The notes under the pieces are model-generated. The model saw only the letters and a program-made list of their open reading frames with translations. It did no database searches and had not been told where the DNA came from. From assembly GCF_004912165.1 (NCBI RefSeq), contig NZ_STGV01000001.1, positions 124,001-188,000 on the forward strand: a stretch of 64,000 nt of DNA, given 5' to 3'. This document shows, piece by piece, positions 1 through 64,000 of this stretch. This stretch comes from Peteryoungia ipomoeae. Lineage in GTDB: Bacteria; Pseudomonadota; Alphaproteobacteria; Rhizobiales; Rhizobiaceae. A program made the position numbers and the translations under genes. The stretch's first letter is position 1. The number at the start of each line of letters is the position of its first letter.

Positions 1-308
<308 letters not shown>

Positions 309-331
309 TCGAGATATTCGATCGCCCAAAG

Positions 332-357
332 AAATGGCCCGCTGAAGCGGGCCATTT
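332..357. terminator. Bidirectional hairpin terminator between aatA and the aldose dehydrogenase gene
   Basis: A perfect 12-base inverted repeat (aaatggcccgct / agcgggccattt) with a very short loop lies between two convergent genes. The A/T ends of the stem can provide a U-tract in both directions, so it probably ends both transcripts. Confidence 0.75.
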
Positions 358-375
358 GCATGTTCGGTACCGAAA

Positions 376-1593
376 TCAGGACTTGGACAGCCTGATGATC
401 GAGGACTTTCCGCCGCCGCGCTGTTCGGTCACCGCATAGACGGCACCGTCGGGGCCGACCTTGACGTCACGGATACGGGCGTTGAGGTCAACGCGCTCTT
501 CGTACTTTACCTTGTCGTCTTCCATATGCATGACAACGACGCCCTGGCTGACCAAGCCGCCGACGAGGAAGGCACCCTTCCATTCGGGAATGGCGTCGGC
601 ATTGTAGAAGGCCATGCCGGAGGGGGCGATAACCGGGTCCCAATAATAAAGCGGTTGTTCCGTTTCACCGGTCCTTGTCACGCCGTCACCGACAGCGTCA
701 CCGCTGTACTCAACACCGTAGGTGACTTCGGGCCAGCCATAGTTTTTGCCGGCAACCGGCAGATTAAGTTCATCGCCGCCGCGTGGGCCGTGTTCGACGG
801 TCCAGAGACGGCCCTGATCGTCAACGGTGGCGGACTGCAGATTGCGATGGCCCAAGGACCAGATTTCAGGCAATGCGCCTTCTGTCGACACAAAGGGGTT
901 GTCGGGAAGCGCCTGTCCAGACTGATCGATCCGAAAGACCTTACCATAGCCGCTGGCAAGATCCTGAGCCTGGACGCGCGGTTCTCGATCCGAACGCTCG
1001 CCGACGGTCACATACAGTTCGCCCTTGGGGCCAAAGGCCAGCCGCGAACCGAAGTGTTTGTCACCGTCATAGGTGGGCATCTGGCGGAAAATGACCTTGA
1101 GATCCTCAAGCTTGCCGCCGCCCTGGTCGTCGCTGACGAGCGTTGCGGACGCAACGGAGGTGCCATTGCCGCCCTCGCGCGGCTCGGCGAAAGAGAAGAA
1201 GATCCGCGACGATGTTTCGAAATCGGGCGCAAGCGCGACATCCAGCAATCCGCCCTGGCCGGCTGCGGCAACCTCTGGCACACCTTCCAGTGCAGCCCCA
1301 GCCTTGCCGTCCTTCGAGATAATGTGCATCGCGCCCTGCTTTGCGGTCACCAGCATGCGACCGTCGGGTAGAAATTCGAGTGCCCACAGATGTGGGAGAT
1401 CATCGGCAACAACGGTTTGAGACAGGTTTGCGATCTGGGGCGGCAGGGGCGCGCGCGTCTGTCCGGCAAAGGCTGGCTGCTGATCGGGTGCGTTGGGCGC
1501 TCCTGTCTCTGCCGTTGATGACTGCTGGGCGAGTGTCGGCAATGCCCACAGGCTTGCTGCGAGCGCGGTGTTTAGAAATAGGGTTCGGTTCAT
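376..1593 (-). CDS. PQQ-dependent aldose sugar dehydrogenase (YliI/Asd type), periplasmic
   Basis: This 405-residue protein belongs to the glucose/sorbosone dehydrogenase beta-propeller family, soluble periplasmic enzymes that oxidise aldose sugars with pyrroloquinoline quinone. Visible family landmarks are LPHLWALEFLPDGRMLVT at the first blade, GSRLAFGPKGELYVTVGER in the middle and WSLGHRNLQ followed by TVEHGPRGGDELN, which contains the conserved histidine and arginine of the active site. Residues 1-22 form a signal peptide (MNRTLFLNTALAASLWALP, then TLAQQ). The ATG at 1593 was chosen because GGGAGA sits just upstream and the signal peptide starts there; a longer in-frame start exists but would bury the signal peptide. 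It is a single gene, convergent with aatA. The real sugar and electron acceptor are unknown. Confidence 0.85.
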   Translation of the reverse strand: MNRTLFLNTALAASLWALPTLAQQSSTAETGAPNAPDQQPAFAGQTRAPLPPQIANLSQTVVADDLPHLWALEFLPDGRMLVTAKQGAMHIISKDGKAGAALEGVPEVAAAGQGGLLDVALAPDFETSSRIFFSFAEPREGGNGTSVASATLVSDDQGGGKLEDLKVIFRQMPTYDGDKHFGSRLAFGPKGELYVTVGERSDREPRVQAQDLASGYGKVFRIDQSGQALPDNPFVSTEGALPEIWSLGHRNLQSATVDDQGRLWTVEHGPRGGDELNLPVAGKNYGWPEVTYGVEYSGDAVGDGVTRTGETEQPLYYWDPVIAPSGMAFYNADAIPEWKGAFLVGGLVSQGVVVMHMEDDKVKYEERVDLNARIRDVKVGPDGAVYAVTEQRGGGKSSIIRLSKS

Positions 1594-1744
1594 TGCGGTC
1601 TCCCTGTTTTGCCATTTATCGGCGCGTGCGTGACGGGAACATAGGATGCTCCTCAGCCGGGGCAACGGGGCGCAGTTCCGTCAGTTCCGCCAAAATGGAT
1701 GTGACCGCTTCAACTTTGGGTCATCGAAATTTGATCAGCAAAAA

Positions 1745-1773
1745 CAACAACGGCCCCAAACGGGGCCGTTGTC
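1745..1773. terminator. Hairpin terminator downstream of opgC
   Basis: The repeat acaacggcccc / ggggccgttgt forms an 11-bp stem with a 3-4 base loop just after the stop codon of the minus-strand opgC. The flanking sequence in the direction of opgC is T-rich (ttgttgtttttgctg), as expected for a Rho-independent terminator. Confidence 0.75.
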
Positions 1774-1783
1774 GGTGTTTTCG

Positions 1784-2992
1784 TCACGCCGCAGGTTTCA
1801 CAAACGGACCAATCAGCGGGGTATTGGCAAACAACCTCTCGCGGTCGCGCCATATCGCCGGCAGGGCAAGCAGCGCCAAGGCCACACATGCGATCATGGT
1901 TTTCGTCACCTGCGACAGTTCCGGCGTGCGGCCATCGATGTAGTAGACCATGTAGACGATCAGGACATGCCAGACGTAGATCTGCAGGGAATGACGACCG
2001 AGCAGCTGCAGGAATTTTAGCGTGAAGACACTGGTCAGAAATGCTGCAATCTTTTGGATGCGGGCATTCTGGTGTCGCGGACCAGCGATCAGAAGCCACG
2101 CCAACCCGTAGGCCACTGCGGCAAAATTCAGAAGATAGACTGGACCAAAATCAGCGCGCACCTCCATCAGGCCGAACTTTTCAAGCACAACACCCGGCAT
2201 AAGGCCATGCGCGGTCGCCAGTCGTAGCGGCAGGAAGAAGAGCACAATGGCAAGCGCGGTCCAGGCGAGGCGCGAGCGCTCCGGCGTGAACACCCGCTGC
2301 CAATCGATCTTGTTCATCGAAGTCAGCGTGCCTGCCACGATGCCGGCGAAGAATACGATCTGCCAACCGAGCAGATTAAAGCTTACGCGCAACCCTTCAT
2401 CGTGGCTGGTCGTCTGTATGACAAACTCGTTGAGGGGATATGTGATCAGTCGCTGCAGGCCGAGCTGAGCCGACATCCACAGGAGCAGCGATCCGACGAC
2501 GACCGCCAGCCAGTTGCCTTTGATGCACGCCCAGATGACCAAAGGCGCAAACAGCATGTAGACGATATACTGCGGCAGGATATCCATGAAGGTTGGCTGC
2601 ACCAGGAAGCCCGCGACAGGCCAAAGCGTATCGACCTGCAACAGGCTCGTTGCCCCCAGCCAGTTCTTCCAGGCGGCGTCTGCGCCTGGCAAAAGAATAT
2701 GCAGGCAAAGGATGATCAGCGTGATTGCGATTGCATATCGATAAAGCTCGAAAGCGCGTGACCAGATGCGGTCCCGCCCGGCCTCGTAGCCATCCTTGAT
2801 CATCTTGCGGGCATACACCATACCGGTCAGCAGCCCTGACAGGAACACGAAGCCCTGCGCATCCTCGACAAAGGCGAGGTTTCGGTGGTTGATCTCGACC
2901 AGCCAAAGGCCGCCGACGAACACCAGATGGTTGATCAGCATGAAGACGAGGAAATAGCCTCGCATACCATCAATCACGTCCAAACGTCTCAC
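1784..2992 (-). CDS. opgC: OpgC-family membrane acyltransferase (glucan succinylation)
   Basis: A 402-residue integral membrane protein starting VRRLDVIDGMRGYFLVFM, which is the signature opening of OpgC. These inner-membrane proteins add succinyl groups to osmoregulated periplasmic (in rhizobia cyclic beta-1,2) glucans. About ten hydrophobic helices can be seen, with a conserved histidine in the first one (MLINHLVF) and FLSGLLTGMVYARKM after it. I chose the GTG at 2992 because GGGAG is spaced six bases upstream and the family starts at this point; the frame stays open to 3148 but that part is hydrophilic and unlike the family. It is followed by a terminator and preceded by a separate chaA gene on the same strand. 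Confidence 0.85.
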   Translation of the reverse strand: MRRLDVIDGMRGYFLVFMLINHLVFVGGLWLVEINHRNLAFVEDAQGFVFLSGLLTGMVYARKMIKDGYEAGRDRIWSRAFELYRYAIAITLIILCLHILLPGADAAWKNWLGATSLLQVDTLWPVAGFLVQPTFMDILPQYIVYMLFAPLVIWACIKGNWLAVVVGSLLLWMSAQLGLQRLITYPLNEFVIQTTSHDEGLRVSFNLLGWQIVFFAGIVAGTLTSMNKIDWQRVFTPERSRLAWTALAIVLFFLPLRLATAHGLMPGVVLEKFGLMEVRADFGPVYLLNFAAVAYGLAWLLIAGPRHQNARIQKIAAFLTSVFTLKFLQLLGRHSLQIYVWHVLIVYMVYYIDGRTPELSQVTKTMIACVALALLALPAIWRDRERLFANTPLIGPFVKPAA

Positions 2993-3161
2993 TGTCGACT
3001 CCCGATTAAGCCCCCGGTGCCCGAGGTGGTGATCTTCATCCGCAACATGTTCAGATTGCGGCGTCCGGCCTTTCAAGGGCCGGTCACGCACAGTCAACGG
3101 AGGTTTTGAGCAAAGGTTCCACCCCGGAGATGGGGGGTGCGAGTTCATGGGCGGCGTTATG

Positions 3162-4307
3162 TCACAGGCCGAGGAAGGCGAGCATGATAAATGTGGCGAA
3201 GAGTACGAAGTGGGTCATGCCCTCTATGGCATTGGTCTCGCCGTCGTTCAGATTGATCGCGGCTGCAACCAGCGTGATGGCGATCATCGTGGTCTGCACC
3301 GGCGTCATCGCCATCACGAAGGGCTGGCCGGTGTAGAGCGCCATCGCCTCCATCACGGGAACCGTCAGGATGACGGTCGAGAGTGACGCGCCCATGGCGA
3401 TGTTGACGACAGCCTGCATCCGGTTTCGAAGGGCTGCCCGCAAGGCGGTCAGGATCTCCGGCGCTGCCGAGATGGCGGCAACAAGAATTGCGGTCAGCGC
3501 AACCGGCGCCCCAGTGCCTTCAAGCCCCGCATTCATGAGGACCGACATGACTTCCGCCAGAAGGCCGATGATGACAACGCCGACAAGGATGACCGAGATC
3601 GAGAAGAAGGTCGACGGCTCCGCTTGGCTTGCAGCATGGCGGGCGTCTGGCTGTCGGGCGGCGGGTGTCGGCACGCGTCCGTCTTCTTGCTCATCGCTCG
3701 CCGACGGGCTGAAGTTTGGATAGCTGTAGGCGAAGAAGTAGCTATGCGCGCCGACCTGCATGCGCAGAAACAGCGCGTAAAGCGCGATCATCGCGCCGAT
3801 CGTAAAGACAGAATAGAACTGCCAGCGATCGCGAGGGATGAACTCGGGCACGATCATCGAAATGCCCATCGCCGTCAGGATCATCACACCATAGGTTTTG
3901 CCGCTGTCGTCGTTATACGGCTGCTCGCCATGCTTCAGGCCGCCGAGCAGGGCTGCAAGACCGAGGATGCCGTTGATATCGAGCATGACGGCCGAATAGA
4001 TCGTGTCGCGCACGAGTGTCGGTGAACTGCCATTGCTCATCATGATGGACAGGATCAGAACCTCGACCGCCACCGCGGATAAAGTGAGGATCATGGTGCC
4101 GTAAGGCTCACCGACCTTGTGTGCCAGGATTTCAGCATGATGGGCAACGCGCATGGAGCCCACGACAATGGCCGCGATCAGAAGTGCGGCTGCGATCAGA
4201 GCCGGGACCTGGCCAGCTTCAAGGATAGCATGTTCGCTGGCGAAAGCGGCTATGGCAGCCAGGATCGGCACCAACAGCAATTTTTCCTGCTTGATGAGTG
4301 AAGTCAC
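3162..4307 (-). CDS. chaA: ChaA-type calcium (sodium/potassium):proton antiporter
   Basis: A 381-residue CaCA-superfamily antiporter that exports Ca2+ (and in some species Na+/K+) in exchange for protons across the inner membrane. The two alpha-repeats are visible: GEPYGTMILTLSAVAVEVLIL with its acidic VEV in the N-terminal half and AAISAAPEILTALRAA in the C-terminal half, each inside hydrophobic helices. A hydrophilic loop around residues 195-235 separates the halves, as is usual. The start is a GTG at 4307 with AAGGGGG seven bases upstream. It stands alone, divergent from a small DUF2188 gene. Ion specificity cannot be read from the sequence. Confidence 0.88.
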   Translation of the reverse strand: MTSLIKQEKLLLVPILAAIAAFASEHAILEAGQVPALIAAALLIAAIVVGSMRVAHHAEILAHKVGEPYGTMILTLSAVAVEVLILSIMMSNGSSPTLVRDTIYSAVMLDINGILGLAALLGGLKHGEQPYNDDSGKTYGVMILTAMGISMIVPEFIPRDRWQFYSVFTIGAMIALYALFLRMQVGAHSYFFAYSYPNFSPSASDEQEDGRVPTPAARQPDARHAASQAEPSTFFSISVILVGVVIIGLLAEVMSVLMNAGLEGTGAPVALTAILVAAISAAPEILTALRAALRNRMQAVVNIAMGASLSTVILTVPVMEAMALYTGQPFVMAMTPVQTTMIAITLVAAAINLNDGETNAIEGMTHFVLFATFIMLAFLGL

Positions 4308-4432
4308 AATCGCCCCCTTCTGTACCGGCTGGTGCTAACGGGTCTTGTCTGTCGTCGGTTCCTGGCGGAGGCCATGATTTGCGCGATCGCGCATTTAATG
4401 GGATAATCTTATGCCCGAAAAAGGAGAGGACC

Positions 4433-4693
4433 ATGGTGAAAATCACCTACGAAATCGTCCCGCATGATGGTGGCTGGGCCTATCGGCTGGGTGGGGTGTA
4501 TTCCGAGACCTTTGCCAGCCACGATCAGGCGTTGGAGGCTGCCCGCATCGTCATGGCGGAACAGCAGGTCGGCGATGAATCCGTCACCATCAGTTATCAG
4601 GACGAAGCTGGACGCTGGCGTGAGGAATACAGCGACGGCGGCGATCGGCCAGAAGTGGAGATTGTCGATTCGGTTGATCGGCCATCGGACTGA
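4433..4693 (+). CDS. DUF2188-like small protein
   Basis: An 86-residue acidic cytoplasmic protein. The pattern YEIVPHDGGWAYRLGGVYSE, then FASHDQALEAARIVMAEQ, resembles the DUF2188 fold, in which an aromatic-rich beta sheet is followed by a helix starting with an A-rich segment. No catalytic motif is seen and the function of the family is unknown. The ATG at 4433 has an excellent AAGGAGAGG ribosome binding site. It is transcribed away from chaA and ends before a terminator shared with the convergent reductase gene. Confidence 0.7.
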   Translation: MVKITYEIVPHDGGWAYRLGGVYSETFASHDQALEAARIVMAEQQVGDESVTISYQDEAGRWREEYSDGGDRPEVEIVDSVDRPSD

Positions 4694-4756
4694 CTCTGAG
4701 CCTTGGGCGACCTTTTCGGGAGTAGGATGTGCTGACGCTGCATCGGCACGAGCAGA

Positions 4757-4784
4757 GAGAAGCCCCCACATAGGAGGGCTTCTC
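4757..4784. terminator. Hairpin terminator between convergent genes
   Basis: The arms gagaagcccc and agggcttctc form a 9-10 bp stem between the stop codons of the DUF2188 gene and the minus-strand reductase gene, and probably serve both. Confidence 0.65.
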
Positions 4785-4800
4785 GAGGGGCGACTGAAGA

Positions 4801-5901
4801 TCAGTCCAGCGTCGAATAGGTGGTATAACCTTCGGCACCGCCGCCATAAAGCGTCGCCGGGTCTATGTCAGCCCAAGGCGCATCCTTTTCGATGCGATGT
4901 ACCAGATCCGGGTTGGCGATAAAGGGTCGACCGAAGGCCACCATATCGGCATAGCCGCTTTCGACGGCTTCGATTGCCATGGCGCGATCGTAGCCGTTAT
5001 TGGCAATCCAGGTGCCATTGCCGCCTGCATTGCGGTAGGCTGCTTTCAGGGCATGCCAATCGAACGGTTCAACGTCGCGTGGGCCGCCAGTCGCACCTTC
5101 GACGACATGCACGAAGGCGAGGCCAAGCGGCGCAAGACCCTCTACCAGAGCCGTATAGACACTGGTTGAATCAGAATCCGACACATCGTTGGCTGGCGTC
5201 GTGGGAGAGATGCGTATGCCGGTACGGTCTGCGCCGATTTCGGCCGAAACCGCCTGTGCGACTTCGAGTGTTAGGCGAATGCGGTTGGCGACAGAGCCGC
5301 CGTAGTCATCGGTGCGCTTGTTGCTGCTGGAGCGCATGAACTGTTCAAGCAGATAGCTGTTTGCCGCGTGGATCTCCACGCCGTCGAAACCAGCGTCGAC
5401 CGCCGCGCGAGCAGCCTTGCGATAATCCTCGATCAGGGAAGGAATTTCCGACAATTCCAATGCGCGGGGTTCGGATGTTTCAACAAACCCGCCCTTGCCA
5501 TCATCATTGATGATGTAAGTCTTCGATTTTGCCTGAATGGCCGATGGGGCGACAGGCTTGCCGCCGTCGGGCTGCAGCGAGGTGTGCGAAATGCGGCCAA
5601 CGTGCCAGAGCTGGGTGACAATCTTGCCGCCGGCTTCGTGGACGGCCTGGGTCACGGCTTTCCAGCCTTCGATCGCTTGCTGCGTGTACAGGCCTGGCAC
5701 ATCGGCGTAGCCCTGCGCCTGATGGGTAATCGCGGTTCCCTCGGAAATGATCAGGCCAGCGGTGGCGCGCTGGCGATAATATTCGGCATTCAGCTGATTG
5801 GGAACCGCACCCGGCGAACGATTGCGGGTCAAGGGTGCCATGGCGATGCGGTTGGAAACGGAAATTGCGCCGACAGTGGTCGGTTGAAGCAGTTTAGACA
5901 T
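4801..5901 (-). CDS. Old yellow enzyme family alkene reductase (NemA-like)
   Basis: A 366-residue FMN-dependent TIM barrel that reduces activated C=C bonds (N-ethylmaleimide, enones, nitro compounds) with NAD(P)H in the cytoplasm. Landmarks are RIAMAPLTRNRS at residues 18-29, QLWHVGR near 97, the substrate-binding pair in GVEIHAANSYLLEQF, then DDYGGSVANR, and the FMN phosphate site VAFGRPFIANPDL near the C-terminus. GAGG lies four bases before the ATG. It follows an ArsR-family gene by 61 bases on the same strand, so the two probably form an electrophile-responsive operon. The exact substrate is unknown, so I give no symbol. Confidence 0.88.
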   Translation of the reverse strand: MSKLLQPTTVGAISVSNRIAMAPLTRNRSPGAVPNQLNAEYYRQRATAGLIISEGTAITHQAQGYADVPGLYTQQAIEGWKAVTQAVHEAGGKIVTQLWHVGRISHTSLQPDGGKPVAPSAIQAKSKTYIINDDGKGGFVETSEPRALELSEIPSLIEDYRKAARAAVDAGFDGVEIHAANSYLLEQFMRSSSNKRTDDYGGSVANRIRLTLEVAQAVSAEIGADRTGIRISPTTPANDVSDSDSTSVYTALVEGLAPLGLAFVHVVEGATGGPRDVEPFDWHALKAAYRNAGGNGTWIANNGYDRAMAIEAVESGYADMVAFGRPFIANPDLVHRIEKDAPWADIDPATLYGGGAEGYTTYSTLD

Positions 5902-5962
5902 GAAACCTCACGGAATTGCCGATGCGGGAGGGGAGGGGCATCGGGCACTCCCATGTGGGACA

Positions 5963-6256
5963 CTACAGTACGCCGTTCAAGGTCTTCACAAAATCGCTGA
6001 TCGCATTTTCCTCACGACGATAGAGCACACGTTGGCCAACGCGCTTTGACGAGATCAGGCCCGCGCGTTGCAAGGTTGCCAAATGTGCAGAAACGGCTGA
6101 CTGAGACAGGCCGGACCGTTCAAACTGTCCTGCGCTCACACCTTCGACGGCTTCTTCCTGGGTGACGTCAAAGAATTCCTCCGGCTTCTTGAGCCAGATC
6201 AGAATCTCCATGCGCGCCGGATGTGCCAAGGCTTTCATTATGTCCTCAAGGACCAT
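5963..6256 (-). CDS. ArsR-family transcriptional regulator upstream of the alkene reductase
   Basis: A 97-residue winged-helix repressor. It opens MVLEDIMKALAHPARMEIL, typical of ArsR helix 1, and the recognition helix is in LSQSAVSAHLATLQRAGLI, followed by the wing KRVGQRVLYRRE. No metal-binding Cys cluster (CVC type) is present, so the signal is probably an organic electrophile or a thiol change rather than arsenite. The start has GGGAGAAGAG upstream. It is the first gene of an apparent two-gene operon with the old yellow enzyme, as in other bacteria where such regulators control the reductase. Signal and operator remain inferred. Confidence 0.8.
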   Translation of the reverse strand: MVLEDIMKALAHPARMEILIWLKKPEEFFDVTQEEAVEGVSAGQFERSGLSQSAVSAHLATLQRAGLISSKRVGQRVLYRREENAISDFVKTLNGVL

Positions 6257-6280
6257 CTCTTCTCCCTGCCGTGTCTCTCG

Positions 6281-6296
6281 TCTGCCATTGGGCAGA
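6281..6296. promoter_or_regulatory. Candidate operator of the ArsR-reductase operon
   Basis: The perfect inverted repeat TCTGCC-attg-GGCAGA is centred about 32 bases upstream of the ArsR start codon, where an autorepressor would bind. It is short, so chance is possible. Confidence 0.35.
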
Positions 6297-6381
6297 ATGA
6301 TGAGTGGAACTGCTTCAACACCCGTGAGGTGCCGGTCACGATGAGACGCTGAGTGCAGGCAAATTGTTCCAGGATTTGGGC

Positions 6382-6499
6382 AAAAAAAAGAGGGCCGCCG
6401 GTGTTACCAGGGCCCTTTAAGTGTGAAGGTCAAAAACCTCCAGAGGGGAACAGCTGCTGCGGTGGAACTGGGAGGAAAAAGCCACCATGTGCATCAGCT
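6382..6499 (-). ncRNA. Probable trans-acting small RNA with anti-Shine-Dalgarno loop (alpha-r8/MmgR-like)
   Basis: The 358-base gap between lsrB and arsR holds a complete sRNA-like unit on the minus strand. A promoter-like pair (TTGCGC at 6529-6534, CATATC at 6506-6511, 17-base spacing) would start transcription near 6499. The transcript then forms a 5-bp stem GGUGG/CCACC (6482-6486 with 6461-6465) whose loop exposes UUUUUCCUCCCA, a short AGGU/ACCU hairpin, and a strong terminator (stem 6391-6396/6411-6416) followed by eight U residues (6389-6382). There is no plausible small ORF. From memory the alphaproteobacterial alpha-r8 (suhB/MmgR) sRNAs share an unpaired UUUCCUCCC stretch and a terminator, so this is my best guess. 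The 5' end is approximate. Confidence 0.6.
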
Positions 6500-6505
6500 G
6501 TGTGC

Positions 6506-6534
6506 GATATGATGTTTTCTTGTGCAGCGCGCAA
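6506..6534 (-). promoter_or_regulatory. Putative sigma-70 promoter of the small RNA
   Basis: TTGCGC and CATATC hexamers with 17-base spacing lie upstream of the sRNA. Both are moderate matches to the rhizobial housekeeping consensus. Confidence 0.4.
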
Positions 6535-6614
6535 TGCTTTTTTATGCATGTCAGGCATGCGCAGTCCGCACATCTGCGACTTTCGTCGTGCATAACGCGA
6601 TCCGGAATGCCGTT

Positions 6615-7511
6615 TCAGAAGTTCCAGTTGCGCGCTTTCGCAACGATGAAGTCTCTGAAAGCCTTGAGTTTTGCGGCGTTCTTGATCTCGTCGGGATAGC
6701 AGAAATAGGTGTCGAAGGATGGGATCTCCGCGCTGATCGCCAGTTGCAGGAGCCCCGGGTCTCTGCCGACAATATAGTCAGGCAGGCAGGCCACGCCGAT
6801 GCCGAGGAGGCAGGCGCGCTTGATCGAGGTCAGACTGTTGATCTGCAAATGCGGTTGCCGCGGGTTGTCGGAGGAGCGGCCGGCCACCTCCAGCCAGTTC
6901 ACATCAAGGAGGTAGTTCGGCGCGGGTTCGCCAAACGTGATGATCTTGTGGTTGTCGAGATCATCGATGGTCTGCGGCTCGCCATAGCGGTTGATGTAGG
7001 AGGGGGCCGCATAGACGTGCATGTGCACGGTGAACAGTTTGCGCTGGATGAGGTCGGATTGCTGCGGCTGGCGCAGGCGGATGGCGCAATCGGCATGGCG
7101 CATGTTGACGTCGAGTTCCTCATTGTCGAGGATCAGCTGGATCGACATTTCAGGGTAGAGCTGCAGGAACTCCTGCACCTTGTCTGTCAGCCAGCCCTGG
7201 CCAAGGCCGACAGTTGTGGTGACGCGCAGCTTGCCCGTGGGCTTTTCCGTCGTCTCCGTCAGCTGCATCTTGACGGTCTGCAGCTTCAGCAGAACGTCGT
7301 GCGCGGTGCGATAGAGCAACTCGCCCTGCTCGGTCAGAATGAGGCCGCGGGCGTGGCGGTGAAACAGCTTGACGCCGATGTCCTGCTCCAGCGACGAGAC
7401 CTGCCGGCTGATGGCCGATTGCGACAGATGCAGCTTGTCGGCAGCATGGGTGAAGGAGCCGGCTTCGGCGGCGGCATGGAATATGCGCAACTTGTCCCAG
7501 TCCAGCGGCAT
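6615..7511 (-). CDS. lsrB: LysR-type regulator LsrB/VtlR
   Basis: A 298-residue LysR regulator beginning MPLDWDKLRIFHAAAEAGSF, with the helix-turn-helix at about residues 18-40 (LHLSQSAISRQVSSLEQD) and a periplasmic-binding-like sensor domain after it. The sequence and its position after trxB match what I know of Sinorhizobium LsrB and Brucella VtlR, which control redox balance, lipopolysaccharide genes, sRNAs and host infection. The ATG at 7511 has GAGGAG five bases upstream; an ATG at 7529 lacks a ribosome binding site. It starts 20 bases after the trxB stop, so the two are probably one transcript. Three cysteines that sense oxidants in LsrB are not all evident to me here: I see one in MRHADCAIRLR, one in SIKRACLLG and one in GVACLPDY. 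Confidence 0.9.
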   Translation of the reverse strand: MPLDWDKLRIFHAAAEAGSFTHAADKLHLSQSAISRQVSSLEQDIGVKLFHRHARGLILTEQGELLYRTAHDVLLKLQTVKMQLTETTEKPTGKLRVTTTVGLGQGWLTDKVQEFLQLYPEMSIQLILDNEELDVNMRHADCAIRLRQPQQSDLIQRKLFTVHMHVYAAPSYINRYGEPQTIDDLDNHKIITFGEPAPNYLLDVNWLEVAGRSSDNPRQPHLQINSLTSIKRACLLGIGVACLPDYIVGRDPGLLQLAISAEIPSFDTYFCYPDEIKNAAKLKAFRDFIVAKARNWNF

Positions 7512-7531
7512 TCCGGCTCCTCTGATCATGT

Positions 7532-8509
7532 TTATTCCGCCGCTTCACGGGTTTCGATGGTATTGGCGGTGATGAAACGCTCGGCTTCAAGCGCTGCCAT
7601 GCATCCCATGCCGGCGGCTGTAATCGCCTGGCGGAAAACGTCATCGGTCACGTCGCCTGCAGCATAGATGCCCGGCACGTCGGTCGCCGTCGAATCGGGC
7701 GCTGTCCACAGGTAGCCATTTTCCTTGAGCTTCAGCTTGCCCTTGAAAAGCTCCACGGCCGGGGCGTGGCCGATGGCGACGAAGACGCCGTCGATCGGCA
7801 TCTCGGTGATCGCCCCGGTCAGCGCATCCTTGAGTTTAACGCCGCTGACAGAAGGCGGCATCGGCGGCTTGGCCGGAGCGCCCGTGATTTCCTCGACGGT
7901 GGTGTTCCAGAGAACGCGGATATTCTCCTTGGCAAAAAGGCGCTCCTGCAAAATCTTTTCCGAGCGGAAGGAATCGCGGCGGTGAACGACGGTCACCGAC
8001 TTGCAGATATGCGACAGATAAAGCGCTTCTTCGACAGCCGAATTGCCGCCGCCGACAACGATGACGTCCTTGTTGCGATAGAAGAAGCCATCGCAGGTGG
8101 CGCAGGCCGAAACGCCAAAGCCCTGGAAATGCTGTTCGCTCTCGATGCCAAGCCACTTGGCCTTGGCGCCCGTGGCGATGATCAGCGTGTCGGCGGTCCA
8201 TACCTGGCCGCTATCCGTGTTGACGGTGAAGGGGCGGCGGCTCGTGTCGACTTCGGTCACGAGATCGCTGACGATTTCGGCGCCGACATGCTTGGCCTGA
8301 CCCAACATCTGTTCCATCAGCCAGGGGCCCTGGATGGGATCAGCAAATCCCGGATAGTTTTCAACATCCGTGGTGATCATCAACTGGCCGCCCTGTTCCA
8401 TGCCGGCGATGAGCACCGGTTTCAGCATGGCGCGGGCCGCATAGATCGCGGCGGTGTAGCCGGCCGGGCCGGAGCCGATAATCAGCACCTTGGTGTGACG
8501 GGTGGTCAT
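7532..8509 (-). CDS. trxB: Thioredoxin reductase
   Basis: A 325-residue FAD-dependent reductase that passes electrons from NADPH to thioredoxin. All key motifs are present: FAD-binding GSGPAGYTAAIYAAR near residue 12, the redox-active CATC in ACATCDGFFYRN near residue 138, the NADPH-binding GGGNSAVEEALYLS near 155, and the C-terminal FAD site GIYAAGDVTDD. It heads the trxB-lsrB unit. A good heat-shock-like promoter lies 60-90 bases upstream. The neighbouring Lrp and lps genes are those expected from rhizobial synteny, but with a methyltransferase inserted between. Confidence 0.96.
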   Translation of the reverse strand: MTTRHTKVLIIGSGPAGYTAAIYAARAMLKPVLIAGMEQGGQLMITTDVENYPGFADPIQGPWLMEQMLGQAKHVGAEIVSDLVTEVDTSRRPFTVNTDSGQVWTADTLIIATGAKAKWLGIESEQHFQGFGVSACATCDGFFYRNKDVIVVGGGNSAVEEALYLSHICKSVTVVHRRDSFRSEKILQERLFAKENIRVLWNTTVEEITGAPAKPPMPPSVSGVKLKDALTGAITEMPIDGVFVAIGHAPAVELFKGKLKLKENGYLWTAPDSTATDVPGIYAAGDVTDDVFRQAITAAGMGCMAALEAERFITANTIETREAAE

Positions 8510-8571
8510 GTCGTTTCCTTCAATGTCGATGCGCCGATGCCCATTGCCGCGCGCTAATTATCTGGAAGCAT

Positions 8572-8600
8572 TTTATGTTGGTTTCTGTCGTACGTTCAAG
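8572..8600 (-). promoter_or_regulatory. Putative promoter of trxB, RpoH-like
   Basis: On the minus strand CTTGAA (8600-8595) and CATAAA (8577-8572) are spaced by exactly 17 bases. CTTGAA with a C-rich A/T -10 is close to the rhizobial heat-shock sigma consensus, though a housekeeping promoter could also read it. Confidence 0.45.
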
Positions 8601-8723
8601 GTCGACTCTTGACAGGAACGGGTGCTTTTGGCCTCAGCGGACGGCCTTCCCCAACTCATTGCGCTGTCACCCTTTCCTTGCCTCCCTTGCTCGGTTGCTT
8701 TCTTTGGCTGAGGAATTGGTTTA

Positions 8724-9680
8724 ATGCGGCGTGAAGAATCGCGGCGGCTGAGTGCTTGGGGTAGGAACGTGTCAGGATCTGAGATTACATGTTTATTTAA
8801 AGAGCGCAGGTCAAGGAAAGATGGGCTAATTCGGCGGCGGGTCCGGAGAGAAGTTGAAAAATATCTTTCGCGGAGAGCTCAGGAAAATCTCGCCACCAAT
8901 CCAAGGAAGATGGCAGTTTTTGCGCAAGATCTAATTGGTCGAAGCATCAATCTGGATGGTGTTTTTGAGCGCAGAGAACTGGATTTGCTATTCTCATTCT
9001 TGGGGCCAGTTTTGAATGACATTGCACCTGGTACCTGCCTGGACGTAGGTGCGAATATTGGTAATCATACCCTGTACTTCTCAAGCCGGTTCGCTAATGT
9101 GGTCGCCTTCGAACCCAATCCCGAGGTGTTTCAGCTTCTGTCTTTTAACGTGAGAGGGTTGGAAACCGTTTCAGTCCAGTCTGTTGCTCTCGGTGACGGC
9201 AGCCACAAAGCACTCCTCCGTGAGGTTGACGGTAACTTGGGTGCATCCAGCCTCAAACATCAAGGACTTGGGCCCACCGTACCTGTGTCAGTCCGTCGGA
9301 TGGATGATTTCTCATTTGAGAAGCCGGTGTCTTTCATTAAGATCGATACTGAAGGATTTGAGGCAGAGGTCTTGCGTGGAGCGGATGAAACTCTGAAGAC
9401 TCATGAACCAATTGTGGTCTTTGAGCAGCTTAAATCTGAATTTAGAGAAGGCTCGACTCCTGCGATACAACTGCTACAGCGCCTGGGTTACAGAATTTGC
9501 TGGATTGGTTGGCCTGGACGATCAGGAACCGGTGGTGCGTCGAAACTTGTTGGGAAGCTTATTGGCGCACTTCTTGGCAGGCGGTTCGGTGTCTATTTTG
9601 GCGCGACGGTCCCCCCACGTACTCATCCGATGCTGATAGCAGTACCGCAGCGCTTTCAAGCAGCGCTAGGCGTTGCCTAG
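8724..9680 (+). CDS. FkbM-family methyltransferase, probably acquired
   Basis: A 318-residue class I SAM-dependent methyltransferase. Motif I is CLDVGANIGNHTLYFSSRF near residue 110, followed by VVAFEPNPEVFQLL, and the FkbM hallmark FIKIDTEGFEAEVLRGADE near residue 205. The first ~80 residues are basic and carry no recognised domain; the catalytic domain would be intact even with a later start. TGAGGA lies nine bases before the ATG. Family members O-methylate sugars, and with lps genes nearby it may modify surface polysaccharide; this is inference. The gene is clearly richer in A/T and uses different codons from its neighbours, and it splits the trxB/Lrp synteny, both signs of horizontal transfer. 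Confidence 0.85.
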   Translation: MRREESRRLSAWGRNVSGSEITCLFKERRSRKDGLIRRRVRREVEKYLSRRAQENLATNPRKMAVFAQDLIGRSINLDGVFERRELDLLFSFLGPVLNDIAPGTCLDVGANIGNHTLYFSSRFANVVAFEPNPEVFQLLSFNVRGLETVSVQSVALGDGSHKALLREVDGNLGASSLKHQGLGPTVPVSVRRMDDFSFEKPVSFIKIDTEGFEAEVLRGADETLKTHEPIVVFEQLKSEFREGSTPAIQLLQRLGYRICWIGWPGRSGTGGASKLVGKLIGALLGRRFGVYFGATVPPRTHPMLIAVPQRFQAALGVA

Positions 9681-9795
9681 TTTCTAGACTGAAGACAATA
9701 GTCTGAAAAACTGTGTCGACTGAATGAAGTGGTCGCAATTTGTGTGCTTCCATTTTAGGGAAGTGAAAAATGTTGTCGTCCCGGGAGATCGTATT

Positions 9796-10263
9796 TTGTT
9801 GAATATCTCGCTCGACGCCATCGATCTGCGCATTTTGAAAGAATTGCAGCGGGACGGGCGCATGACCAATGTCGAATTGTCCGAGCGCGTCGGCATCTCC
9901 GCGCCGCCTTGCCTGAGGCGCGTGCGCAAGCTGGAAGAAGCCGGGGTGATCGAGAGCTATCACGCCGTGCTCAACGCCAACAAGCTGGGCTATGATCTGG
10001 TCGCGTTTTGCATGGTCGGCCTCAAGCATCAGTCGGAGAGCAATCTCAAGGCCTTTGCAGCGGCAACCGATAGCTGGCCCATCGTGCGGCAGGCCTGGAT
10101 GGTCAATGGCGACAGCGATTTTCTGCTCCATTGCGTGGCTGAAAACCTGACCCGCTTCCAGGACTTTGTCATCGAGGTGCTGACGGCAAACGAGCACGTG
10201 GACACGGTTCGCACCATGCTGACGATCCGTCAGGTCAAGCGTGTCGGCTTGGTCGAGATTTGA
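9796..10263 (+). CDS. Lrp/AsnC-family transcriptional regulator
   Basis: About 155 residues with the Lrp layout: helix-turn-helix in LDAIDLRILKELQRDGRMTNVELSERVGISAPPCLRRVRKLEEAGVI split over residues 5-52, then the RAM ligand-binding domain with VNGDSDFLLHC. These proteins sense amino acids and form octamers. The start is uncertain: no ATG close to the conserved domain is in frame. I favour the TTG at 9796, eight bases after GGGAG; an ATG at 9724 would add 24 poorly conserved residues. It is convergent with the glycosyltransferase gene. It seems to regulate distant amino-acid genes rather than a local one. Confidence 0.83.
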   Translation: MLNISLDAIDLRILKELQRDGRMTNVELSERVGISAPPCLRRVRKLEEAGVIESYHAVLNANKLGYDLVAFCMVGLKHQSESNLKAFAAATDSWPIVRQAWMVNGDSDFLLHCVAENLTRFQDFVIEVLTANEHVDTVRTMLTIRQVKRVGLVEI

Positions 10264-10272
10264 TCTGATGTC

Positions 10273-11229
10273 TCAGTAAGGCGCGAGCGCATCTGCAAGG
10301 CGCTTTCGAAATCCAGCATCGATCTCCAGAAAGCGTTGGCGGGCGGCAGTCCCCAGTGCCTGCTTTTGCGCATCCTGCATCACCAAGAGGGCCTCGATTG
10401 CCGCTTCCATGGCAGAGAGATCGACAAGATAGTTGGTGCCAAGATGGCGAGGCTCTGTTCTCACATAGGGCACGAGGATGCCGCAGTCGGGCGACACATG
10501 CTCGTTCATCGGCGGGCCGTCGGTGGTGACGGTGACCGCGCCGACCGAGAGCGCTTCGACCAGATGATGGCCCCAGCCTTCCGATCGGGAGGGGCAGAGA
10601 TGGATGCCGCACCTGTTTTGCAAATGTTTCAGGTCCGCATCGTCTATGTAACCGCTGACGACGCGGATATTCGCGATGCCTGCTGCCTTGGGATGCGGAT
10701 CGCGCTGCACGAGGACCAGTTCCGGCCATTCCGGATGGCGTGACCAGAGATCGATCACGTCTTCCGTACCCTTCAAGGTGCTGCCTCCAGCGAGGTGAAA
10801 GAAACGGCTCCAATCCTTTTCGACATTCGCGTCGAGGCGATCCTCTGACGTAAAGCCGATGTAACAGGTGGGGACGCCGAGTTCTCGAAAGATGTCCTCT
10901 GCATGGCGGCTCTTGGCGAGCACGAGGTCTATGGCCTTCAATCGTCCGATATGGCGGCGGGGGAAGCGTTCCTGGTTCGGGCAGAGGAGGTTGAATGTGG
11001 TTGCCCCATACCAGCGGGGAAAGGCGCGTTCGATATGGATGATCGTCTTGGCGTGTTTGCGCCCGAGGAGCCAATCGAGAAGGCTGCGGTCACGGATGTT
11101 TTTGCTCGCCACGCATTCCGACCGGCCAATCGAGGCAAGGGCGTCGATCAGCAGCGCGGTGTCGCGCGTCAGTCCGAAGTTGTTGTCTTTGTTGACGATG
11201 AGAATATCGAGATGCTGGTTCGCCGCCAT
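10273..11229 (-). CDS. Glycosyltransferase family 4-like, LPS core cluster
   Basis: A 318-residue protein whose C-terminal half has the GT-B donor-binding pattern: SGYIDDADLKHLQNRCGIHLCPSRSEGWGHHLVEALSVGA, read over residues 195-233, with the E-x7-E type pair in SEGWGHHLVEAL. The N-terminal domain is shorter than in typical GT4 enzymes. It begins four bases after the lpsB stop, so it is translated from the same transcript. Position suggests lipopolysaccharide core synthesis at the inner membrane, like the lpsC/D/E genes next to lpsB in Sinorhizobium. I cannot say which of these it corresponds to. Confidence 0.75.
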   Translation of the reverse strand: MAANQHLDILIVNKDNNFGLTRDTALLIDALASIGRSECVASKNIRDRSLLDWLLGRKHAKTIIHIERAFPRWYGATTFNLLCPNQERFPRRHIGRLKAIDLVLAKSRHAEDIFRELGVPTCYIGFTSEDRLDANVEKDWSRFFHLAGGSTLKGTEDVIDLWSRHPEWPELVLVQRDPHPKAAGIANIRVVSGYIDDADLKHLQNRCGIHLCPSRSEGWGHHLVEALSVGAVTVTTDGPPMNEHVSPDCGILVPYVRTEPRHLGTNYLVDLSAMEAAIEALLVMQDAQKQALGTAARQRFLEIDAGFRKRLADALAPY

Positions 11230-11232
11230 GGC

Positions 11233-12321
11233 TTAGCCGTTTCCCTGCGTCACGGTCGCGTGGGGAGAGGGGGGCGTGGTGCTAAGCAGTCTGGCATAGA
11301 CATCGCTGAGTTGATCGGCTTCGCGTGACAAGCCAAAGGTCGCTTCGACATGCTGTCGTCCCTTGCGGCCCGCCTCGATTGCCTTTTGTGGATTGAGGAA
11401 GGCGGCGATGGCATCGCGAAGCCTGATATAATTGCCGGCCGGTACCACAGCGCCGGTTTCGTTTTCGATGATCATCTCCGCATAGGCGCCTGCATCGCTT
11501 GCGACAACGGCAGTGCCAGAGGCCATGGCTTCGAGCGGTGTAAGGCCAAAGCCTTCGTTGCGCGAGGGGGCGACGTAAAGTGTCAGGCGACGGTACCAGG
11601 GCTTGATGTCATCGACTTCGCCCAGAAAGCGAATGCGCTCCTTCAAGCCCGCGGCAGCGATCTCTGCCTTGAGCTGATCGGCAAAGCCGGAATGCTCCGG
11701 TGTTACGCGGCCAGAGATGACGGCCATCCAGTCAGGATGATCCGGCAGAAGCTCGATCATGGCCTTTACGAAGAGATCAGTGCCCTTCTGATGGCGAACC
11801 CGACCGAAGCAACCAACGATGTGGCGGCCCTTCAGATCGGCGGGCATGGCTGCATCGACCTCTCCCGATGGATGAAACAGGTCAAGATCGACGCCGTGGC
11901 GGATGACGGTATGCGGAACCTGGAGGAAGGAGCCGGACTTGGCGTTCGTCGCAACGACTGCGTCCATCCTGGAGATCAGCCAGCGGGTATAGCGGCTGTG
12001 ATGGCGTTGTGCTGCGGAGGTGAAGAGCAGTTTCAGCGGCATGCGTAGGATGTCGCGCAGAACGAGCCCTGCCAGCATCTCGTTGTTGCGTCTCGCGTGC
12101 CAGACCCTGTTGCCGCCGGACTTCGGTCGTTTCCAAAGCCCTGGCAGCTGGCTCCAGCGCATCTTCGGCAAATGGGGTGGCAGGCCAGGCCCCAGCGTCA
12201 GGATGCCAAGACCCTGACGCCGTTGTTCCGGAATGAGTTGAATGACGGTCGATGTTACGCCGGACAAGCGCCGCTTGAAATGCGGCGAAATCACCGTGAT
12301 GTCGTCGAGCGGTTGTGCCAC
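11233..12321 (-). CDS. lpsB: LPS core mannosyltransferase LpsB/LpcC
   Basis: A 362-residue GT4 glycosyltransferase that adds a core sugar (mannose in rhizobia) to lipid A-Kdo during lipopolysaccharide synthesis. Seen: VISPHFKRRLSGVTSTVIQL at the acceptor domain, FGRVRHQKGTDLFVKAM at the start of the donor domain near residue 170, and SRNEGFGLTPLEAMASGTAVVASDAGA with the E-x7-E motif near 255. The start is a GTG at 12321 with GGAAAG eight bases upstream. It lies 22 bases after greA and four bases before another glycosyltransferase, forming the order greA-lpsB-GT known to me from Sinorhizobium. Sugar specificity is inferred from that synteny. Confidence 0.83.
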   Translation of the reverse strand: MAQPLDDITVISPHFKRRLSGVTSTVIQLIPEQRRQGLGILTLGPGLPPHLPKMRWSQLPGLWKRPKSGGNRVWHARRNNEMLAGLVLRDILRMPLKLLFTSAAQRHHSRYTRWLISRMDAVVATNAKSGSFLQVPHTVIRHGVDLDLFHPSGEVDAAMPADLKGRHIVGCFGRVRHQKGTDLFVKAMIELLPDHPDWMAVISGRVTPEHSGFADQLKAEIAAAGLKERIRFLGEVDDIKPWYRRLTLYVAPSRNEGFGLTPLEAMASGTAVVASDAGAYAEMIIENETGAVVPAGNYIRLRDAIAAFLNPQKAIEAGRKGRQHVEATFGLSREADQLSDVYARLLSTTPPSPHATVTQGNG

Positions 12322-12343
12322 TGGGCAATCTTTCCGGTCTGGG

Positions 12344-12820
12344 TCAGCCCCAGTTCACCGCGAGGATTTCATAGGCCTTGGAGCCGCCCGGCGCTACAAC
12401 TTCGATATTGTCGCCGACTTCCTTGCCGATCAGCGCGCGGGCAATCGGGGACGAGATCGAGATCCGGCCCGCCTTGACGTCGGCTTCCTGGTCGCCAACG
12501 ATCTGGTAGGTCTTTTCTTCTTCCGTATCCTCATCGACGAGCTTGACGGTGGCACCGAACTTGATCTTCGAGCCCGACATCTTGGTGAGGTCGATGACTT
12601 CGGCGCGTGCGATCAAATCTTCCAGTTCGCCAACACGGCCTTCGTTGTGGCTCTGCGCTTCCTTAGCGGCGTGATACTCGGCATTTTCCGAAAGATCGCC
12701 ATGGGCACGGGCTTCGGCAATCGCCTCGATGATCCGCGGACGCTCCTCCTGCTGACGCCAGCGCAGCTCCTCGCTGAGCTTGTCGAAGCCGTTCTGCGTC
12801 ATCGGTACCTTGTATACCAT
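12344..12820 (-). CDS. greA: Transcription elongation factor GreA
   Basis: A 158-residue protein that inserts a coiled coil into the secondary channel of RNA polymerase and stimulates cleavage of backtracked RNA. The N-terminal coiled coil covers residues ~5-75, with the tip containing the acidic residues in [18 protein letters not shown]; the C-terminal FKBP-like domain ends [14 protein letters not shown] followed by the usual Tyr-Glu-Ile strand. The ATG at 12820 has GATGAGG upstream and gives the normal family length; the open frame upstream is leader RNA that contains a terminator hairpin. It heads the lps operon, so transcription through the leader would affect LPS genes too. Confidence 0.95.
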
Positions 12821-12856
12821 TTCCTCATCCTTCGTCTTCTTGTCCGCCAGGCGGGC

Positions 12857-12894
12857 ACAAAAGAAAACAGGTTCCGTAGCAAAGCTGCGGAACC
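12857..12894 (-). terminator. Terminator-like hairpin in the greA leader
   Basis: On the minus strand an 11-bp stem (GGTTCCGCAGC / GCTACGGAACC, one G-U pair) with a three-base loop is followed by TGTTTTCTTTT. It lies 37 bases before the greA ATG and downstream of a likely -10 element, so it would stop many transcripts before greA and release a leader RNA of about 55 nt. Confidence 0.65.
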
Positions 12895-12917
12895 AGTCAC
12901 AAATCACGTTGGTCGAG

Positions 12918-12923
12918 ACTATA
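12918..12923 (-). promoter_or_regulatory. Putative -10 element of greA
   Basis: TATAGT on the minus strand, about 100 bases before the greA start. The matching -35 is weak, so the assignment rests on the -10 and the leader terminator downstream. Confidence 0.35.
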
Positions 12924-13038
12924 GCAGAATGGTCGGCAAAATTTCCAGACTTTTCGACGCGCAGTTTTCGTCGGCAAGAAAATTCAGCAAAGTCATAGGG
13001 ATGGTCGCGCCGGAGGCGGATTGTCGCAGGCGGTGAGC

Positions 13039-13044
13039 TTGACG
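13039..13044 (+). promoter_or_regulatory. Possible -35 element of the DNA-repair operon
   Basis: TTGACG lies 10 bases before the LexA box, which would then cover the -10 region and transcription start. The -10 hexamer itself is not clear (TATAGG at 13060 has only a 15-base spacer). Confidence 0.35.
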
Positions 13045-13054
13045 AATGTCATTA

Positions 13055-13069
13055 GAACATATAGGGAAC
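13055..13069 (+). promoter_or_regulatory. LexA (SOS) box
   Basis: GAAC-atatagg-GAAC is a perfect match to the alphaproteobacterial LexA operator, a direct repeat GAAC-N7-GAAC (GTTC-N7-GTTC on the other strand). It ends five bases before the ATG of the radical SAM gene and overlaps its ribosome binding site (AGGGAA), so bound LexA would block transcription start or early elongation. Confidence 0.8.
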
Positions 13070-13074
13070 ATGCT

Positions 13075-14304
13075 ATGAAGAAGTCCCTTAAAGAGCGCTT
13101 GGCCATTCTCTCCGATGCAGCGAAATATGACGCGTCCTGCGCGTCGAGCGGGACAACCAAACGCGATTCTTCCGCATCAGGCGGATTGGGGTCGACGGAA
13201 GGTTCCGGCATCTGTCACGCCTATGCGCCGGACGGGCGCTGCATTTCGCTTCTGAAGATCCTGCTGACCAATTTCTGCATTTACGATTGCGCCTATTGCA
13301 TCAATCGCTCGTCCAGCAATGTCGAGCGGGCGCGCTTTACCCCGGATGAGGTGGTGTGGCTGACAACCGAGTTCTATCGGCGCAATTATATCGAGGGCTT
13401 GTTCCTGTCCTCGGGCATCATCAAGTCCTCGGATGATACGATGGCGGAGATGGTCAAGATCGCGCGGGACTTGAGGACGAAACACGATTTTCGCGGCTAC
13501 ATCCACCTGAAGACGATTCCTGAGGCATCCGCGCACCTCGTGGAGGAGGCAGGGCTCTATGCCGACCGATTGTCGATCAACATCGAACTGCCGACCGATC
13601 AGGGGCTCGAGCGGTATGCACCCGAGAAGCGGCCGATCAATATTCGCCGCTCGATGGCCGATCTCAGGCTGAAGATCGACGAGGCCCGCGAGCCGACTCT
13701 GACCGGGCGCCGGAAGAATTTTGTGCCTGGCGGGCAGAGCACGCAGATGATTGTTGGCGCGGATGGTGCAAGCGATGCAACGATTCTCTGCTCAAGTGCC
13801 CGGCTTTACAGTTCTTATGGATTGAAACGGGTCTATTATTCCGCCTTCAGCCCGATTCCGGACAGTTCGCGGAACTTGCCGCTGATCAAGCCTCCCCTGA
13901 TGCGCGAGCACCGGCTTTATCAGGCCGATTGGCTCTATCGCTTTTATGGCTTCTCGGTCGACGAGATTGCCTCGATCGGGGAGGGCGGAATGCTCGATCT
14001 GGAGCTTGATCCGAAGCTCGCCTGGGCGCTGGCCAATCGCGACCGCTTTCCCGTCGACGTAAACAAGGCGGACCGGGAGACCTTGCTGCGGGTTCCGGGC
14101 TTTGGCACGAAGACCGTCAATGGGCTGCTTTCTGCTCGCCGGCATCGCCGCGTGCGGCTTGAAGATCTGTCTCGGCTGGGTGTTTCCCTCAAAAAGGTGC
14201 GGTCCTTCATTGTGGCTGAAGGCTGGTCGCCCAATCGCAGTCTTGATCGCTCGGATCTGCGATCTGTCTTCGCTCCACCAGCCGAACAGTTGTCGCTTTT
14301 TTGA
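13075..14304 (+). CDS. Putative DNA modification/repair radical SAM protein
   Basis: A 409-residue radical SAM enzyme with the cluster-binding motif CIYDCAYC at residues 68-75 and a helix-hairpin-helix DNA-binding region near the C-terminus (VNKADRETLLRVPGFGTKTV, residues ~333-352). The combination matches a conserved family annotated as putative DNA modification/repair radical SAM proteins, which is nearly always encoded beside a UdgX-type protein, as here. The substrate is unknown; by analogy with spore photoproduct lyase it may repair a base lesion by radical chemistry. The ATG at 13075 has AGGGAA upstream. It overlaps the next gene by one base (TGATG), so they are translationally coupled. 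The upstream LexA box places the pair in the SOS response. Confidence 0.88.
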   Translation: MKKSLKERLAILSDAAKYDASCASSGTTKRDSSASGGLGSTEGSGICHAYAPDGRCISLLKILLTNFCIYDCAYCINRSSSNVERARFTPDEVVWLTTEFYRRNYIEGLFLSSGIIKSSDDTMAEMVKIARDLRTKHDFRGYIHLKTIPEASAHLVEEAGLYADRLSINIELPTDQGLERYAPEKRPINIRRSMADLRLKIDEAREPTLTGRRKNFVPGGQSTQMIVGADGASDATILCSSARLYSSYGLKRVYYSAFSPIPDSSRNLPLIKPPLMREHRLYQADWLYRFYGFSVDEIASIGEGGMLDLELDPKLAWALANRDRFPVDVNKADRETLLRVPGFGTKTVNGLLSARRHRRVRLEDLSRLGVSLKKVRSFIVAEGWSPNRSLDRSDLRSVFAPPAEQLSLF

Positions 14305-15758
14305 TGCGGACGGTGACGCTCGAGGGGCGAGGCGGTCTTGGGGAGTGGCGCGATGCTGCACGGCTGCTGCTTGCCGGTGCGGTGCCGCCGCATGAGGTGC
14401 GCTGGCAATTGAAAGGGCAGGGGGATGACCTGTTTGCTTCCGCCGAGCCAGCGTCAGAGTCTTGCCTGCAGTCGGATATTGTGGTGCCCAAGGGTTTCAT
14501 CGAGGCGGCGGAGGCGGCGATCTGCCATTCCGATCCGGATCGCTTTGCGCTCCTTTACCGGGTTCTCTGGCGGTTGCAGGAAGAGCGCAATCTGTTGCAG
14601 GTCACCTCCGATCCTGATGTCTCCCACCTCGTGAAGCTCATCAAGAATGTCAGGCGCGATAGTCACAAGATGAAGGCCTTTGTGCGGTTTCGCGAGGTCG
14701 AGGCAGGGCAGGAAGGAAGGCGACGCTTCGTTGCCTGGTTTGAACCCGAACATTTCATCGTTGCGCGTACCGCCGGCTTCTTTCAGCGCCGTTTTACCGA
14801 CATGGACTGGCTGATCGCAACGCCCAAGGGGTCAGCCGCCTGGAATGGACGGGAACTTAAGACCTATGGTGAGCCCGCCGCCCGACCTGATGCCGAGGAC
14901 GAGACCGACGAGCTGTGGCGCACCTATTTTGCCAATATCTTTAACCCGGCGCGGGTGAAGATAAGAGCAATGCAGTCGGAGATGCCGAAGAAATACTGGA
15001 AGAACATGCCAGAGGCCTCGCTCATTCCCGACCTGATCGCAGGGGCCGAGAAGCGGGTCGCAGAGATGGCGGCGCGCCAGGCAAGTCAGCCGCCGGCCTT
15101 TCATGAGCGGCTGCAGGCGCAGTGGCGCGGGCGAGAGGAAGAGGCGGCGGACGGTCTGCCGCCGCTTGAACGGTTGCGGCAGGAGGCCGCACGCTGCACC
15201 CGGTGTCCGCTGTATTGCCACGCAACGCAGACTGTTTTTGGCGAGGGGCCGGATCAGGCGGCGATCATGTTTGTCGGGGAACAGCCCGGTGATACCGAGG
15301 ATCTGGCCGGTCGGCCTTTTATCGGTCCCGCGGGCCAAGTGTTTGACGAGGCTGTCACCGGTGCGGGGATTGAGCGGGAGCAGGTCTATGTGACGAATGC
15401 GGTGAAGCACTTCAAATATGAGAAACGCGGCAAGCGGCGCATTCACATGCGGCCCGATGCTGGCGAGGTTGCTCATTGCCGCTGGTGGGTGGCGCAGGAG
15501 ATCGAGATTGTGCGGCCAAGGATCGTGGTGGCGCTCGGTGCGACCGCCTATCTGTCGCTGACCGGCGAAAGCCGGCCAATCGCTGAAGTGCGCGGCATGC
15601 CGATCCCGATGCAGGAGGGGCGTATGTTGCTCGTCACCACGCACCCATCGGCGATACTGCGGATGCCTGATGCCGAGCTTAAGGCGCGAAGTCTTGCGGC
15701 CTTTCGTTCAGACCTTTTGGGCGTCAAACGGCTTCACGACACGCTTTCGCTGTCTTGA
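14304..15758 (+). CDS. DUF4130 - UdgX fusion, uracil-DNA cross-linking repair protein
   Basis: A 484-residue two-domain protein. Residues ~1-240 match the DUF4130 domain found in SAM-linked repair proteins of unknown function. Residues ~285-470 form a family 4-like uracil-DNA glycosylase: CTRCPLYC at the start for the iron-sulfur cluster, GEQPGDTEDLAGRPFIGPAG for uracil binding, then KRGKRRIH, whose KRRIH histidine in mycobacterial UdgX attacks the sugar and leaves the protein covalently bound to the DNA. HPSAILR closes the active site. In other genomes the two domains may be separate genes. Start and stop of the preceding gene overlap (TGATG). It should tightly bind uracil sites in single-stranded DNA during SOS. 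Confidence 0.9.
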   Translation: MRTVTLEGRGGLGEWRDAARLLLAGAVPPHEVRWQLKGQGDDLFASAEPASESCLQSDIVVPKGFIEAAEAAICHSDPDRFALLYRVLWRLQEERNLLQVTSDPDVSHLVKLIKNVRRDSHKMKAFVRFREVEAGQEGRRRFVAWFEPEHFIVARTAGFFQRRFTDMDWLIATPKGSAAWNGRELKTYGEPAARPDAEDETDELWRTYFANIFNPARVKIRAMQSEMPKKYWKNMPEASLIPDLIAGAEKRVAEMAARQASQPPAFHERLQAQWRGREEEAADGLPPLERLRQEAARCTRCPLYCHATQTVFGEGPDQAAIMFVGEQPGDTEDLAGRPFIGPAGQVFDEAVTGAGIEREQVYVTNAVKHFKYEKRGKRRIHMRPDAGEVAHCRWWVAQEIEIVRPRIVVALGATAYLSLTGESRPIAEVRGMPIPMQEGRMLLVTTHPSAILRMPDAELKARSLAAFRSDLLGVKRLHDTLSLS

Positions 15759-15767
15759 TCGCCCGCT

Positions 15768-17312
15768 TCAATGGGCGCCGATGCGGCTCTCATCGAGTTC
15801 GGTCCTGGCGTAGACACGTGCCGCTATGGCGGCAAGCAGCAGAAGCGTCACGGTTGCGAGCGCACAGCAGAGCGCAAATCCACCGGCATAGCTGGACTTT
15901 GCGAGCGCGATCCAGGGCGCGGCCTCATTGTGGGTGGTGCGCGCAACCTCCAAAGCTGTGCCGAGCGCGGCGGTCACCCCGTCCCGGTCCGTAGCCGAAA
16001 GTCCGGTCAGGTCTGCATTTGTCATGCCGAAGCGGTAAAACAGGGTTCCCAGGCTGCCGAGCACTGCGACACCCAGCGCACCGCCAAACTCGGCGCTGGT
16101 TTCTGAAATGGCGGAGGCGGAGCCTGCGCGCTCGGGCGGCGCGGTGCCGACGATCAGGCCCGTCGTCGTCAGGATAACGGGCACAAAGCCCAAACCCATG
16201 ACCATGCTGGCGCCGAGGACACCGACAAGGCTCGAATGCCAGGCGGCAATCGCCATCAGGCCGGTGCCGAGCGCATTGACGACAAGGCCGAGCAGCACCG
16301 TTTTCACGGGGCCAAGTCTGTTCGTCACGCGCCAGGCCTGGAACGACATGACGGTAAAGACCAGTGAGGAGGGGATGGACCAGATGGCTGCTTCAAGTGG
16401 GGTGAGGCCAATGACAAGCTGCAGGTAGAGGTTTTGAAACAGGAAGATTCCGAAGATGAAGAAGACGCCGGCAAGATTGACCATCAGCGAGGCGGTGAAA
16501 GCCGGGATCCTGAACAGTGCAAGATCGATCATCGGGTGCTTGAGCACCTTCTGGCGCCTGACGAACATGACGCCGACGGCAAAGCCGAAGAGGATCGGCA
16601 ACAGCTGGGAGACCTCGAAGCCTTCAGCCGCCATTTTCTTGAAACCGTAGACGATGGGCAACACGGCGAGGAGCGAGAGCGCGACACTCAAAAGATCCAA
16701 GCGCCCGGCGTTTTCGTCCTTGTACTCCGGCAGAAGGAAGGGCGCGCTTGCCAGAAGTGCCGCCATGATCGGCACATTGATCAGGAAGACCGATCCCCAA
16801 TGGAAGTACTGCAAGAGCAGTCCACCGATCAGCGGACCAACCAGGCCGCCGAGAGCAAAGGCCGTGCCCCAGATGCTGATGGCGCGATTACGCTCGCTCT
16901 CGTCACGGAAAAGATTGACGACCAGAGAGAGGGTGGACGGAGCGATTGTGGCGCCGGCAATGCCGAGAAGGGCGCGGGCGACGATCAGCATGGAGGCGGT
17001 GTTGGCGAAAGCAGCGAAGACCGAGGCCGCACCGAAGAAGAATGCGCCGATCAGGAGGACCTTGCGCCGGCCGATCCGGTCGCCGAGCGTGCCCATTGTG
17101 ACGAGAAAACCCGCGACCATGAAGCCGTAGATGTCATTGATCCATAGAAGTTGAGTGGCCGAGGGGTCGAGATCAGCGACAATCGCCGGCATGGCGAGGA
17201 AGAGGACTGAAAGATCCATCGAATAGATCAGGCAAGCGATGGAGAGGATCAGCAATCCGATCCATTCGCGGCGCGTGGCCTTTGCGGCTGCAATCTCTGC
17301 GCTGGCAGTCAT
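15768..17312 (-). CDS. MFS drug exporter, DHA2 family (14 membrane helices)
   Basis: A 514-residue inner-membrane proton-driven exporter of the SmvA/QacA type. Motif A is GTLGDRIGRRKVLLIG between helices 2 and 3; motif C is seen in GLVGPLIGGLLLQ in helix 5; the charged D in SMDLSVLFLAMPAI of helix 1 is motif D1. About 14 hydrophobic segments can be counted. The ATG at 17312 was preferred; an upstream TTG would add 19 residues with no family match. It is convergent with the udgX operon with only nine bases between stops. The drug range is unknown. A small GACA-aa-TGTC palindrome (17365-17374) sits upstream and might bind a regulator, but no regulator gene is adjacent. Confidence 0.88.
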   Translation of the reverse strand: MTASAEIAAAKATRREWIGLLILSIACLIYSMDLSVLFLAMPAIVADLDPSATQLLWINDIYGFMVAGFLVTMGTLGDRIGRRKVLLIGAFFFGAASVFAAFANTASMLIVARALLGIAGATIAPSTLSLVVNLFRDESERNRAISIWGTAFALGGLVGPLIGGLLLQYFHWGSVFLINVPIMAALLASAPFLLPEYKDENAGRLDLLSVALSLLAVLPIVYGFKKMAAEGFEVSQLLPILFGFAVGVMFVRRQKVLKHPMIDLALFRIPAFTASLMVNLAGVFFIFGIFLFQNLYLQLVIGLTPLEAAIWSIPSSLVFTVMSFQAWRVTNRLGPVKTVLLGLVVNALGTGLMAIAAWHSSLVGVLGASMVMGLGFVPVILTTTGLIVGTAPPERAGSASAISETSAEFGGALGVAVLGSLGTLFYRFGMTNADLTGLSATDRDGVTAALGTALEVARTTHNEAAPWIALAKSSYAGGFALCCALATVTLLLLAAIAARVYARTELDESRIGAH

Positions 17313-17560
17313 CAGGGGGCCTCTCGGTTTTGACGGCGGCAGAGTGCCGTAGCGGACTGCTTTCGACAAATGTCAAATTTTGATGGATTGCGGGTTGCTC
17401 CATGGTCGCCCGGTGATGCGTTCCGGGGCACGCTGCCGGAAACGCCGTGCGGCATAGTTCTCCGGTCAACTTGCGCCGATCACCTTGCCAAGGCTTGAGC
17501 GCTCGAGTCTAACGGGAGGCGGTTCTGCGCAATGGGATAGCTGCGGAGCGGAGGGGCGCC

Positions 17561-18418
17561 ATGCAATCAAACATCATTCTGACGGCCGTTGCCATGCTCG
17601 CCTTTGCCGCGAATTCTCTCTTGGCACGCGAGGCCTTGGGGACGGCCGCGATCGGAGCCGCCGGGTACACGGCAGTCAGGATCATCTCGGGTGCTATCGT
17701 GCTTTATGGTCTTACGCGGCGCGGGCGGGGCATCTCGCGCTCATTGCGACCAAACTTGCCGGGAGACTGGTTGGCGGCGGCGGCTCACTTCGTTTATGCC
17801 ATCGCCTTCTCCGCGGCCTATCTGTCGTTGGGAGCCGCGACCGGCGCTCTGATTCTGTTTTCCTCCGTGCAGGCGAGCATGTTGACCTTCGGATTTCTCA
17901 AGGGAGATCGTCCGAGCGGGCGTGAAGCGATCGGCTTTGCAATTGCCTTTGCTGCCTTTGTCTATCTCATCCTGCCCGGCGCCGGACGGCCGGATCCGGT
18001 TGGATGTCTGCTTATGGTCGCGTCCGGCATCGCCTGGGCGGTCTATACGATGCGTGGTCGCGGATCGACGGATGCGACCGGCCAGACCGCGGGCAATTTT
18101 ATCCGCGCTTCGGTTTTGTGCCTGCCGCTTGCCGTTTTTGCACTTGGCTTTGAGGCCGGCACGGCGGCGGGTGTCGTGCTCGCGCTGGCCTCGGGCATTG
18201 TCGCATCGGGTCTCGGCTATGCCGTCTGGTACACGGCCTTGCGCGGGCTCACGACGTTCCAGGCGGCTCTGATCCAGCTCTCGGTTCCGGTCATCGCGGC
18301 GCTTGGCGCTATTCTGTTCCTGAATGAGCGCCTGACGCTGCATTTTGTGCTGGCGAGTGCCTTTGTCATCGGCGGTATTGCCTTCGCCATACTGGCAAAA
18401 CACAAGCGTCAGGCCTGA
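17561..18418 (+). CDS. EamA/DMT-superfamily transporter
   Basis: A 285-residue inner-membrane protein with ten hydrophobic helices arranged as two five-helix EamA repeats. The second repeat is marked by GLGYAVWYTALRGLTTFQAALIQ followed by LSVPVIAALGAILFLNERLT, the usual C-terminal pattern of these metabolite exporters. GCGGAGGGG precedes the ATG. It is divergent from the MFS exporter with 248 bases between them, in which I see no further gene. The substrate is unknown, often an amino acid or similar metabolite. Confidence 0.85.
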   Translation: MQSNIILTAVAMLAFAANSLLAREALGTAAIGAAGYTAVRIISGAIVLYGLTRRGRGISRSLRPNLPGDWLAAAAHFVYAIAFSAAYLSLGAATGALILFSSVQASMLTFGFLKGDRPSGREAIGFAIAFAAFVYLILPGAGRPDPVGCLLMVASGIAWAVYTMRGRGSTDATGQTAGNFIRASVLCLPLAVFALGFEAGTAAGVVLALASGIVASGLGYAVWYTALRGLTTFQAALIQLSVPVIAALGAILFLNERLTLHFVLASAFVIGGIAFAILAKHKRQA

Positions 18419-18441
18419 GCCTTGATTGCCGTCCACCGGCC

Positions 18442-18912
18442 TCAACTTGAAGCGTGGACTTCTGCGACATAGGCACCAAGACGAGCCAGCGTCTGCTTGC
18501 CGCCATCCACAGCGCCAAATTTGAGGGTGGCGTTCCGGGCATCCTCGGTCGGGAAAATGAGGGTGAGGGTCACGCGGGTGCGATCGCCTTCGGCGTCAAG
18601 AGTGATGACGCCGTCGAAATGCGCCGGCTCGTCCATTTCGCCCCCATGCTCGTAGGCGATGCGTGTGGGAGGGGTGATGGTGTGGTAGCGGATCCAGTTC
18701 GGCCAGTCCTTGCCGTCAGGTCCGTGCATCGTATAGCGCCAGAGGCCGCCGACCTTGAACTCCATCTCGTGGGTTTCGTTCTGGAAGCCATCCGGTCCCC
18801 ACCACGCATCAAGGTGGCGGGCATCGGAAAACATAACGAAGACAAGGTCGATCGGTGCGTCGACCAGTCGGTCGAATTCGAGGATGCGGGCAGGATCCTG
18901 CGCGATATTCAT
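18442..18912 (-). CDS. SRPBCC/AHSA1 domain protein (second of pair)
   Basis: A 156-residue START-like protein. It has the AHSA1 pattern RLVDAPIDLVFVMFSDARHLDAWWGPDGF at residues 14-42, split here by family strands, and GGLWRYTMHGPDG in the middle, with VTLTLIFPTEDARN near the end. These proteins bind small hydrophobic ligands in a helix-grip fold; the function of ArsR-linked members is unknown. It is the last of three genes, one base after the first AHSA1 gene, and is about 40% like it by eye, so the two are likely tandem duplicates. Confidence 0.82.
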   Translation of the reverse strand: MNIAQDPARILEFDRLVDAPIDLVFVMFSDARHLDAWWGPDGFQNETHEMEFKVGGLWRYTMHGPDGKDWPNWIRYHTITPPTRIAYEHGGEMDEPAHFDGVITLDAEGDRTRVTLTLIFPTEDARNATLKFGAVDGGKQTLARLGAYVAEVHASS

Positions 18913-18913
18913 G

Positions 18914-19354
18914 TCATTGATCTCCTGTTTGAAGAACCTGGTCCAGACGATCGAGGTTCTGTTCGTTGGCGGCGTGAATGAATTTCTCTAGTTCGCGGTT
19001 TTCATCGGTGGGATCGAACTGCATGCACCAGCGAAGGTTTGTGCCCTCATCGACGCTTTCGAACGTCATCTCCAGCGTGAAGACATGCATCGGTTCGTGG
19101 TGAAGGGCGACAAGACGGTGCTCCGGTTCGATGGCCTGAAAGGTCCAGCGGTTGGCAAAATCGGTTCCGTCCGACGAGGTCATGGTGATCAGCCAGTCGC
19201 CGCCCTCGCGAAAATCAAAGGCGTCGATGCGATTGGTGAAGCCGTGTGGGCCCCACCAGCGCTCAAGCGTTTTTGGGTCGGCAACGGCGTTGAAAACCTG
19301 CCCACGGTCCGCCCTGATTAGTCGCTCGTTTGTTATTTCCAGCTTCTCGCTCAT
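18914..19354 (-). CDS. SRPBCC/AHSA1 domain protein (first of pair)
   Basis: A 146-residue helix-grip protein: RADRGQVFNAVADPKTLERWWGPHGFTNR near the N-terminus (the WWGP motif marks the family) and GGDWLITMTSSDGTDFANRW in the middle. Its start codon overlaps the stop of the ArsR gene (19351-19354, ATGA), so translation is coupled to the regulator. Members next to ArsR genes are thought to bind a small ligand; no enzyme activity can be predicted from the sequence. Confidence 0.82.
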   Translation of the reverse strand: MSEKLEITNERLIRADRGQVFNAVADPKTLERWWGPHGFTNRIDAFDFREGGDWLITMTSSDGTDFANRWTFQAIEPEHRLVALHHEPMHVFTLEMTFESVDEGTNLRWCMQFDPTDENRELEKFIHAANEQNLDRLDQVLQTGDQ

Positions 19355-19704
19355 GGTGTGTTGTTTCCTTTCTCACCTCGGTCTTTCTGGATTTCGGCCA
19401 GATAGGTCTCCAGGCGATCCAGCCTGTTTTCCCAAAGCATGCGATAATCATCGAGCCAGCCATCAACAGCTTGCAGGGGCTCGGGCTCAAGCCGGCAGGG
19501 CCGCCATTGCGCGCTGCGGCCGCGCGAGATCAGCTTGGCTTTTTCCAGTACCTTCAAATGTTTCGAGACTGCCGGCAGGCTCATGTCGAAAGGGGCCGCG
19601 AGTTCGTTGACGGTCGCTTCGCCGCGGGAAAGGCGCGCCAAAATGGCGCGGCGCGTCGGATCGGCGAGGGCCGAAAGCGTGAGGGATAGCGGATCAGTGT
19701 CCAT
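19351..19704 (-). CDS. ArsR-family regulator of the AHSA1 operon
   Basis: A 117-residue winged-helix repressor starting MDTDPLSLTLSALADPTRRA, with recognition helix in DMSLPAVSKHLKVLEKAKL and the wing following GRSAQWRPCRL. The C-terminal helix, rich in W, Y and R (LDDYRMLWENRLDRLETYL), is typical of the ArsR subgroup paired with AHSA1 proteins. No metal-binding cysteine pair is seen. It heads a three-gene operon and has a near-perfect palindrome ten bases upstream of its ATG, consistent with autorepression. Confidence 0.88.
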   Translation of the reverse strand: MDTDPLSLTLSALADPTRRAILARLSRGEATVNELAAPFDMSLPAVSKHLKVLEKAKLISRGRSAQWRPCRLEPEPLQAVDGWLDDYRMLWENRLDRLETYLAEIQKDRGEKGNNTP

Positions 19705-19713
19705 AATTAGCCA

Positions 19714-19732
19714 CTCAGTTAATTAACCTGAG
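19714..19732. promoter_or_regulatory. Palindromic operator of the ArsR-AHSA1 operon
   Basis: CTCAG-TTAATTAA-c-CTGAG is a near-perfect palindrome centred ~19 bases upstream of the arsR ATG. The symmetry extends further out (TTAGCCA on one side, GGGTAA on the other, 19707-19738). The position over the start region and the AT core are what an ArsR dimer operator would look like. Confidence 0.6.
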
Positions 19733-19848
19733 GGGTAAATAAAGGTCCGATCGAGTTCTGTCAACCCGTGCCCCGACTCAGGACTTAAGCTTCGTCGAGA
19801 AACGTGGTTGGCTGGATATATTGCTGATCAGGAGTTGGTTAAACGCAA

Positions 19849-19876
19849 GATCGCCGCATCCGGGAATGCGGCGATC
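19849..19876 (-). terminator. Terminator downstream of carB
   Basis: A perfect 11-bp stem (gatcgccgcat / atgcggcgatc) with a six-base loop lies 55 bases after the carB stop on the minus strand, followed by a T-rich stretch (cttgcgttt). Confidence 0.65.
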
Positions 19877-19930
19877 CTGTGGTTCAAAAGTTGTCTCAAG
19901 CCGCTTACAGAGCGGCTGAAGCGTGCCGCC

Positions 19931-23413
<3,483 letters not shown>

Positions 23414-23445
23414 GGCTCTATCCGTTCTTTGACCTGCGCGAAAAG

Positions 23446-23476
23446 CCGGCCTGGGTGAGGGAGGTTCACCGGCCGG
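23446..23476 (-). promoter_or_regulatory. Strong hairpin with T-tract in the carB leader (attenuator candidate)
   Basis: On the minus strand CCGGCC-GGTGA-loop-TCACC-ca-GGCCGG forms an 11-bp stem with a two-base bulge, followed after one base by TTTT. It lies about 32 bases before the carB ATG and inside the leader if transcription starts at the TATAAG-like -10 (23512-23517). No leader peptide was recognised. Confidence 0.5.
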
Positions 23477-23618
23477 GCGCAGAGAGATGGTCTTTTCAGG
23501 CTAGAAGCGGCTTATAGGGAAATGTTCTGGAGGAAGGAACCCCATAATTGCAGCCTCTGACAGGAAAGTTGGGGAGTGGCGGCTCGGATGATGAGCTAAC
23601 ACCCGCCGAGCGTACTAG

Positions 23619-24566
23619 TTAAAATGGCAGGTCGAGTGCCGGAGCACGCACAGGCCGCCGCAGGATCGGAGGGCTGACCCGGGCCAATCGCGTCACCAGC
23701 CATAGGGCGGCAATCGCGAGAAGTGCACCGGCAACGACATCGACAAGATAGTGGGCGCCATGGGAGAGGGTGGAAATGGCCATGCAGATATTCAGGAAGA
23801 GGACTGGATATCGCAGCCATGGTACGGTCAATGTACTCACTGCGCAGACGACCGCCGTTGCGGTGTGTACCGAGGGAAAAGTCAGGATTCCTTGAGCGTC
23901 GTCCAGTGAAAGCACGAACTCGGTTTGATTTCTCACTGCATGGAACTGCTCAAGGAAAGCGAAACCGAATTGGGCATTGATTGACTGCAGTAGATTTCCA
24001 TCGATTCCGTAGGTGATGTTGGTTGCTTCCGCAGGAAACCAAATTGAGATCAAGCTGGCGGCAAAGCAGGCAATGGCATAGCTCAGCACAAGACCAAAGC
24101 CGCGCACGGCCTGTCCGAAAAGAATGAGGATTGGCGGCAACAACACAAGTTGGACGGCGAATGATGCGTAAGCCTGCATCAGTAGCCAGGCCAGCCACGG
24201 TTGAGAATCGACCCAATGGATGAAAGCAGCTCCGTCGAAGCCCAACGTTCTGTCGGCGGAGGCGAGAAGCTGATCTGCAAGGGGCAGATTGACCGAGGTG
24301 GCCATATAGGATGCAACAAGGCCGAGAATGGACAAGGCCACGCCGATAGACAAGGTTTCCAAAACGAGAGACCAATTGAGAAACCCACGTCGCGCGCAGA
24401 TTGCAGACGCGACGATCAGGATACAGAGGCTGATGGTTGCCTGCTGCAGCGATTGGTACTCTAAAGAAATCTTCGACGTCAGATATAAAACTACGACCAC
24501 AAGGCTGCTTGCAATCATGAATAGCAGCAGCCACCCGCGAAGGTTTTCTGCATCCCGCGTTAACAT
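23619..24566 (-). CDS. PAP2-superfamily membrane phosphatase/phosphotransferase
   Basis: A 315-residue inner-membrane protein with about seven hydrophobic segments. The PAP2 catalytic histidines are visible as FPSVHTATAV (motif C2) near residue 230 and SHGAHYLVDVVAG (motif C3) near 275. The layout, with the catalytic part at the C-terminus after a long membrane region, resembles the Aur1/inositolphosphotransferase-like group rather than small undecaprenyl pyrophosphatases. It probably acts on a lipid phosphate at the outer face of the membrane. The substrate is unknown. The gene is less GC-rich than carB and stands alone. Confidence 0.82.
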   Translation of the reverse strand: MLTRDAENLRGWLLLFMIASSLVVVVLYLTSKISLEYQSLQQATISLCILIVASAICARRGFLNWSLVLETLSIGVALSILGLVASYMATSVNLPLADQLLASADRTLGFDGAAFIHWVDSQPWLAWLLMQAYASFAVQLVLLPPILILFGQAVRGFGLVLSYAIACFAASLISIWFPAEATNITYGIDGNLLQSINAQFGFAFLEQFHAVRNQTEFVLSLDDAQGILTFPSVHTATAVVCAVSTLTVPWLRYPVLFLNICMAISTLSHGAHYLVDVVAGALLAIAALWLVTRLARVSPPILRRPVRAPALDLPF

Positions 24567-24717
24567 TTACCGCCTCCGTCGCTGCCCGAGAGCGCAATTT
24601 GTGAAGAGCAGAGTTTAAAATTGCGTTCGCGCCGAAACACCGTCGCCACTAAGCGGTCGTCATAGCAGGTTCATGGAAGGCTGATAGCGGCTCGCCATCA
24701 CGGCTGAGGATCACTAT

Positions 24718-25443
24718 ATGCTCCCTGATCACCCACAGATTCCCGACCACCTTCAATTCGCATCCAGACGGCTTAATCCCGGCCCTATTCCGCATCTCGG
24801 TTCGCGCTACAACACGTCCGGCGTTTTTCTCGCCGAACGTGGCAATACGGTCGTTTGTCATCTTGTTGAGGGAAGCGAGACCGAGGCGGCGATACATGCC
24901 GCGCGGCAGCGCTTCATCCAGATGCCCGGGGCGGAAAAGCTTGCCTTCACGGCGCAATCCAGCCTGCATATGACCCTCTTTCAGGGGATTATCGAGACAC
25001 GGCGCGCGCAGCCTTATTGGCCGCAGGATATTCCAGTCGAAACGCCGGTTGACGATATGACGGCGATCTTCATGGATCGGTTGGCGGGTTTTGAACCGGG
25101 CGATGCCTTTTCGGTTGAGGTCTTGCATGCAACCCCGCTCGGGTTGACGGTTGGCCCGGTGACCGAGCGTGATCGGGTGATCCTGAAGGACTGGCGGGAT
25201 CGTCTGACGGATCTGCTTGGCTATCGCCATCCTGACCACGACACGTATCGTTTCCACATCACCTTCGCCTACATGACCGAGCTGTTCGATGATCAGACCC
25301 TGCCGGCATGGATGCCATTCCTTAAAGAGGTTGCCAAGGATATCAGCAGGAGAGCTCCGGTTATTACGCTCAAGGCACCAGCCTTTTGCGCCTTCGACGA
25401 CATGAACCACTTCGAAGAGCTTCTTGTCTTCAATCCAAGGTAA
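24718..25443 (+). CDS. DUF1868 protein, 2H phosphoesterase-like
   Basis: A 241-residue cytoplasmic protein with two H-x-T motifs, SSLHMTLFQG near residue 83 and YRFHITFAYM near 182, which together define the 2H phosphodiesterase fold (ligT/CPDase type). In the family the histidines cleave cyclic nucleotide phosphates or RNA ends; the DUF1868 subgroup has no proven substrate known to me. It starts at ATG 24718; I see no strong ribosome binding site. It is convergent with the chemoreceptor gene across a perfect terminator. Confidence 0.8.
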   Translation: MLPDHPQIPDHLQFASRRLNPGPIPHLGSRYNTSGVFLAERGNTVVCHLVEGSETEAAIHAARQRFIQMPGAEKLAFTAQSSLHMTLFQGIIETRRAQPYWPQDIPVETPVDDMTAIFMDRLAGFEPGDAFSVEVLHATPLGLTVGPVTERDRVILKDWRDRLTDLLGYRHPDHDTYRFHITFAYMTELFDDQTLPAWMPFLKEVAKDISRRAPVITLKAPAFCAFDDMNHFEELLVFNPR

Positions 25444-25458
25444 GAGCCCTCAAGCGCG

Positions 25459-25482
25459 GATGACGAGCCAAGGCTCGTCATC
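25459..25482. terminator. Perfect hairpin terminator between convergent genes
   Basis: gatgacgagcc-aa-ggctcgtcatc is a perfect 11-bp inverted repeat between the DUF1868 gene and the chemoreceptor gene. The U-tract is poor on either strand, so it may act with Rho. Confidence 0.55.
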
Positions 25483-25508
25483 CGGTCTCTGGCGAATTGG
25501 TTTGAGGA

Positions 25509-27881
25509 TCAGAACTCTTCCCACTCGCCGCCGCTCGCTGCGGGTTTGGCGCCCATGGCTGACGCGATCTTGCCGGCAAGTGTACGGGCCGGTGAGGCAA
25601 CCGGACGAACAGTCTCGCTTGCGGCGACGGGGCGCGCGCGGTTGTCTGGACGGCCGACTGTCTGGTTGGGGGCGGTATAGGACGCAGCTGAAGCGGCTGT
25701 CGCACCATGGTGTGCTGCCGAGCCGAGATTGAATTGCCCCAGCCGCGCCGACAGCGCCTGCACTTCCGAGACGAGGGTATGCGAGGCGGCATTGGTTTCT
25801 TCGACCATGGCCGCGTTTTTCTGCGTCCCCTGGTCCATGACATTAACCGCAGTGTTGACTTCCTGCAGTCCGGTCGACTGTTCGCGGGCTGCATCCACGA
25901 TGGCGTGGACGTTGCTGTTGACCTCCTGCACCTCGGCCACGATCGCAGCCAGGGCCTCGCCGGTTTCGTCGACCAGCGAGACACCGTGCCTCACCTGTTC
26001 GCCGGACGCCGTGATCAGCGCCTTGATCTCCTTGGCGGCATTGGCCGAGCGCTGGGCGAGTTCGCGCACTTCCTGCGCAACCACTGCAAAACCCTTGCCG
26101 GCTTCGCCAGCGCGGGCCGCCTCGACGCCGGCATTGAGCGCCAGAAGATTGGTCTGGAAGGCGATCTCGTCGATGACGCCGATGATGTTCGAAATCGACT
26201 GCGACGACTGCTCGATGGCGCTCATGGCGTCTATCGCCGAGCGGACCACTTCACCTGATCGTTCAGCACTTTCCTTGGTGCGGCTGACCTGCTGGCCGGC
26301 CATTTCTGCCCGTTCGGTCGATTCCCGGACCGAGCGCGTGATCTGCGACAGAGCCGCGGAGGTTTCCTCCACCGAGGCCGCTTGCTGTTCGGTGCGCTTG
26401 GCGAGATCGTCGGCGGCGGAGCGGATTTCGCGGGCGCCATTTTCGATGGTCGTGGCGTTGTCGCGGAAGGACATCATCGCGGCGCGCAGTTTCTCGATCG
26501 AGGCGTTGAAATTGCCTCGGATCTCGTCCATCGCCGGAGCAAAGGGCTTCTCCAGCTGGACGGTCATGTCGCCGTCGGACAGGCGGGCAAGGCCCGAGCG
26601 CAATTCCTCGACCACGAAGCGGATTTCGTCCTCGCGGGCCTTGTGACCCTTGGAGCGCTCGACACGCTCGAATTCTTCCTGCTCGTAGCGCGCTTCCGCC
26701 TGCTTTTCGAGATCGACCTTTTGGCGATTGGTCTCGAGCAGCACCTTGAGCGAACGGGAGAGATCGCCCAGTTCGTCCTTGCGGTCGCTGTCGGTCAGTT
26801 CGACATCGAGCTTGCCGGCGGCAATCGCGTTAGTCTGGCCAATGACCCGCTCGATGCGACCGGTAAAGCGACGCGCAAGCAGCGCGCCGACAAGGATCAG
26901 GAGCGCAGTTGCGGCAATAATGATGATTGCCGAGGTCCAGATCGTTTCGGTAAGCGCGGCGAAGACCGTGGCTTTCGGTGCTGCCACGACGAGGTTCCAG
27001 ACCGCGCCGGGGAAGGGCTCGATCGGGATGGCGATGGCAAGCTGCTCGATCCCCTTGTGGTCAACGAGGGTGCCTGCTGTTCCGGGCGCCTTCAGCAGGC
27101 TTTCAACGGCTTTCACGTCCAGGCCGCTCGCCGCGAGCGATTTGCCCATCAGGCTCTTGTCGGGATGGCTGACAAAGGTGTTGGCGCTTGACAGCAGTGC
27201 CACATAACCATCGCCCAGCGGGCGGATCGCGGCGAGGGTAGCGGCGGTCTGGTCGAGATCGATATCAGCGCCGACATAGGCAACGGGCTTGCCGGCATCG
27301 AAGATTGGCACCGACAGCGTGGTCATCAGGACATCCTTGCCGTCCACGGCATAGACATAAGGTTCGAGGATGACGTCCTTCCCCGATGTCACCGGAAGAA
27401 TGTAGTAGTCGCCGGCCCCGGGCTTGTCGTAGTCGACGAGCACGTCGGATTTGATCGTGCCTTGCGATCGGAAGATGTAGGGCACGAACCGGCCAGTCGC
27501 ATCGTGGGCGGGTTTGCCGATGAAATCCTTGTCCTTGCCGTCAAAAGCGTTGGGTTCCCAACCGGTCGATAGACCGATGGCGCCCGGGAAGCGGGAGAGC
27601 GCTTCCGTCATCGAGGCCATGGCAAGCGCGCGATCTGCGCCGGCATCGCGTATTGCCGCGAGCGATGCCTCCAATCCCACCACCATCTGATGAGCAGCAG
27701 ACAAAGTCTGTTCGGTGTCCGCGGCCGCCTCGATCGCTGCCATCTTCATCTGATCGACCGATGCGCTGCGGATGCTGTCGTAGCTTGAAGCCACGATCGC
27801 CGATGCCACGCCAAGCGTCGTTACGGCTCCCAGCGCAACGGTTGCGAAGATGTTATGGCTCGTTGCGGATCGGAATAACAT
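25509..27881 (-). CDS. Methyl-accepting chemotaxis protein with dCache sensor
   Basis: A 790-residue chemoreceptor. Transmembrane helix 1 is at ~12-32; a periplasmic double-Cache domain follows to ~300 ([22 protein letters not shown] is its second Cache hallmark, read in two parts); helix 2 is at ~312-335; a HAMP domain follows, with a second HAMP-like stretch at ~430-475. The cytoplasmic tip is [20 protein letters not shown] near residue 570, with a Gly where many have Ala. The protein ends in GEWEEF, a WEEF-type pentapeptide tether for CheR/CheB, so it should be a high-abundance, self-adapting receptor. Ligands of dCache receptors are often amino or organic acids; none can be read here. GGAAG precedes the ATG. 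Confidence 0.92.
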
Positions 27882-28131
27882 GGGGGAGCTTCCTGAAAAC
27901 TAGCGCGAGGTCTTGATGATGCGGCGGTGCGACAGGCAGTTTCGCCCCGTAATTGTCATGAACTTTATGTGGTCATGGTTAAGCATACCTTTATGTTTGG
28001 CGGTGCTGATCTTGCCAGAACCGAAGTCGAATGGTGTGATCGCGAGGGAACACGCGCTTTGCTTTCAGACTTGTGCTCGAGACCGCTCCACGCTGAGCGG
28101 ACAAGCTGGATGAATGCGAAAGGAACGCTTG

Positions 28132-28800
28132 ATGATTACGGTCCACTATCTCGACAACTCGCGGGCGCACCGGATCTTGTGGCTGCTGGAGGAGTTGGGG
28201 CTCGACTATGAGGTCCAGATCTACAAGCGCGGTCCTGATTATCGTGCTCCAGAGCGCCTGAAGGCGATCCATCCACTGGGCAAGTCGCCCGTAATCACAG
28301 ATGGGGACAGGGTGGTGGCCGAAAGCGGTGCCATCATTGAATATCTTCTGGACAGCTATGGCGGCGCATGGCTGCGACCGCAGCCGGAGACCGACGCGTT
28401 TTTGCGCTACCGGTATTTTCTTCACTACGCCGAGGGATCGGCAATGCCGCTGCTGGTCATGACGCTGATCTTTGCGCGTATCCCCAAGCAGGTGCCGTTT
28501 ATCATCCGTCCGATTGCTCGCATGATCAGCGATGGCGTGTCGAAGGTTCTGCTGAAGCCGCAACTTTCCGACCATCTTGCATTCTGGAAAGCGGAATTGG
28601 CAAAGAGCGACTGGTTTGCCGGGGATCAGTTTACCGCGGCCGATATAGCCATGAGTTTTCCGGTAGAGGCTGGCATGACGCGGTTTGGGCAGAACGGCGA
28701 TGTCAGGGTGCTGCGCGACTGGCTCGATCGTATCCGGGCCCGGCCGGCCTATCAGCGCGCGCTTTCGCGCGGCGGCACCTATGTCTATGCCGACAGTTAG
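28132..28800 (+). CDS. Glutathione S-transferase family protein
   Basis: A 222-residue cytosolic GST. The N-terminal thioredoxin-like domain reads ITVHYLDNSRAHRILWLLEE, with S10-R11 in the usual catalytic Ser/arginine position and the cis-proline motif GKSPVITDGD, then ESGAIIEYLL for the glutathione gamma-glutamyl contact. The C-terminal helical domain has FTAADIAMSFPVE, the family N-capping motif. The ATG at 28132 has AAGGAA six bases upstream; another ATG 18 bases earlier lacks one. It is a single gene; substrate unknown. Confidence 0.85.
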   Translation: MITVHYLDNSRAHRILWLLEELGLDYEVQIYKRGPDYRAPERLKAIHPLGKSPVITDGDRVVAESGAIIEYLLDSYGGAWLRPQPETDAFLRYRYFLHYAEGSAMPLLVMTLIFARIPKQVPFIIRPIARMISDGVSKVLLKPQLSDHLAFWKAELAKSDWFAGDQFTAADIAMSFPVEAGMTRFGQNGDVRVLRDWLDRIRARPAYQRALSRGGTYVYADS

Positions 28801-28873
28801 GCCTTGATCTCCTCACATTGGAACGCATTGTTATCTGCAACGTTGAAGGCGGCAATCGAGCGGGAGAAGCATC

Positions 28874-29800
28874 ATGGAATGGAGAGGCCGTCGGCAATCC
28901 AACAATATTGAAGATCGACGCGGTCAATCGCGGGGTGGCGGTTTTGGCGGCAGTCCCTTTGGGAGGCCAGGGATCAGAATTCCGATGGGCGGTCGACGTG
29001 GCGGCGGTTTGAGCATCGGGACCATCATCTTTCTCGTCGTCATCTATTTTGTCCTCAAGGCCATGGGCATCGACATGCTGCAGGTGCTCGGTAAGGGCAA
29101 TGTCGCCGGCGGCGGCTCGGGCTACGAACAACAAGTCGGCACGCGTCCTGGGACGCCGTCTAATGACGACACCACGGCATTCGTTCGGACTGTTCTGGCC
29201 GAGACAGAGTCCACGTGGAATGCGATCTTCTCACAATCTGGAGAAACTTATCAGGAGCCGGTCCTGGTTCTTTTCAGCGGTGGCGTGAGCTCCGCCTGCG
29301 GACAGGCCTCGTCTGCAAGTGGTCCCTTCTACTGCCCGGCTGATCGCAAGGTTTATCTCGACACCAATTTCTTCCGCGAGCTCGAGCAGAAGTTCGATGC
29401 GGCAGGCGATTTTGCCCAGGCCTATGTGATTGCCCATGAAGTCGGGCATCACGTGCAGAACCTCACCGGCGTGCTGCCGGAATTCAATCGACAGCGCCAG
29501 TCGATGGGGCAACGCGAAGCCAATCAGATGTCGGTTCGGGTCGAGCTGCAGGCGGATTGCTACGCCGGGATCTGGGCGAAATCCGTGGCCAATCGGAACA
29601 TTCTCTCCGACGGTGATCTCGAGGAGGCGCTGAATGCCGCTTCCCAGATTGGCGATGACACGCTGCAAAAGCGTAGCCAAGGCTATGTCGTGCCTGACGC
29701 CTTCAACCATGGCAGCTCGAAGCAGCGCATGACCTGGTTCAAGCGCGGCTATGACAGTGGTGATGTCGGCGCCTGCGACACGTTCTCGGGCGCGCTCTAA
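28874..29800 (+). CDS. YpfJ-family neutral zinc metallopeptidase
   Basis: A 308-residue protein with a Gly/Arg-rich N-terminus, one transmembrane helix at ~37-57 (LSIGTIIFLVVIYFVLKAMG) and a C-terminal putative metalloprotease domain. The zinc motif is AHEVGHHVQN (HExxH) near residue 190, and further E/D ligands follow in VELQADCYAGIW. Members resemble the Rhizobium/E. coli YpfJ proteins, whose substrates are unknown. The domain probably faces the periplasm. It is followed by a terminator that also sits in the leader of the MATE gene. Confidence 0.88.
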   Translation: MEWRGRRQSNNIEDRRGQSRGGGFGGSPFGRPGIRIPMGGRRGGGLSIGTIIFLVVIYFVLKAMGIDMLQVLGKGNVAGGGSGYEQQVGTRPGTPSNDDTTAFVRTVLAETESTWNAIFSQSGETYQEPVLVLFSGGVSSACGQASSASGPFYCPADRKVYLDTNFFRELEQKFDAAGDFAQAYVIAHEVGHHVQNLTGVLPEFNRQRQSMGQREANQMSVRVELQADCYAGIWAKSVANRNILSDGDLEEALNAASQIGDDTLQKRSQGYVVPDAFNHGSSKQRMTWFKRGYDSGDVGACDTFSGAL

Positions 29801-29883
29801 TCTATCACGCGTGCTGATCTGTCCACCAAACTATGTGGTGCATGGAATTCGCGCCTTGCCGCCCATGGCGCATTGACCTAATG

Positions 29884-29937
29884 CTTCCGGACATGCCGCT
29901 TTCCAGCCTTGCTGGGAGCGGTTTTTTCGTCCGGAAG
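29884..29937 (+). promoter_or_regulatory. Nested hairpins: terminator enclosed by a repeat that covers the MATE ribosome binding site
   Basis: An inner hairpin (CCGCT..CCAGC / GCTGG..AGCGG, 29896-29921) is followed by six T residues, a classic Rho-independent terminator. It is enclosed by a perfect nine-base inverted repeat, CTTCCGGAC (29884-29892) and GTCCGGAAG (29929-29937). The second arm contains GGAAG, the ribosome binding site of the MATE gene, so read-through RNA would hide the start signal. Confidence 0.6.
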
Positions 29938-29944
29938 ATCCGCC

Positions 29945-31345
29945 ATGAACACCGAAAGCCTAAACCAAGTCGAACGTCACACTCCCGGCAGCTGGATGCA
30001 CCATATCCGCGCGACATTGTCGCTTGGAATTCCCTTGATCGGGGCGCAGCTGGCGCAGCTCGGCATCCATACCACCGATGTCCTGATCGTCGGGCAGCTC
30101 GGGGCCGTGTCGCTGGCCGCCATGGTGCTTGCGGGGCAGTTCTTCTTCACCATCTTCGTTTTCGGCTCAGGCTTTTCCATCGCTGTCATGCCGATGGTCG
30201 CACAGGCCTATGGGCGCGGCGAGGTGGTGTCGGTCCGCCGCTCGATCCGCATGGGTATGTGGGTCGCCATTCTCTATGTGCTGGTGACTGCGCCGCTGTT
30301 CTACTTTGCCGAAGAGATCCTGCTGGCGCTCGGTCAAAAGCCGGAGGTTGCGGCACTCGCAGCAAGTTATATTCAGATCGTCCAATTCGGACTCTTGCCC
30401 GCTTTGCTTTTTGCTGTCCTGCGCGCGCTGGTCAGCGCCTCCGGGCGGGCGCGGATCGTGCTCTGGATCACGGTTGGCATTCTGGTGTTGAACGCCATCT
30501 TGGCCTATGCCCTCGTTCTCGGCCACTTTGGCTTTCCCAAACTTGGCATGATGGGTGCCGCACTTGTTGCGGTTCTCGTGCAGTGGGTGAGCTTCATCGC
30601 CATGGTGACGTATCTGCAGATGCAGGACGAGACCCGCCGCTACGAGTTGTTCGTGCGTTTTTGGCGTCCGGATTGGCAGGCGTTTCGCGAGGTCGTCGTG
30701 CTCGGCCTGCCGATCAGCGTCACTGTTTTGGCCGAAGTCAGCCTGTTCAGTGCGGCCTCGCTTTTGATGGGGCGCATCGGCACAATCGAGCTTGCGGCGC
30801 ATGGGATCGCGCTTCAGCTCGCCTCGATTGCCTTCATGATCCCGCTTGGGCTTTCGCAGGCCGCGACCGTCAGGGTAGGGCTTGCGCATGGGCGGGGCAA
30901 CTACCCCGAGCTCGTGCGGGCGGCGATCACCGTGACGACAATCGCCTGCATTCTGTCGCTCACCGGCAGCATACTCTTTCTGCTTGCCTCGGGCCCCTTG
31001 TCCGGCGCCTTTCTCAACGAGGCAACACCATCGGCGCCCGAGGTTCTCGCCTATGCGGGGCCGCTGGTCATGGTCGCCGGGGTGTTTCAGCTGGTGGATG
31101 GCTTGCAGGCCATTGCGGCGGGTCTTCTGCGCGGCCTGAAGGACGCGCGCGTGCCGATGTTCATCGCGCTGACCGCCTATTGGCCCATCGGCTTTTTTGT
31201 CGCCTGGCTGATGGCTTTCCCCTTGGGGGTGGGCGGGATCGGCATCTGGTTCGGTTTTTCGATCGGCCTTGCAAGTGCAGCCGTCATGCTGTGCCTGCGC
31301 TTCTACCTCAAAGTCCGTCAGGAAATGAAAACGGCCCGAATCTGA
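29945..31345 (+). CDS. MATE-family multidrug/metabolite exporter (NorM-like)
   Basis: A 466-residue inner-membrane exporter with twelve hydrophobic helices in two matching halves. IPLIGAQLAQLGIHTTDVLIVGQLG at the start of the first half (shown in parts: GIPLIGAQLA, TTDVLIVGQLG) and LGLPISVTVLAEVSLF at the start of the second are the usual MATE openings. Such proteins exchange cations or drugs for Na+ or H+. The ATG at 29945 has GGAAG seven bases upstream, but this site is part of an inverted repeat that can mask it. Convergent with carA. The substrate is unknown. Confidence 0.9.
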   Translation: MNTESLNQVERHTPGSWMHHIRATLSLGIPLIGAQLAQLGIHTTDVLIVGQLGAVSLAAMVLAGQFFFTIFVFGSGFSIAVMPMVAQAYGRGEVVSVRRSIRMGMWVAILYVLVTAPLFYFAEEILLALGQKPEVAALAASYIQIVQFGLLPALLFAVLRALVSASGRARIVLWITVGILVLNAILAYALVLGHFGFPKLGMMGAALVAVLVQWVSFIAMVTYLQMQDETRRYELFVRFWRPDWQAFREVVVLGLPISVTVLAEVSLFSAASLLMGRIGTIELAAHGIALQLASIAFMIPLGLSQAATVRVGLAHGRGNYPELVRAAITVTTIACILSLTGSILFLLASGPLSGAFLNEATPSAPEVLAYAGPLVMVAGVFQLVDGLQAIAAGLLRGLKDARVPMFIALTAYWPIGFFVAWLMAFPLGVGGIGIWFGFSIGLASAAVMLCLRFYLKVRQEMKTARI

Positions 31346-31354
31346 TCCGGGCCG
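31332..31354. terminator. Hairpin between the MATE gene and carA
   Basis: cggcccg / cgggccg forms a seven-bp stem spanning the MATE stop codon, 28 bases before the carA stop on the other strand. It probably terminates carA (T-rich ttttcattt follows on the minus strand). Confidence 0.55.
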
Positions 31355-31381
31355 CTCAATCTCAACAGTCCCTGGCCGGGC

Positions 31382-32587
31382 TCAACGCTCGGCGAGTGCC
31401 GGCTCGCCCTTCGTCTCGCGCACCATGTTGATGAAGCGGCGGAACAGGTAGTGGCTGTCCTGCGGGCCGGGCGACGCTTCCGGGTGATGCTGCACGGAGA
31501 AGACCGGCTTGCCCTTGAGGCGGAGGCCGCAATTCGTGCCGTCGAAGAGAGAAACATGTGTTTCTTCAACGTTTTGCGGCAGCGATTTCGAGTCGACAGC
31601 AAAGCCGTGGTTCATCGATACGATTTCCACCTTGCCGGTCGTGTGGTCCTTGACCGGATGGTTGGCGCCGTGATGTCCCTGGTGCATTTTCTCGGTCTTG
31701 CCGCCAAGCGCGAGGCCCAGCATCTGGTGGCCGAGGCAGATGCCGAACAGCGGCTTGTCGGTATCGACCAGCGCCTGAATGACCGGGACCGCGTATGTCC
31801 CTGTTGCTGCCGGGTCGCCCGGACCGTTGGACAGGAAAACGCCGTCCGGGTTCAGGGCGAGAATATCTTCTGCAGATGTGGAGGCCGGAACGACGGTCAC
31901 CTTGCAATCGAGGCCGGCAAAGAGGCGGAGGATGTTGCGCTTCACGCCGAAATCGACGCAGACGATGTGATACTTCGCCTCGTCTGACCCAAGCGTGGTG
32001 TGGCCGTCTGTCCAGTTCCAGTCCTTTTCAGACCAGGTGGACGACTGGCCAGACGTTGCGACCTTGGCGAGGTCAAGGTTTTCAAGGCCGCTCCAGGCTT
32101 TCGCCTCGGCCTTCAGGGCCTCAATGTCGAACACGCCGTTCGGGTCATGGGCGATGACGGCGTTGGGCGCGCCATGCTCGCGGATCCAGGCTGTCAGCGC
32201 GCGGGTATCGACCCCGGACAGGCCGATGACGCCACGCGCTTTCAGCCAGGCGTCGAGATGGGAAGCCGCACGATAGTTCGAGGGGTCGGTGATGTCGGCC
32301 TTGAAGATCGTGCCGACCGCGCCATGGCGGGCAGCCGGCGTCAGGTCTTCGATGTCTTCGTCGTTCGTGCCGACATTGCCGATATGTGGGAAGGTGAAGG
32401 TGACGATCTGGCCGAGATAGGAGGGATCGGTAAGAATTTCCTCGTATCCTGTCAGTGCCGTGTTGAAACAGACTTCTGCCTGAACCTTGCCTGTGGCGCC
32501 GATACCGTGCCCTTCAATGACAGTGCCGTCGGCAAGAACGAGGACAGCAGTCGGCTTGCGGGTCGTCCAGGGATTGGTCGCGGTCAT
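31382..32587 (-). CDS. carA: Carbamoyl-phosphate synthase small subunit (glutaminase)
   Basis: A 401-residue subunit that releases ammonia from glutamine and channels it to CarB. The N-terminal CarA-specific domain (LVLADGTVIEGHGIGATG) is followed by a class I glutamine amidotransferase domain with the nucleophile in LFGICLGHQMLGLALGG near residue 290 and the His-Glu pair in QHHPEASPGPQDS near 377. The ATG at 32587 has AAGGAA upstream. Unlike in enterobacteria, carA and carB are not adjacent, being about 8 kb apart on the same strand; each has its own leader. A good promoter lies about 130-155 bases upstream. Confidence 0.96.
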   Translation of the reverse strand: MTATNPWTTRKPTAVLVLADGTVIEGHGIGATGKVQAEVCFNTALTGYEEILTDPSYLGQIVTFTFPHIGNVGTNDEDIEDLTPAARHGAVGTIFKADITDPSNYRAASHLDAWLKARGVIGLSGVDTRALTAWIREHGAPNAVIAHDPNGVFDIEALKAEAKAWSGLENLDLAKVATSGQSSTWSEKDWNWTDGHTTLGSDEAKYHIVCVDFGVKRNILRLFAGLDCKVTVVPASTSAEDILALNPDGVFLSNGPGDPAATGTYAVPVIQALVDTDKPLFGICLGHQMLGLALGGKTEKMHQGHHGANHPVKDHTTGKVEIVSMNHGFAVDSKSLPQNVEETHVSLFDGTNCGLRLKGKPVFSVQHHPEASPGPQDSHYLFRRFINMVRETKGEPALAER

Positions 32588-32715
32588 GGTCGTTCCTTGT
32601 TTGCCCGCAGGACCGCCCTTGTCATGACGGTACGGCAGGGCCATCTGTGTTGCAGTTCGGGTCGCGCGGAATGGCGCGGCTCAGCCCTGATGACAATTTT
32701 CGTGCAGGTGCGGAG

Positions 32716-32743
32716 CAATAGACCTATCGAAGGACAAGGTCAA
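32716..32743 (-). promoter_or_regulatory. Putative carA promoter
   Basis: TTGACC (32743-32738) and CTATTG (32721-32716) on the minus strand with 16-base spacing, giving a leader of roughly 120 nt. The 311-base gap between carA and yqeY holds this promoter and presumably the yqeY promoter; I see no gene in it. Confidence 0.45.
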
Positions 32744-32898
32744 TTCATCAGTCCTTGTGACGTGATGTTTGTTGCACGGCTTTTCAACGGTCTGCGCAAT
32801 TTGTTTGCACTGCGAAATGTCTATGGCTATGAAACCCACTCGAAAGAACCCTTAAACATCCTTGCAATCCCGGCAGGAGATGTTCTGCGGAGAGACAC

Positions 32899-33351
32899 AT
32901 GTTACGCGATACGCTCGCCAATACGCTCAAAGATTCGCTGAAAGCCAAGGATGTCCGTCGGACCTCGACGGTTCGGCTCATTCAGGCTGCGATCAAGGAT
33001 CGTGATATCGCCAATCGCGGCAATGGCAAGGATGCCGTCAGCGACGACGAAATCATGCAGATCCTCATGAAGATGATCAAGCAGCGCGAGGATTCAGCGC
33101 GCATCTATATGGAAAACCAACGCCCCGAGCTTGCACAGCAGGAGCTTGAGGAAATCGAGATCATCCGCTCTTTCATGCCCGAGCAGCTTTCGGAAGACAA
33201 GGTGCGCGAACTTTGCGCTGCCGTCATCTCCGAAACCGGGGCTCAAGGCCTGCGCGACATGGGCAAATGCATCAACGCTCTGAAGGAGCGCTATCCCGGA
33301 CAGATGGATTTCGGCAAGGCTTCCGGCCTGGTCAAAGACCTCTTGAAATAA
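32899..33351 (+). CDS. GatB/YqeY domain protein
   Basis: A 150-residue protein made only of the YqeY fold, the tRNA-binding tail domain of GatB. Typical marks are MLRDTLANTLKDSLKAKD at the start, KMIKQREDSARIYMENQRPE in the middle, and the C-terminal three-helix part with GLRDMGKCINALKERYPGQM. Free-standing YqeY proteins have no firm function; a role in tRNA or translation is guessed. It precedes dnaG and rpoD, an arrangement common in proteobacteria, but a strong terminator separates it from dnaG. Confidence 0.9.
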   Translation: MLRDTLANTLKDSLKAKDVRRTSTVRLIQAAIKDRDIANRGNGKDAVSDDEIMQILMKMIKQREDSARIYMENQRPELAQQELEEIEIIRSFMPEQLSEDKVRELCAAVISETGAQGLRDMGKCINALKERYPGQMDFGKASGLVKDLLK

Positions 33352-33377
33352 GGCCTGCGCCGTTCAAGGCTTGTGCG

Positions 33378-33406
33378 ACGCCGCCTTCGGGCGGCGTTTG
33401 CTTTTT
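33378..33406 (+). terminator. Terminator between yqeY and dnaG
   Basis: A perfect eight-bp GC stem with a TTCG tetraloop (acgccgcc-ttcg-ggcggcgt) is followed by ttgcttttt. This is a textbook Rho-independent terminator, so dnaG should have its own promoter in the next ~115 bases. Confidence 0.85.
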
Positions 33407-33519
33407 GTGCTGGTACGATCGATGCCGGTTGGCTTGTGAATAACGGGTATGGCGCGCGAAACCCTTGGCGCATGCCGCCAGTCGCGCCTATATGGAAGCC
33501 TAGCTTCCCAGGAACACAG

Positions 33520-35529
33520 ATGCGCTTTTCCAGTGACTTTCTCGATGAGATCCGTGACCGCGTGCCGATTTCGGCCGTGGTGGGCCGGCGTGTCACCTGG
33601 GATCGCAAGAAAACCAATGTCTCACGCCAGGATTACTGGGCCTGCTGCCCGTTTCATGGCGAAAAGAGCCCGAGCTTTCACTGTGAGGACCGCAAAGGTC
33701 GCTACCATTGTTTTGGCTGCGGGGTCTCTGGCGATCATTTTCGCTTTCTGACAGATCTTGAGGGCTTGAGCTTCGTCGAGGCGGTCCAGCAGGTCGCGGA
33801 TATGGCCGGCATTTCCATGCCGCAGCCTGATCCGCAGGCCGAGCGGCGCGAGCGCGAGCGCACGACGCTGCAGGACGTCATGGAAATGGCGACGCAGTTC
33901 TTTCAGGATCAGTTGCAAACGGCGAGTGGTGCGCGGGCGAGAGCCTATCTGCGGGAGCGTGGCCTGACCGGCCGCACGATCGAAACCTTTCGGCTGGGAT
34001 ATGCACCGGAGAGCCGCAATGCACTCAAGGAGTATCTGGCCGGCAAGGGCGTGCCGAAAGAGCAGATCGAGGCCTGCGGGCTTGTCGTCCATGGCCCGGA
34101 CATTCCTGTTTCCTACGACCGGTTCCGTGATCGCATCATGTTCCCCATCCTGTCTTCGCGCGACAAGGTGATCGCCTTCGGCGGTCGTGCCATGGCAGCG
34201 GATGCGATGGCGAAGTATCTCAACTCCAACGAAACGGAACTCTTTCACAAGGGCAATGTGCTCTACAATTTCTCCCGAGCGCGTCGCGCTTTGCAGGGGG
34301 CGGGTGGAGCCGACACGCTGATTGCTGTTGAAGGCTATATGGATGTGATCGCGCTGTATCAGGCGGGCATCGAGAATGCGGTCGCGCCGCTTGGGACGGC
34401 GCTTACCGAAAACCAGCTGCAGCTGATGTGGAAGACGACGCCCGTGCCGGTCCTTTGCTTCGATGGCGATGGGGCAGGGCAGCGCGCGGCGTTTCGGGCT
34501 GTGGAGCTTGCGCTGCCGCATATCAAGCCTGGGCAATCCTTGCGCTTTGCCATGTTGCCGGATGGCAAGGACCCGGACGATCTGGTCAAGCATGATGGGC
34601 GTCAGCCCTTTGACCGCGTGATGGCCGAGGCAAAGCCGCTTGCCGAGATGGTGTGGATCCGCGAAGTCTCCTCGGCTTCGATCGATACGCCTGAAAAGCG
34701 CGCCGAGATCGAGGCGCGGCTGAAGCAGGTGGTGCAGGTGATCGCGGACGAGAATGTGCGCCGCCATTACCAACAGGACATCCGCGATCGTCTCTACGCC
34801 CTGTTTCAGGGAGCGCAGCCCGGGAGAGGGGAACGAGGCGGCTATAAGGGCGGGGCGAGCGGTGGTGGCAAGGCAACCGTCGGCGGTCGTTTCGGCGGTG
34901 GCGGCAGGCCGCCGGGTCCGATTGCGGCCAGCCGGGGCGCTGTGTCCGACAGGCTCGCGAGGTCCGGGCTGGTGCGTGGCCGCCAGGAGCAGCCAACCCT
35001 GCGCGAAAGCGTGCTGGCGCTGACCATCGTCAATCATCCGCAGTTGCTTGAGCAGGAATATGACGAGATCGCTGCGATCGACTACGACAATGCCGGATTG
35101 CAAAGGCTGTGGTCTTCGCTTCTGACTGCTGTTGCGGAACTTGGTTCGGCGCTTAGCCGCGAACAGCTCATTGCGCGCCTCGACAGCCTCGGCCACGGCG
35201 AAATCCTGCGGGCGCTCGATCAGCAGATCCGCAATGCCAGGCTTTGGATCGCCACCGAAATTGCAGCGCCTGAAGATGCGCGAGAGGCCTATCGTCAGGC
35301 GCTGTCGCTCTACAAGGGCGCGCGTGCGCTCAAGCGTCAGCGCATGGAGTTGGAGCGCGAAGTGGCAGAGGCGACGGAAGCGGATGATGGCGAGCGCATC
35401 GAGCAGTTGATCAACGCATTGCACGAGGTTCAGCTGGAGGTGGTTCGCATGGAAAACCAGGAAGCGATCATCGATGGTTTCGGCGTGATGTCCGGGCGGG
35501 TGCGGGGGCCAGCCACGGGCGCGCATTGA
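33520..35529 (+). CDS. dnaG: DNA primase
   Basis: A 669-residue primase that makes RNA primers at the replication fork. The N-terminal CHC2 zinc finger is complete (CCPFHGEKSPSFHC, then YHCFGCGVSGDHF, residues ~38-70). The TOPRIM catalytic domain shows AVEGYMDVIALYQAG near residue 275 and FDGDGAGQRAA near 320, with the acidic metal ligands. A Gly/Arg-rich linker (GGYKGGASGGGKATVGGRF) at ~440-480 leads to the C-terminal helicase-binding domain. The ATG at 33520 after AGGAA gives the family N-terminus MRFSSDFLDEIRDRV; an upstream start would add 49 unrelated residues. rpoD follows after 397 bases. Confidence 0.96.
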   Translation: MRFSSDFLDEIRDRVPISAVVGRRVTWDRKKTNVSRQDYWACCPFHGEKSPSFHCEDRKGRYHCFGCGVSGDHFRFLTDLEGLSFVEAVQQVADMAGISMPQPDPQAERRERERTTLQDVMEMATQFFQDQLQTASGARARAYLRERGLTGRTIETFRLGYAPESRNALKEYLAGKGVPKEQIEACGLVVHGPDIPVSYDRFRDRIMFPILSSRDKVIAFGGRAMAADAMAKYLNSNETELFHKGNVLYNFSRARRALQGAGGADTLIAVEGYMDVIALYQAGIENAVAPLGTALTENQLQLMWKTTPVPVLCFDGDGAGQRAAFRAVELALPHIKPGQSLRFAMLPDGKDPDDLVKHDGRQPFDRVMAEAKPLAEMVWIREVSSASIDTPEKRAEIEARLKQVVQVIADENVRRHYQQDIRDRLYALFQGAQPGRGERGGYKGGASGGGKATVGGRFGGGGRPPGPIAASRGAVSDRLARSGLVRGRQEQPTLRESVLALTIVNHPQLLEQEYDEIAAIDYDNAGLQRLWSSLLTAVAELGSALSREQLIARLDSLGHGEILRALDQQIRNARLWIATEIAAPEDAREAYRQALSLYKGARALKRQRMELEREVAEATEADDGERIEQLINALHEVQLEVVRMENQEAIIDGFGVMSGRVRGPATGAH

Positions 35530-35926
35530 GGTGACCGGGCGCGATTTGCAGCACAAGAGGCAGGTGCCCCTTGTCAGCGCGTCAGTTGTGCCTACATGAG
35601 CAGTGGCTGTTGGTGTAGGGTGAAGATCCAAGATTGTTGTTGATTTTCCATCTTTTCAAGCGGAAAAGCTTGACGCCAACAAAAAATGTGGGAATCACCA
35701 AATCGAGCGCGCAATGTCGAATTGGGTTCGGATCGATATCTGGTATGGTGGCCGGCCATGCGAACATTTTCACGTTCGTGGGCGCGGTCGCGTCATCCTT
35801 GGTTAAGCAGGAATTAAGCAACACTCCGTTAGGTCACTGAGAGCTATCCGCCGGGGCGATTGATCCGCCTTGCATTCGCCCGGCAGCATAGATCGTGAGC
35901 AGACGTCAGGGAAAGCGACAGAATAA
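35530..35926. other. Intergenic region before rpoD
   Basis: 397 bases without a convincing gene. They hold a small hairpin (CAAGC-ggaaaa-GCTTG near 35655) and promoter-like hexamers, for example TTGGGT with TATGGT spaced by 16 bases around 35724-35750. Rhizobial rpoD genes commonly have their own promoters here. A 68-codon open frame at 35634-35840 has no ribosome binding site or recognisable product. Confidence 0.4.
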
Positions 35927-37987
35927 ATGGCATCGAAAGTCAAAGAGAACGAAGAAGCTGACGGCGAACGCGACGGTGCAACCGACGGGCCGCTTCTCGA
36001 TCTTTCCGATGACGCGGTCAAAAAAATGATCAAGGCCGCCAAGAAGCGCGGCTATGTCACCATGGACGAGTTGAATTCGGTTCTGCCTTCGGAGGAAGTG
36101 ACCTCCGAGCAGATCGAAGACACCATGGCCATGCTGTCTGACATGGGCATCAACGTCATCGAAGACGAGGATGCCGAAGAAACGGCTGCCAGCGAAGACG
36201 ACAGCGACGACGAAGCCGAGAGCGAAGGCGGTGAGCTTGCGCCGACCGCCGGCACTGCCGTTGCCACTGCCAAGAAGAAAGAGCCGACGGATCGTACCGA
36301 CGACCCGGTGCGCATGTATCTGCGCGAAATGGGCTCCGTGGAACTTCTGTCGCGCGAAGGCGAAATCGCCATTGCCAAGCGCATTGAGGCCGGCCGCGAG
36401 ACGATGATTTCGGGCCTCTGCGAGAGCCCGCTGACCTTCCAGGCGCTGATCATCTGGCGCGACGAGCTGAACGAAGGCACGACCCTTCTGCGCGAGATCA
36501 TCGATCTCGAAACGACCTATTCCGGCCCGGAAGCCAAGGCTGCTCCGCAGTTTCAGTCTCCTGAAAAGATCGAGGCAGACCGCAAGGCTGCTGAAGAGAA
36601 GGAGCGGGAGCGCGCAAAGCGCCGTCCGCAGGCCTCGTCCGACGATGACGACATCACCGCGATTGGTGGTGAGGGTCTGCCTCCGGAAGAAGAGGAAGAG
36701 GACGAAGACGAATCGAACCTGTCTCTCGCCGCCATGGAAGCGGAACTCAGACCGCAGGTCATGGAGACCCTCGACGTCATCGCCGACACCTACAAGAAGC
36801 TGCGCAAGCTGCAGGACCAGCAGGTGGAGGCGCGTCTCGCCTGTGCCGGCACGCTGTCATCCGGCCAGGAGCGTCGCTACAAGGAGCTGAAGGATCAGCT
36901 GATCACGGCCGTCAAGTCGCTGTCGCTGAACCAGAACCGCATCGACAGCCTTGTCGAGCAGCTCTACGACATTTCCAAGCGCCTGATGCAGAACGAGGGT
37001 CGTCTGCTGCGTCTCGCCGAAAGCTATGGCGTCAAGCGCGACTCGTTCCTCGAGCAGTATTCCGGCACGGAACTCGACCCGAACTGGATGAAGTCGATCG
37101 CCAATCTTTCAGCCCGTGGCTGGAAGGATTTTGCGCGCGAAGAAAGCCAGACGATCCGCGACATTCGCGGCGAGATCCAGAACCTTGCGACCGAAACCGG
37201 GATTTCGATCACCGAATTCCGCCGCATCGTATCGATGGTGCAGAAGGGCGAGCGCGAAGCGCGCATCGCCAAGAAGGAAATGGTCGAGGCAAACCTGCGT
37301 CTCGTCATCTCGATCGCCAAGAAGTACACGAACCGCGGTCTGCAGTTCCTCGACCTCATTCAGGAAGGCAATATCGGCCTTATGAAGGCGGTCGACAAGT
37401 TCGAATACCGTCGCGGTTACAAGTTCTCGACCTATGCGACCTGGTGGATCCGTCAGGCGATCACCCGTTCGATCGCCGACCAGGCCCGCACGATCCGTAT
37501 TCCGGTGCACATGATCGAAACGATCAACAAGATCGTTCGTACATCGCGCCAGATGCTGCACGAGATCGGTCGCGAGCCGACACCGGAAGAACTGGCCGAG
37601 AAGCTCGCCATGCCGCTCGAAAAGGTCCGCAAGGTCCTGAAGATCGCCAAGGAGCCGATCTCGCTCGAAACACCTGTCGGTGACGAAGAGGATTCGCATC
37701 TCGGCGACTTCATCGAAGACAAGAACGCGCTTCTGCCGATCGACGCCGCCATCCAAGCGAACCTGCGCGAAACGACGACCCGCGTTCTCGCCTCGCTCAC
37801 CCCGCGTGAAGAGCGTGTTCTGCGCATGCGCTTCGGCATCGGCATGAACACCGACCATACGCTTGAAGAAGTCGGCCAGCAGTTCTCGGTCACCCGCGAA
37901 CGTATCCGCCAGATCGAGGCCAAGGCGCTGAGGAAGCTGAAGCATCCGAGCCGGTCGAGAAAACTCCGGTCGTTCCTGGATAGCTAA
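35927..37987 (+). CDS. rpoD: RNA polymerase primary sigma factor
   Basis: A 686-residue housekeeping sigma-70. Region 1.1 starts at ~15 ([22 protein letters not shown]); region 1.2 has [21 protein letters not shown]; a long acidic non-conserved region with E/D runs lies at ~210-270; region 2 contains [20 protein letters not shown]-like text (here [20 protein letters not shown]) and [20 protein letters not shown] for -10 recognition and melting; region 4.2 ([20 protein letters not shown]) binds the -35. The protein ends KLRSFLDS. The length fits alphaproteobacterial RpoD. It is followed by a strong terminator. Confidence 0.97.
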
Positions 37988-38013
37988 GGCGAACCGAAAT
38001 TTATGACTATCTG

Positions 38014-38052
38014 AAAACCCGGCAGGTGACATCCTGCCGGGTTTTCCTTTTG
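38014..38052 (+). terminator. rpoD terminator
   Basis: A perfect 13-bp stem (aaaacccggcagg / cctgccgggtttt) with a six-base loop and trailing T residues, 27 bases after the rpoD stop codon. Confidence 0.85.
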
Positions 38053-38143
38053 GGTGGGTTTTTGGTGGCCGGCGGTCGCAATCGAGCGTTTTTTACTGGA
38101 AGATCGGTCAAAGCCTCTCGATCCCGCCGGTATTCGCGCCTAC

Positions 38144-39274
38144 ATGCGCTGCATGCAGGATGATGGTGCGGCAGAACTGAAGACGAGGCGCGAGACGCCG
38201 ATGGCGAGCTTGGCGCGGAGATCGCGGGGCGGCGTGATCCTTGCTGCGTCAATCTTTATTCATCTGCTGCTTCTGGCGCCCGTGCTTCTCTTTCTGACAC
38301 CGCCGCCGCAACAGGCAGAGCCTGTCGAGAGCGTATCGGTCGAACTTGTGCCCCCTCCTGAGCTTGAGCCGGAAGCGGAGGCGCAAGAGGAAGCGGAAGC
38401 ACAGGCAGAGCCGCCGGCGCCGGCTGAACCTCCTCCCGAGCCTGAACCCCAGCCGGTTGAAGAGCCGCCAGCCGAGCCCGTACCGCCAGCCGAGGAGCAA
38501 CCGGTCGAGGAGCCGCCGCCAGCCGAAGAGCCCCCCGCCGAGGAGGCACCGGCACCGAGCGAGCCGGAGCCCGAGCTTCCGGCAGGGGATACGGCGCCAA
38601 TCCCGGTCTTGCGGCCCGTCGTGCAGTTCGGCGAGAGGGACAGCGGAACGAACCTCTCCCGCGAGGGAGCGGCTGATGGCGCTCCGGAAGGGGAGGCTGC
38701 GGAGACGGAGGAGACGCCCGAGCCGGATGCGCCTGCCGAAGACCCTGCGGCGGAGGCGGAAGATGAGCCGAGCCTTGCTGCGCCTGAGTTGGCGCTGCCT
38801 GAGGCAGACGCTGCGGGCTACGGCGCACAAGATGCACCGGTGGAGACCCTGTCTCCCAGCGGCGAGACGATCTCCGTTTCGGCGGAGGAGGTGAGGGAGG
38901 CCGCGCTGAAGCCCCGTGACGTGGCACGGTTGTTTTCAACGGCCATTTCGAATGATCCGCTGGCTATGACAGCCATGGGGATGATGTCGCGTCAGGAGCG
39001 GGGCGACCAGCTGTGCGGCACCGAGCTTAGCCAGCAGCTTCGTCACGGGCGTCCCGGCTATGTACCGTATTTGTTGCCGATCCTGAGGATCGGCGAGAGC
39101 ACTGTTGCCGACGTACCGCTGGCGGCGTTTCAGGACATCGATGGGCGGTGGATCAACATCGCAGTCCGCTGCGAGGTGGATGCGGATGCGACGCGGGTTG
39201 TGGATTTTTCGCTGTCCGTCGGTGCGGCAGTGCCGCGTGCCGAATGGCGCGCGCGCGGTTTCCCGGTTCAGTAG
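38144..39274 (+). CDS. DUF930 protein with TonB-like N-terminal membrane anchor and Pro/Glu-rich spacer
   Basis: About 376 residues. One transmembrane helix (VILAASIFIHLLLLAPVLLF) near the N-terminus is followed by a ~150-residue stretch of Pro and Glu with repeats such as EPPAEE and PVEEPP, then a folded C-terminal part (from ~260) that resembles DUF930: REAALKPRDVARLFSTAIS, then GDQLCGTELSQQLRH. The architecture is like TonB, a membrane anchor with a rigid spacer across the periplasm, but the C-terminal TonB fold is absent. The start is uncertain: ATG 38144, 38153 or 38201 are all possible. Function unknown; location in the periplasm is inferred. Confidence 0.7.
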   Translation: MRCMQDDGAAELKTRRETPMASLARRSRGGVILAASIFIHLLLLAPVLLFLTPPPQQAEPVESVSVELVPPPELEPEAEAQEEAEAQAEPPAPAEPPPEPEPQPVEEPPAEPVPPAEEQPVEEPPPAEEPPAEEAPAPSEPEPELPAGDTAPIPVLRPVVQFGERDSGTNLSREGAADGAPEGEAAETEETPEPDAPAEDPAAEAEDEPSLAAPELALPEADAAGYGAQDAPVETLSPSGETISVSAEEVREAALKPRDVARLFSTAISNDPLAMTAMGMMSRQERGDQLCGTELSQQLRHGRPGYVPYLLPILRIGESTVADVPLAAFQDIDGRWINIAVRCEVDADATRVVDFSLSVGAAVPRAEWRARGFPVQ

Positions 39275-39277
39275 GGC

Positions 39278-39880
39278 TTACTCGAGAACCAGGCTGACGC
39301 CGATTGTTGTCATGACGATCCCGATCAGTAGGTCCAGCAGACGCCAGGAGATAGGCTGCGAAAAGAGCGGGGCAAGCAGACGTGCTCCATAGCCGAGGCT
39401 GAAGAAAAACACGAAAGAGGCCGTCATCGCGCCAAGCGCAAATGCCGTTTCGTGGCCTCCGTGCCGCGTCGAGATCGATCCGAGCAAAACGACAGTATCC
39501 AGGTACACATGCGGGTTTAGCCAGGTCAGCGCCAGACAGGTGGTGAGCGATGCCGCCAGTGACGTGTGCTCCGTTCCACGGGGGGAAAGCGCATTGCCGC
39601 CTCGCCACGCAGACCAGAAACTTCGCAGGGCATAGGCCAGGAGGAAGGCGGCGCCACAATAGCGCATCACCGGCTCCAGCCAGTCCAGCGACGCAAGCAC
39701 GGTGGCGAAACCAGCAACGCCAAGGGCAATCAGAAGGGCATCAGAGAGGGCGCAGGTCAGCACAAGGGGAAACACATGTTCGCGCCTCAACCCCTGGCGT
39801 AGAATGAAGGCATTCTGCGCGCCTATGGCGACGATCAGGCTCAGACCCAATAGAAACCCCGATATCAAGGCTGCGTGCAT
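39278..39880 (-). CDS. LysE/ArgO-family basic amino acid exporter
   Basis: A 200-residue inner-membrane protein with five to six hydrophobic helices. It opens ISGFLLGLSLIVAIGAQNAF, the LysE/ArgO signature (GAQNAF), and has LTWLNPHVYLDTVVLLGSI in the middle, also typical. It would export arginine or lysine when these accumulate. It is divergent from an ArgP/LysG-type regulator with 86 bases between, the classical arrangement in which the regulator activates the exporter in response to basic amino acids. Confidence 0.9.
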   Translation of the reverse strand: MHAALISGFLLGLSLIVAIGAQNAFILRQGLRREHVFPLVLTCALSDALLIALGVAGFATVLASLDWLEPVMRYCGAAFLLAYALRSFWSAWRGGNALSPRGTEHTSLAASLTTCLALTWLNPHVYLDTVVLLGSISTRHGGHETAFALGAMTASFVFFFSLGYGARLLAPLFSQPISWRLLDLLIGIVMTTIGVSLVLE

Positions 39881-39966
39881 GACAAGCTCCCGTGTTGGGA
39901 GATTTGACTAGCCAGTGACCCAAGATTAGAAAAGTGAATAATTATCAATCCGCATTAGGGCATCTA

Positions 39967-40866
39967 ATGTTCGATCCTTCCCAACTGGCCGCATTGGCCG
40001 CTATTCTGCGCCATGGCAGTTTCGAGCGCGCGGCTTTTGCCCTGGGGGTCACGCAGTCTGCGATCTCGCAGAGAATGCGGGCGCTTGAGGAGCAGGTGGG
40101 AACGCCGCTGATCATCCGCGCCCAGCCCTGCGAGGCAACAGAGGCCGGTCGTCGTCTTTTCCAGCATTCCGAAGAACTGCGACTGCTCGAGCAGGACGTC
40201 AGACGCGATCTCGGCCTCCTCGGCGCCATGGCGCCCCGCGCAACCGACTGGCCGACGCTGCGGCTTGCCGTGAACGCGGATAGCCTGGCGACATGGTTTG
40301 TCCCGGCAATGGCATCGATTGACCAGGTTCTGTTTGATCTTGTGATCGACGATCAGGACCATAGCGCAGACTGGTTGCGGCGCGGTGAGGTGCGGGCGGC
40401 AATCAGCAGCATGTCCGAGCCGGTCCGCGGCTGTGATTGCGTGGCGCTTGGCAGGCTGCGCTATCTGGCGACGGCAAGTCCTGCATTCAGGGCGCGCTGG
40501 TTTGCGGACGGCGTGGTCTCTGTCGAGACACTATCGGACGCACCGGCGCTTACGTTCAACGCCAAGGACGATCTGCAACGCCGATGGGCGGACATGGCCG
40601 TCGGTCACGGGGTAACGCTCCGCTCGCATTGGCTCGCCTCCAGTACGGCCTTTGTCGAGGCCGCGCTCTGCGGTATGGGCTGGGGTATGAACCCTGTTCA
40701 GCTGATTGCCGATGCGCTGGCAGAGGGGCGGCTCGAAGAGCTGGTGCCTGATCTGCCGCTGGATGTGCCGCTCTATTGGCATGTCAGCCGTTCGGTGAAA
40801 CGCCAGCTGGCGCCAGTGACGGATCTGGTTGTGGCGCATGCCGGCAAGGTGCTGCTGCCTCTCTAG
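39967..40866 (+). CDS. LysR-family regulator, ArgP/LysG type
   Basis: A 299-residue LysR regulator starting MFDPSQLAALAAILRHGSFE, with the helix-turn-helix in LGVTQSAISQRMRALEEQVG (residues ~29-48). The alignment with ArgP/LysG proteins, including QRMRALEEQVGTPLI, plus the divergent exporter gene, supports control of the exporter by lysine or arginine. The ATG at 39967 has TTAGGG upstream; an in-frame GTG at 39934 would add eleven residues. The intergenic region is AT-rich and probably holds the operator, but I could not fix one clear palindrome. Confidence 0.9.
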   Translation: MFDPSQLAALAAILRHGSFERAAFALGVTQSAISQRMRALEEQVGTPLIIRAQPCEATEAGRRLFQHSEELRLLEQDVRRDLGLLGAMAPRATDWPTLRLAVNADSLATWFVPAMASIDQVLFDLVIDDQDHSADWLRRGEVRAAISSMSEPVRGCDCVALGRLRYLATASPAFRARWFADGVVSVETLSDAPALTFNAKDDLQRRWADMAVGHGVTLRSHWLASSTAFVEAALCGMGWGMNPVQLIADALAEGRLEELVPDLPLDVPLYWHVSRSVKRQLAPVTDLVVAHAGKVLLPL

Positions 40867-40923
40867 AGGGGGCTTGTTTATCCAGCCGGCGGCGCTATCT
40901 CTTTGGAAAAAGGGAGAATTATC

Positions 40924-41304
40924 GTGTCTGTGCAAGATCAGGTTCTGGCTGTTCTCGACGCCTTCAATCGCCATGATTTCGACGCTTTGATGAGCGGCTT
41001 CAGCGATGAGGCAATACTCGATCTGCCTGATGGCATTCGCGTCATCGGTCGGTCCTCGTTTCGCGACACGCTATCGGCTTACGTCCTGCGGCATAGCCTC
41101 CAGGTGGAGGATGCGATCGTCATGACGGATGAGGCAGGGTTCAAGGTCGCGGTCGAATGCACGTTGAAAGGTCAGGATCACCGGCGCATCGATGCGCGGC
41201 CCCCAGGAGGCGGTGATCCCTATTCCTTGCCGGCTGTCCTCGTGCTTGAGCGAGACAATGGTCAATTCGGCCGTTTCAGTCTGTTCACGCAGGTCGCGCC
41301 CTGA
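40924..41304 (+). CDS. SnoaL-like (NTF2-fold) protein
   Basis: A 126-residue protein with the small cone-shaped NTF2/SnoaL pattern: VLAVLDAFNRHDFDALMSGF at the start, then GIRVIGRSSFRDTLSAYV. These fold into a hydrophobic pocket and may be isomerases, hydrolases or ligand binders; no catalytic residues can be assigned. The start is a GTG at 40924 with GGGAG seven bases upstream. It meets the UPF0303 gene tail to tail with no gap. Confidence 0.7.
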   Translation: MSVQDQVLAVLDAFNRHDFDALMSGFSDEAILDLPDGIRVIGRSSFRDTLSAYVLRHSLQVEDAIVMTDEAGFKVAVECTLKGQDHRRIDARPPGGGDPYSLPAVLVLERDNGQFGRFSLFTQVAP

Positions 41305-41766
41305 TCAGGCAAGACCGAGATGCGCTTCAAGCACCTCGATGATCATGGCATGATCCTCTTCGGATTTGAGCCCTGAGACAGTGATTGCTGCAATCACGCC
41401 GCTGCCGGCGATCCTTACCGGGAAGCTGCCGCCGTGATCGGCATAGTCGAGCGGATCTATGCCGATGTCGTGAGACAAGGAGCGCCCCTTGAGGCGGTTC
41501 GATTCGCCGACGCGCAGAGAGGACTTGTGGTAACGAAGCGCCACATTGCTCTTGCGACGCGCCCAGTGGTCGTTGTCGGGGGACGCGCCTGGGAGGGCTG
41601 CGTGAAACAGGGTGCGGTCAGGGGTGCGAATGTCGATTACAACAGGTGCCATTTGGACCAGCGCCTTCTCCACCAGCGCCTGACCTATCGTAAGCGCCGT
41701 CAGCTCGTTAAAGCTTTTGAAGACCAGGCGCTCTTCCTGTTTTTCGATCATGTCCATGAGGGTCAT
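41305..41766 (-). CDS. UPF0303/HbpS-like heme-degrading domain protein
   Basis: A 153-residue protein of the DUF336 fold. It shows LTALTIGQALVEKALVQMAP at the start, VVIDIRTPDRTLFHAALPG in the middle and YADHGGSFPVRIAGSGVIAA towards the end, matching UPF0303 proteins. Relatives (HbpS, GlcG) bind heme or small cofactors, but the function of this subgroup is not known to me. The ATG at 41766 has AAAGGA six bases upstream; an earlier ATG has no room for a binding site. Confidence 0.82.
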   Translation of the reverse strand: MTLMDMIEKQEERLVFKSFNELTALTIGQALVEKALVQMAPVVIDIRTPDRTLFHAALPGASPDNDHWARRKSNVALRYHKSSLRVGESNRLKGRSLSHDIGIDPLDYADHGGSFPVRIAGSGVIAAITVSGLKSEEDHAMIIEVLEAHLGLA

Positions 41767-41867
41767 TGCCATTCCTTTCAACTCTGCACAGACATTAGAC
41801 GAGGGGCGGGTCTATCGCCTAGGCCTCGCCGGGAAAATTCGAGCGGGCGTCACGAAAGGGAGTTGAT

Positions 41868-42284
41868 ATGACATTGCAGCGGATCATCCTCCAGACGAAG
41901 GGTCCAGGGCTCTACGAATTCACCGAAGCGGTGGCGGCGGCGGTCAAGTCCACGCAGGTCGGTGATGGTGTGATGACTGTCTTTGTCCGGCACACATCTT
42001 GTTCGCTGCTGATCCAGGAAAATGCCGATCCGACCGTCAAACTGGATCTCCTCGCTTATTTCCACCGGCTTGTTCCGCAGGCAACGGATCCCTCGATGGG
42101 CTATATCCGTCACCGCGACGAAGGGCCGGATGATATGCCGGCGCATATAAAGGCGGCGCTTTTGCCGGTATCGCTCTCGATCCCTTACGAATCCGGTCGT
42201 CTGATGCTGGGGACATGGCAGGGCATCTATCTTTTTGAACACCGTGACAGGCCGCATCGTCGCGAAGTGGTGCTGCAGTTTTGA
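41868..42284 (+). CDS. YjbQ/UPF0047-family protein
   Basis: A 138-residue protein with the family marks HTSCSLLIQENADP and a histidine/aspartate-rich segment YIRHRDEGPDDMPAHIKAAL, probably a metal site, and GTWQGIYLFEHRDRPHRR at the end. Members fold as trimers and some have thiamine-phosphate synthase activity in vitro; the cellular role is unclear. GGGAG lies six bases before the ATG. Confidence 0.9.
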   Translation: MTLQRIILQTKGPGLYEFTEAVAAAVKSTQVGDGVMTVFVRHTSCSLLIQENADPTVKLDLLAYFHRLVPQATDPSMGYIRHRDEGPDDMPAHIKAALLPVSLSIPYESGRLMLGTWQGIYLFEHRDRPHRREVVLQF

Positions 42285-42433
42285 CCCTGCATTCTCGATG
42301 AACGGCATCTGAATGATGGATTCGGATAGCGTTCAGTCGCGGGATCGTAGTCTCTCCTCATCGCTGAAGGGCGCAGGACATCAACAGGCAGCTTTCGGGA
42401 CGGCTCCGAAATCGGCCCTCAAGGAGAGAGACA

Positions 42434-42820
42434 ATGATTGGCATGATCCGCAAAATCGCAATCGCAGCTATCGTTTCGTTGACAGCATTTGGCGGCACGG
42501 CGACGGTTGCCTTCGCTGACAGCTGGGGCGTTTATGTTGGTGGCTCGGGCTACGGAATCGAGGTCCGCGATGGCCACGGTCGCCATGACGATCGTGGACG
42601 CGGCTGGGGGCGCCATGATGACCGTCGTTGGGGACACCATGGACGCCGCGGCGAGTGCCGTCCGCATCATGCGCTGGAAAAAGCACGCTGGAACGGCATG
42701 CGCCGCGCCTTCGTCGCAGATGTCTCTCGCCGCCATGTCGTGGTCAAGGGCATCCGCCACGGTGACCGCGACCGAATGATCTTTGCAAATGTCCGCGGCT
42801 GCCCGGTCGTTCGCTATTGA
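42434..42820 (+). CDS. Small secreted protein rich in His, Arg and Gly
   Basis: A 128-residue hypothetical protein. A clear signal peptide (IRKIAIAAIVSLTAFGGTAT, cleavage after VAFA) is followed by a Gly/His/Arg/Asp-rich middle (GHGRHDDRGRGWGRHDDRRW) and a basic C-terminal half with two cysteines (GECRP and RGCPV) that could form a disulfide. The middle could bind metal ions or polyanions in the periplasm; this is a guess from composition. AAGGAGAG gives a strong ribosome binding site. A hairpin terminator follows. I recognise no family. Confidence 0.7.
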   Translation: MIGMIRKIAIAAIVSLTAFGGTATVAFADSWGVYVGGSGYGIEVRDGHGRHDDRGRGWGRHDDRRWGHHGRRGECRPHHALEKARWNGMRRAFVADVSRRHVVVKGIRHGDRDRMIFANVRGCPVVRY

Positions 42821-42841
42821 TCAGCACTAAAGCCGTCGAAG

Positions 42842-42862
42842 GGGAGCGGTTCTGCCGCTCCC
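42842..42862 (+). terminator. Hairpin terminator after the His/Arg-rich protein gene
   Basis: gggagcgg-ttctg-ccgctccc is a perfect eight-bp stem 21 bases after the stop codon, followed by a short T-containing tail (ttcctgg). Confidence 0.55.
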
Positions 42863-43021
42863 TTCCTGGAAAGGCGGTCCTTTGGACCGGGTGCCCGTCA
42901 CGATCGCTCACAGAGATTTGGTAGGCGGTGTTCGATTTTATATCTGCTTTCTGACACATTCATCTGCAACCCATGCGCAGATGACCAAAGGTCATGAAAC
43001 GATACGAGGAGGACTGCTGTT

Positions 43022-43345
43022 TTGAGCCAGATTTTTACGCTGACATCGTCGCGCACGCCCAGCCTTTCGCAGGATGACGAAGCACTCGATTCTATCCGGG
43101 CGCGGAGAAACCAGCTCGCCGGCTTCTGGGCAGGGTCATTGCTGGGGTTGCAGGCTGAGGATCTTGGCCGGTATGCGGAGGATCTCCATGTCGTCGATCA
43201 CATGGTCTCGGGTGACAGCGACGTGATTGCTCGCCTCCTGTCCGATTTCGCAGGCGCCGGGCTGACGATCTCGGAGGCCGACATCCAAATGGCACTGCGC
43301 CGGTTTCACCTGCAGGCGCTCAAGGATACCGGCTGCACCGAATAG
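43022..43345 (+). CDS. DUF1476 protein, divergent relative of the ATP synthase inhibitor zeta
   Basis: A 107-residue protein. The core IRARRNQLAGFWAGSLLGLQ, then DSDVIARLLSDFAGAGLTIS and a final helix MALRRFHLQAL, aligns with DUF1476 (zeta subunit that inhibits the alphaproteobacterial F1-ATPase), where the core reads ARRNKLLGLWA. The N-terminal ~20 residues differ from the inhibitory segment of true zeta, so inhibition may be lost. The start is a TTG at 43022, eight bases after a very strong AGGAGGA; no ATG is suitable. The gene stands alone before a tRNA on the other strand. Confidence 0.72.
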   Translation: MSQIFTLTSSRTPSLSQDDEALDSIRARRNQLAGFWAGSLLGLQAEDLGRYAEDLHVVDHMVSGDSDVIARLLSDFAGAGLTISEADIQMALRRFHLQALKDTGCTE

Positions 43346-43403
43346 GCTTCGCTGTAACCGCAGGACTGAGAGCAATCTGCTGTAGCCTGTTTTGAAAGGC
43401 AAA

Positions 43404-43479
43404 TGGTGGGCCCGGAGGGACTCGAACCCCCAACCAAGCGGTTATGAGCCGCCGGCTCTAACCATTGAGCTACAGGCCC
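43404..43479 (-). tRNA. tRNA-Ile2 with CAU anticodon
   Basis: The minus strand folds into a full cloverleaf: acceptor GGGCCTG pairing with CGGGCCC (one G-U), D-arm AGCTCAATGGTTAGAGC, anticodon loop CTCATAA, T-loop GTTCGAG, and an encoded CCA end at 43404. CAU would read Met, but the body, especially the D-arm and anticodon stem, is like tRNA-Ile2, whose C34 is changed to lysidine so that it reads AUA. Initiator tRNA features (a C-A mismatch at 1-72 and three G-C pairs in the anticodon stem) are absent. Confidence 0.93.
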
Positions 43480-43671
43480 AGCCCGGCAATTGCCGTCGGG
43501 CGGGCAATGGTTCCCCCGCACCGAAGGCTTGGCTCTAACGCAATTCCTGAAGAGGGACAAGTCTTTGACGTAAAGGCTTCACAGACGCAGGTCGTCAAGG
43601 CTTGCATAACAGGGTATCGTGCCATGGACGACCACTGAGCGTCCGGCACTTGTGGGAAAGGACATCCATTC

Positions 43672-44415
43672 ATGATCAAGGCGACACGCGCTCTGATGCT
43701 GGCAACATTTCTTTCAGGAGCCATGACGGCAGGCTTTCTGGCGGCTCCGGCATCCGCCGAGGAGACGCAGCGGCGCGAAGCGACCATCATGGTCTCGGGC
43801 GAGGGCAAAGCCTCTGTCGCGCCGGATATGGCGCTGATTTCACTGTCCGTCGTGCAGGAGGCGGCAACGGCTGCCGAGGCGCTGGCGGCCAATAGCAAGG
43901 CCATGGCCGAAGTGCTGGCCGACTTGAAGTCGCAAGGCATTGCCGAGAAGGACATGCAGACCTCCGACTTTTCGATCCAGCCCAAGTATCGGCAGGAGAC
44001 ATCGAGCGGCAATGGCTACGAAGCCCCGGAGATCGTCGGTTACTCCGTGCAAAACGGCCTGACCGTGCGTGTGCGAGATCTCGGCGCTCTTGGTGGTTTG
44101 ATCGACCGGGCGGTGAAGCTCGGCGTCAATCAGGGCGGCAACATCGTCTTTACCAATGACAATAGCGACGCGACGGTTGAAGAAGCCCGCAAGCAGGCGG
44201 TGGCGGATGCGGCGGCGAAGGCAAAGACCTTGACCGAGGCTGCCGGCGTCAAGCTCGGTCGCGTGATCGAGATTTCCGAAGCCTTTGCCCGGCCAATGCC
44301 GGAGCTGATGGCCGCCCCCATGGCCAAGATGGCGGCAGCGGATGCCGTGCCGATCGCGTCGGGCGAAAACCGTTACACTGTGACGGTGAACATTACCTAC
44401 GCCATCGAGCAGTGA
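43672..44415 (+). CDS. SIMPL-domain periplasmic protein (BP26/OMP28-like)
   Basis: A 247-residue protein with a signal peptide ending ...AAPASA and a DUF541/SIMPL domain: RREATIMVSGEGKASVAPDM at the start, VGYSVQNGLTVRVRDLGALG in the middle, and EARKQAVADAAAKAKTLTEA near the C-terminus. In Brucella the homologue BP26 forms a channel-like multimer in the periplasm and is a strong antigen; its job is unknown. It is followed by a good terminator and convergent with the AGE isomerase gene. Confidence 0.88.
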   Translation: MIKATRALMLATFLSGAMTAGFLAAPASAEETQRREATIMVSGEGKASVAPDMALISLSVVQEAATAAEALAANSKAMAEVLADLKSQGIAEKDMQTSDFSIQPKYRQETSSGNGYEAPEIVGYSVQNGLTVRVRDLGALGGLIDRAVKLGVNQGGNIVFTNDNSDATVEEARKQAVADAAAKAKTLTEAAGVKLGRVIEISEAFARPMPELMAAPMAKMAAADAVPIASGENRYTVTVNITYAIEQ

Positions 44416-44444
44416 AGGCTGGCGTCAGTCCAGGAAAAGAGACA

Positions 44445-44478
44445 AGGCCGGAGGAAAAAACTCCGGCCTCACTTTTTT
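44445..44478. terminator. Terminator between the SIMPL gene and the AGE isomerase gene
   Basis: aggccggag / ctccggcct is a perfect nine-bp stem with a seven-base A-rich loop and trailing tcactttttt on the plus strand. Confidence 0.8.
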
Positions 44479-44495
44479 GAAGCTTCGATCACGCC

Positions 44496-45737
44496 TCAGA
44501 GCTCGAGCGGGTGCTCGGCAACCATCTTCGTCAGGCTGCCGTCTGCCGGGAAAAGCGGGATCAGGCAGGCCTGGAGCGCGTGGTAGATGTCGCCCTTGCC
44601 GGGGAAGAGCAGGCTGGAGGGCTTGCCGTCTTCGGTCAGTTCCTCGTGCCAGCCGCCGAAATTGCGGTCGAGATTGTTGTTGGCGACATAGTTCCAGATG
44701 CGGCGATAGCTTTCCTCGTGGAAATCGCTTTCCTGATGGGCGTTGAGGAAGTGTGCGGCTGCCGCGCCTTCGCAGAGCGGCCACCAGAGCTTGGAACGCT
44801 TGTCCGGCGCGTTTGCCCAGTCCAGCGTGTAGAAGAAGCCACCCTTGTCCTTGTCCCAGCCGAGCGCCATGGACTGGAAGAACAGGCCGCGGGCTGCTTC
44901 CGGCATCCAGTCCTTTGTTTTGCCGCCGAGCACCCAGAATTGCAGCAGAAGGCGTGCCCATTCCAGCCAGTGGCCGGGTGTCGTGCCGGCCGGGCGGAAC
45001 ATTTCATTCGGGTGGTAGTAGCTGCGGTCGACCACCCAGTTTTCGTCGAAATGCTCGGCCACCCGGAAGGCTTCCTCGCGGGCGCGACGATTGATCAGGA
45101 GGTCAGCGATCCGCTCTGCCTTGTCGAGATAATGCCGCTCGCCGGTGGCCTCGAAGGCGGCCATCAGGCTTTCCGTGAGGTGCATGTTGGAGTTCTGGCC
45201 GCGGTAACCGGGCACGGGCTGCCAGTCGGCTGAGAATTCCTCGGCAATTGCGCCGTGTTGTTCATCCCAGAAGCGGGTCTCGATCACTTCGGTGATATCG
45301 GACAGCATGCTATCTGCCAGCGGATGGCCGATGCATTTCGCCGAAGAGGCTGCGAGGAGCACGAAGGCATGGCCGTAGCCCTGCTTGGAGGCATCCGCAG
45401 CGCCCGTATCATTCGCCTGCCAGAAGTAGCCGCCATGGGTCTGGTCGCGGTGGCGTTCCCAGAGATAGCGCATGCCGTGATCGACCACATCGGCCGAGCC
45501 CGGACGGCCGAGCAGATGGCCGATCGCGAAGCAATGGACCATGCGGGCGCTGGCATGAATGCCGCGTGCGGGGTTGTCGGTGGCAAGCGGTTTTCCGTCG
45601 CGCGACAGGTCGTAAAAACCGCCTTTCGGATTGATGGCGGCGGTCTGGAAGAAGTCGAACAGGCCGTCTGCCTGGGCGAGCAGCCAGCGGCGATGATAGG
45701 GGCGGGCGCTCCACTGCTGGGCATCGTTGGTCGGCAT
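44496..45737 (-). CDS. AGE-family sugar epimerase/isomerase (mannose isomerase-like)
   Basis: A 413-residue (alpha/alpha)6-barrel enzyme. Marks are ARMVHCFAIGHLLGRP near residue 65, GYFWQ near 101, QNSNMHLTESLMAAFEATGE near 175 and PGHWLEWARLLLQFW near 245, with catalytic histidines expected in the second and last of these. The family interconverts aldoses and ketoses (mannose-fructose, sulfoquinovose) or epimerises N-acylglucosamine; the size and motifs favour a mannose/sulfoquinovose isomerase type. Rhizobial genomes may label it as a mannose-6-phosphate isomerase. The ATG at 45737 has GAGGAG six bases upstream. It is divergent from metH and shares its regulatory region. Confidence 0.82.
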   Translation of the reverse strand: MPTNDAQQWSARPYHRRWLLAQADGLFDFFQTAAINPKGGFYDLSRDGKPLATDNPARGIHASARMVHCFAIGHLLGRPGSADVVDHGMRYLWERHRDQTHGGYFWQANDTGAADASKQGYGHAFVLLAASSAKCIGHPLADSMLSDITEVIETRFWDEQHGAIAEEFSADWQPVPGYRGQNSNMHLTESLMAAFEATGERHYLDKAERIADLLINRRAREEAFRVAEHFDENWVVDRSYYHPNEMFRPAGTTPGHWLEWARLLLQFWVLGGKTKDWMPEAARGLFFQSMALGWDKDKGGFFYTLDWANAPDKRSKLWWPLCEGAAAAHFLNAHQESDFHEESYRRIWNYVANNNLDRNFGGWHEELTEDGKPSSLLFPGKGDIYHALQACLIPLFPADGSLTKMVAEHPLEL

Positions 45738-45777
45738 GGCATACTCCTCGGTGGATGGAGCTTGAAGATATAGCCGA

Positions 45778-45805
45778 TCCATATCGGGCTTGTCACCGTT
45801 GTCAA
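45778..45805 (-). promoter_or_regulatory. Putative promoter of the AGE isomerase gene
   Basis: TTGACA (45805-45800) and TATGGA (45783-45778) on the minus strand with 16-base spacing, 40 bases before the start codon. Confidence 0.5.
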
Positions 45806-45832
45806 AACCCAAACATTTCCATCAGCATGTTG

Positions 45833-45852
45833 ACATAAAGATATCTTTATGT
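45833..45852. promoter_or_regulatory. Perfect 20-bp palindrome upstream of metH (SahR-like operator)
   Basis: ACATAAAGAT-ATCTTTATGT reads the same on both strands. It overlaps a TTGACA at 45830-45835 and ends 40 bases before the metH ATG. Size, core GATATC and position next to metH resemble the operator I remember for SahR, an ArsR-type regulator of methionine and S-adenosylhomocysteine genes in proteobacteria. It excludes the GTG at 45851 as a likely start. Confidence 0.65.
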
Positions 45853-45892
45853 GACTTGGGCGGTGTCGCTGATGAAGCAAGGGAGTTCGCAT

Positions 45893-48800
45893 ATGCTCGA
45901 TCAACTGTTCGGCCGTGACGGCGCAAACCGGGATGGAGCCGAAATCCTCGCAGCCCTGCAGGCAGCGGCGCGCGAACGCATCCTCATTCTCGATGGCGCC
46001 ATGGGCACGGAGATCCAGGGGCTTGGTCTGACGGAAGACGATTTTCGCGGCGAACGCTTTCTCGGATGCGCCTGCCACCAGCAGGGCAATAACGACCTCC
46101 TGATCCTGACCCAGCCGAATGCAATCGAGGATATCCATTTCCGCTATGCGATGGCCGGCGCCGATATTCTCGAAACCAATACGTTTTCCTCGACCCGCAT
46201 CGCCCAGGCCGACTACGAGATGGAAGGAGCGGTCTATGACCTCAACCGTCATGGCGCCGAACTCGTGCGCCGGGCGGCCTTCCGGGCTGAGCGTGAGGAC
46301 GGCAAGCGGCGCTTCGTTGCAGGCGCCATCGGTCCGACCAACCGGACGGCGTCGATCTCGCCCGATGTCAACAATCCCGGCTACCGCGCGGTCTCCTTCG
46401 ACGATCTGCGTCTTGCCTATGGCGAGCAGATCGACGGGCTGATCGATGGCGGCGCCGACCTCATCCTGATCGAGACGATCTTCGACACGCTGAATGCCAA
46501 GGCGGCGATCTTTGCCTGCGAGGAGCGTTTTCTCGCCAAGGGCATCCGCCTGCCGGTGATGATCTCCGGCACGATCACCGACCTGTCCGGCCGTACGCTG
46601 TCCGGCCAGACGCCGACGGCGTTCTGGAATTCCGTGCGGCATGCGCGGCCCTTTGCCGTGGGCCTCAACTGTGCGCTTGGGGCAGATGCCATGCGGCCGC
46701 ATCTGCAGGAGCTTTCGGGCGTCGCCGACACCTTGATCTCGGCCTATCCGAATGCCGGCCTGCCGAACGAGTTTGGCCAGTATGACCAGAGCCCGGACGA
46801 AATGGCGGCGCTGGTTGCCGGTTTTGCCGACGAGGGCATCCTCAACGTCGTCGGCGGCTGCTGCGGCTCGACGCCTGCTCACATCGCTGCCATCGCCGAG
46901 GCCGTGAAGGGCAGGGCGCCGCGCGCGCCCGCCGAGCACCGGCCGTTCATGTCGTTGTCGGGGCTCGAGCCCTTCGAACTGACCAAGGACATTCCCTTTG
47001 TCAATGTCGGCGAGCGCACCAATGTCACGGGCTCGGCCAAGTTCCGCAAGCTGATCACGGCGGGCGATTATTCCGCGGCTCTGGTCGTGGCGCGCGACCA
47101 GGTGGAGAACGGCGCGCAGATCATCGACATCAACATGGACGAGGGTCTGATCGATTCGGAAAAGGCCATGGTCGAGTTCCTCAACCTGATCGCAGCCGAG
47201 CCCGATATCGCGCGCGTGCCTGTGATGATCGACTCTTCGAAGTTCCCGATCATCGAGGCCGGCCTCAAATGCGTGCAGGGCAAGGCCGTGGTGAACTCCA
47301 TCTCGCTGAAGGAAGGCGAGGAGAATTTTGTCGCGCAGGCAAAGCTCATCCGCAATTACGGCGCCGCCGTCGTCGTGATGGCCTTTGACGAAACGGGGCA
47401 GGCGGATACCTATCAGCGCAAGGTGGAGATCTGCCGCCGCGCCTACCGGATCCTGACCGAAGAGGCGGATTTTGCGCCCGAAGACATCATCTTCGATCCG
47501 AACGTGTTTGCGGTCGCGACCGGCATCGAGGAGCACGACAATTACGGCGTCGACTTCATCGAGGCGACGCGCACGATCCGGCAGGAAATGCCGCTGGTGC
47601 ATATTTCCGGCGGGGTCTCGAACCTCTCCTTCTCCTTCCGCGGCAACGAGCCGGTGCGCGAGGCGATGCATGCAGTCTTCCTCTACCATGCCATCCAGGC
47701 GGGCATGGACATGGGCATCGTCAATGCCGGCCAGCTTGCGGTCTATGAGAGCATCGATCCGGATCTGCGCGAAGCCTGCGAGGATGTGGTGCTGAATCGC
47801 CGCCGCGACGCTACCGAGCGGCTGCTTGAGATCGCCGAGCGTTATCGCGGCACGGGTGAGGCCAAGACCCGCACGCAGGACATGAGCTGGCGCGAATGGC
47901 CGGTCGAAAAGCGGCTGGAGCATGCGCTGGTCAATGGCATCACCGAATTCATCGAGGGCGATACGGAAGAGGCGCGGCTGAAGGCGGAGCGCCCGCTGCA
48001 TGTGATCGAAGGGCCGCTGATGGCGGGCATGAATGTGGTCGGCGATCTCTTCGGCGCCGGCAAGATGTTCCTGCCGCAGGTGGTCAAGTCGGCGCGCGTG
48101 ATGAAGCAGGCGGTTGCCGTGCTTTTGCCTTACATGGAAGAGGAAAAGCGCCTGAACGGCGGCGATCAACGTCAGAGCGCCGGCAAGGTTCTGATGGCGA
48201 CGGTCAAGGGCGACGTGCATGACATCGGCAAGAACATCGTCGGCGTCGTGCTTGCCTGCAACAATTACGAGATCATCGATCTCGGCGTCATGGTACCGGC
48301 CACGAAGATCCTCGAAGTGGCGAAAGCGGAGAACGTCGATATCATCGGTCTCTCCGGCCTGATCACGCCATCGCTCGATGAGATGGTGCATGTCGCCTCC
48401 GAAATGCAGCGTCAGGGCTTTCATGTCCCCCTGCTGATCGGTGGGGCGACGACCAGCCGGGTGCATACGGCGGTGAAGATCCATCCGCAATATCAGGCGG
48501 GGCAGGCGGTTTATGTCACAGATGCAAGCCGAGCCGTCGGCGTTGTGTCGTCGCTGCTGTCGGAGGATGGCAACGAGGCGTATGTCGGCGGTATCCGCGG
48601 CGAGTATGCCAAGGTGGCCGACGCGCATGCGCGGGCGGAAGCCGAGAAGCAGCGCCTGCCGCTCGCTTCGGCAAGGGCCAATGCCGTGAAGATCGATTGG
48701 AGCGGCTATCAGCCGAAGACACCGAGCTTTACCGGCACCAGGGTGTTCGAGACCTATGATCTCGCAGAACTCGCCCGCTATATCGACTGGACGCCGTTCT

Positions 48801-49645
48801 TCCAGACCTGGGAGTTGAAGGGCCGCTTCCCGGCTATCCTCGACGACGAAAAACAGGGCGAGGCGGCACGGCAACTCTATGCGGATGCCCAGACGATGCT
48901 GGAGAAGATCATCGCGGAAAACTGGTTCCGGCCGCGTGCCGTGATCGGGTTCTGGCCGGCCAACAGCATCGGCGACGATATCCGGCTGTTCAAGGACGGG
49001 GCCCGGACGGACGAGCTTGCCACCTTTTTCACGCTTCGCCAACAGTTGTCCAAGCGCGATGGCCGGCCGAATGTCGCGCTCAGCGATTTCGTGGCGCCTG
49101 TTGGCAGCGGTATCGAGGATTATGTCGGCGGCTTCGTCGTCACGGCCGGCATCGAGGAAGTGGCGATCGCCGAGCGCTTCGAGCGGGCGAATGACGATTA
49201 TTCGTCTATCCTGGTCAAGGCGCTGGCCGATCGCTTTGCCGAAGCCTTTGCCGAGCGCATGCATGAGCGGGTTCGTCGCGAGTTCTGGGGCTATGCTGCC
49301 GATGAAAGTCTGAGCGCTGAAGAGCTTGTCGGCGAGGCCTATGCCGGCATTCGCCCTGCGCCGGGTTATCCGGCCCAGCCGGATCATACCGAGAAGCTCA
49401 CGTTGTTCAGGCTGCTGGATGCGGAAAGGACCACCGGCGTGACGCTGACCGAGAGCATGGCGATGTGGCCCGGCTCATCCGTCTCCGGCCTCTATATCGG
49501 CCATCCCGACAGCTATTATTTCGGCGTCGCCAAGGTCGAGCGTGATCAGGTCGAGGATTATGCGGGCCGCAAGGGTATGGCGATCCGCGAGGTCGAGCGC
49601 TGGCTGGGGCCGGTGTTGAATTATGTGCCGAAGGCGGCGGAGTAG
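45893..49645 (+). CDS. metH: Cobalamin-dependent methionine synthase
   Basis: A 1250-residue enzyme that moves a methyl group from methyltetrahydrofolate to homocysteine through methylcobalamin. All four modules are present: homocysteine domain ([14 protein letters not shown] near residue 35; zinc ligands in LNCALGA and [11 protein letters not shown] near 260 and 325), folate domain ([18 protein letters not shown] near 370), B12 domain ([15 protein letters not shown] near 770, with the cobalt-binding histidine), and the C-terminal SAM-binding reactivation domain ending ...[16 protein letters not shown]. The ATG at 45893 has GGGAG seven bases upstream. Regulation by the upstream palindrome is likely; I saw no cobalamin or SAM riboswitch. 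Confidence 0.97.
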
Positions 49646-49663
49646 TTGGCTGACTGGGCAAGT

Positions 49664-49834
49664 GCCCCTCATCCCCCTGCCGGGACCTTCTCCCCGTAAA
49701 CGGGGAGAAGGCAGCAAAGCGCTGATCGTCGTGACTTGGTCTCAGCTTGATCTGACGGGGCTGCTGACGCTGGCGGCTTCGCCCTTCTCCCCGCTTGCGG
49801 GGAGAAGGTGCCCCGAAGGGGCGGATGAGGGGCT
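49664..49834. repeat. Composite palindromic intergenic repeat element
   Basis: A ~170-bp element is bounded by an 11-bp inverted repeat (gcccctcatcc at 49664-49674, ggatgaggggc at 49824-49834). Inside are two copies of a hairpin with arms ccttctccccg / cggggagaagg (49686-49711 and 49784-49809, the second with perfect 12-bp arms) and a third small hairpin gcccc-gaa-ggggc (49811-49823). Repeats with the ccttctcccc arm are very common between genes in Rhizobiales. The rest of the 303-base gap to the PP2C gene shows nothing else. Confidence 0.85.
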
Positions 49835-49948
49835 GGCAGCTGAGACGGCGCGCGGTCAGCCACATCGCATCTCACGCTCTGCGCAAGGTTCCTGACAGAT
49901 CGAATCCAAGTTCGCTTGTAAGCTATTGAGGCAGATCCCTAATTGCCT

Positions 49949-50821
49949 TCAAGGCTTCAGCCTGAGCAGGATTGCCGTCGTGTCGTCGCTCTGCTTGTAG
50001 CGCGGGTATTTCAAGCCGTCCGGATCGACGTCGCGCTCCATGTGGCGCAGTTCCGAAATGAGGGACTGAAGCCCGGCGGTGACGGCGCGCTGGACGAGCG
50101 TTTCGGGCGTGTAGAGCTTGTACAATGCCACGAGGTCGGCCAGGCCATCGGAGCAGAGGATGGCGGTCGCGCCGCCGCTATGGATGGGTACATCGACTAT
50201 GGCGAGGTGGTCGACGGCGTCGGGCACGATGCCAAAGGTCCAGGTTGAGCCTTCGGGCGTGTTCTGCTTCGCTCGCCCCTCGCGCAGTTTTTCAAAAGTC
50301 GTCGGATCGCTTGTTGCAATCGCCGCGGCGCCGATGCCGCCGACGCGGGCGATGTGTTCAGCCGCCTGATGCTGTTCCCATTCATAGGCGCCGGGGATCG
50401 GGATGACGAAGTCGGAGCGACCGTCGTCATGCAGGATATACAGGCAGCTGTCGCCGAGGCCGAAATAGACGAAACCGGTCTCCGTCGCCTGCAGCGCGGT
50501 CAGGCTGCAGAGCGGCCAGGCATACCGTGGCTGTTCGCCGGCCACCGTCACAAAGGCCTCGCGGGCCTTCTCGGAGATCGTGCGCAGTTCGGTTTTGGGA
50601 TCGGATGTTCGCCCGAGCCGCTTTGCGAGACGGGTGGAGGCAAATTCGGCGATCCAGGCGGCATCGGAGCCGAAGTCCTGCATGAATTGCCGGTCGCCCA
50701 GTCCAGTTGCGCCATCAAAGACGAAGGCGCAGGCCTCGTTGTGGCCGAGCCGGTCTTCATTGGCACGCCCCTCCTTGCCTGCATCGGAGAGGCTCTGGAG
50801 GACGGTGATGCGCGGTGTCAT
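49949..50821 (-). CDS. PP2C-like serine/threonine phosphatase domain protein
   Basis: A 290-residue cytoplasmic protein with PP2C-type metal motifs: NEDRLGHNEACAFVFDGATGLGD near the start (D24 and D35-G37), LCSLTALQATETGFVYFGLGDS in the middle, ILCSDGLADLVALY near residue 225, and KQSDDTTAILLRL at the end. These would bind the two manganese or magnesium ions. The substrate is unknown. It lies 25 bases after a zinc alcohol dehydrogenase and is probably the last gene of the ABC transporter operon, an unusual partner. Confidence 0.8.
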   Translation of the reverse strand: MTPRITVLQSLSDAGKEGRANEDRLGHNEACAFVFDGATGLGDRQFMQDFGSDAAWIAEFASTRLAKRLGRTSDPKTELRTISEKAREAFVTVAGEQPRYAWPLCSLTALQATETGFVYFGLGDSCLYILHDDGRSDFVIPIPGAYEWEQHQAAEHIARVGGIGAAAIATSDPTTFEKLREGRAKQNTPEGSTWTFGIVPDAVDHLAIVDVPIHSGGATAILCSDGLADLVALYKLYTPETLVQRAVTAGLQSLISELRHMERDVDPDGLKYPRYKQSDDTTAILLRLKP

Positions 50822-50846
50822 GGGTGTATATTCCTGCAGTCGGCGA

Positions 50847-51890
<1,044 letters not shown>

Positions 51891-51943
51891 GGCTCTGCTC
51901 CTTCCCGGTCATGAATGCAGTACTGGGGCTGCGGTACTGACCG

Positions 51944-52996
51944 TTACTCCGCCAGTACGATCAGGGCGGAAGGGTCGATCTTCACGCCGACCGTCGTGCC
52001 GACCACGGGCGGGGCCGTGCCCGGATCGTTGAACGTATCGAAGGAGATCGTCTTTCCGTCAACCATCACCCTCGTGCGGATGACCGAGCCTAGAAACTGG
52101 CTGGAGGTGACGATACCGGTGACCGTTGCGATTGTGGGGTCCGCGAGGGAGCCGGCCTCCGGCCGCATGGCGAGCTGGATTGCCGTGCCGTTGGCGGCGG
52201 GAATCGCATCCCGGATCGTGACCGTCTGCTCGCCGATCTTCACTAGGCCCGCGGCCTGGTCGGTAACCACCGCGTCGATGACGTTCAGCGTGCCGACGAA
52301 AGAGGCGACGAAGCGGGTCGTGGGCCGATTGTAGATCTCGAAGGGCGTGCCGATCTGGTCGGCCTTGCCGGCGTTCATCACGACGATGCGGTCCGAGATC
52401 GACAGTGCCTCTTCCTGGTCATGGGTGACGAATACAGTGGTGATGCCGAGCTTCTGCTGGATCTGGCGGATTTCTTCGCGAAGTGCCACGCGGATCTTGG
52501 CGTCCAGGGCCGAAAGCGGCTCGTCGAGCAGAAGAACCTGAGGCTTCGGCGCAAGGGCGCGAGCGAGCGCCACACGCTGCTGCTGGCCGCCGGAGAGCTG
52601 ATAGGGATATCGCTCGGCGAGGTGCTCCAGATGGATGAGCGCCAGCATTTCCTTTACGCGGCGTTCAATGTCGGCTTTGCCCATGCCGGCGATCTTCAAT
52701 CCGAAACCGACATTGTCGAACACGGTCATGTTGGGGAAAAGCGCATAGGCCTGAAAGACCATGCCGATGTTGCGCTGGTTGGGGCGCAGGCTCGTCTGGT
52801 CCTTGCCGGCGATCTCGATCGTGCCGGCGCTTGGTGTCTCGAAGCCGGCAATCATGCGCAAGACCGTGGTCTTGCCGCAGCCGGATGGGCCGAGGAAGGA
52901 GATGAACTCACCCTTTTCGATCGCCATGTTGAAATCATGCACGACCTGGGTGGCGCCGAAGGATTTCTTGAGGTGCGAGAGTGTCAGAAACGTCAT
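51944..52996 (-). CDS. ABC transporter ATP-binding protein (spermidine/iron/phosphonate type)
   Basis: A 350-residue ATPase with Walker A GPSGCGKTT at 39-47, Q-loop FQAYALFPNMTVFDNV, signature LSGGQQQRVALARAL near 137, Walker B LLLDEPLSALD near 160 and the switch His in FVTHDQEEALS. The C-terminal ~110 residues form a TOBE-type regulatory domain as in PotA/FbpC/PhnT. The ATG at 52996 with TGAGGA eight bases upstream was chosen; the frame remains open to 53539 but that part overlaps the permease gene. It energises the two permeases upstream. Confidence 0.92.
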   Translation of the reverse strand: MTFLTLSHLKKSFGATQVVHDFNMAIEKGEFISFLGPSGCGKTTVLRMIAGFETPSAGTIEIAGKDQTSLRPNQRNIGMVFQAYALFPNMTVFDNVGFGLKIAGMGKADIERRVKEMLALIHLEHLAERYPYQLSGGQQQRVALARALAPKPQVLLLDEPLSALDAKIRVALREEIRQIQQKLGITTVFVTHDQEEALSISDRIVVMNAGKADQIGTPFEIYNRPTTRFVASFVGTLNVIDAVVTDQAAGLVKIGEQTVTIRDAIPAANGTAIQLAMRPEAGSLADPTIATVTGIVTSSQFLGSVIRTRVMVDGKTISFDTFNDPGTAPPVVGTTVGVKIDPSALIVLAE

Positions 52997-53007
52997 GAAC
53001 GAAATCC

Positions 53008-53799
53008 TCAGGCCTGGCGCGGGGCTGTTTTCTGGAGGCGGGAGACAAGCTGGATCAACGCAAGGCAGCCCCAGGTGATGATGAATGCGATGACCGACAT
53101 GGCAAAAGGCTCGTACGGCTTGTTGGCCCCGATGCGCTGGAGGTATGGACCGAAGGCGGGACGATCCAGGAGCGCGGCCAAGGTGAACTCGCCGATGACG
53201 ATGGCGAAGGTCAGGAAAGCGCCGGAAAGCACGGCGGGCAAAACATTTGGCAGGATGATCCGGCCGATGACGGTTGCCCAGCCGGCGCCAAGGCTTTGCG
53301 CCGCTTCCGTCAAGGTCGCCACGTCGATCGTTCGAAGGCCGGTATCGACCGCGCGGTACATGTAGGGAAGGGCAAGGATGGTGTAGCCGAAGGCGAGCAG
53401 CAGGTTGGTGCCGAGCGCCGAACCCGTCATCGGAAGCCAGCTTGAGGTATTGTAGAGCCTGATATAGCCGAAGACGATGACGATGGCGGGAATGACCAGG
53501 GGCAACAAGGTGAGGAACTCGATATACGGCCGGGCCCAAGGCATCTTCAGCCGTACCCAGTAAGCGGTCGGAACCACCAGAAGCACGCCGATGGCGATTG
53601 TCACGAGTGCCATGACGACCGAAAAGGCGAAGGTCTGCTGGAACTGCGGATCAGCGAAAACCCTGCCATAGGCATCGAAAGAATAAACGCCGCGCCGCGC
53701 CTTCATCGAGAATTCAAACAGGCCACCGAGCGGTACGAAGAAATAGACCAGGCCGATGATCAGTGCGATCCAGCCAGCAATACGGGCCCCCAAGCTCAT
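53008..53799 (-). CDS. ABC transporter permease (second)
   Basis: A 263-residue membrane protein with six hydrophobic helices. The EAA loop that docks on the ATPase is TLTEAAQSLGAGWATVIGRI near residue 160. It belongs to the type I permeases of the polyamine/iron/phosphonate import group. Its start overlaps the stop of the first permease (53796-53799, ATGA), and the ATPase gene follows 11 bases after its stop. Confidence 0.9.
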   Translation of the reverse strand: MSLGARIAGWIALIIGLVYFFVPLGGLFEFSMKARRGVYSFDAYGRVFADPQFQQTFAFSVVMALVTIAIGVLLVVPTAYWVRLKMPWARPYIEFLTLLPLVIPAIVIVFGYIRLYNTSSWLPMTGSALGTNLLLAFGYTILALPYMYRAVDTGLRTIDVATLTEAAQSLGAGWATVIGRIILPNVLPAVLSGAFLTFAIVIGEFTLAALLDRPAFGPYLQRIGANKPYEPFAMSVIAFIITWGCLALIQLVSRLQKTAPRQA

Positions 53800-54671
53800 T
53801 TAAGCCACCTTTCGGCGCGAATTCGCAGCCAGATGTAGAGAACGTTTGCAATGGCGGTGACCACAATCATGCCGAAAGCCATTGCGTAGCCGAGATTAGG
53901 ATTGCCGAGGACGTCGCCGCGAATCTGCGCGTAAAGCTGGATCGGAACGATGTTGAGGCTCGAGCCGGTCAGTGCGATTGCGGTTGCGACCGCGCCGAAC
54001 GCGTTGGCAAACAGCAGGGCGAAGGTGCCGAGCAGGGATGGAAACAAGATCGGCAATGCGACCATGCGCCAGTATTGCAGCGATGTGGCGCCCAGAACCT
54101 GTGCAGCCTCGCGCCACTCCTTGCGCAAGCCCTCCAGCGCCGGTGTGATGATCAGGATCATCAGCGGGATTTGAAAAAACAGATAGGTGACGGTCAGTCC
54201 CCAGAAACTCAGGATATTGAACCCGAGGTCGCGTTGCAGGACGATGCCGAAATTATTGCGCAGGAAGAGCGTGACCAGCCCAACCGGACCGAAGGTTGCA
54301 AGAAAGGCGAAGGCAAGCGGGACGCCCGCGAAATTCGAGGCCACCCCGGAAAACGTCAGAAGAGGCGACTTCACCCAGCGAGGCACGGCACCGAAGGTGA
54401 CGGCCGCTGCCATGGCAAAACCGATCAATGCGCCGAGCGACGCGGAGGCCAGCGAGATTTTGACCGAGATCCAGTAGCTTGACGGAATGGTTCCGGTGTT
54501 CAGATCTATGATGTTCTGGAAGGTGAACGAACCATCGCGCGTCTGAAAAGCGCCGATGACGATGTGCGCTGTCGGGAGGATGAGGAACAACAGGATAAAG
54601 ATCGTGAAGGGCATGAGGCCCAGCCATGTCAATGGCAGGTTCAGCCGACGCGCCGGAGCAGCTTTGGTCAT
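53796..54671 (-). CDS. ABC transporter permease (first)
   Basis: A 291-residue membrane protein with six hydrophobic helices; the EAA loop is EWREAAQVLGATSLQYWRMV near residue 185. It pairs with the downstream permease to form the channel. It follows the binding protein gene by 110 bases. Confidence 0.9.
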   Translation of the reverse strand: MTKAAPARRLNLPLTWLGLMPFTIFILLFLILPTAHIVIGAFQTRDGSFTFQNIIDLNTGTIPSSYWISVKISLASASLGALIGFAMAAAVTFGAVPRWVKSPLLTFSGVASNFAGVPLAFAFLATFGPVGLVTLFLRNNFGIVLQRDLGFNILSFWGLTVTYLFFQIPLMILIITPALEGLRKEWREAAQVLGATSLQYWRMVALPILFPSLLGTFALLFANAFGAVATAIALTGSSLNIVPIQLYAQIRGDVLGNPNLGYAMAFGMIVVTAIANVLYIWLRIRAERWLK

Positions 54672-54781
54672 TGTCGGATGGTCTCGCGGGCTGTTTCAAT
54701 TCGGCCAAACTAGGGCGGAAAGACTTATCAAGGCAAGTCCCGGCCAGAACGAGTCGGGCCGGGACCAGAATGGTCGCAAAA

Positions 54782-55888
54782 TTACTGGACGTTGGCGCCC
54801 ACGACAGTGTCCCAACCGCCGGTCACCGCCGCCTTGTTGGCGTTCTGCTCTTCCACCGTCGGGAAGACAGCAGCCTCGTAGCTTTCAGCTGGCGGCAGAG
54901 CGTCGAGAAGAGCCTGGTCGATCTTGCCGGCCTTCGCCATGGCGTTGAAGCGTGCCGGGTGGCAGTAACCCTTGAGCCAAAGGTTCTGGCCCTCGTCGGA
55001 GTAGAGGTATTCCATCCAAAGCTTGGCAGCGTTCGGGTGCGGCGCGTAGGCCGAAATGCCCTGAACATAAACGCCGGCGAGAACGCCGGTCTTCGGAACG
55101 ACGACCTCGACCGGCGGGTTGCCGTTGATTTCGTCCTTCCATGCCAGGGCGTTATAGTCCCAGGCGATGGAAATCGGAGTGGCGCCCTGGGCGATCGTGC
55201 CGGCCTTTGCGGTGACCGGAACGAAGTTGCCGGCCTTGTTCAGTTCGGCGAAGAACTCAAGACCAGCCTTGCCGGACTCTTCACCGGGCTTCGCGCCCTT
55301 GGACAGACCGGCGGCGAGTACGCCGAGGATGGCCTGGTTGGAGGTGCGCGGGTCACCGGCGAGAGCGACCTGGCCGGCATATTCTGGCTTCAGCAGGTCG
55401 GCCCAGTCGGCCGGCGTGTTCTCGACGAGGTCCTTGTTCACGATGAACGACAGAACGCCGTAGTAGTCGCCGTACCAATAGCCTTCGGCGTCCTTGATGG
55501 CGTCTGGAATTTCGTCCCAGGTGGAAACCTTGTAGGGCTGCAGCAGGCCTTCGGCCTTCATCTGCGGACCGAAGGCCAAGCCGACGTCAACGACATCAGG
55601 AGCCTGCGGGCCCTTATTGTCCTTGTTGGCCTTGATGGCCTCCACTTCGTCGGCCGAGCCTGCGTCCGGGTTCAGTTCGTTGACCTGGATTTCCGGGTAC
55701 TTGGCCTTGAAGCCGGCGATCACGTCGCCGTAACCGCACCAGCTATGGGGCAGGGCGATCGTGGTCAGCATGCCTTCCTTCTTGGCCGCTTCGATAAGCT
55801 CGGCGCTCGGCTCGGCATAGGCAACAGCCGACGTTGTCATGACGAGCGCGGTCGTCAAAGACAGCATTTTGCGGAACGTTGTGGTCAC
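54782..55888 (-). CDS. ABC transporter periplasmic substrate-binding protein
   Basis: A 368-residue secreted protein: signal peptide (MLSLTTALVMTTSAVAYA, cleaved near residue 26), then an extracellular solute-binding fold of the family that includes spermidine, iron and 2-aminoethylphosphonate binders. WDYNALAW and KTGVLAGVYVQGISAYAPHP are in the C-terminal lobe, with the usual E-G-Q-N-L-W-L helix (SDEGQNLWLKGYCHPAR) towards the end. Tyrosine pairs that bind iron are not clear, so an organic or phosphonate ligand is more likely. It heads the operon SBP-permease-permease-ATPase-alcohol dehydrogenase-PP2C. Confidence 0.88.
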   Translation of the reverse strand: MTTTFRKMLSLTTALVMTTSAVAYAEPSAELIEAAKKEGMLTTIALPHSWCGYGDVIAGFKAKYPEIQVNELNPDAGSADEVEAIKANKDNKGPQAPDVVDVGLAFGPQMKAEGLLQPYKVSTWDEIPDAIKDAEGYWYGDYYGVLSFIVNKDLVENTPADWADLLKPEYAGQVALAGDPRTSNQAILGVLAAGLSKGAKPGEESGKAGLEFFAELNKAGNFVPVTAKAGTIAQGATPISIAWDYNALAWKDEINGNPPVEVVVPKTGVLAGVYVQGISAYAPHPNAAKLWMEYLYSDEGQNLWLKGYCHPARFNAMAKAGKIDQALLDALPPAESYEAAVFPTVEEQNANKAAVTGGWDTVVGANVQ

Positions 55889-56026
55889 TGGAGTTCTCCT
55901 CTGAGGTTGGCAGCGATGCGGATCAATTAGGGGTGATTTGTTATGGTTATGTGACGGGCTTCACCCGGCGCCCGATCACCTGTTTCATGTGTCTGTCTGC
56001 GGCTTCTGATGTGCTGTATCCGCCGT

Positions 56027-56899
56027 TCATTTTGGTTTCCGAAAGAGCCGGGCCTGCTCGAAGAGGCCTTCAAGCGTATGAATTCTCTCACGCGTCTCAT
56101 CCCAGGACGAGCTTTGCACGGCCTCGATCAGCGCTTCGACCACGAAGAGCGTGACCACGGAGGAGTCCCAGGCGGAGGGCGCTTCGATATGCAGCTTGAA
56201 ACAGGTTCCGGCATGCGGCGCGACCGGTGACATCCACTGGTCGGTGAACAGGATGATCTCGACCTTGTTGGCTTTTGCGACCTTGGCAAGCGTCGTCAGG
56301 TCGGCCTCGTAACGCCTGATATCGAAGATCACCAGCACGTCACCGGCTTGCATGTTCAGCACATATTGCGGCCAGGCACTGGCATTCGACGACATCAGGG
56401 TCGTCTTTGGCCTGATGACCTGCATATGGGTGAAGAAATACTCCGCCAGTGCCCCGGTGATGCGACCGCCGACGAAGTAGATATTGCGGTTGCGGTCGCC
56501 GAGAAGGAGCGCTGCCTCGTCGAAGCTTGCGGTTTTCAGTTCGCCAAGCGAGGTGCGGAGATTGGTCATGACCGCTTCGGCAAAGCGATTGAGGATGTGG
56601 CGATTGGGTGCATCCGCCGCCCAGCGGTCATGCTTTGCGATCGGATTGGAAATCGTGGCTTCGAGTTCCTGATGCAGATGCGCCTGAAATTCCGGATAGC
56701 CCTTGTAGCCCAGCTTCTGGACCATGCGTGCGACCGTCGGCGTCGATACGCCCGCATTCTCGGCAATCGTCGTTATGCTACCCAGCCCGGAGACAGGGTA
56801 ATTCTCCAGCAGACTTTCTGCCAATTGTCGCTCGGCCCGTGTCAGCCCGTTGAAATGGGCATGGATCACGTCCGACACTGTCTTGGACGTATTCAGCAA
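56027..56899 (-). CDS. MurR/RpiR-family transcriptional regulator
   Basis: A 290-residue regulator: N-terminal helix-turn-helix (TIAENAGVSTPTVARMVQKL, residues ~44-63) and a C-terminal SIS sugar-phosphate-type domain (NIYFVGGRITGALAEYFFTH near 135, MQAGDVLVIFDIRRYE near 185). The start is a TTG at 56899 with GGGAGAG nine bases upstream. It sits 138 bases upstream of the ABC operon on the same strand and 182 bases from the divergent catabolic operon, so it could control either or both. The ligand is unknown; RpiR proteins also respond to non-sugar metabolites. Confidence 0.88.
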   Translation of the reverse strand: MLNTSKTVSDVIHAHFNGLTRAERQLAESLLENYPVSGLGSITTIAENAGVSTPTVARMVQKLGYKGYPEFQAHLHQELEATISNPIAKHDRWAADAPNRHILNRFAEAVMTNLRTSLGELKTASFDEAALLLGDRNRNIYFVGGRITGALAEYFFTHMQVIRPKTTLMSSNASAWPQYVLNMQAGDVLVIFDIRRYEADLTTLAKVAKANKVEIILFTDQWMSPVAPHAGTCFKLHIEAPSAWDSSVVTLFVVEALIEAVQSSSWDETRERIHTLEGLFEQARLFRKPK

Positions 56900-57081
56900 G
56901 GATAGACGCTCTCCCCCAAGCCAGTCTTCGCCAGCTTTTGACCAAGATTAAGCGCTGCCGTCACAAACCTGTCAACACGTCCGTGAAGAGAAATTTTCAA
57001 AAGGACGATTGACAGTCGAGGTTCTGTGAAGAATTCTCTTCGGAAAGAACAGAAGCCGATAGGCTCAGGGGAAGAACTGGG

Positions 57082-57873
57082 ATGCTGGTGAGGTCAGGAA
57101 TACTGGCGGCAGCCGATGGCGACGCCGTGTCCGTACACAATGAAACCGGTGCCGGAGATGTGGTGCTCATCTGTGAGCATGCATCTAACCGCTTCCCGGT
57201 TTCGGCGCTTGACCTTGGTCTTTCGCAGGAGGTCCGAGACAGTCATGCCGCCTGGGACCCCGGTGCTCTCGCGCTCGCCATGCTTCTGTCATCGCGTCTC
57301 GATGCTGTGCTGATTCAGGCCAATTTTTCGCGGCTGCTCTACGATTGCAATCGTCCGCCGGAATCGCCAGCCGCCATGCCGGCAAAGAGCGAAGTCTACG
57401 AGATATCAGCCAATGTCGGGCTTTCGGCAGCGGAGCGATATGCTCGGATGGCAGCGTTCTACGTCCCCTTTCACGACCGCATCAGTGAGACCTTTTCCGC
57501 TCGCGTTGGTCAAGGCCGCCGTACAGTCGTGATCACAATCCACACCTTCACGCCGGTCTACTTCGGCCAGCCGCGTTCCGTGGAGATTGGGATTCTCCAT
57601 GATGCCGACAGCCGTCTGGCCGACGCGATGCTTGCCCTTGCGCCGGGGGAACCCTACCGCATCGAGCGCAACGCGCCTTACGGTCCCGATGATGGCGTGA
57701 CGCACAGCTTGCAACTGCATGCTTTGCCGGGCGGCCACCTGAACGTGATGATCGAAGTGCGCAATGATCTGGTCCGCGATGAGCCAGGGCTGGCGGCCGC
57801 CGCAGAATGTCTGGAGCGGATGGTGTCGAACGCCCTTGCGACGCTGAGTGAGGCTTCGGCCGGTGAGGCATGA
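57082..57873 (+). CDS. N-formylglutamate amidohydrolase family protein
   Basis: A 263-residue zinc amidohydrolase-like protein. VVLICEHASNRFP near residue 30 (H-x-S/A-N) and DSHAAWDPGALALA near 58 are the family motifs for metal binding; TVVITIHTFTPVYFG near 150 supplies another His. N-formylglutamate amidohydrolases cleave the amide of formylglutamate, but this subgroup lies in catabolic clusters and may act on another amide of glutamate. GGAAGA precedes the ATG. It starts the plus-strand operon with a TRAP transporter and a glutamine-synthetase-like ligase. Confidence 0.85.
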   Translation: MLVRSGILAAADGDAVSVHNETGAGDVVLICEHASNRFPVSALDLGLSQEVRDSHAAWDPGALALAMLLSSRLDAVLIQANFSRLLYDCNRPPESPAAMPAKSEVYEISANVGLSAAERYARMAAFYVPFHDRISETFSARVGQGRRTVVITIHTFTPVYFGQPRSVEIGILHDADSRLADAMLALAPGEPYRIERNAPYGPDDGVTHSLQLHALPGGHLNVMIEVRNDLVRDEPGLAAAAECLERMVSNALATLSEASAGEA

Positions 57874-57969
57874 TGGTTGAGGAAGCGAGGGATTGGATGT
57901 CGATCAGCGCGCTTGAGGCGATCGGTAGTCAGGCAGCATCTGCTGTCCGCACAGTGGTGGGATGGGTTC

Positions 57970-58479
57970 ATGCCTGAAGTCTTCACGGCCTATGTTCGTA
58001 TCGTTGACGGCTTCAACCGGCGCGTCGGCCGTATCGTCATGTATGGCATCTTCGTTTTGATGGGCATACTGCTCTATTCATCGATGTCCAAGACGATGTT
58101 CCTGCCGGCACATTGGACGCTTGAGATGGCCCAGTTCGTGATGGCGGGTTATTATCTTCTCGGCGGAGCCTATTCGCTGCAACTCGACAGCCATGTCCGC
58201 ATGGATCTGCTCTACGGTCGCTGGTCACCAAAGACAAAGGCGGTCGTGGATGTCGTGACCATCCTGATGCTCTTCGTCTACCTCTTCTTCCTCCTCTATG
58301 GCGGCGTATCGAGCACCGCTTACGCACTCCAATACAGCGAGACCAGCTACTCGTCCTGGTCGCCGTACATGGCGCCCGTGAAGATCGTGATGGTGATCGG
58401 TATTGCTCTGATGTTCCTCCAGGCGACGTCGATCCTGATCAAGGACATTGCTGTTGCGATCGGGAGGCCACTCCCATGA
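57970..58479 (+). CDS. TRAP transporter small permease (DctQ type)
   Basis: A 169-residue membrane protein with four hydrophobic helices. The family pattern is seen in WTLEMAQFVMAGYYLLGGAY, followed by HVRMDLLYGRWS, the conserved loop. It assists the large subunit in sodium-driven uptake. The ATG at 57970 gives the usual short N-terminus; its ribosome binding site (GGGATGGG) is poor. Its last codons overlap the start of the large permease by four bases. Confidence 0.87.
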   Translation: MPEVFTAYVRIVDGFNRRVGRIVMYGIFVLMGILLYSSMSKTMFLPAHWTLEMAQFVMAGYYLLGGAYSLQLDSHVRMDLLYGRWSPKTKAVVDVVTILMLFVYLFFLLYGGVSSTAYALQYSETSYSSWSPYMAPVKIVMVIGIALMFLQATSILIKDIAVAIGRPLP

Positions 58480-59825
58480 GCGAGTTCCTAAGCTATGAAA
58501 TGATCGCGCTCCTGATGTTTTCATCGATGATGTTGTCGATGCTGACTGGGCAGCGTGTCTTCGCCACGATCGGTTTCGTCGGTGTCGTTTCCGCTGCTGT
58601 TCTCTGGGGCAATGGCGGCTTCGAAATGGGCTTTTCGGCCGGCATGAAGCTCATGAAGTGGTATCCGCTTTTGACGCTGCCCATGTTCATCTACATGGGC
58701 TACATGCTGTCGGAATCCGGCATTGCCGAAGATCTCTACAAAGCCTTCCATGTCTGGTTCGGTGGAATGCCGGGTGGTCTGGCCGTCGGCACCATCGGCC
58801 TGATGGTGGTGATCTCGGCGATGAACGGCCTGTCCGTTGCCGGCATGGCAATCGGCGCCTCCATTGCGCTGCCGGAGCTGCTCCGCCGCGGCTATGACAA
58901 GATCATGGTGTCTGGCGTCATCCAGGCCGGCAGCTCGCTTGGCATCCTTATCCCGCCAAGCGTGGTGCTGGTGCTCTATGGCATGATTGCGCGCCAGCCG
59001 GTCAGTCAGCTCTGGCTTGCCGGTGTATTCCCCGGCTTGCTGCTTGCAACGCTCTTTTGCCTCTACATCATCATTCGCTGCCGGCTCAATCCGGCGCTTG
59101 GCCCCGCGCTCCCCAAGGAGGAGCGCGACATGCCGATGCGTGAGAAGCTCAAGCTGTTGCGTGCGGGCATCCTGCCATTCCTCATCTTCTTCCTGATGAT
59201 GGGCCTGTTCCTGATGGGGGTCACCAGCCTGGTCGAAAGCTCGGCGATCGGTGCTCTCAGCGCGCTGTTTGCCGCCTGGTACAAGGGGCGTCTCACCAAG
59301 GCAGTGTGGAACCGGGTGCTCGAGCAGACGCTTGGCATTTCCTGCATGTTCATGTGGATCATTCTGGCGGCCCTCTGCTTCGGCGCCGTGTTCGACGGCC
59401 TGGGCGCCGTCAGGGCGATCGAGAAACTGCTGGTCAACGATATCGGCCTGACACCGTGGCAGATCCTGATCATGATGCAGTTGTCGTTCCTGGTGATGGG
59501 AGCCTTCCTCGATGACACCGCCATGCTTGTCATCGTCGCACCGCTCTACATCCCGCTGGTCGGCAAGCTCGATCTGGGCGTCGACAACGCACTCGTCTGG
59601 TACGGCGTCCTTTATACCATCACCTGCCAGATCGCCTACATGACCCCGCCCTTCGGTTATAATCTCTTCCTCATGCGTGCGATGGCACCGCCCGAAATCA
59701 GGCTTGTCGACATCTATCGATCGGTCTTCCCCTTTGTCGCCATCATGCTCCTGGGCATGGCGATCATCATGATGTTCCCGCAGATTGCCACCTGGCTTCC
59801 AAGCCAGATCTATCTGCGAGGCTGA
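58476..59825 (+). CDS. TRAP transporter large permease (DctM type)
   Basis: A 449-residue protein with about twelve hydrophobic helices, the sodium-coupled transport channel. Marks are MSMLTGQRVFATIGFVG near the start, GMPGGLAVGTIGLMVVISAM near 95-115, GSSLGILIPPSVVLVLYGMI near 150 and MTPPFGYNLFLMRAMAPPEI near the end, all typical of DctM. It begins in the ATGA overlap with the small permease. Confidence 0.93.
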   Translation: MSEFLSYEMIALLMFSSMMLSMLTGQRVFATIGFVGVVSAAVLWGNGGFEMGFSAGMKLMKWYPLLTLPMFIYMGYMLSESGIAEDLYKAFHVWFGGMPGGLAVGTIGLMVVISAMNGLSVAGMAIGASIALPELLRRGYDKIMVSGVIQAGSSLGILIPPSVVLVLYGMIARQPVSQLWLAGVFPGLLLATLFCLYIIIRCRLNPALGPALPKEERDMPMREKLKLLRAGILPFLIFFLMMGLFLMGVTSLVESSAIGALSALFAAWYKGRLTKAVWNRVLEQTLGISCMFMWIILAALCFGAVFDGLGAVRAIEKLLVNDIGLTPWQILIMMQLSFLVMGAFLDDTAMLVIVAPLYIPLVGKLDLGVDNALVWYGVLYTITCQIAYMTPPFGYNLFLMRAMAPPEIRLVDIYRSVFPFVAIMLLGMAIIMMFPQIATWLPSQIYLRG

Positions 59826-59924
59826 TTTGCAATGACGAGAGACCCGGCAAACGGGTCCGGCACCAGACCATGCGCGGGGCGGAGGGTTCCGTGGATGAAA
59901 ACGATAAAAACAGAGGGAAACAAC

Positions 59925-60965
59925 ATGACCAATAGCAGACGTTCATTTCTAAAAACGGCCGCCATGGCGACGCCCGCTGTGCTTGCAGCCCCTTATGTCA
60001 AAGCTCAGAATGCCAAGATCACCTGGCGTCTCCAGACCTATGCCGGCGCGGCGCTTGCCGAATTCGTCGTGCGTCCTGCCGTCGATGCCTTCAACAAGGC
60101 GGCAAATGGAGAGATGGAAATTCAGCTCTTCACAGCCGACCAGCTCGTTCCGACGGGCGAACTCTTCCGTGCCATGCAGGCCGGGACCATCGATGCCGTT
60201 CAGTCTGATGACGATTCGATGAACTCGCCTGTCGATATCAAGGTCTTCGGCGGCTACTTTCCGTTTGCCTCGCGTTACAGTCTCGATGTGCCGACGCTGT
60301 TCTACGAGTATGGCCTCGCCGAAATCTGGGATCAGGCCTATTCGGAAGTGGGCGTGAAGTGGCTGTCGGCCGGTGCATGGGATCCGTGCAACTTTGCCAC
60401 AAACAAGCCGATCACCAAGCTCGATGACCTCAAGGGCCTGCGCGTCTTCACCTTCCCGACGGCTGGACAGTTCCTCTCGCAGTTCGGTGTCGTGCCGGTC
60501 ACCATTCCGTTCGAAGACGTGCCGGTTGCCATGCAGACCGGTGAAATCGACGCGATCGCCTGGTCCGGTATCACCGAGGTCTTCACCTCGGGGTGGGTCG
60601 ATGTCACCAAGTATTTCCTGACCAACAACGTGTCGGGCGGCTGGTGCGGTTCGTTCTTCGCCAATGCCGATCGCTGGAACGAGGTGCCGCCACACCTCCA
60701 GACCCTTTGGCAGATGTGCATGGATTCCTCGCACTACAAGCGCCTTCACTGGTACTGGGGTGGCGAAGCCCGCCTGCGGGCCGAAGGCAAGCGTCTCGAG
60801 CTGACAAGCATTCCCGATGCCGAATGGAAGACGGTTGAAGATGCGGCCCATGTCTTCTGGGAGGAGGTTGCCAAGCAGACCGAGCGCACCGGCAAGGTGG
60901 TCGAGATCCTGAAGAAGTACAATTCCGACATGGAAAAGGCTGGCAAGCCCTATCGCTACGGCTGA
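59925..60965 (+). CDS. TRAP transporter substrate-binding protein with Tat signal
   Basis: A 346-residue periplasmic DctP-family protein. It begins MTNSRRSFLKTAAMATPAVL, a twin-arginine signal (RRSFLK), so it is likely exported folded. The mature part has the family helix and strand order; the conserved arginine that usually clamps the ligand carboxylate may be in GLRVFTFPTAGQF near residue 165. Large family members with this signal often bind organic acids with a carboxylate. The ATG at 59925 has GAGGGA upstream. It closes the transporter part of the operon. Confidence 0.88.
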   Translation: MTNSRRSFLKTAAMATPAVLAAPYVKAQNAKITWRLQTYAGAALAEFVVRPAVDAFNKAANGEMEIQLFTADQLVPTGELFRAMQAGTIDAVQSDDDSMNSPVDIKVFGGYFPFASRYSLDVPTLFYEYGLAEIWDQAYSEVGVKWLSAGAWDPCNFATNKPITKLDDLKGLRVFTFPTAGQFLSQFGVVPVTIPFEDVPVAMQTGEIDAIAWSGITEVFTSGWVDVTKYFLTNNVSGGWCGSFFANADRWNEVPPHLQTLWQMCMDSSHYKRLHWYWGGEARLRAEGKRLELTSIPDAEWKTVEDAAHVFWEEVAKQTERTGKVVEILKKYNSDMEKAGKPYRYG

Positions 60966-61054
60966 TCAGACCCGCGTCGGCGATCCGGCCCCGGTCGGGT
61001 CGCCTGCACAAAAACAAGACGGCATGAGCCAAACGCTGCCCTGGGAACACCGAC

Positions 61055-62422
61055 ATGACCACTTATACATTTGAAGATCTGAAGAAGGACGTCGCCGAAG
61101 GGCGCATCGACACGGTTCTGGCGTGTCAGGTGGACATGCAGGGCCGGCTGATGGGCAAGCGCTTTCAAGCCGAGTATTTCGTGGAGAGCGCCTGGAAGGA
61201 AACCCATAGCTGCAACTATCTGCTGGCCACGGACATGGAGATGGAAACGGTCTCTGGCTACAAAGCGACGTCATGGGAAAAGGGCTATGGCGACTATACG
61301 ATGAAGCCCGATCTTTCGACGCTTCGCCGGATACCCTGGCTCGAAGGAACGGCTCTCGTGCTCTGCGATATGCTCGACCACGCCACCCATGCCGAAGTGC
61401 CGCATTCGCCGCGCGCAATCCTGAAAAAGCAGGTTGCCCGGCTCGAAGCCATGGGCATGAAGGCCTTCATGGCGACAGAACTCGAATTCTTCCTCTTCGA
61501 CCAGACCTATGACGCGGCGCGCCTTTCCGGATACCGCGACCTGAAACCCGTCTCTGGCTACAATGAGGACTACCACATCTTCCAGACGACCAAGGAAGAG
61601 GATGTGATGCGGGCAATCCGCAAGGGCCTGCAGGGGGCCGGCATCCCGGTCGAAAATTCCAAGGGCGAGGCGTCTGCCGGCCAGGAAGAGATCAATGTCC
61701 GCTATGCCGATGCGCTTTCGATGGCCGACCGGCACGTGATCATCAAGAATGGTTGCAAGGAAATTGCCTGGTCGAAGGGCAAGGCCATCACCTTCCTGGC
61801 CAAATGGCACTACAATGCCGCAGGCTCTTCCTCGCATATCCACCAGTCGCTATGGTCTGTCGATGGCAAGACGCCGCTCTTCTTCGACGAAAACGGCAGG
61901 TATGGCATGTCCGACGTCATGCGGCACTACATGGCGGGGCTTCTGGCGTATGCCGGGGAGTTCACCTATTTCCTCGCGCCCTATATCAATTCCTACAAGC
62001 GCTTCGTCGCTGGCACATTTGCCCCGACCAAGGCGATCTGGTCGAAGGACAACCGCACGGCCGGCTACCGGCTGTGCGGTGAAGCAAGCAAGGGCATCCG
62101 CGTCGAGTGCCGCGTCGGGGGCTCGGACCTCAACCCGTATCTGGCAATGGCTGCGCTTCTTGCCGCGGGCATCGAGGGCATTGAGAAGAAGATGGAACTT
62201 GAGCCGGAGTTTTCCGGCGATGCCTATGGCGCTGAGGGCGTCCGGGAAATTCCGCGGACGCTGCGCGCCGCTGCCGAGACGCTTCGCGGTTCCGCCATGC
62301 TGCGCGCTGCCTTCGGCGATGACGTTGTTGACCACTATGTTCGCGCTGCCGAATGGGAGCAGGAGGAGTATGATCGGCGCATCACGGACTGGGAGGTGGC
62401 ACGCGGTTTCGAACGGGCGTGA
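61055..62422 (+). CDS. Glutamine synthetase-like gamma-glutamyl ligase
   Basis: A 455-residue member of the glutamine synthetase fold. Metal-binding E-x-E is in ATELEFFLFDQ near residue 142, the adenylate-site histidine in SSSHIHQSLW near 255, the ATP/glutamate-site segments in SYKRFVAGTFAP and NRTAGYR, and the final R in ECRVGGSDLNPYLAMAAL near 350. There is no adenylylation-loop tyrosine pattern like that of GlnA. Such paralogues (PuuA, IpuC, GlnA4 types) join glutamate to amines rather than to ammonia. The context of a TRAP transporter, two dehydrogenases and an amidohydrolase fits this. Confidence 0.87.
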   Translation: MTTYTFEDLKKDVAEGRIDTVLACQVDMQGRLMGKRFQAEYFVESAWKETHSCNYLLATDMEMETVSGYKATSWEKGYGDYTMKPDLSTLRRIPWLEGTALVLCDMLDHATHAEVPHSPRAILKKQVARLEAMGMKAFMATELEFFLFDQTYDAARLSGYRDLKPVSGYNEDYHIFQTTKEEDVMRAIRKGLQGAGIPVENSKGEASAGQEEINVRYADALSMADRHVIIKNGCKEIAWSKGKAITFLAKWHYNAAGSSSHIHQSLWSVDGKTPLFFDENGRYGMSDVMRHYMAGLLAYAGEFTYFLAPYINSYKRFVAGTFAPTKAIWSKDNRTAGYRLCGEASKGIRVECRVGGSDLNPYLAMAALLAAGIEGIEKKMELEPEFSGDAYGAEGVREIPRTLRAAAETLRGSAMLRAAFGDDVVDHYVRAAEWEQEEYDRRITDWEVARGFERA

Positions 62423-62525
62423 CCAAAGGCAGCGTTGAGCTGATCCTATAATTGAGTAAGGGTGGAAACAGGGATGGCGACCCATGGTCGCCGTCATCGT
62501 GACCGATGAAAACAGGAAGAAGATC

Positions 62526-63911
62526 ATGACCATGATCCAATGCATTTCGCCGATCGACGGATCGGTTTACGCCGAACGTCCGGCCATGTCGCTGGACGCG
62601 GCGACAGATGCCGTCGGGCGGGCCCGCAAGGCGCAGAAGGCCTGGGCGCGCCGGCCACTCGAAGAGCGTGTGCAGCTCGTGCTGAAGGGCGTCGCGCGGC
62701 TCAACGAGATGTCGGATGAGGTGGTGCCGGAACTCGCCCACATGATGGGTCGTCCGGTGCGCTATGGCGGGGAATACAAGGGTTTCAACGAGCGCTCCAA
62801 CTATGTCGCGGCCATTGCCGCCGACGCGCTGGCGCCGCTGGTTGTTGAGGACAGCGCGACCTTTTCCCGCCGCATCGAGCGCGAGCCGCATGGCGTGGTC
62901 TTTGTCATCGCGCCGTGGAACTATCCGTATATGACGGCGATCAACACGATCGCGCCGGCGCTGATGGCTGGCAATACAGTCGTCATCAAGCATGCCACCC
63001 AGACGCTGCTGGTCGGCGAGCGCATGGTGCGGGCCTTCGTCGAGGCGGGCGTCCCTGACGACGTCTTCATCAACCTCTTCCTCGATCACGCCACGACCTC
63101 GGCGCTGATTGCGGCCGGCAATTTCAACTTCATCAACTTCACCGGTTCGGTCGAAGGCGGTCGTTCGATCGAGCGGGCCGCTGCCGGAACCTTTGCCGGA
63201 CTCGGTCTCGAGCTGGGCGGCAAGGATCCGGGTTACGTCATGGAAGACGCGGATCTCGACGCTGCCGTCGACACGCTGATGGATGGCGCGACCTATAATT
63301 CCGGCCAGTGCTGCTGCGGCATCGAGCGCATCTATGTGCATGAAAGCCTCTACGACGCTTTCGTCGAGAAGTCGGTCGCCTGGGTGTCCAACTACAAGCT
63401 TGGCAATCCGCTCGACCAGGAAACGACGCTTGGACCGATGGCCAACAAGCGCTTTGCCAAGGTCGTGCGCGAGCAGATCGCAGACGCGGTTTCGAAGGGC
63501 GCCAAGGCGCTGGTCGATCCCAAGCTTTTTCCGGCCGATGACGGCGGCGCCTATATCATGCCGCAGGTTTTGGTGAACGTCGATCACTCCATGGCCTTCA
63601 TGAAGGACGAGACCTTTGGCCCGGCGGTCGGCATCATGAAGGTGAAGAGCGACGACGAAGCGCTCGCCCTGATGAACGACAGCCCCTACGGCCTGACCGC
63701 GTCGCTGTGGACGCAGGATCCGGAACGCGCCTCGCGCATCGGCCGCGAGATCGAGACCGGCACCGTCTTCATGAACCGGGCAGACTATCTCGATCCGGCG
63801 CTCTGCTGGACCGGCGTCAAGGAAACCGGCAAGGGCGGTTCGCTCTCCGTGCTTGGCTTCCAGAACCTGACCCGTCCGAAATCCTATCACCTCAAGAAAG
63901 TCACGAAATGA
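62526..63911 (+). CDS. Aldehyde dehydrogenase
   Basis: A 461-residue NAD(P)+-dependent aldehyde dehydrogenase. The catalytic cysteine is in YNSGQCCCGIERIYVHE near 260, the general base Glu in LGLELGGKDPGYV near 230, and the cofactor loop in FTGSVEGGRSIERAAAG; IAPWNYPYMTAINTIAPAL near 130 is the usual N-terminal core motif. The ATG at 62526 has AGGA eight bases upstream; an ATG at 62484 is possible but adds 14 unconserved residues. Its stop overlaps the next start by four bases, so an alcohol-to-aldehyde-to-acid oxidation in one operon is likely. Confidence 0.92.
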   Translation: MTMIQCISPIDGSVYAERPAMSLDAATDAVGRARKAQKAWARRPLEERVQLVLKGVARLNEMSDEVVPELAHMMGRPVRYGGEYKGFNERSNYVAAIAADALAPLVVEDSATFSRRIEREPHGVVFVIAPWNYPYMTAINTIAPALMAGNTVVIKHATQTLLVGERMVRAFVEAGVPDDVFINLFLDHATTSALIAAGNFNFINFTGSVEGGRSIERAAAGTFAGLGLELGGKDPGYVMEDADLDAAVDTLMDGATYNSGQCCCGIERIYVHESLYDAFVEKSVAWVSNYKLGNPLDQETTLGPMANKRFAKVVREQIADAVSKGAKALVDPKLFPADDGGAYIMPQVLVNVDHSMAFMKDETFGPAVGIMKVKSDDEALALMNDSPYGLTASLWTQDPERASRIGREIETGTVFMNRADYLDPALCWTGVKETGKGGSLSVLGFQNLTRPKSYHLKKVTK

Positions 63912-64000
63912 ATATCGTCGCCAACTGGAGCTATCCCACCGCCATCAAGATGGGACGTGGCCGGATCAGGGAACTGGCGGATGCCTGCAAGTCGCTCGGC
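63908..64000 (+). CDS. Iron-containing alcohol dehydrogenase, N-terminal part (cut by window end)
   Basis: Only 31 codons are present, beginning ATGAATATCGTC in the ATGA overlap with the aldehyde dehydrogenase stop. They encode MNIVANWSYPTAIKMGRGRI, then RELADACKSLG, which resembles the start of group III iron-dependent alcohol dehydrogenases (FxxPT.I.fG.G...L). With so little sequence the assignment is provisional, but it fits the operon. Confidence 0.65.
   Translation, partial: MNIVANWSYPTAIKMGRGRIRELADACKSLG

Follow-up and report, generated by a model that had tools for sequence, protein, structure and literature searches.

A conserved LexA box and a C-terminal clamp-binding motif in a radical SAM and DUF4130-UdgX operon of Peteryoungia ipomoeae

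Introduction

The SOS response still includes conserved operons that lack an assigned reaction. A candidate for such an operon lies in a 64,000-nucleotide stretch of DNA from Peteryoungia ipomoeae (the window), and it raises two questions: whether it is controlled by LexA, and on what its two proteins would act. A previous reading of the letters alone (the sequence-only reading) had proposed SOS control and a covalent UdgX complex as an intermediate. Here we compare the operon, its promoter region and its proteins with their counterparts in other genomes.

Results

The radical SAM protein

Profile matches bear out the gene pair as first described, that is, a radical SAM gene and a DUF4130-UdgX fusion in which the KRRIH motif is present. 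The start of the fusion gene overlaps the stop of the radical SAM gene (TGATG), and the features of both are collected in Table 1.

Table 1. Features of the operon and its upstream region, in window coordinates.
Feature	Position	Strand	Basis
Possible promoter, CTTGAC 13038-13043 and TATAGG 13060-13065 inside box spacer	13038..13065	+	sequence; comparison of Alphaproteobacteria
LexA box GAACATATAGGGAAC, direct repeat GAAC-N7-GAAC	13055..13069	+	motif read in sequence; conserved near orthologue gene starts
Radical SAM gene, rSAM_link_UDG family, 409 aa	13075..14304	+	TIGR03916 563.1 bits; Radical_SAM PF04055; structure model pLDDT 83
Cys22, Cys47 and Cys56 codons, preceding those of the radical SAM cysteines	13138..13242	+	invariant in 43/43 rows
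Radical SAM CxxxCxxC, Cys68, 72, 75	13276..13299	+	invariant in 43 rows
Helix-hairpin-helix-like stretch, ~residues 325-356	14047..14142	+	sequence pattern; weak RuvA/ComEA-type matches
QLSLF, extreme C-terminus of radical SAM protein, residues 405-409, consensus beta-clamp-binding motif	14287..14301	+	tail comparison
DUF4130-UdgX fusion gene, 484 aa	14304..15758	+	TIGR03915 217 bits, TIGR03914 325 bits; PF13566, PF03167; model pLDDT 88
DUF4130 domain, residues 11-238	14334..15017	+	profile match
UdgX domain, residues 240-471	15021..15716	+	profile match; structure match to M. smegmatis UdgX
KRRIH loop, putative cross-linking His (residue 381)	15432..15446	+	sequence; His aligned across fusions

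The first protein belongs to the TIGR03916 family, which it matches over residues 5-398 with 563.1 bits against a cut-off of 343.5. Its six-cysteine pattern is kept in 209 of 213 rows, and the three cysteines outside the radical SAM motif may bind a second cluster. In lipoyl synthase, too, N-terminal cysteines serve a second cluster, though in a spacing unlike the one here. The helix-hairpin-helix proposed previously is a fair assignment: we read residues ~325-356 as such from their sequence pattern, and matches of the stretch to RuvA and ComEA-type proteins are weak (E 0.14-0.84).

Solved structures sought by sequence for the radical SAM protein gave a best E of 0.14. When its model was compared by fold, the best neighbors among the matches listed were lipoyl synthase (Z 16.2) and HydE (Z 16.1), which are tied. 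This bears on the possibility that the protein directly reverses a pyrimidine photoproduct, as spore photoproduct lyase does, and that UdgX has no part in its reaction. A radical SAM protein in a DNA-repair context would suit such a role, but the structural neighbors lie elsewhere and the presence of three further conserved cysteines points to more complex chemistry, so that we regard it as unlikely. Spore photoproduct lyase (SplB) is not among the 50 structural matches listed, an absence that excludes nothing. PADLOC returned no match for the operon, and PHROGs gave weak matches only, to a radical SAM protein, a DNA polymerase and one unknown (E 2e-5 to 6e-4). A relative is encoded on one viral contig.

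A C-terminal clamp-binding motif

The sequence-only reading did not include the C-terminal motif. The beta-clamp-binding consensus is QL[S/D]LF in the passages of PMC12309361, and comparison of tails shows the strict motif in 189 of 212 radical SAM proteins, against a shuffle expectation of 0.010 per tail. The remaining 23 depart from the strict form, 14 of them fitting a loose form that 0.146 of shuffled tails also fit. Tails of the QLSLF type extend beyond Pseudomonadota to Bacteroidota (Spirosoma), Clostridia (Pusillibacter) and Fusobacterium. Beta-clamp-binding motifs take the form QL[S/D]LF or QxxLF in a flexible region, and the final residues of the radical SAM model have low confidence (pLDDT 58).

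A docking tag at this position suggests that the enzyme probably acts on damaged DNA at the replication fork, although five residues could be conserved for another reason. The motif offers a simple, testable handle on the site of action. We know of no measured clamp binding for the TIGR03916 family, and our literature search returned no report of it; a search on radical SAM, sliding clamp and SOS response found only unrelated work, as judged by title and abstract. The motif has apparently not been reported before in the literature searched.

The core pair and the place of UdgX

Across 398 genomes surveyed, DUF4130 is present in all 84 that have the radical SAM gene, and the radical SAM gene in 84 of the 87 that have DUF4130, the other three carrying DUF4130 without it. 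In two loci (L049 and L054), DUF4130 does not lie next to the radical SAM gene. The pair is seen in Pseudomonadota, Bacteroidota, Bacillota and Fusobacteriota.

The second half of the fusion is a UdgX by its TIGR03914 match (324.7 bits; cut-off 189.95) and by the presence of both GEQPG and KRRIH. UdgX is fused to DUF4130 in most alphaproteobacterial loci read. Among proteobacterial genomes outside the class, 19 of 29 have the pair and no UdgX over the family cut-off; one of these 19 (G705) does have a fused UDG domain, but it scores below the cut-off and lacks the aligned histidine. No fused or neighboring UdgX was found within ~3 kb on each side of the Spirosoma, Pusillibacter, Fusobacterium, Acetoanaerobium and Acinetobacter loci. 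Judged from these gene contents, the constant core is radical SAM plus DUF4130 and the UDG part is optional, which moves the question away from uracil repair.

The distribution weighs on the proposal that the radical SAM protein and UdgX act sequentially on one lesion, the former resolving a covalent UdgX-DNA intermediate. The fusion and the gene overlap in Alphaproteobacteria speak for it, as do the putative cross-linking histidine and GEQPG, which are kept in 167 and 166 of 172 aligned fusions, respectively. Because UdgX is so often missing outside the class, the covalent intermediate put forward in the sequence-only reading is not supported as a general mechanism. It could still hold within Alphaproteobacteria; overall we consider it improbable. 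A reading in which the substrate of the radical SAM protein is not DNA but another protein, either its partner (DUF4130 or UdgX) or the clamp, has a similarly small chance. Protein modification is common among radical SAM enzymes and the pairing with DUF4130 is near-obligate, but the helix-hairpin-helix-like stretch, the clamp motif and the SOS control described below all point to DNA.

A LexA box at the operon start

A perfect GAAC-N7-GAAC stands where it had first been noticed, with five bases (13070-13074) separating it from the ATG of the radical SAM gene at 13075. It is the reverse complement of GTTC-N7-GTTC, which passages of PMC8565304 give as the LexA motif of Alphaproteobacteria and those of PMC9578287 as the motif in Caulobacter, and is thus a LexA box of the class-specific form. 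The suggested overlap with the ribosome site is true of this locus, since AGGGA is found within the box, but as a conserved device it is rejected: 10 of 68 orthologues have a G immediately ahead of the second GAAC.

The number of such sites is uninformative about LexA control. The window has four, whereas shuffles average 1.67 (10 of 100 reach four), and the other three fall within long open frames. The genome has 124, compared with 117 for a reversed control pattern; neither count is in excess of chance. Position and conservation, by comparison, set this box far beyond chance. Its retention upstream of orthologous operons had been named beforehand as a check. Of the 174 alphaproteobacterial loci read, 172 have a perfect GAAC-N7-GAAC or GTTC-N7-GTTC close to the gene start, and the exceptions (L102 and L128) have one mismatch each. 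The 174 comprise 162 from the main search (161 perfect) and 12 that its search word missed and that were read separately (11 perfect); as the loci are related and the samples partly overlap, these counts are not independent. The box occurs in either orientation. In the first three samples, it lies at most 400 bases from the first radical SAM cysteine codon in 68 of 68 full-length orthologues, whereas control patterns give 0-2 each. Perfect control matches in the 162 loci number one for spacing 6, none for spacing 8 and four for the reversed pattern. Once a single mismatch is tolerated, control matches become frequent too (26, 50 and 22, respectively), so the weight rests on the perfect counts only.

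Outside the class, the motif changes. Of 29 proteobacterial genomes, 19 have the E. coli-type CTGT-N8-ACAG at the equivalent position, or 24 with one mismatch, whereas controls give no perfect match and, with one mismatch, no more than 2 of 29; a Caballeronia locus also has this box in place. It was not found in the remaining five genomes, of which one (G410) has no LexA, one (G679) has a weak LexA match only, and three of one genus have a lower-scoring LexA. The lexA promoters of two of these were inspected and carry another motif. A half-match between the lexA and radical SAM promoters of G679 is too weak to claim, and the Xanthomonas-type LexA motif does not occur before the three f174 operons. 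Farther afield, two perfect GAAC-N4-GTTC boxes lie 168-197 bases upstream in Pusillibacter. Sites of this form in Spirosoma and Acetoanaerobium all have one mismatch and may be chance, and no box was found in the L154, Fusobacterium or Acinetobacter loci. Two published Bacteroidetes motifs fit the region before the Spirosoma gene with two and three mismatches at best.

In the source genome, lexA (C1:693763) has its own box, GAACACAACTGGAAC, 45 bases before its start, and the same motif precedes uvrA/ssb and a Pol IV gene. The conservation of the box, its change outside the class and its recurrence before these genes strongly support the SOS control first suggested, and the operon is very likely under LexA control. 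That the match arose by chance and LexA does not control the operon, as the lack of genome-wide enrichment might suggest, is extremely improbable given 172 of 174 perfect loci, the turnover of orientation and the E. coli-type box elsewhere.

A possible promoter under the box

In 111 of 146 Alphaproteobacteria, box positions 6-11 are within two mismatches of TATAAT (shuffled spacers average 27), and 66 of the 146 have a TTG-type hexamer 14-19 bases upstream of the box, compared with 7-16 in other bins of equal width. The box therefore probably overlies a -10 element. A standard promoter scan did not report the candidate at 13038-13065, where the elements are 15-16 bases apart. Transcription from it would produce a very short leader.

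Discussion

The whole is best explained, with a probability of roughly 0.6, by an SOS-induced, clamp-tethered radical SAM/DUF4130 unit that acts on DNA, with UdgX as an accessory. The operon would be a LexA-repressed repair unit. We infer that LexA occupies the box next to the first gene's start, where it probably covers the -10 element, and that DNA damage releases it so that both proteins are produced together. The QLSLF tail would dock the radical SAM protein on the replication clamp while its helix-hairpin-helix-like stretch contacts DNA. At stalled forks or behind them, the radical SAM protein may then act together with DUF4130 on a lesion or a modified base by radical chemistry. In this division of labor, UdgX would remove uracil at the same place and covalently cap the abasic site.

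A broader generalization can be drawn, which we rate as somewhat less than an even bet. TIGR03916 proteins may be radical SAM enzymes recruited to the clamp by a C-terminal QLxLF that form, with DUF4130, a widespread SOS-induced module. At stalled forks, this module would perform on DNA a radical reaction not described so far, and UdgX would have joined the complex later to cap uracil sites there.

Comparison with known systems

SOS control of such operons is already published in kind, for related bacteria. We take COG4277 to be TIGR03916. By that identification, the SOS-regulated COG1573-COG4277 'UDG base excision repair' operon of Bacteroidetes (PMC8565304, which cites earlier reports from Verrucomicrobia and Caulobacter) contains the same pair of gene families, controlled by the SOS repressor. 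There it is termed a uracil-repair system, whereas here the UDG part is optional and radical SAM plus DUF4130 constant; the passages of that paper concerned make no mention of a clamp motif. A figure legend in PMC3765255 records the association of DUF4130 with SplB-like radical SAM and UDG, the same as here, and its passages hold no SOS box, core-pair or clamp analysis of the operon. A literature search for UdgX and radical SAM found no paper. A 47-gene regulon is described for Caulobacter (PMC12700426), and the words uracil and glycosylase are absent from the main texts of that paper and of PMC13384398.

QLxLF is found in clamp-binding polymerases and repair proteins, and the C-terminal pentapeptide here is identical to that of one of them, B. 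subtilis PolC, which ends in QLSLF according to passages of PMC12309361. With lipoyl synthase and HydE, the radical SAM protein shares a barrel fold (Z ~16 across 213-233 residues) at 10-17% identity in the matches listed, and the helix-hairpin-helix-like stretch and clamp tail are its additions. In the fold comparison of the fusion, the UdgX half fills the matches listed, none of which places DUF4130. Mycobacterium smegmatis UdgX shares the KRRIH loop, GEQPG and the fold (Z 30.6, 1.8 Å, 196 aligned residues, 43% identity). Its solved chains have ~200-230 residues and are without DUF4130, whereas the UdgX described here is fused behind DUF4130 in what is very likely an SOS operon.

Operon and LexA box

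The DUF4130-UdgX gene begins on the final base of the radical SAM gene's stop codon. The flanking genes, which we take from their open frames to be greA-like upstream and MFS transporter-like downstream, both run the opposite way, so the operon is a two-gene unit. The sequence-only reading had described both the operon and the LexA box ahead of it correctly. Among named relatives, those closest to the radical SAM protein (78-82% identity) come from Agrobacterium, Endobacterium, Rhizobiales, Niveispirillum and Ensifer.

Features of the operon and its LexA box in the window
Feature	Position	Strand	Description
Box GAACATATAGGGAAC	13055-13069	+	5 bases ahead of ATG 13075
Radical SAM gene	13075-14304		TIGR03916, 'putative DNA modification/repair radical SAM protein', 563 bits (cut-off 343.5)
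DUF4130-UdgX gene	14304-15758		TIGR03915 (DUF4130) and TIGR03914 (UdgX)

Counting alone does not set the box apart from chance: the window has 4 matches where shuffled sequence averages 1.67, and the genome has 124 where the reversed pattern has 117. Conservation does. GAAC-N7-GAAC occurs in all 68 full-length orthologues of the genus, family and class samples, 400-130 bases upstream of the codon for the first radical SAM cysteine. The same stretches contain no GTTC orientation and no spacing of 5 or 8, one match each for spacings 6 and 9, and two for the reversed motif.

Of the hits over the cut-off, 30 of 37 were read from the genus sample (60 genomes), 30 of 43 from the family sample (101 genomes, own genome included) and 9 more of 10 from the class sample (190 genomes). 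The top 80 of at least 592 relatives from named genomes were read too, as were 26 further Alphaproteobacteria of the phylum sample; some genomes may be present in both the named and the unnamed sets. Upstream of these orthologous operons the box is conserved, being perfect in either orientation in 172 of 174 alphaproteobacterial loci (from the genus, family and class sets together with 79 named loci and the further 26) and one mismatch away in the other two (L102 and L128). This figure joins an automated count (161/162) with loci missed by the search word and read separately (11/12). A named locus from a MAG labelled Acidovorax (L154) has no box and was excluded. Among the 162, perfect control matches number 1 (spacing 6), 0 (spacing 8) and 4 (reversed); at one mismatch they rise to 26, 50 and 22, so that one-mismatch matches to the alphaproteobacterial box mean little. 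The GTTC orientation is found in 16 alphaproteobacterial rows, and L125 additionally has both; the occurrence of both orientations is expected if LexA, and not translation, is what preserves the site. In six loci (L195-L198, L201 and L202) the box is GTTCATGATATGTTC, sited further upstream, and the radical SAM protein ends in a six-residue form, QLGFGF.

Change of motif outside the class

The change of motif outside the class is a stronger test of the box than conservation within it. The test took every proteobacterial genome outside the class with a radical SAM gene over the cut-off in the phylum sample, 29 in total. The E. coli-type box, CTGT-N8-ACAG, lies near the gene start in 19 of these, and in 24 allowing one mismatch. 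Controls (spacing 7, spacing 9 and reversed) gave no perfect match, and 0, 2 and 1 at one mismatch. The five genomes without the site are G410, which has no LexA, G679, with a weak LexA match (25 bits), and three of one genus (f174), with a lower-scoring LexA (72 bits). In the two f174 genomes of three that were fetched, the lexA promoter carries TTAGTAGTA-type repeats instead, and these were not found before the radical SAM genes of those genomes.

Among further loci, that of Caballeronia has a perfect CTGT-N8-ACAG, and two perfect GAAC-N4-GTTC sites lie 168-197 bases ahead of the gene in Pusillibacter (Clostridia). Neither Spirosoma nor Acetoanaerobium has a perfect site, though each has one GAAC-N4-GTTC with one mismatch; Acetoanaerobium has a further one-mismatch site of a short Bacteroidetes type. 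With all box types tried, the Fusobacterium and Acinetobacter loci showed no site within one mismatch; Acinetobacter is presumably without LexA. The distant Gemmatirosa protein has one-mismatch sites only, of three types.

Promoter and other box sites

In 111 of the 146 Alphaproteobacteria whose box has the GAAC orientation, positions 6-11 of the box differ from TATAAT at no more than two bases (shuffled spacer letters: mean 27, largest 37 in 200 runs). Of the same 146, 66 have a TTG-type hexamer 14-19 bases ahead of the box, compared with 7-16 in other bins of equal width. Because a standard scan reported no promoter for the radical SAM gene, we only infer that the box overlies a -10 element, which would leave a leader of a few bases.

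Elsewhere in the genome, 20 stretches around listed box sites were chosen, mainly for A+T-rich spacers. In these, a box precedes lexA by 45 bases and a Pol IV gene by 5, and another separates uvrA from ssb (~140 bases from each). AlkZ-type glycosylases are associated with interstrand cross-links, and an AlkZ-like gene (C17:277359, L084) may be SOS-controlled too, since GAAC-N7-GAAC precedes its start by 18 bases. Two other possible SOS genes, each with a box 17 bases before its start, encode a DUF5680 protein (C19:126459, L090) and a protein of 79 residues with no match in Pfam (C1:996977, L080). In several other stretches the box falls within a long frame or ahead of nothing recognisable.

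The core pair and UdgX

Across 398 genomes of the phylum, DUF4130 is over the cut-off in 84 of the 84 genomes with the radical SAM protein, which in turn is over the cut-off in 84 of the 87 with DUF4130. Three genomes of one genus (G529, G545 and G613) have DUF4130 without the radical SAM gene.

DUF4130 is fused to a UDG domain in 30/30 genus, 28/30 family and 4/8 class loci, in 23/26 further Alphaproteobacteria of the phylum sample, in 74/80 named loci and in 11/29 loci outside the class, many loci extending only 1.5 kb downstream and one non-fused named locus (L158) being cut by a contig end. Two unfused family loci (L049 and L054) have the radical SAM gene and box with no DUF4130 adjoining.

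No UdgX is fused to DUF4130 or lies near it in the loci of Spirosoma, Pusillibacter, Fusobacterium, Acetoanaerobium and Acinetobacter. The fused UDG domain of G705 scores below the cut-off, and G679 has an unlinked one (154 bits). As radical SAM and DUF4130 are constant, and UdgX is often absent outside the class and in other phyla, UdgX looks like an addition to the pair. The proposal that a covalent UdgX-DNA complex is the intermediate for the radical SAM enzyme is weakened, UdgX being over the cut-off in just 10 of 29 genomes outside the class. Where fused, UdgX has a histidine aligned with the cross-linking one in 167/172 and GEQPG in 166/172, and its structure model has the same fold as M. 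smegmatis UdgX (Z 30.6, 1.8 Å, 196 aligned).

Radical SAM cysteines and fold

Cys 22, Cys 47 and Cys 56 are invariant in 43 aligned proteins, along with Cys 68, 72 and 75, and 209 of 213 rows conform to the six-cysteine pattern. A second cluster seems plausible. The four rows off the pattern are a different radical SAM protein matching weakly (L071), one whose N terminus is out of frame as read (L131), Pusillibacter, whose cysteines are present with differing neighbours, and Gemmatirosa. The distant Gemmatirosa relative (L239) is without the three N-terminal cysteines and an adjoining DUF4130, and carries QLSLW near its C terminus. In fold, the model (pLDDT 83; poor over residues 23-57) most resembles lipoyl synthase (Z 16.2, r.m.s.d. 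3.3, 230 aligned), tied with HydE (Z 16.1, r.m.s.d. 2.9, 214 aligned). A scan of viral contigs returned a sole relative (61% identity), on a 12.6-kb contig of putative viral origin (L245).

Clamp motif and known systems

We take COG4277 to be the TIGR03916 family. In the available text of PMC8565304, comparative genomics supports SOS regulation of a Bacteroidetes COG1573-COG4277 operon, and regulation of such a UDG-based system is reported for Verrucomicrobia and Alphaproteobacteria (its refs 7 and 65, the latter on Caulobacter); a figure legend in PMC3765255 associates DUF4130 with UDGs and with radical SAM proteins of the SplB-like type. The sequence-only reading of SOS (LexA) control is very probably right, but known in kind. 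In the portion of the literature found, neither the clamp motif nor the make-up of the core pair (radical SAM and DUF4130) appears. A search with most subscription papers beyond its reach returned no link between TIGR03916 and the sliding clamp.

The motif was sought in the tails of 212 orthologues, of which 175 belong to the alphaproteobacterial sets (L154 included), 30 come from outside the class and 7 from a plasmid collection, with two genomes counted twice. Q[LM]xL[FLIW] occurs within the last 25 residues of 189 (0.010 per shuffled tail), a looser form in 14 more (0.146), and the strict form elsewhere in the protein in 3 of 212. The remaining nine are QLGFGF (six), QIELPF, QLSLGF and the Gemmatirosa QLSLW, just beyond 25 residues. 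The stretch preceding the motif is variable and the model's tail is of low confidence, as for a flexible docking tag. Clamp-type motifs occur at protein C termini (PMC4549789, as far as available), and the accessible part of PMC12309361 gives the clamp-binding consensus as QL[S/D]LF, more generally QxxLF. The radical SAM protein ends in QLSLF, the same as the C-terminal clamp motif described there for B. subtilis PolC.
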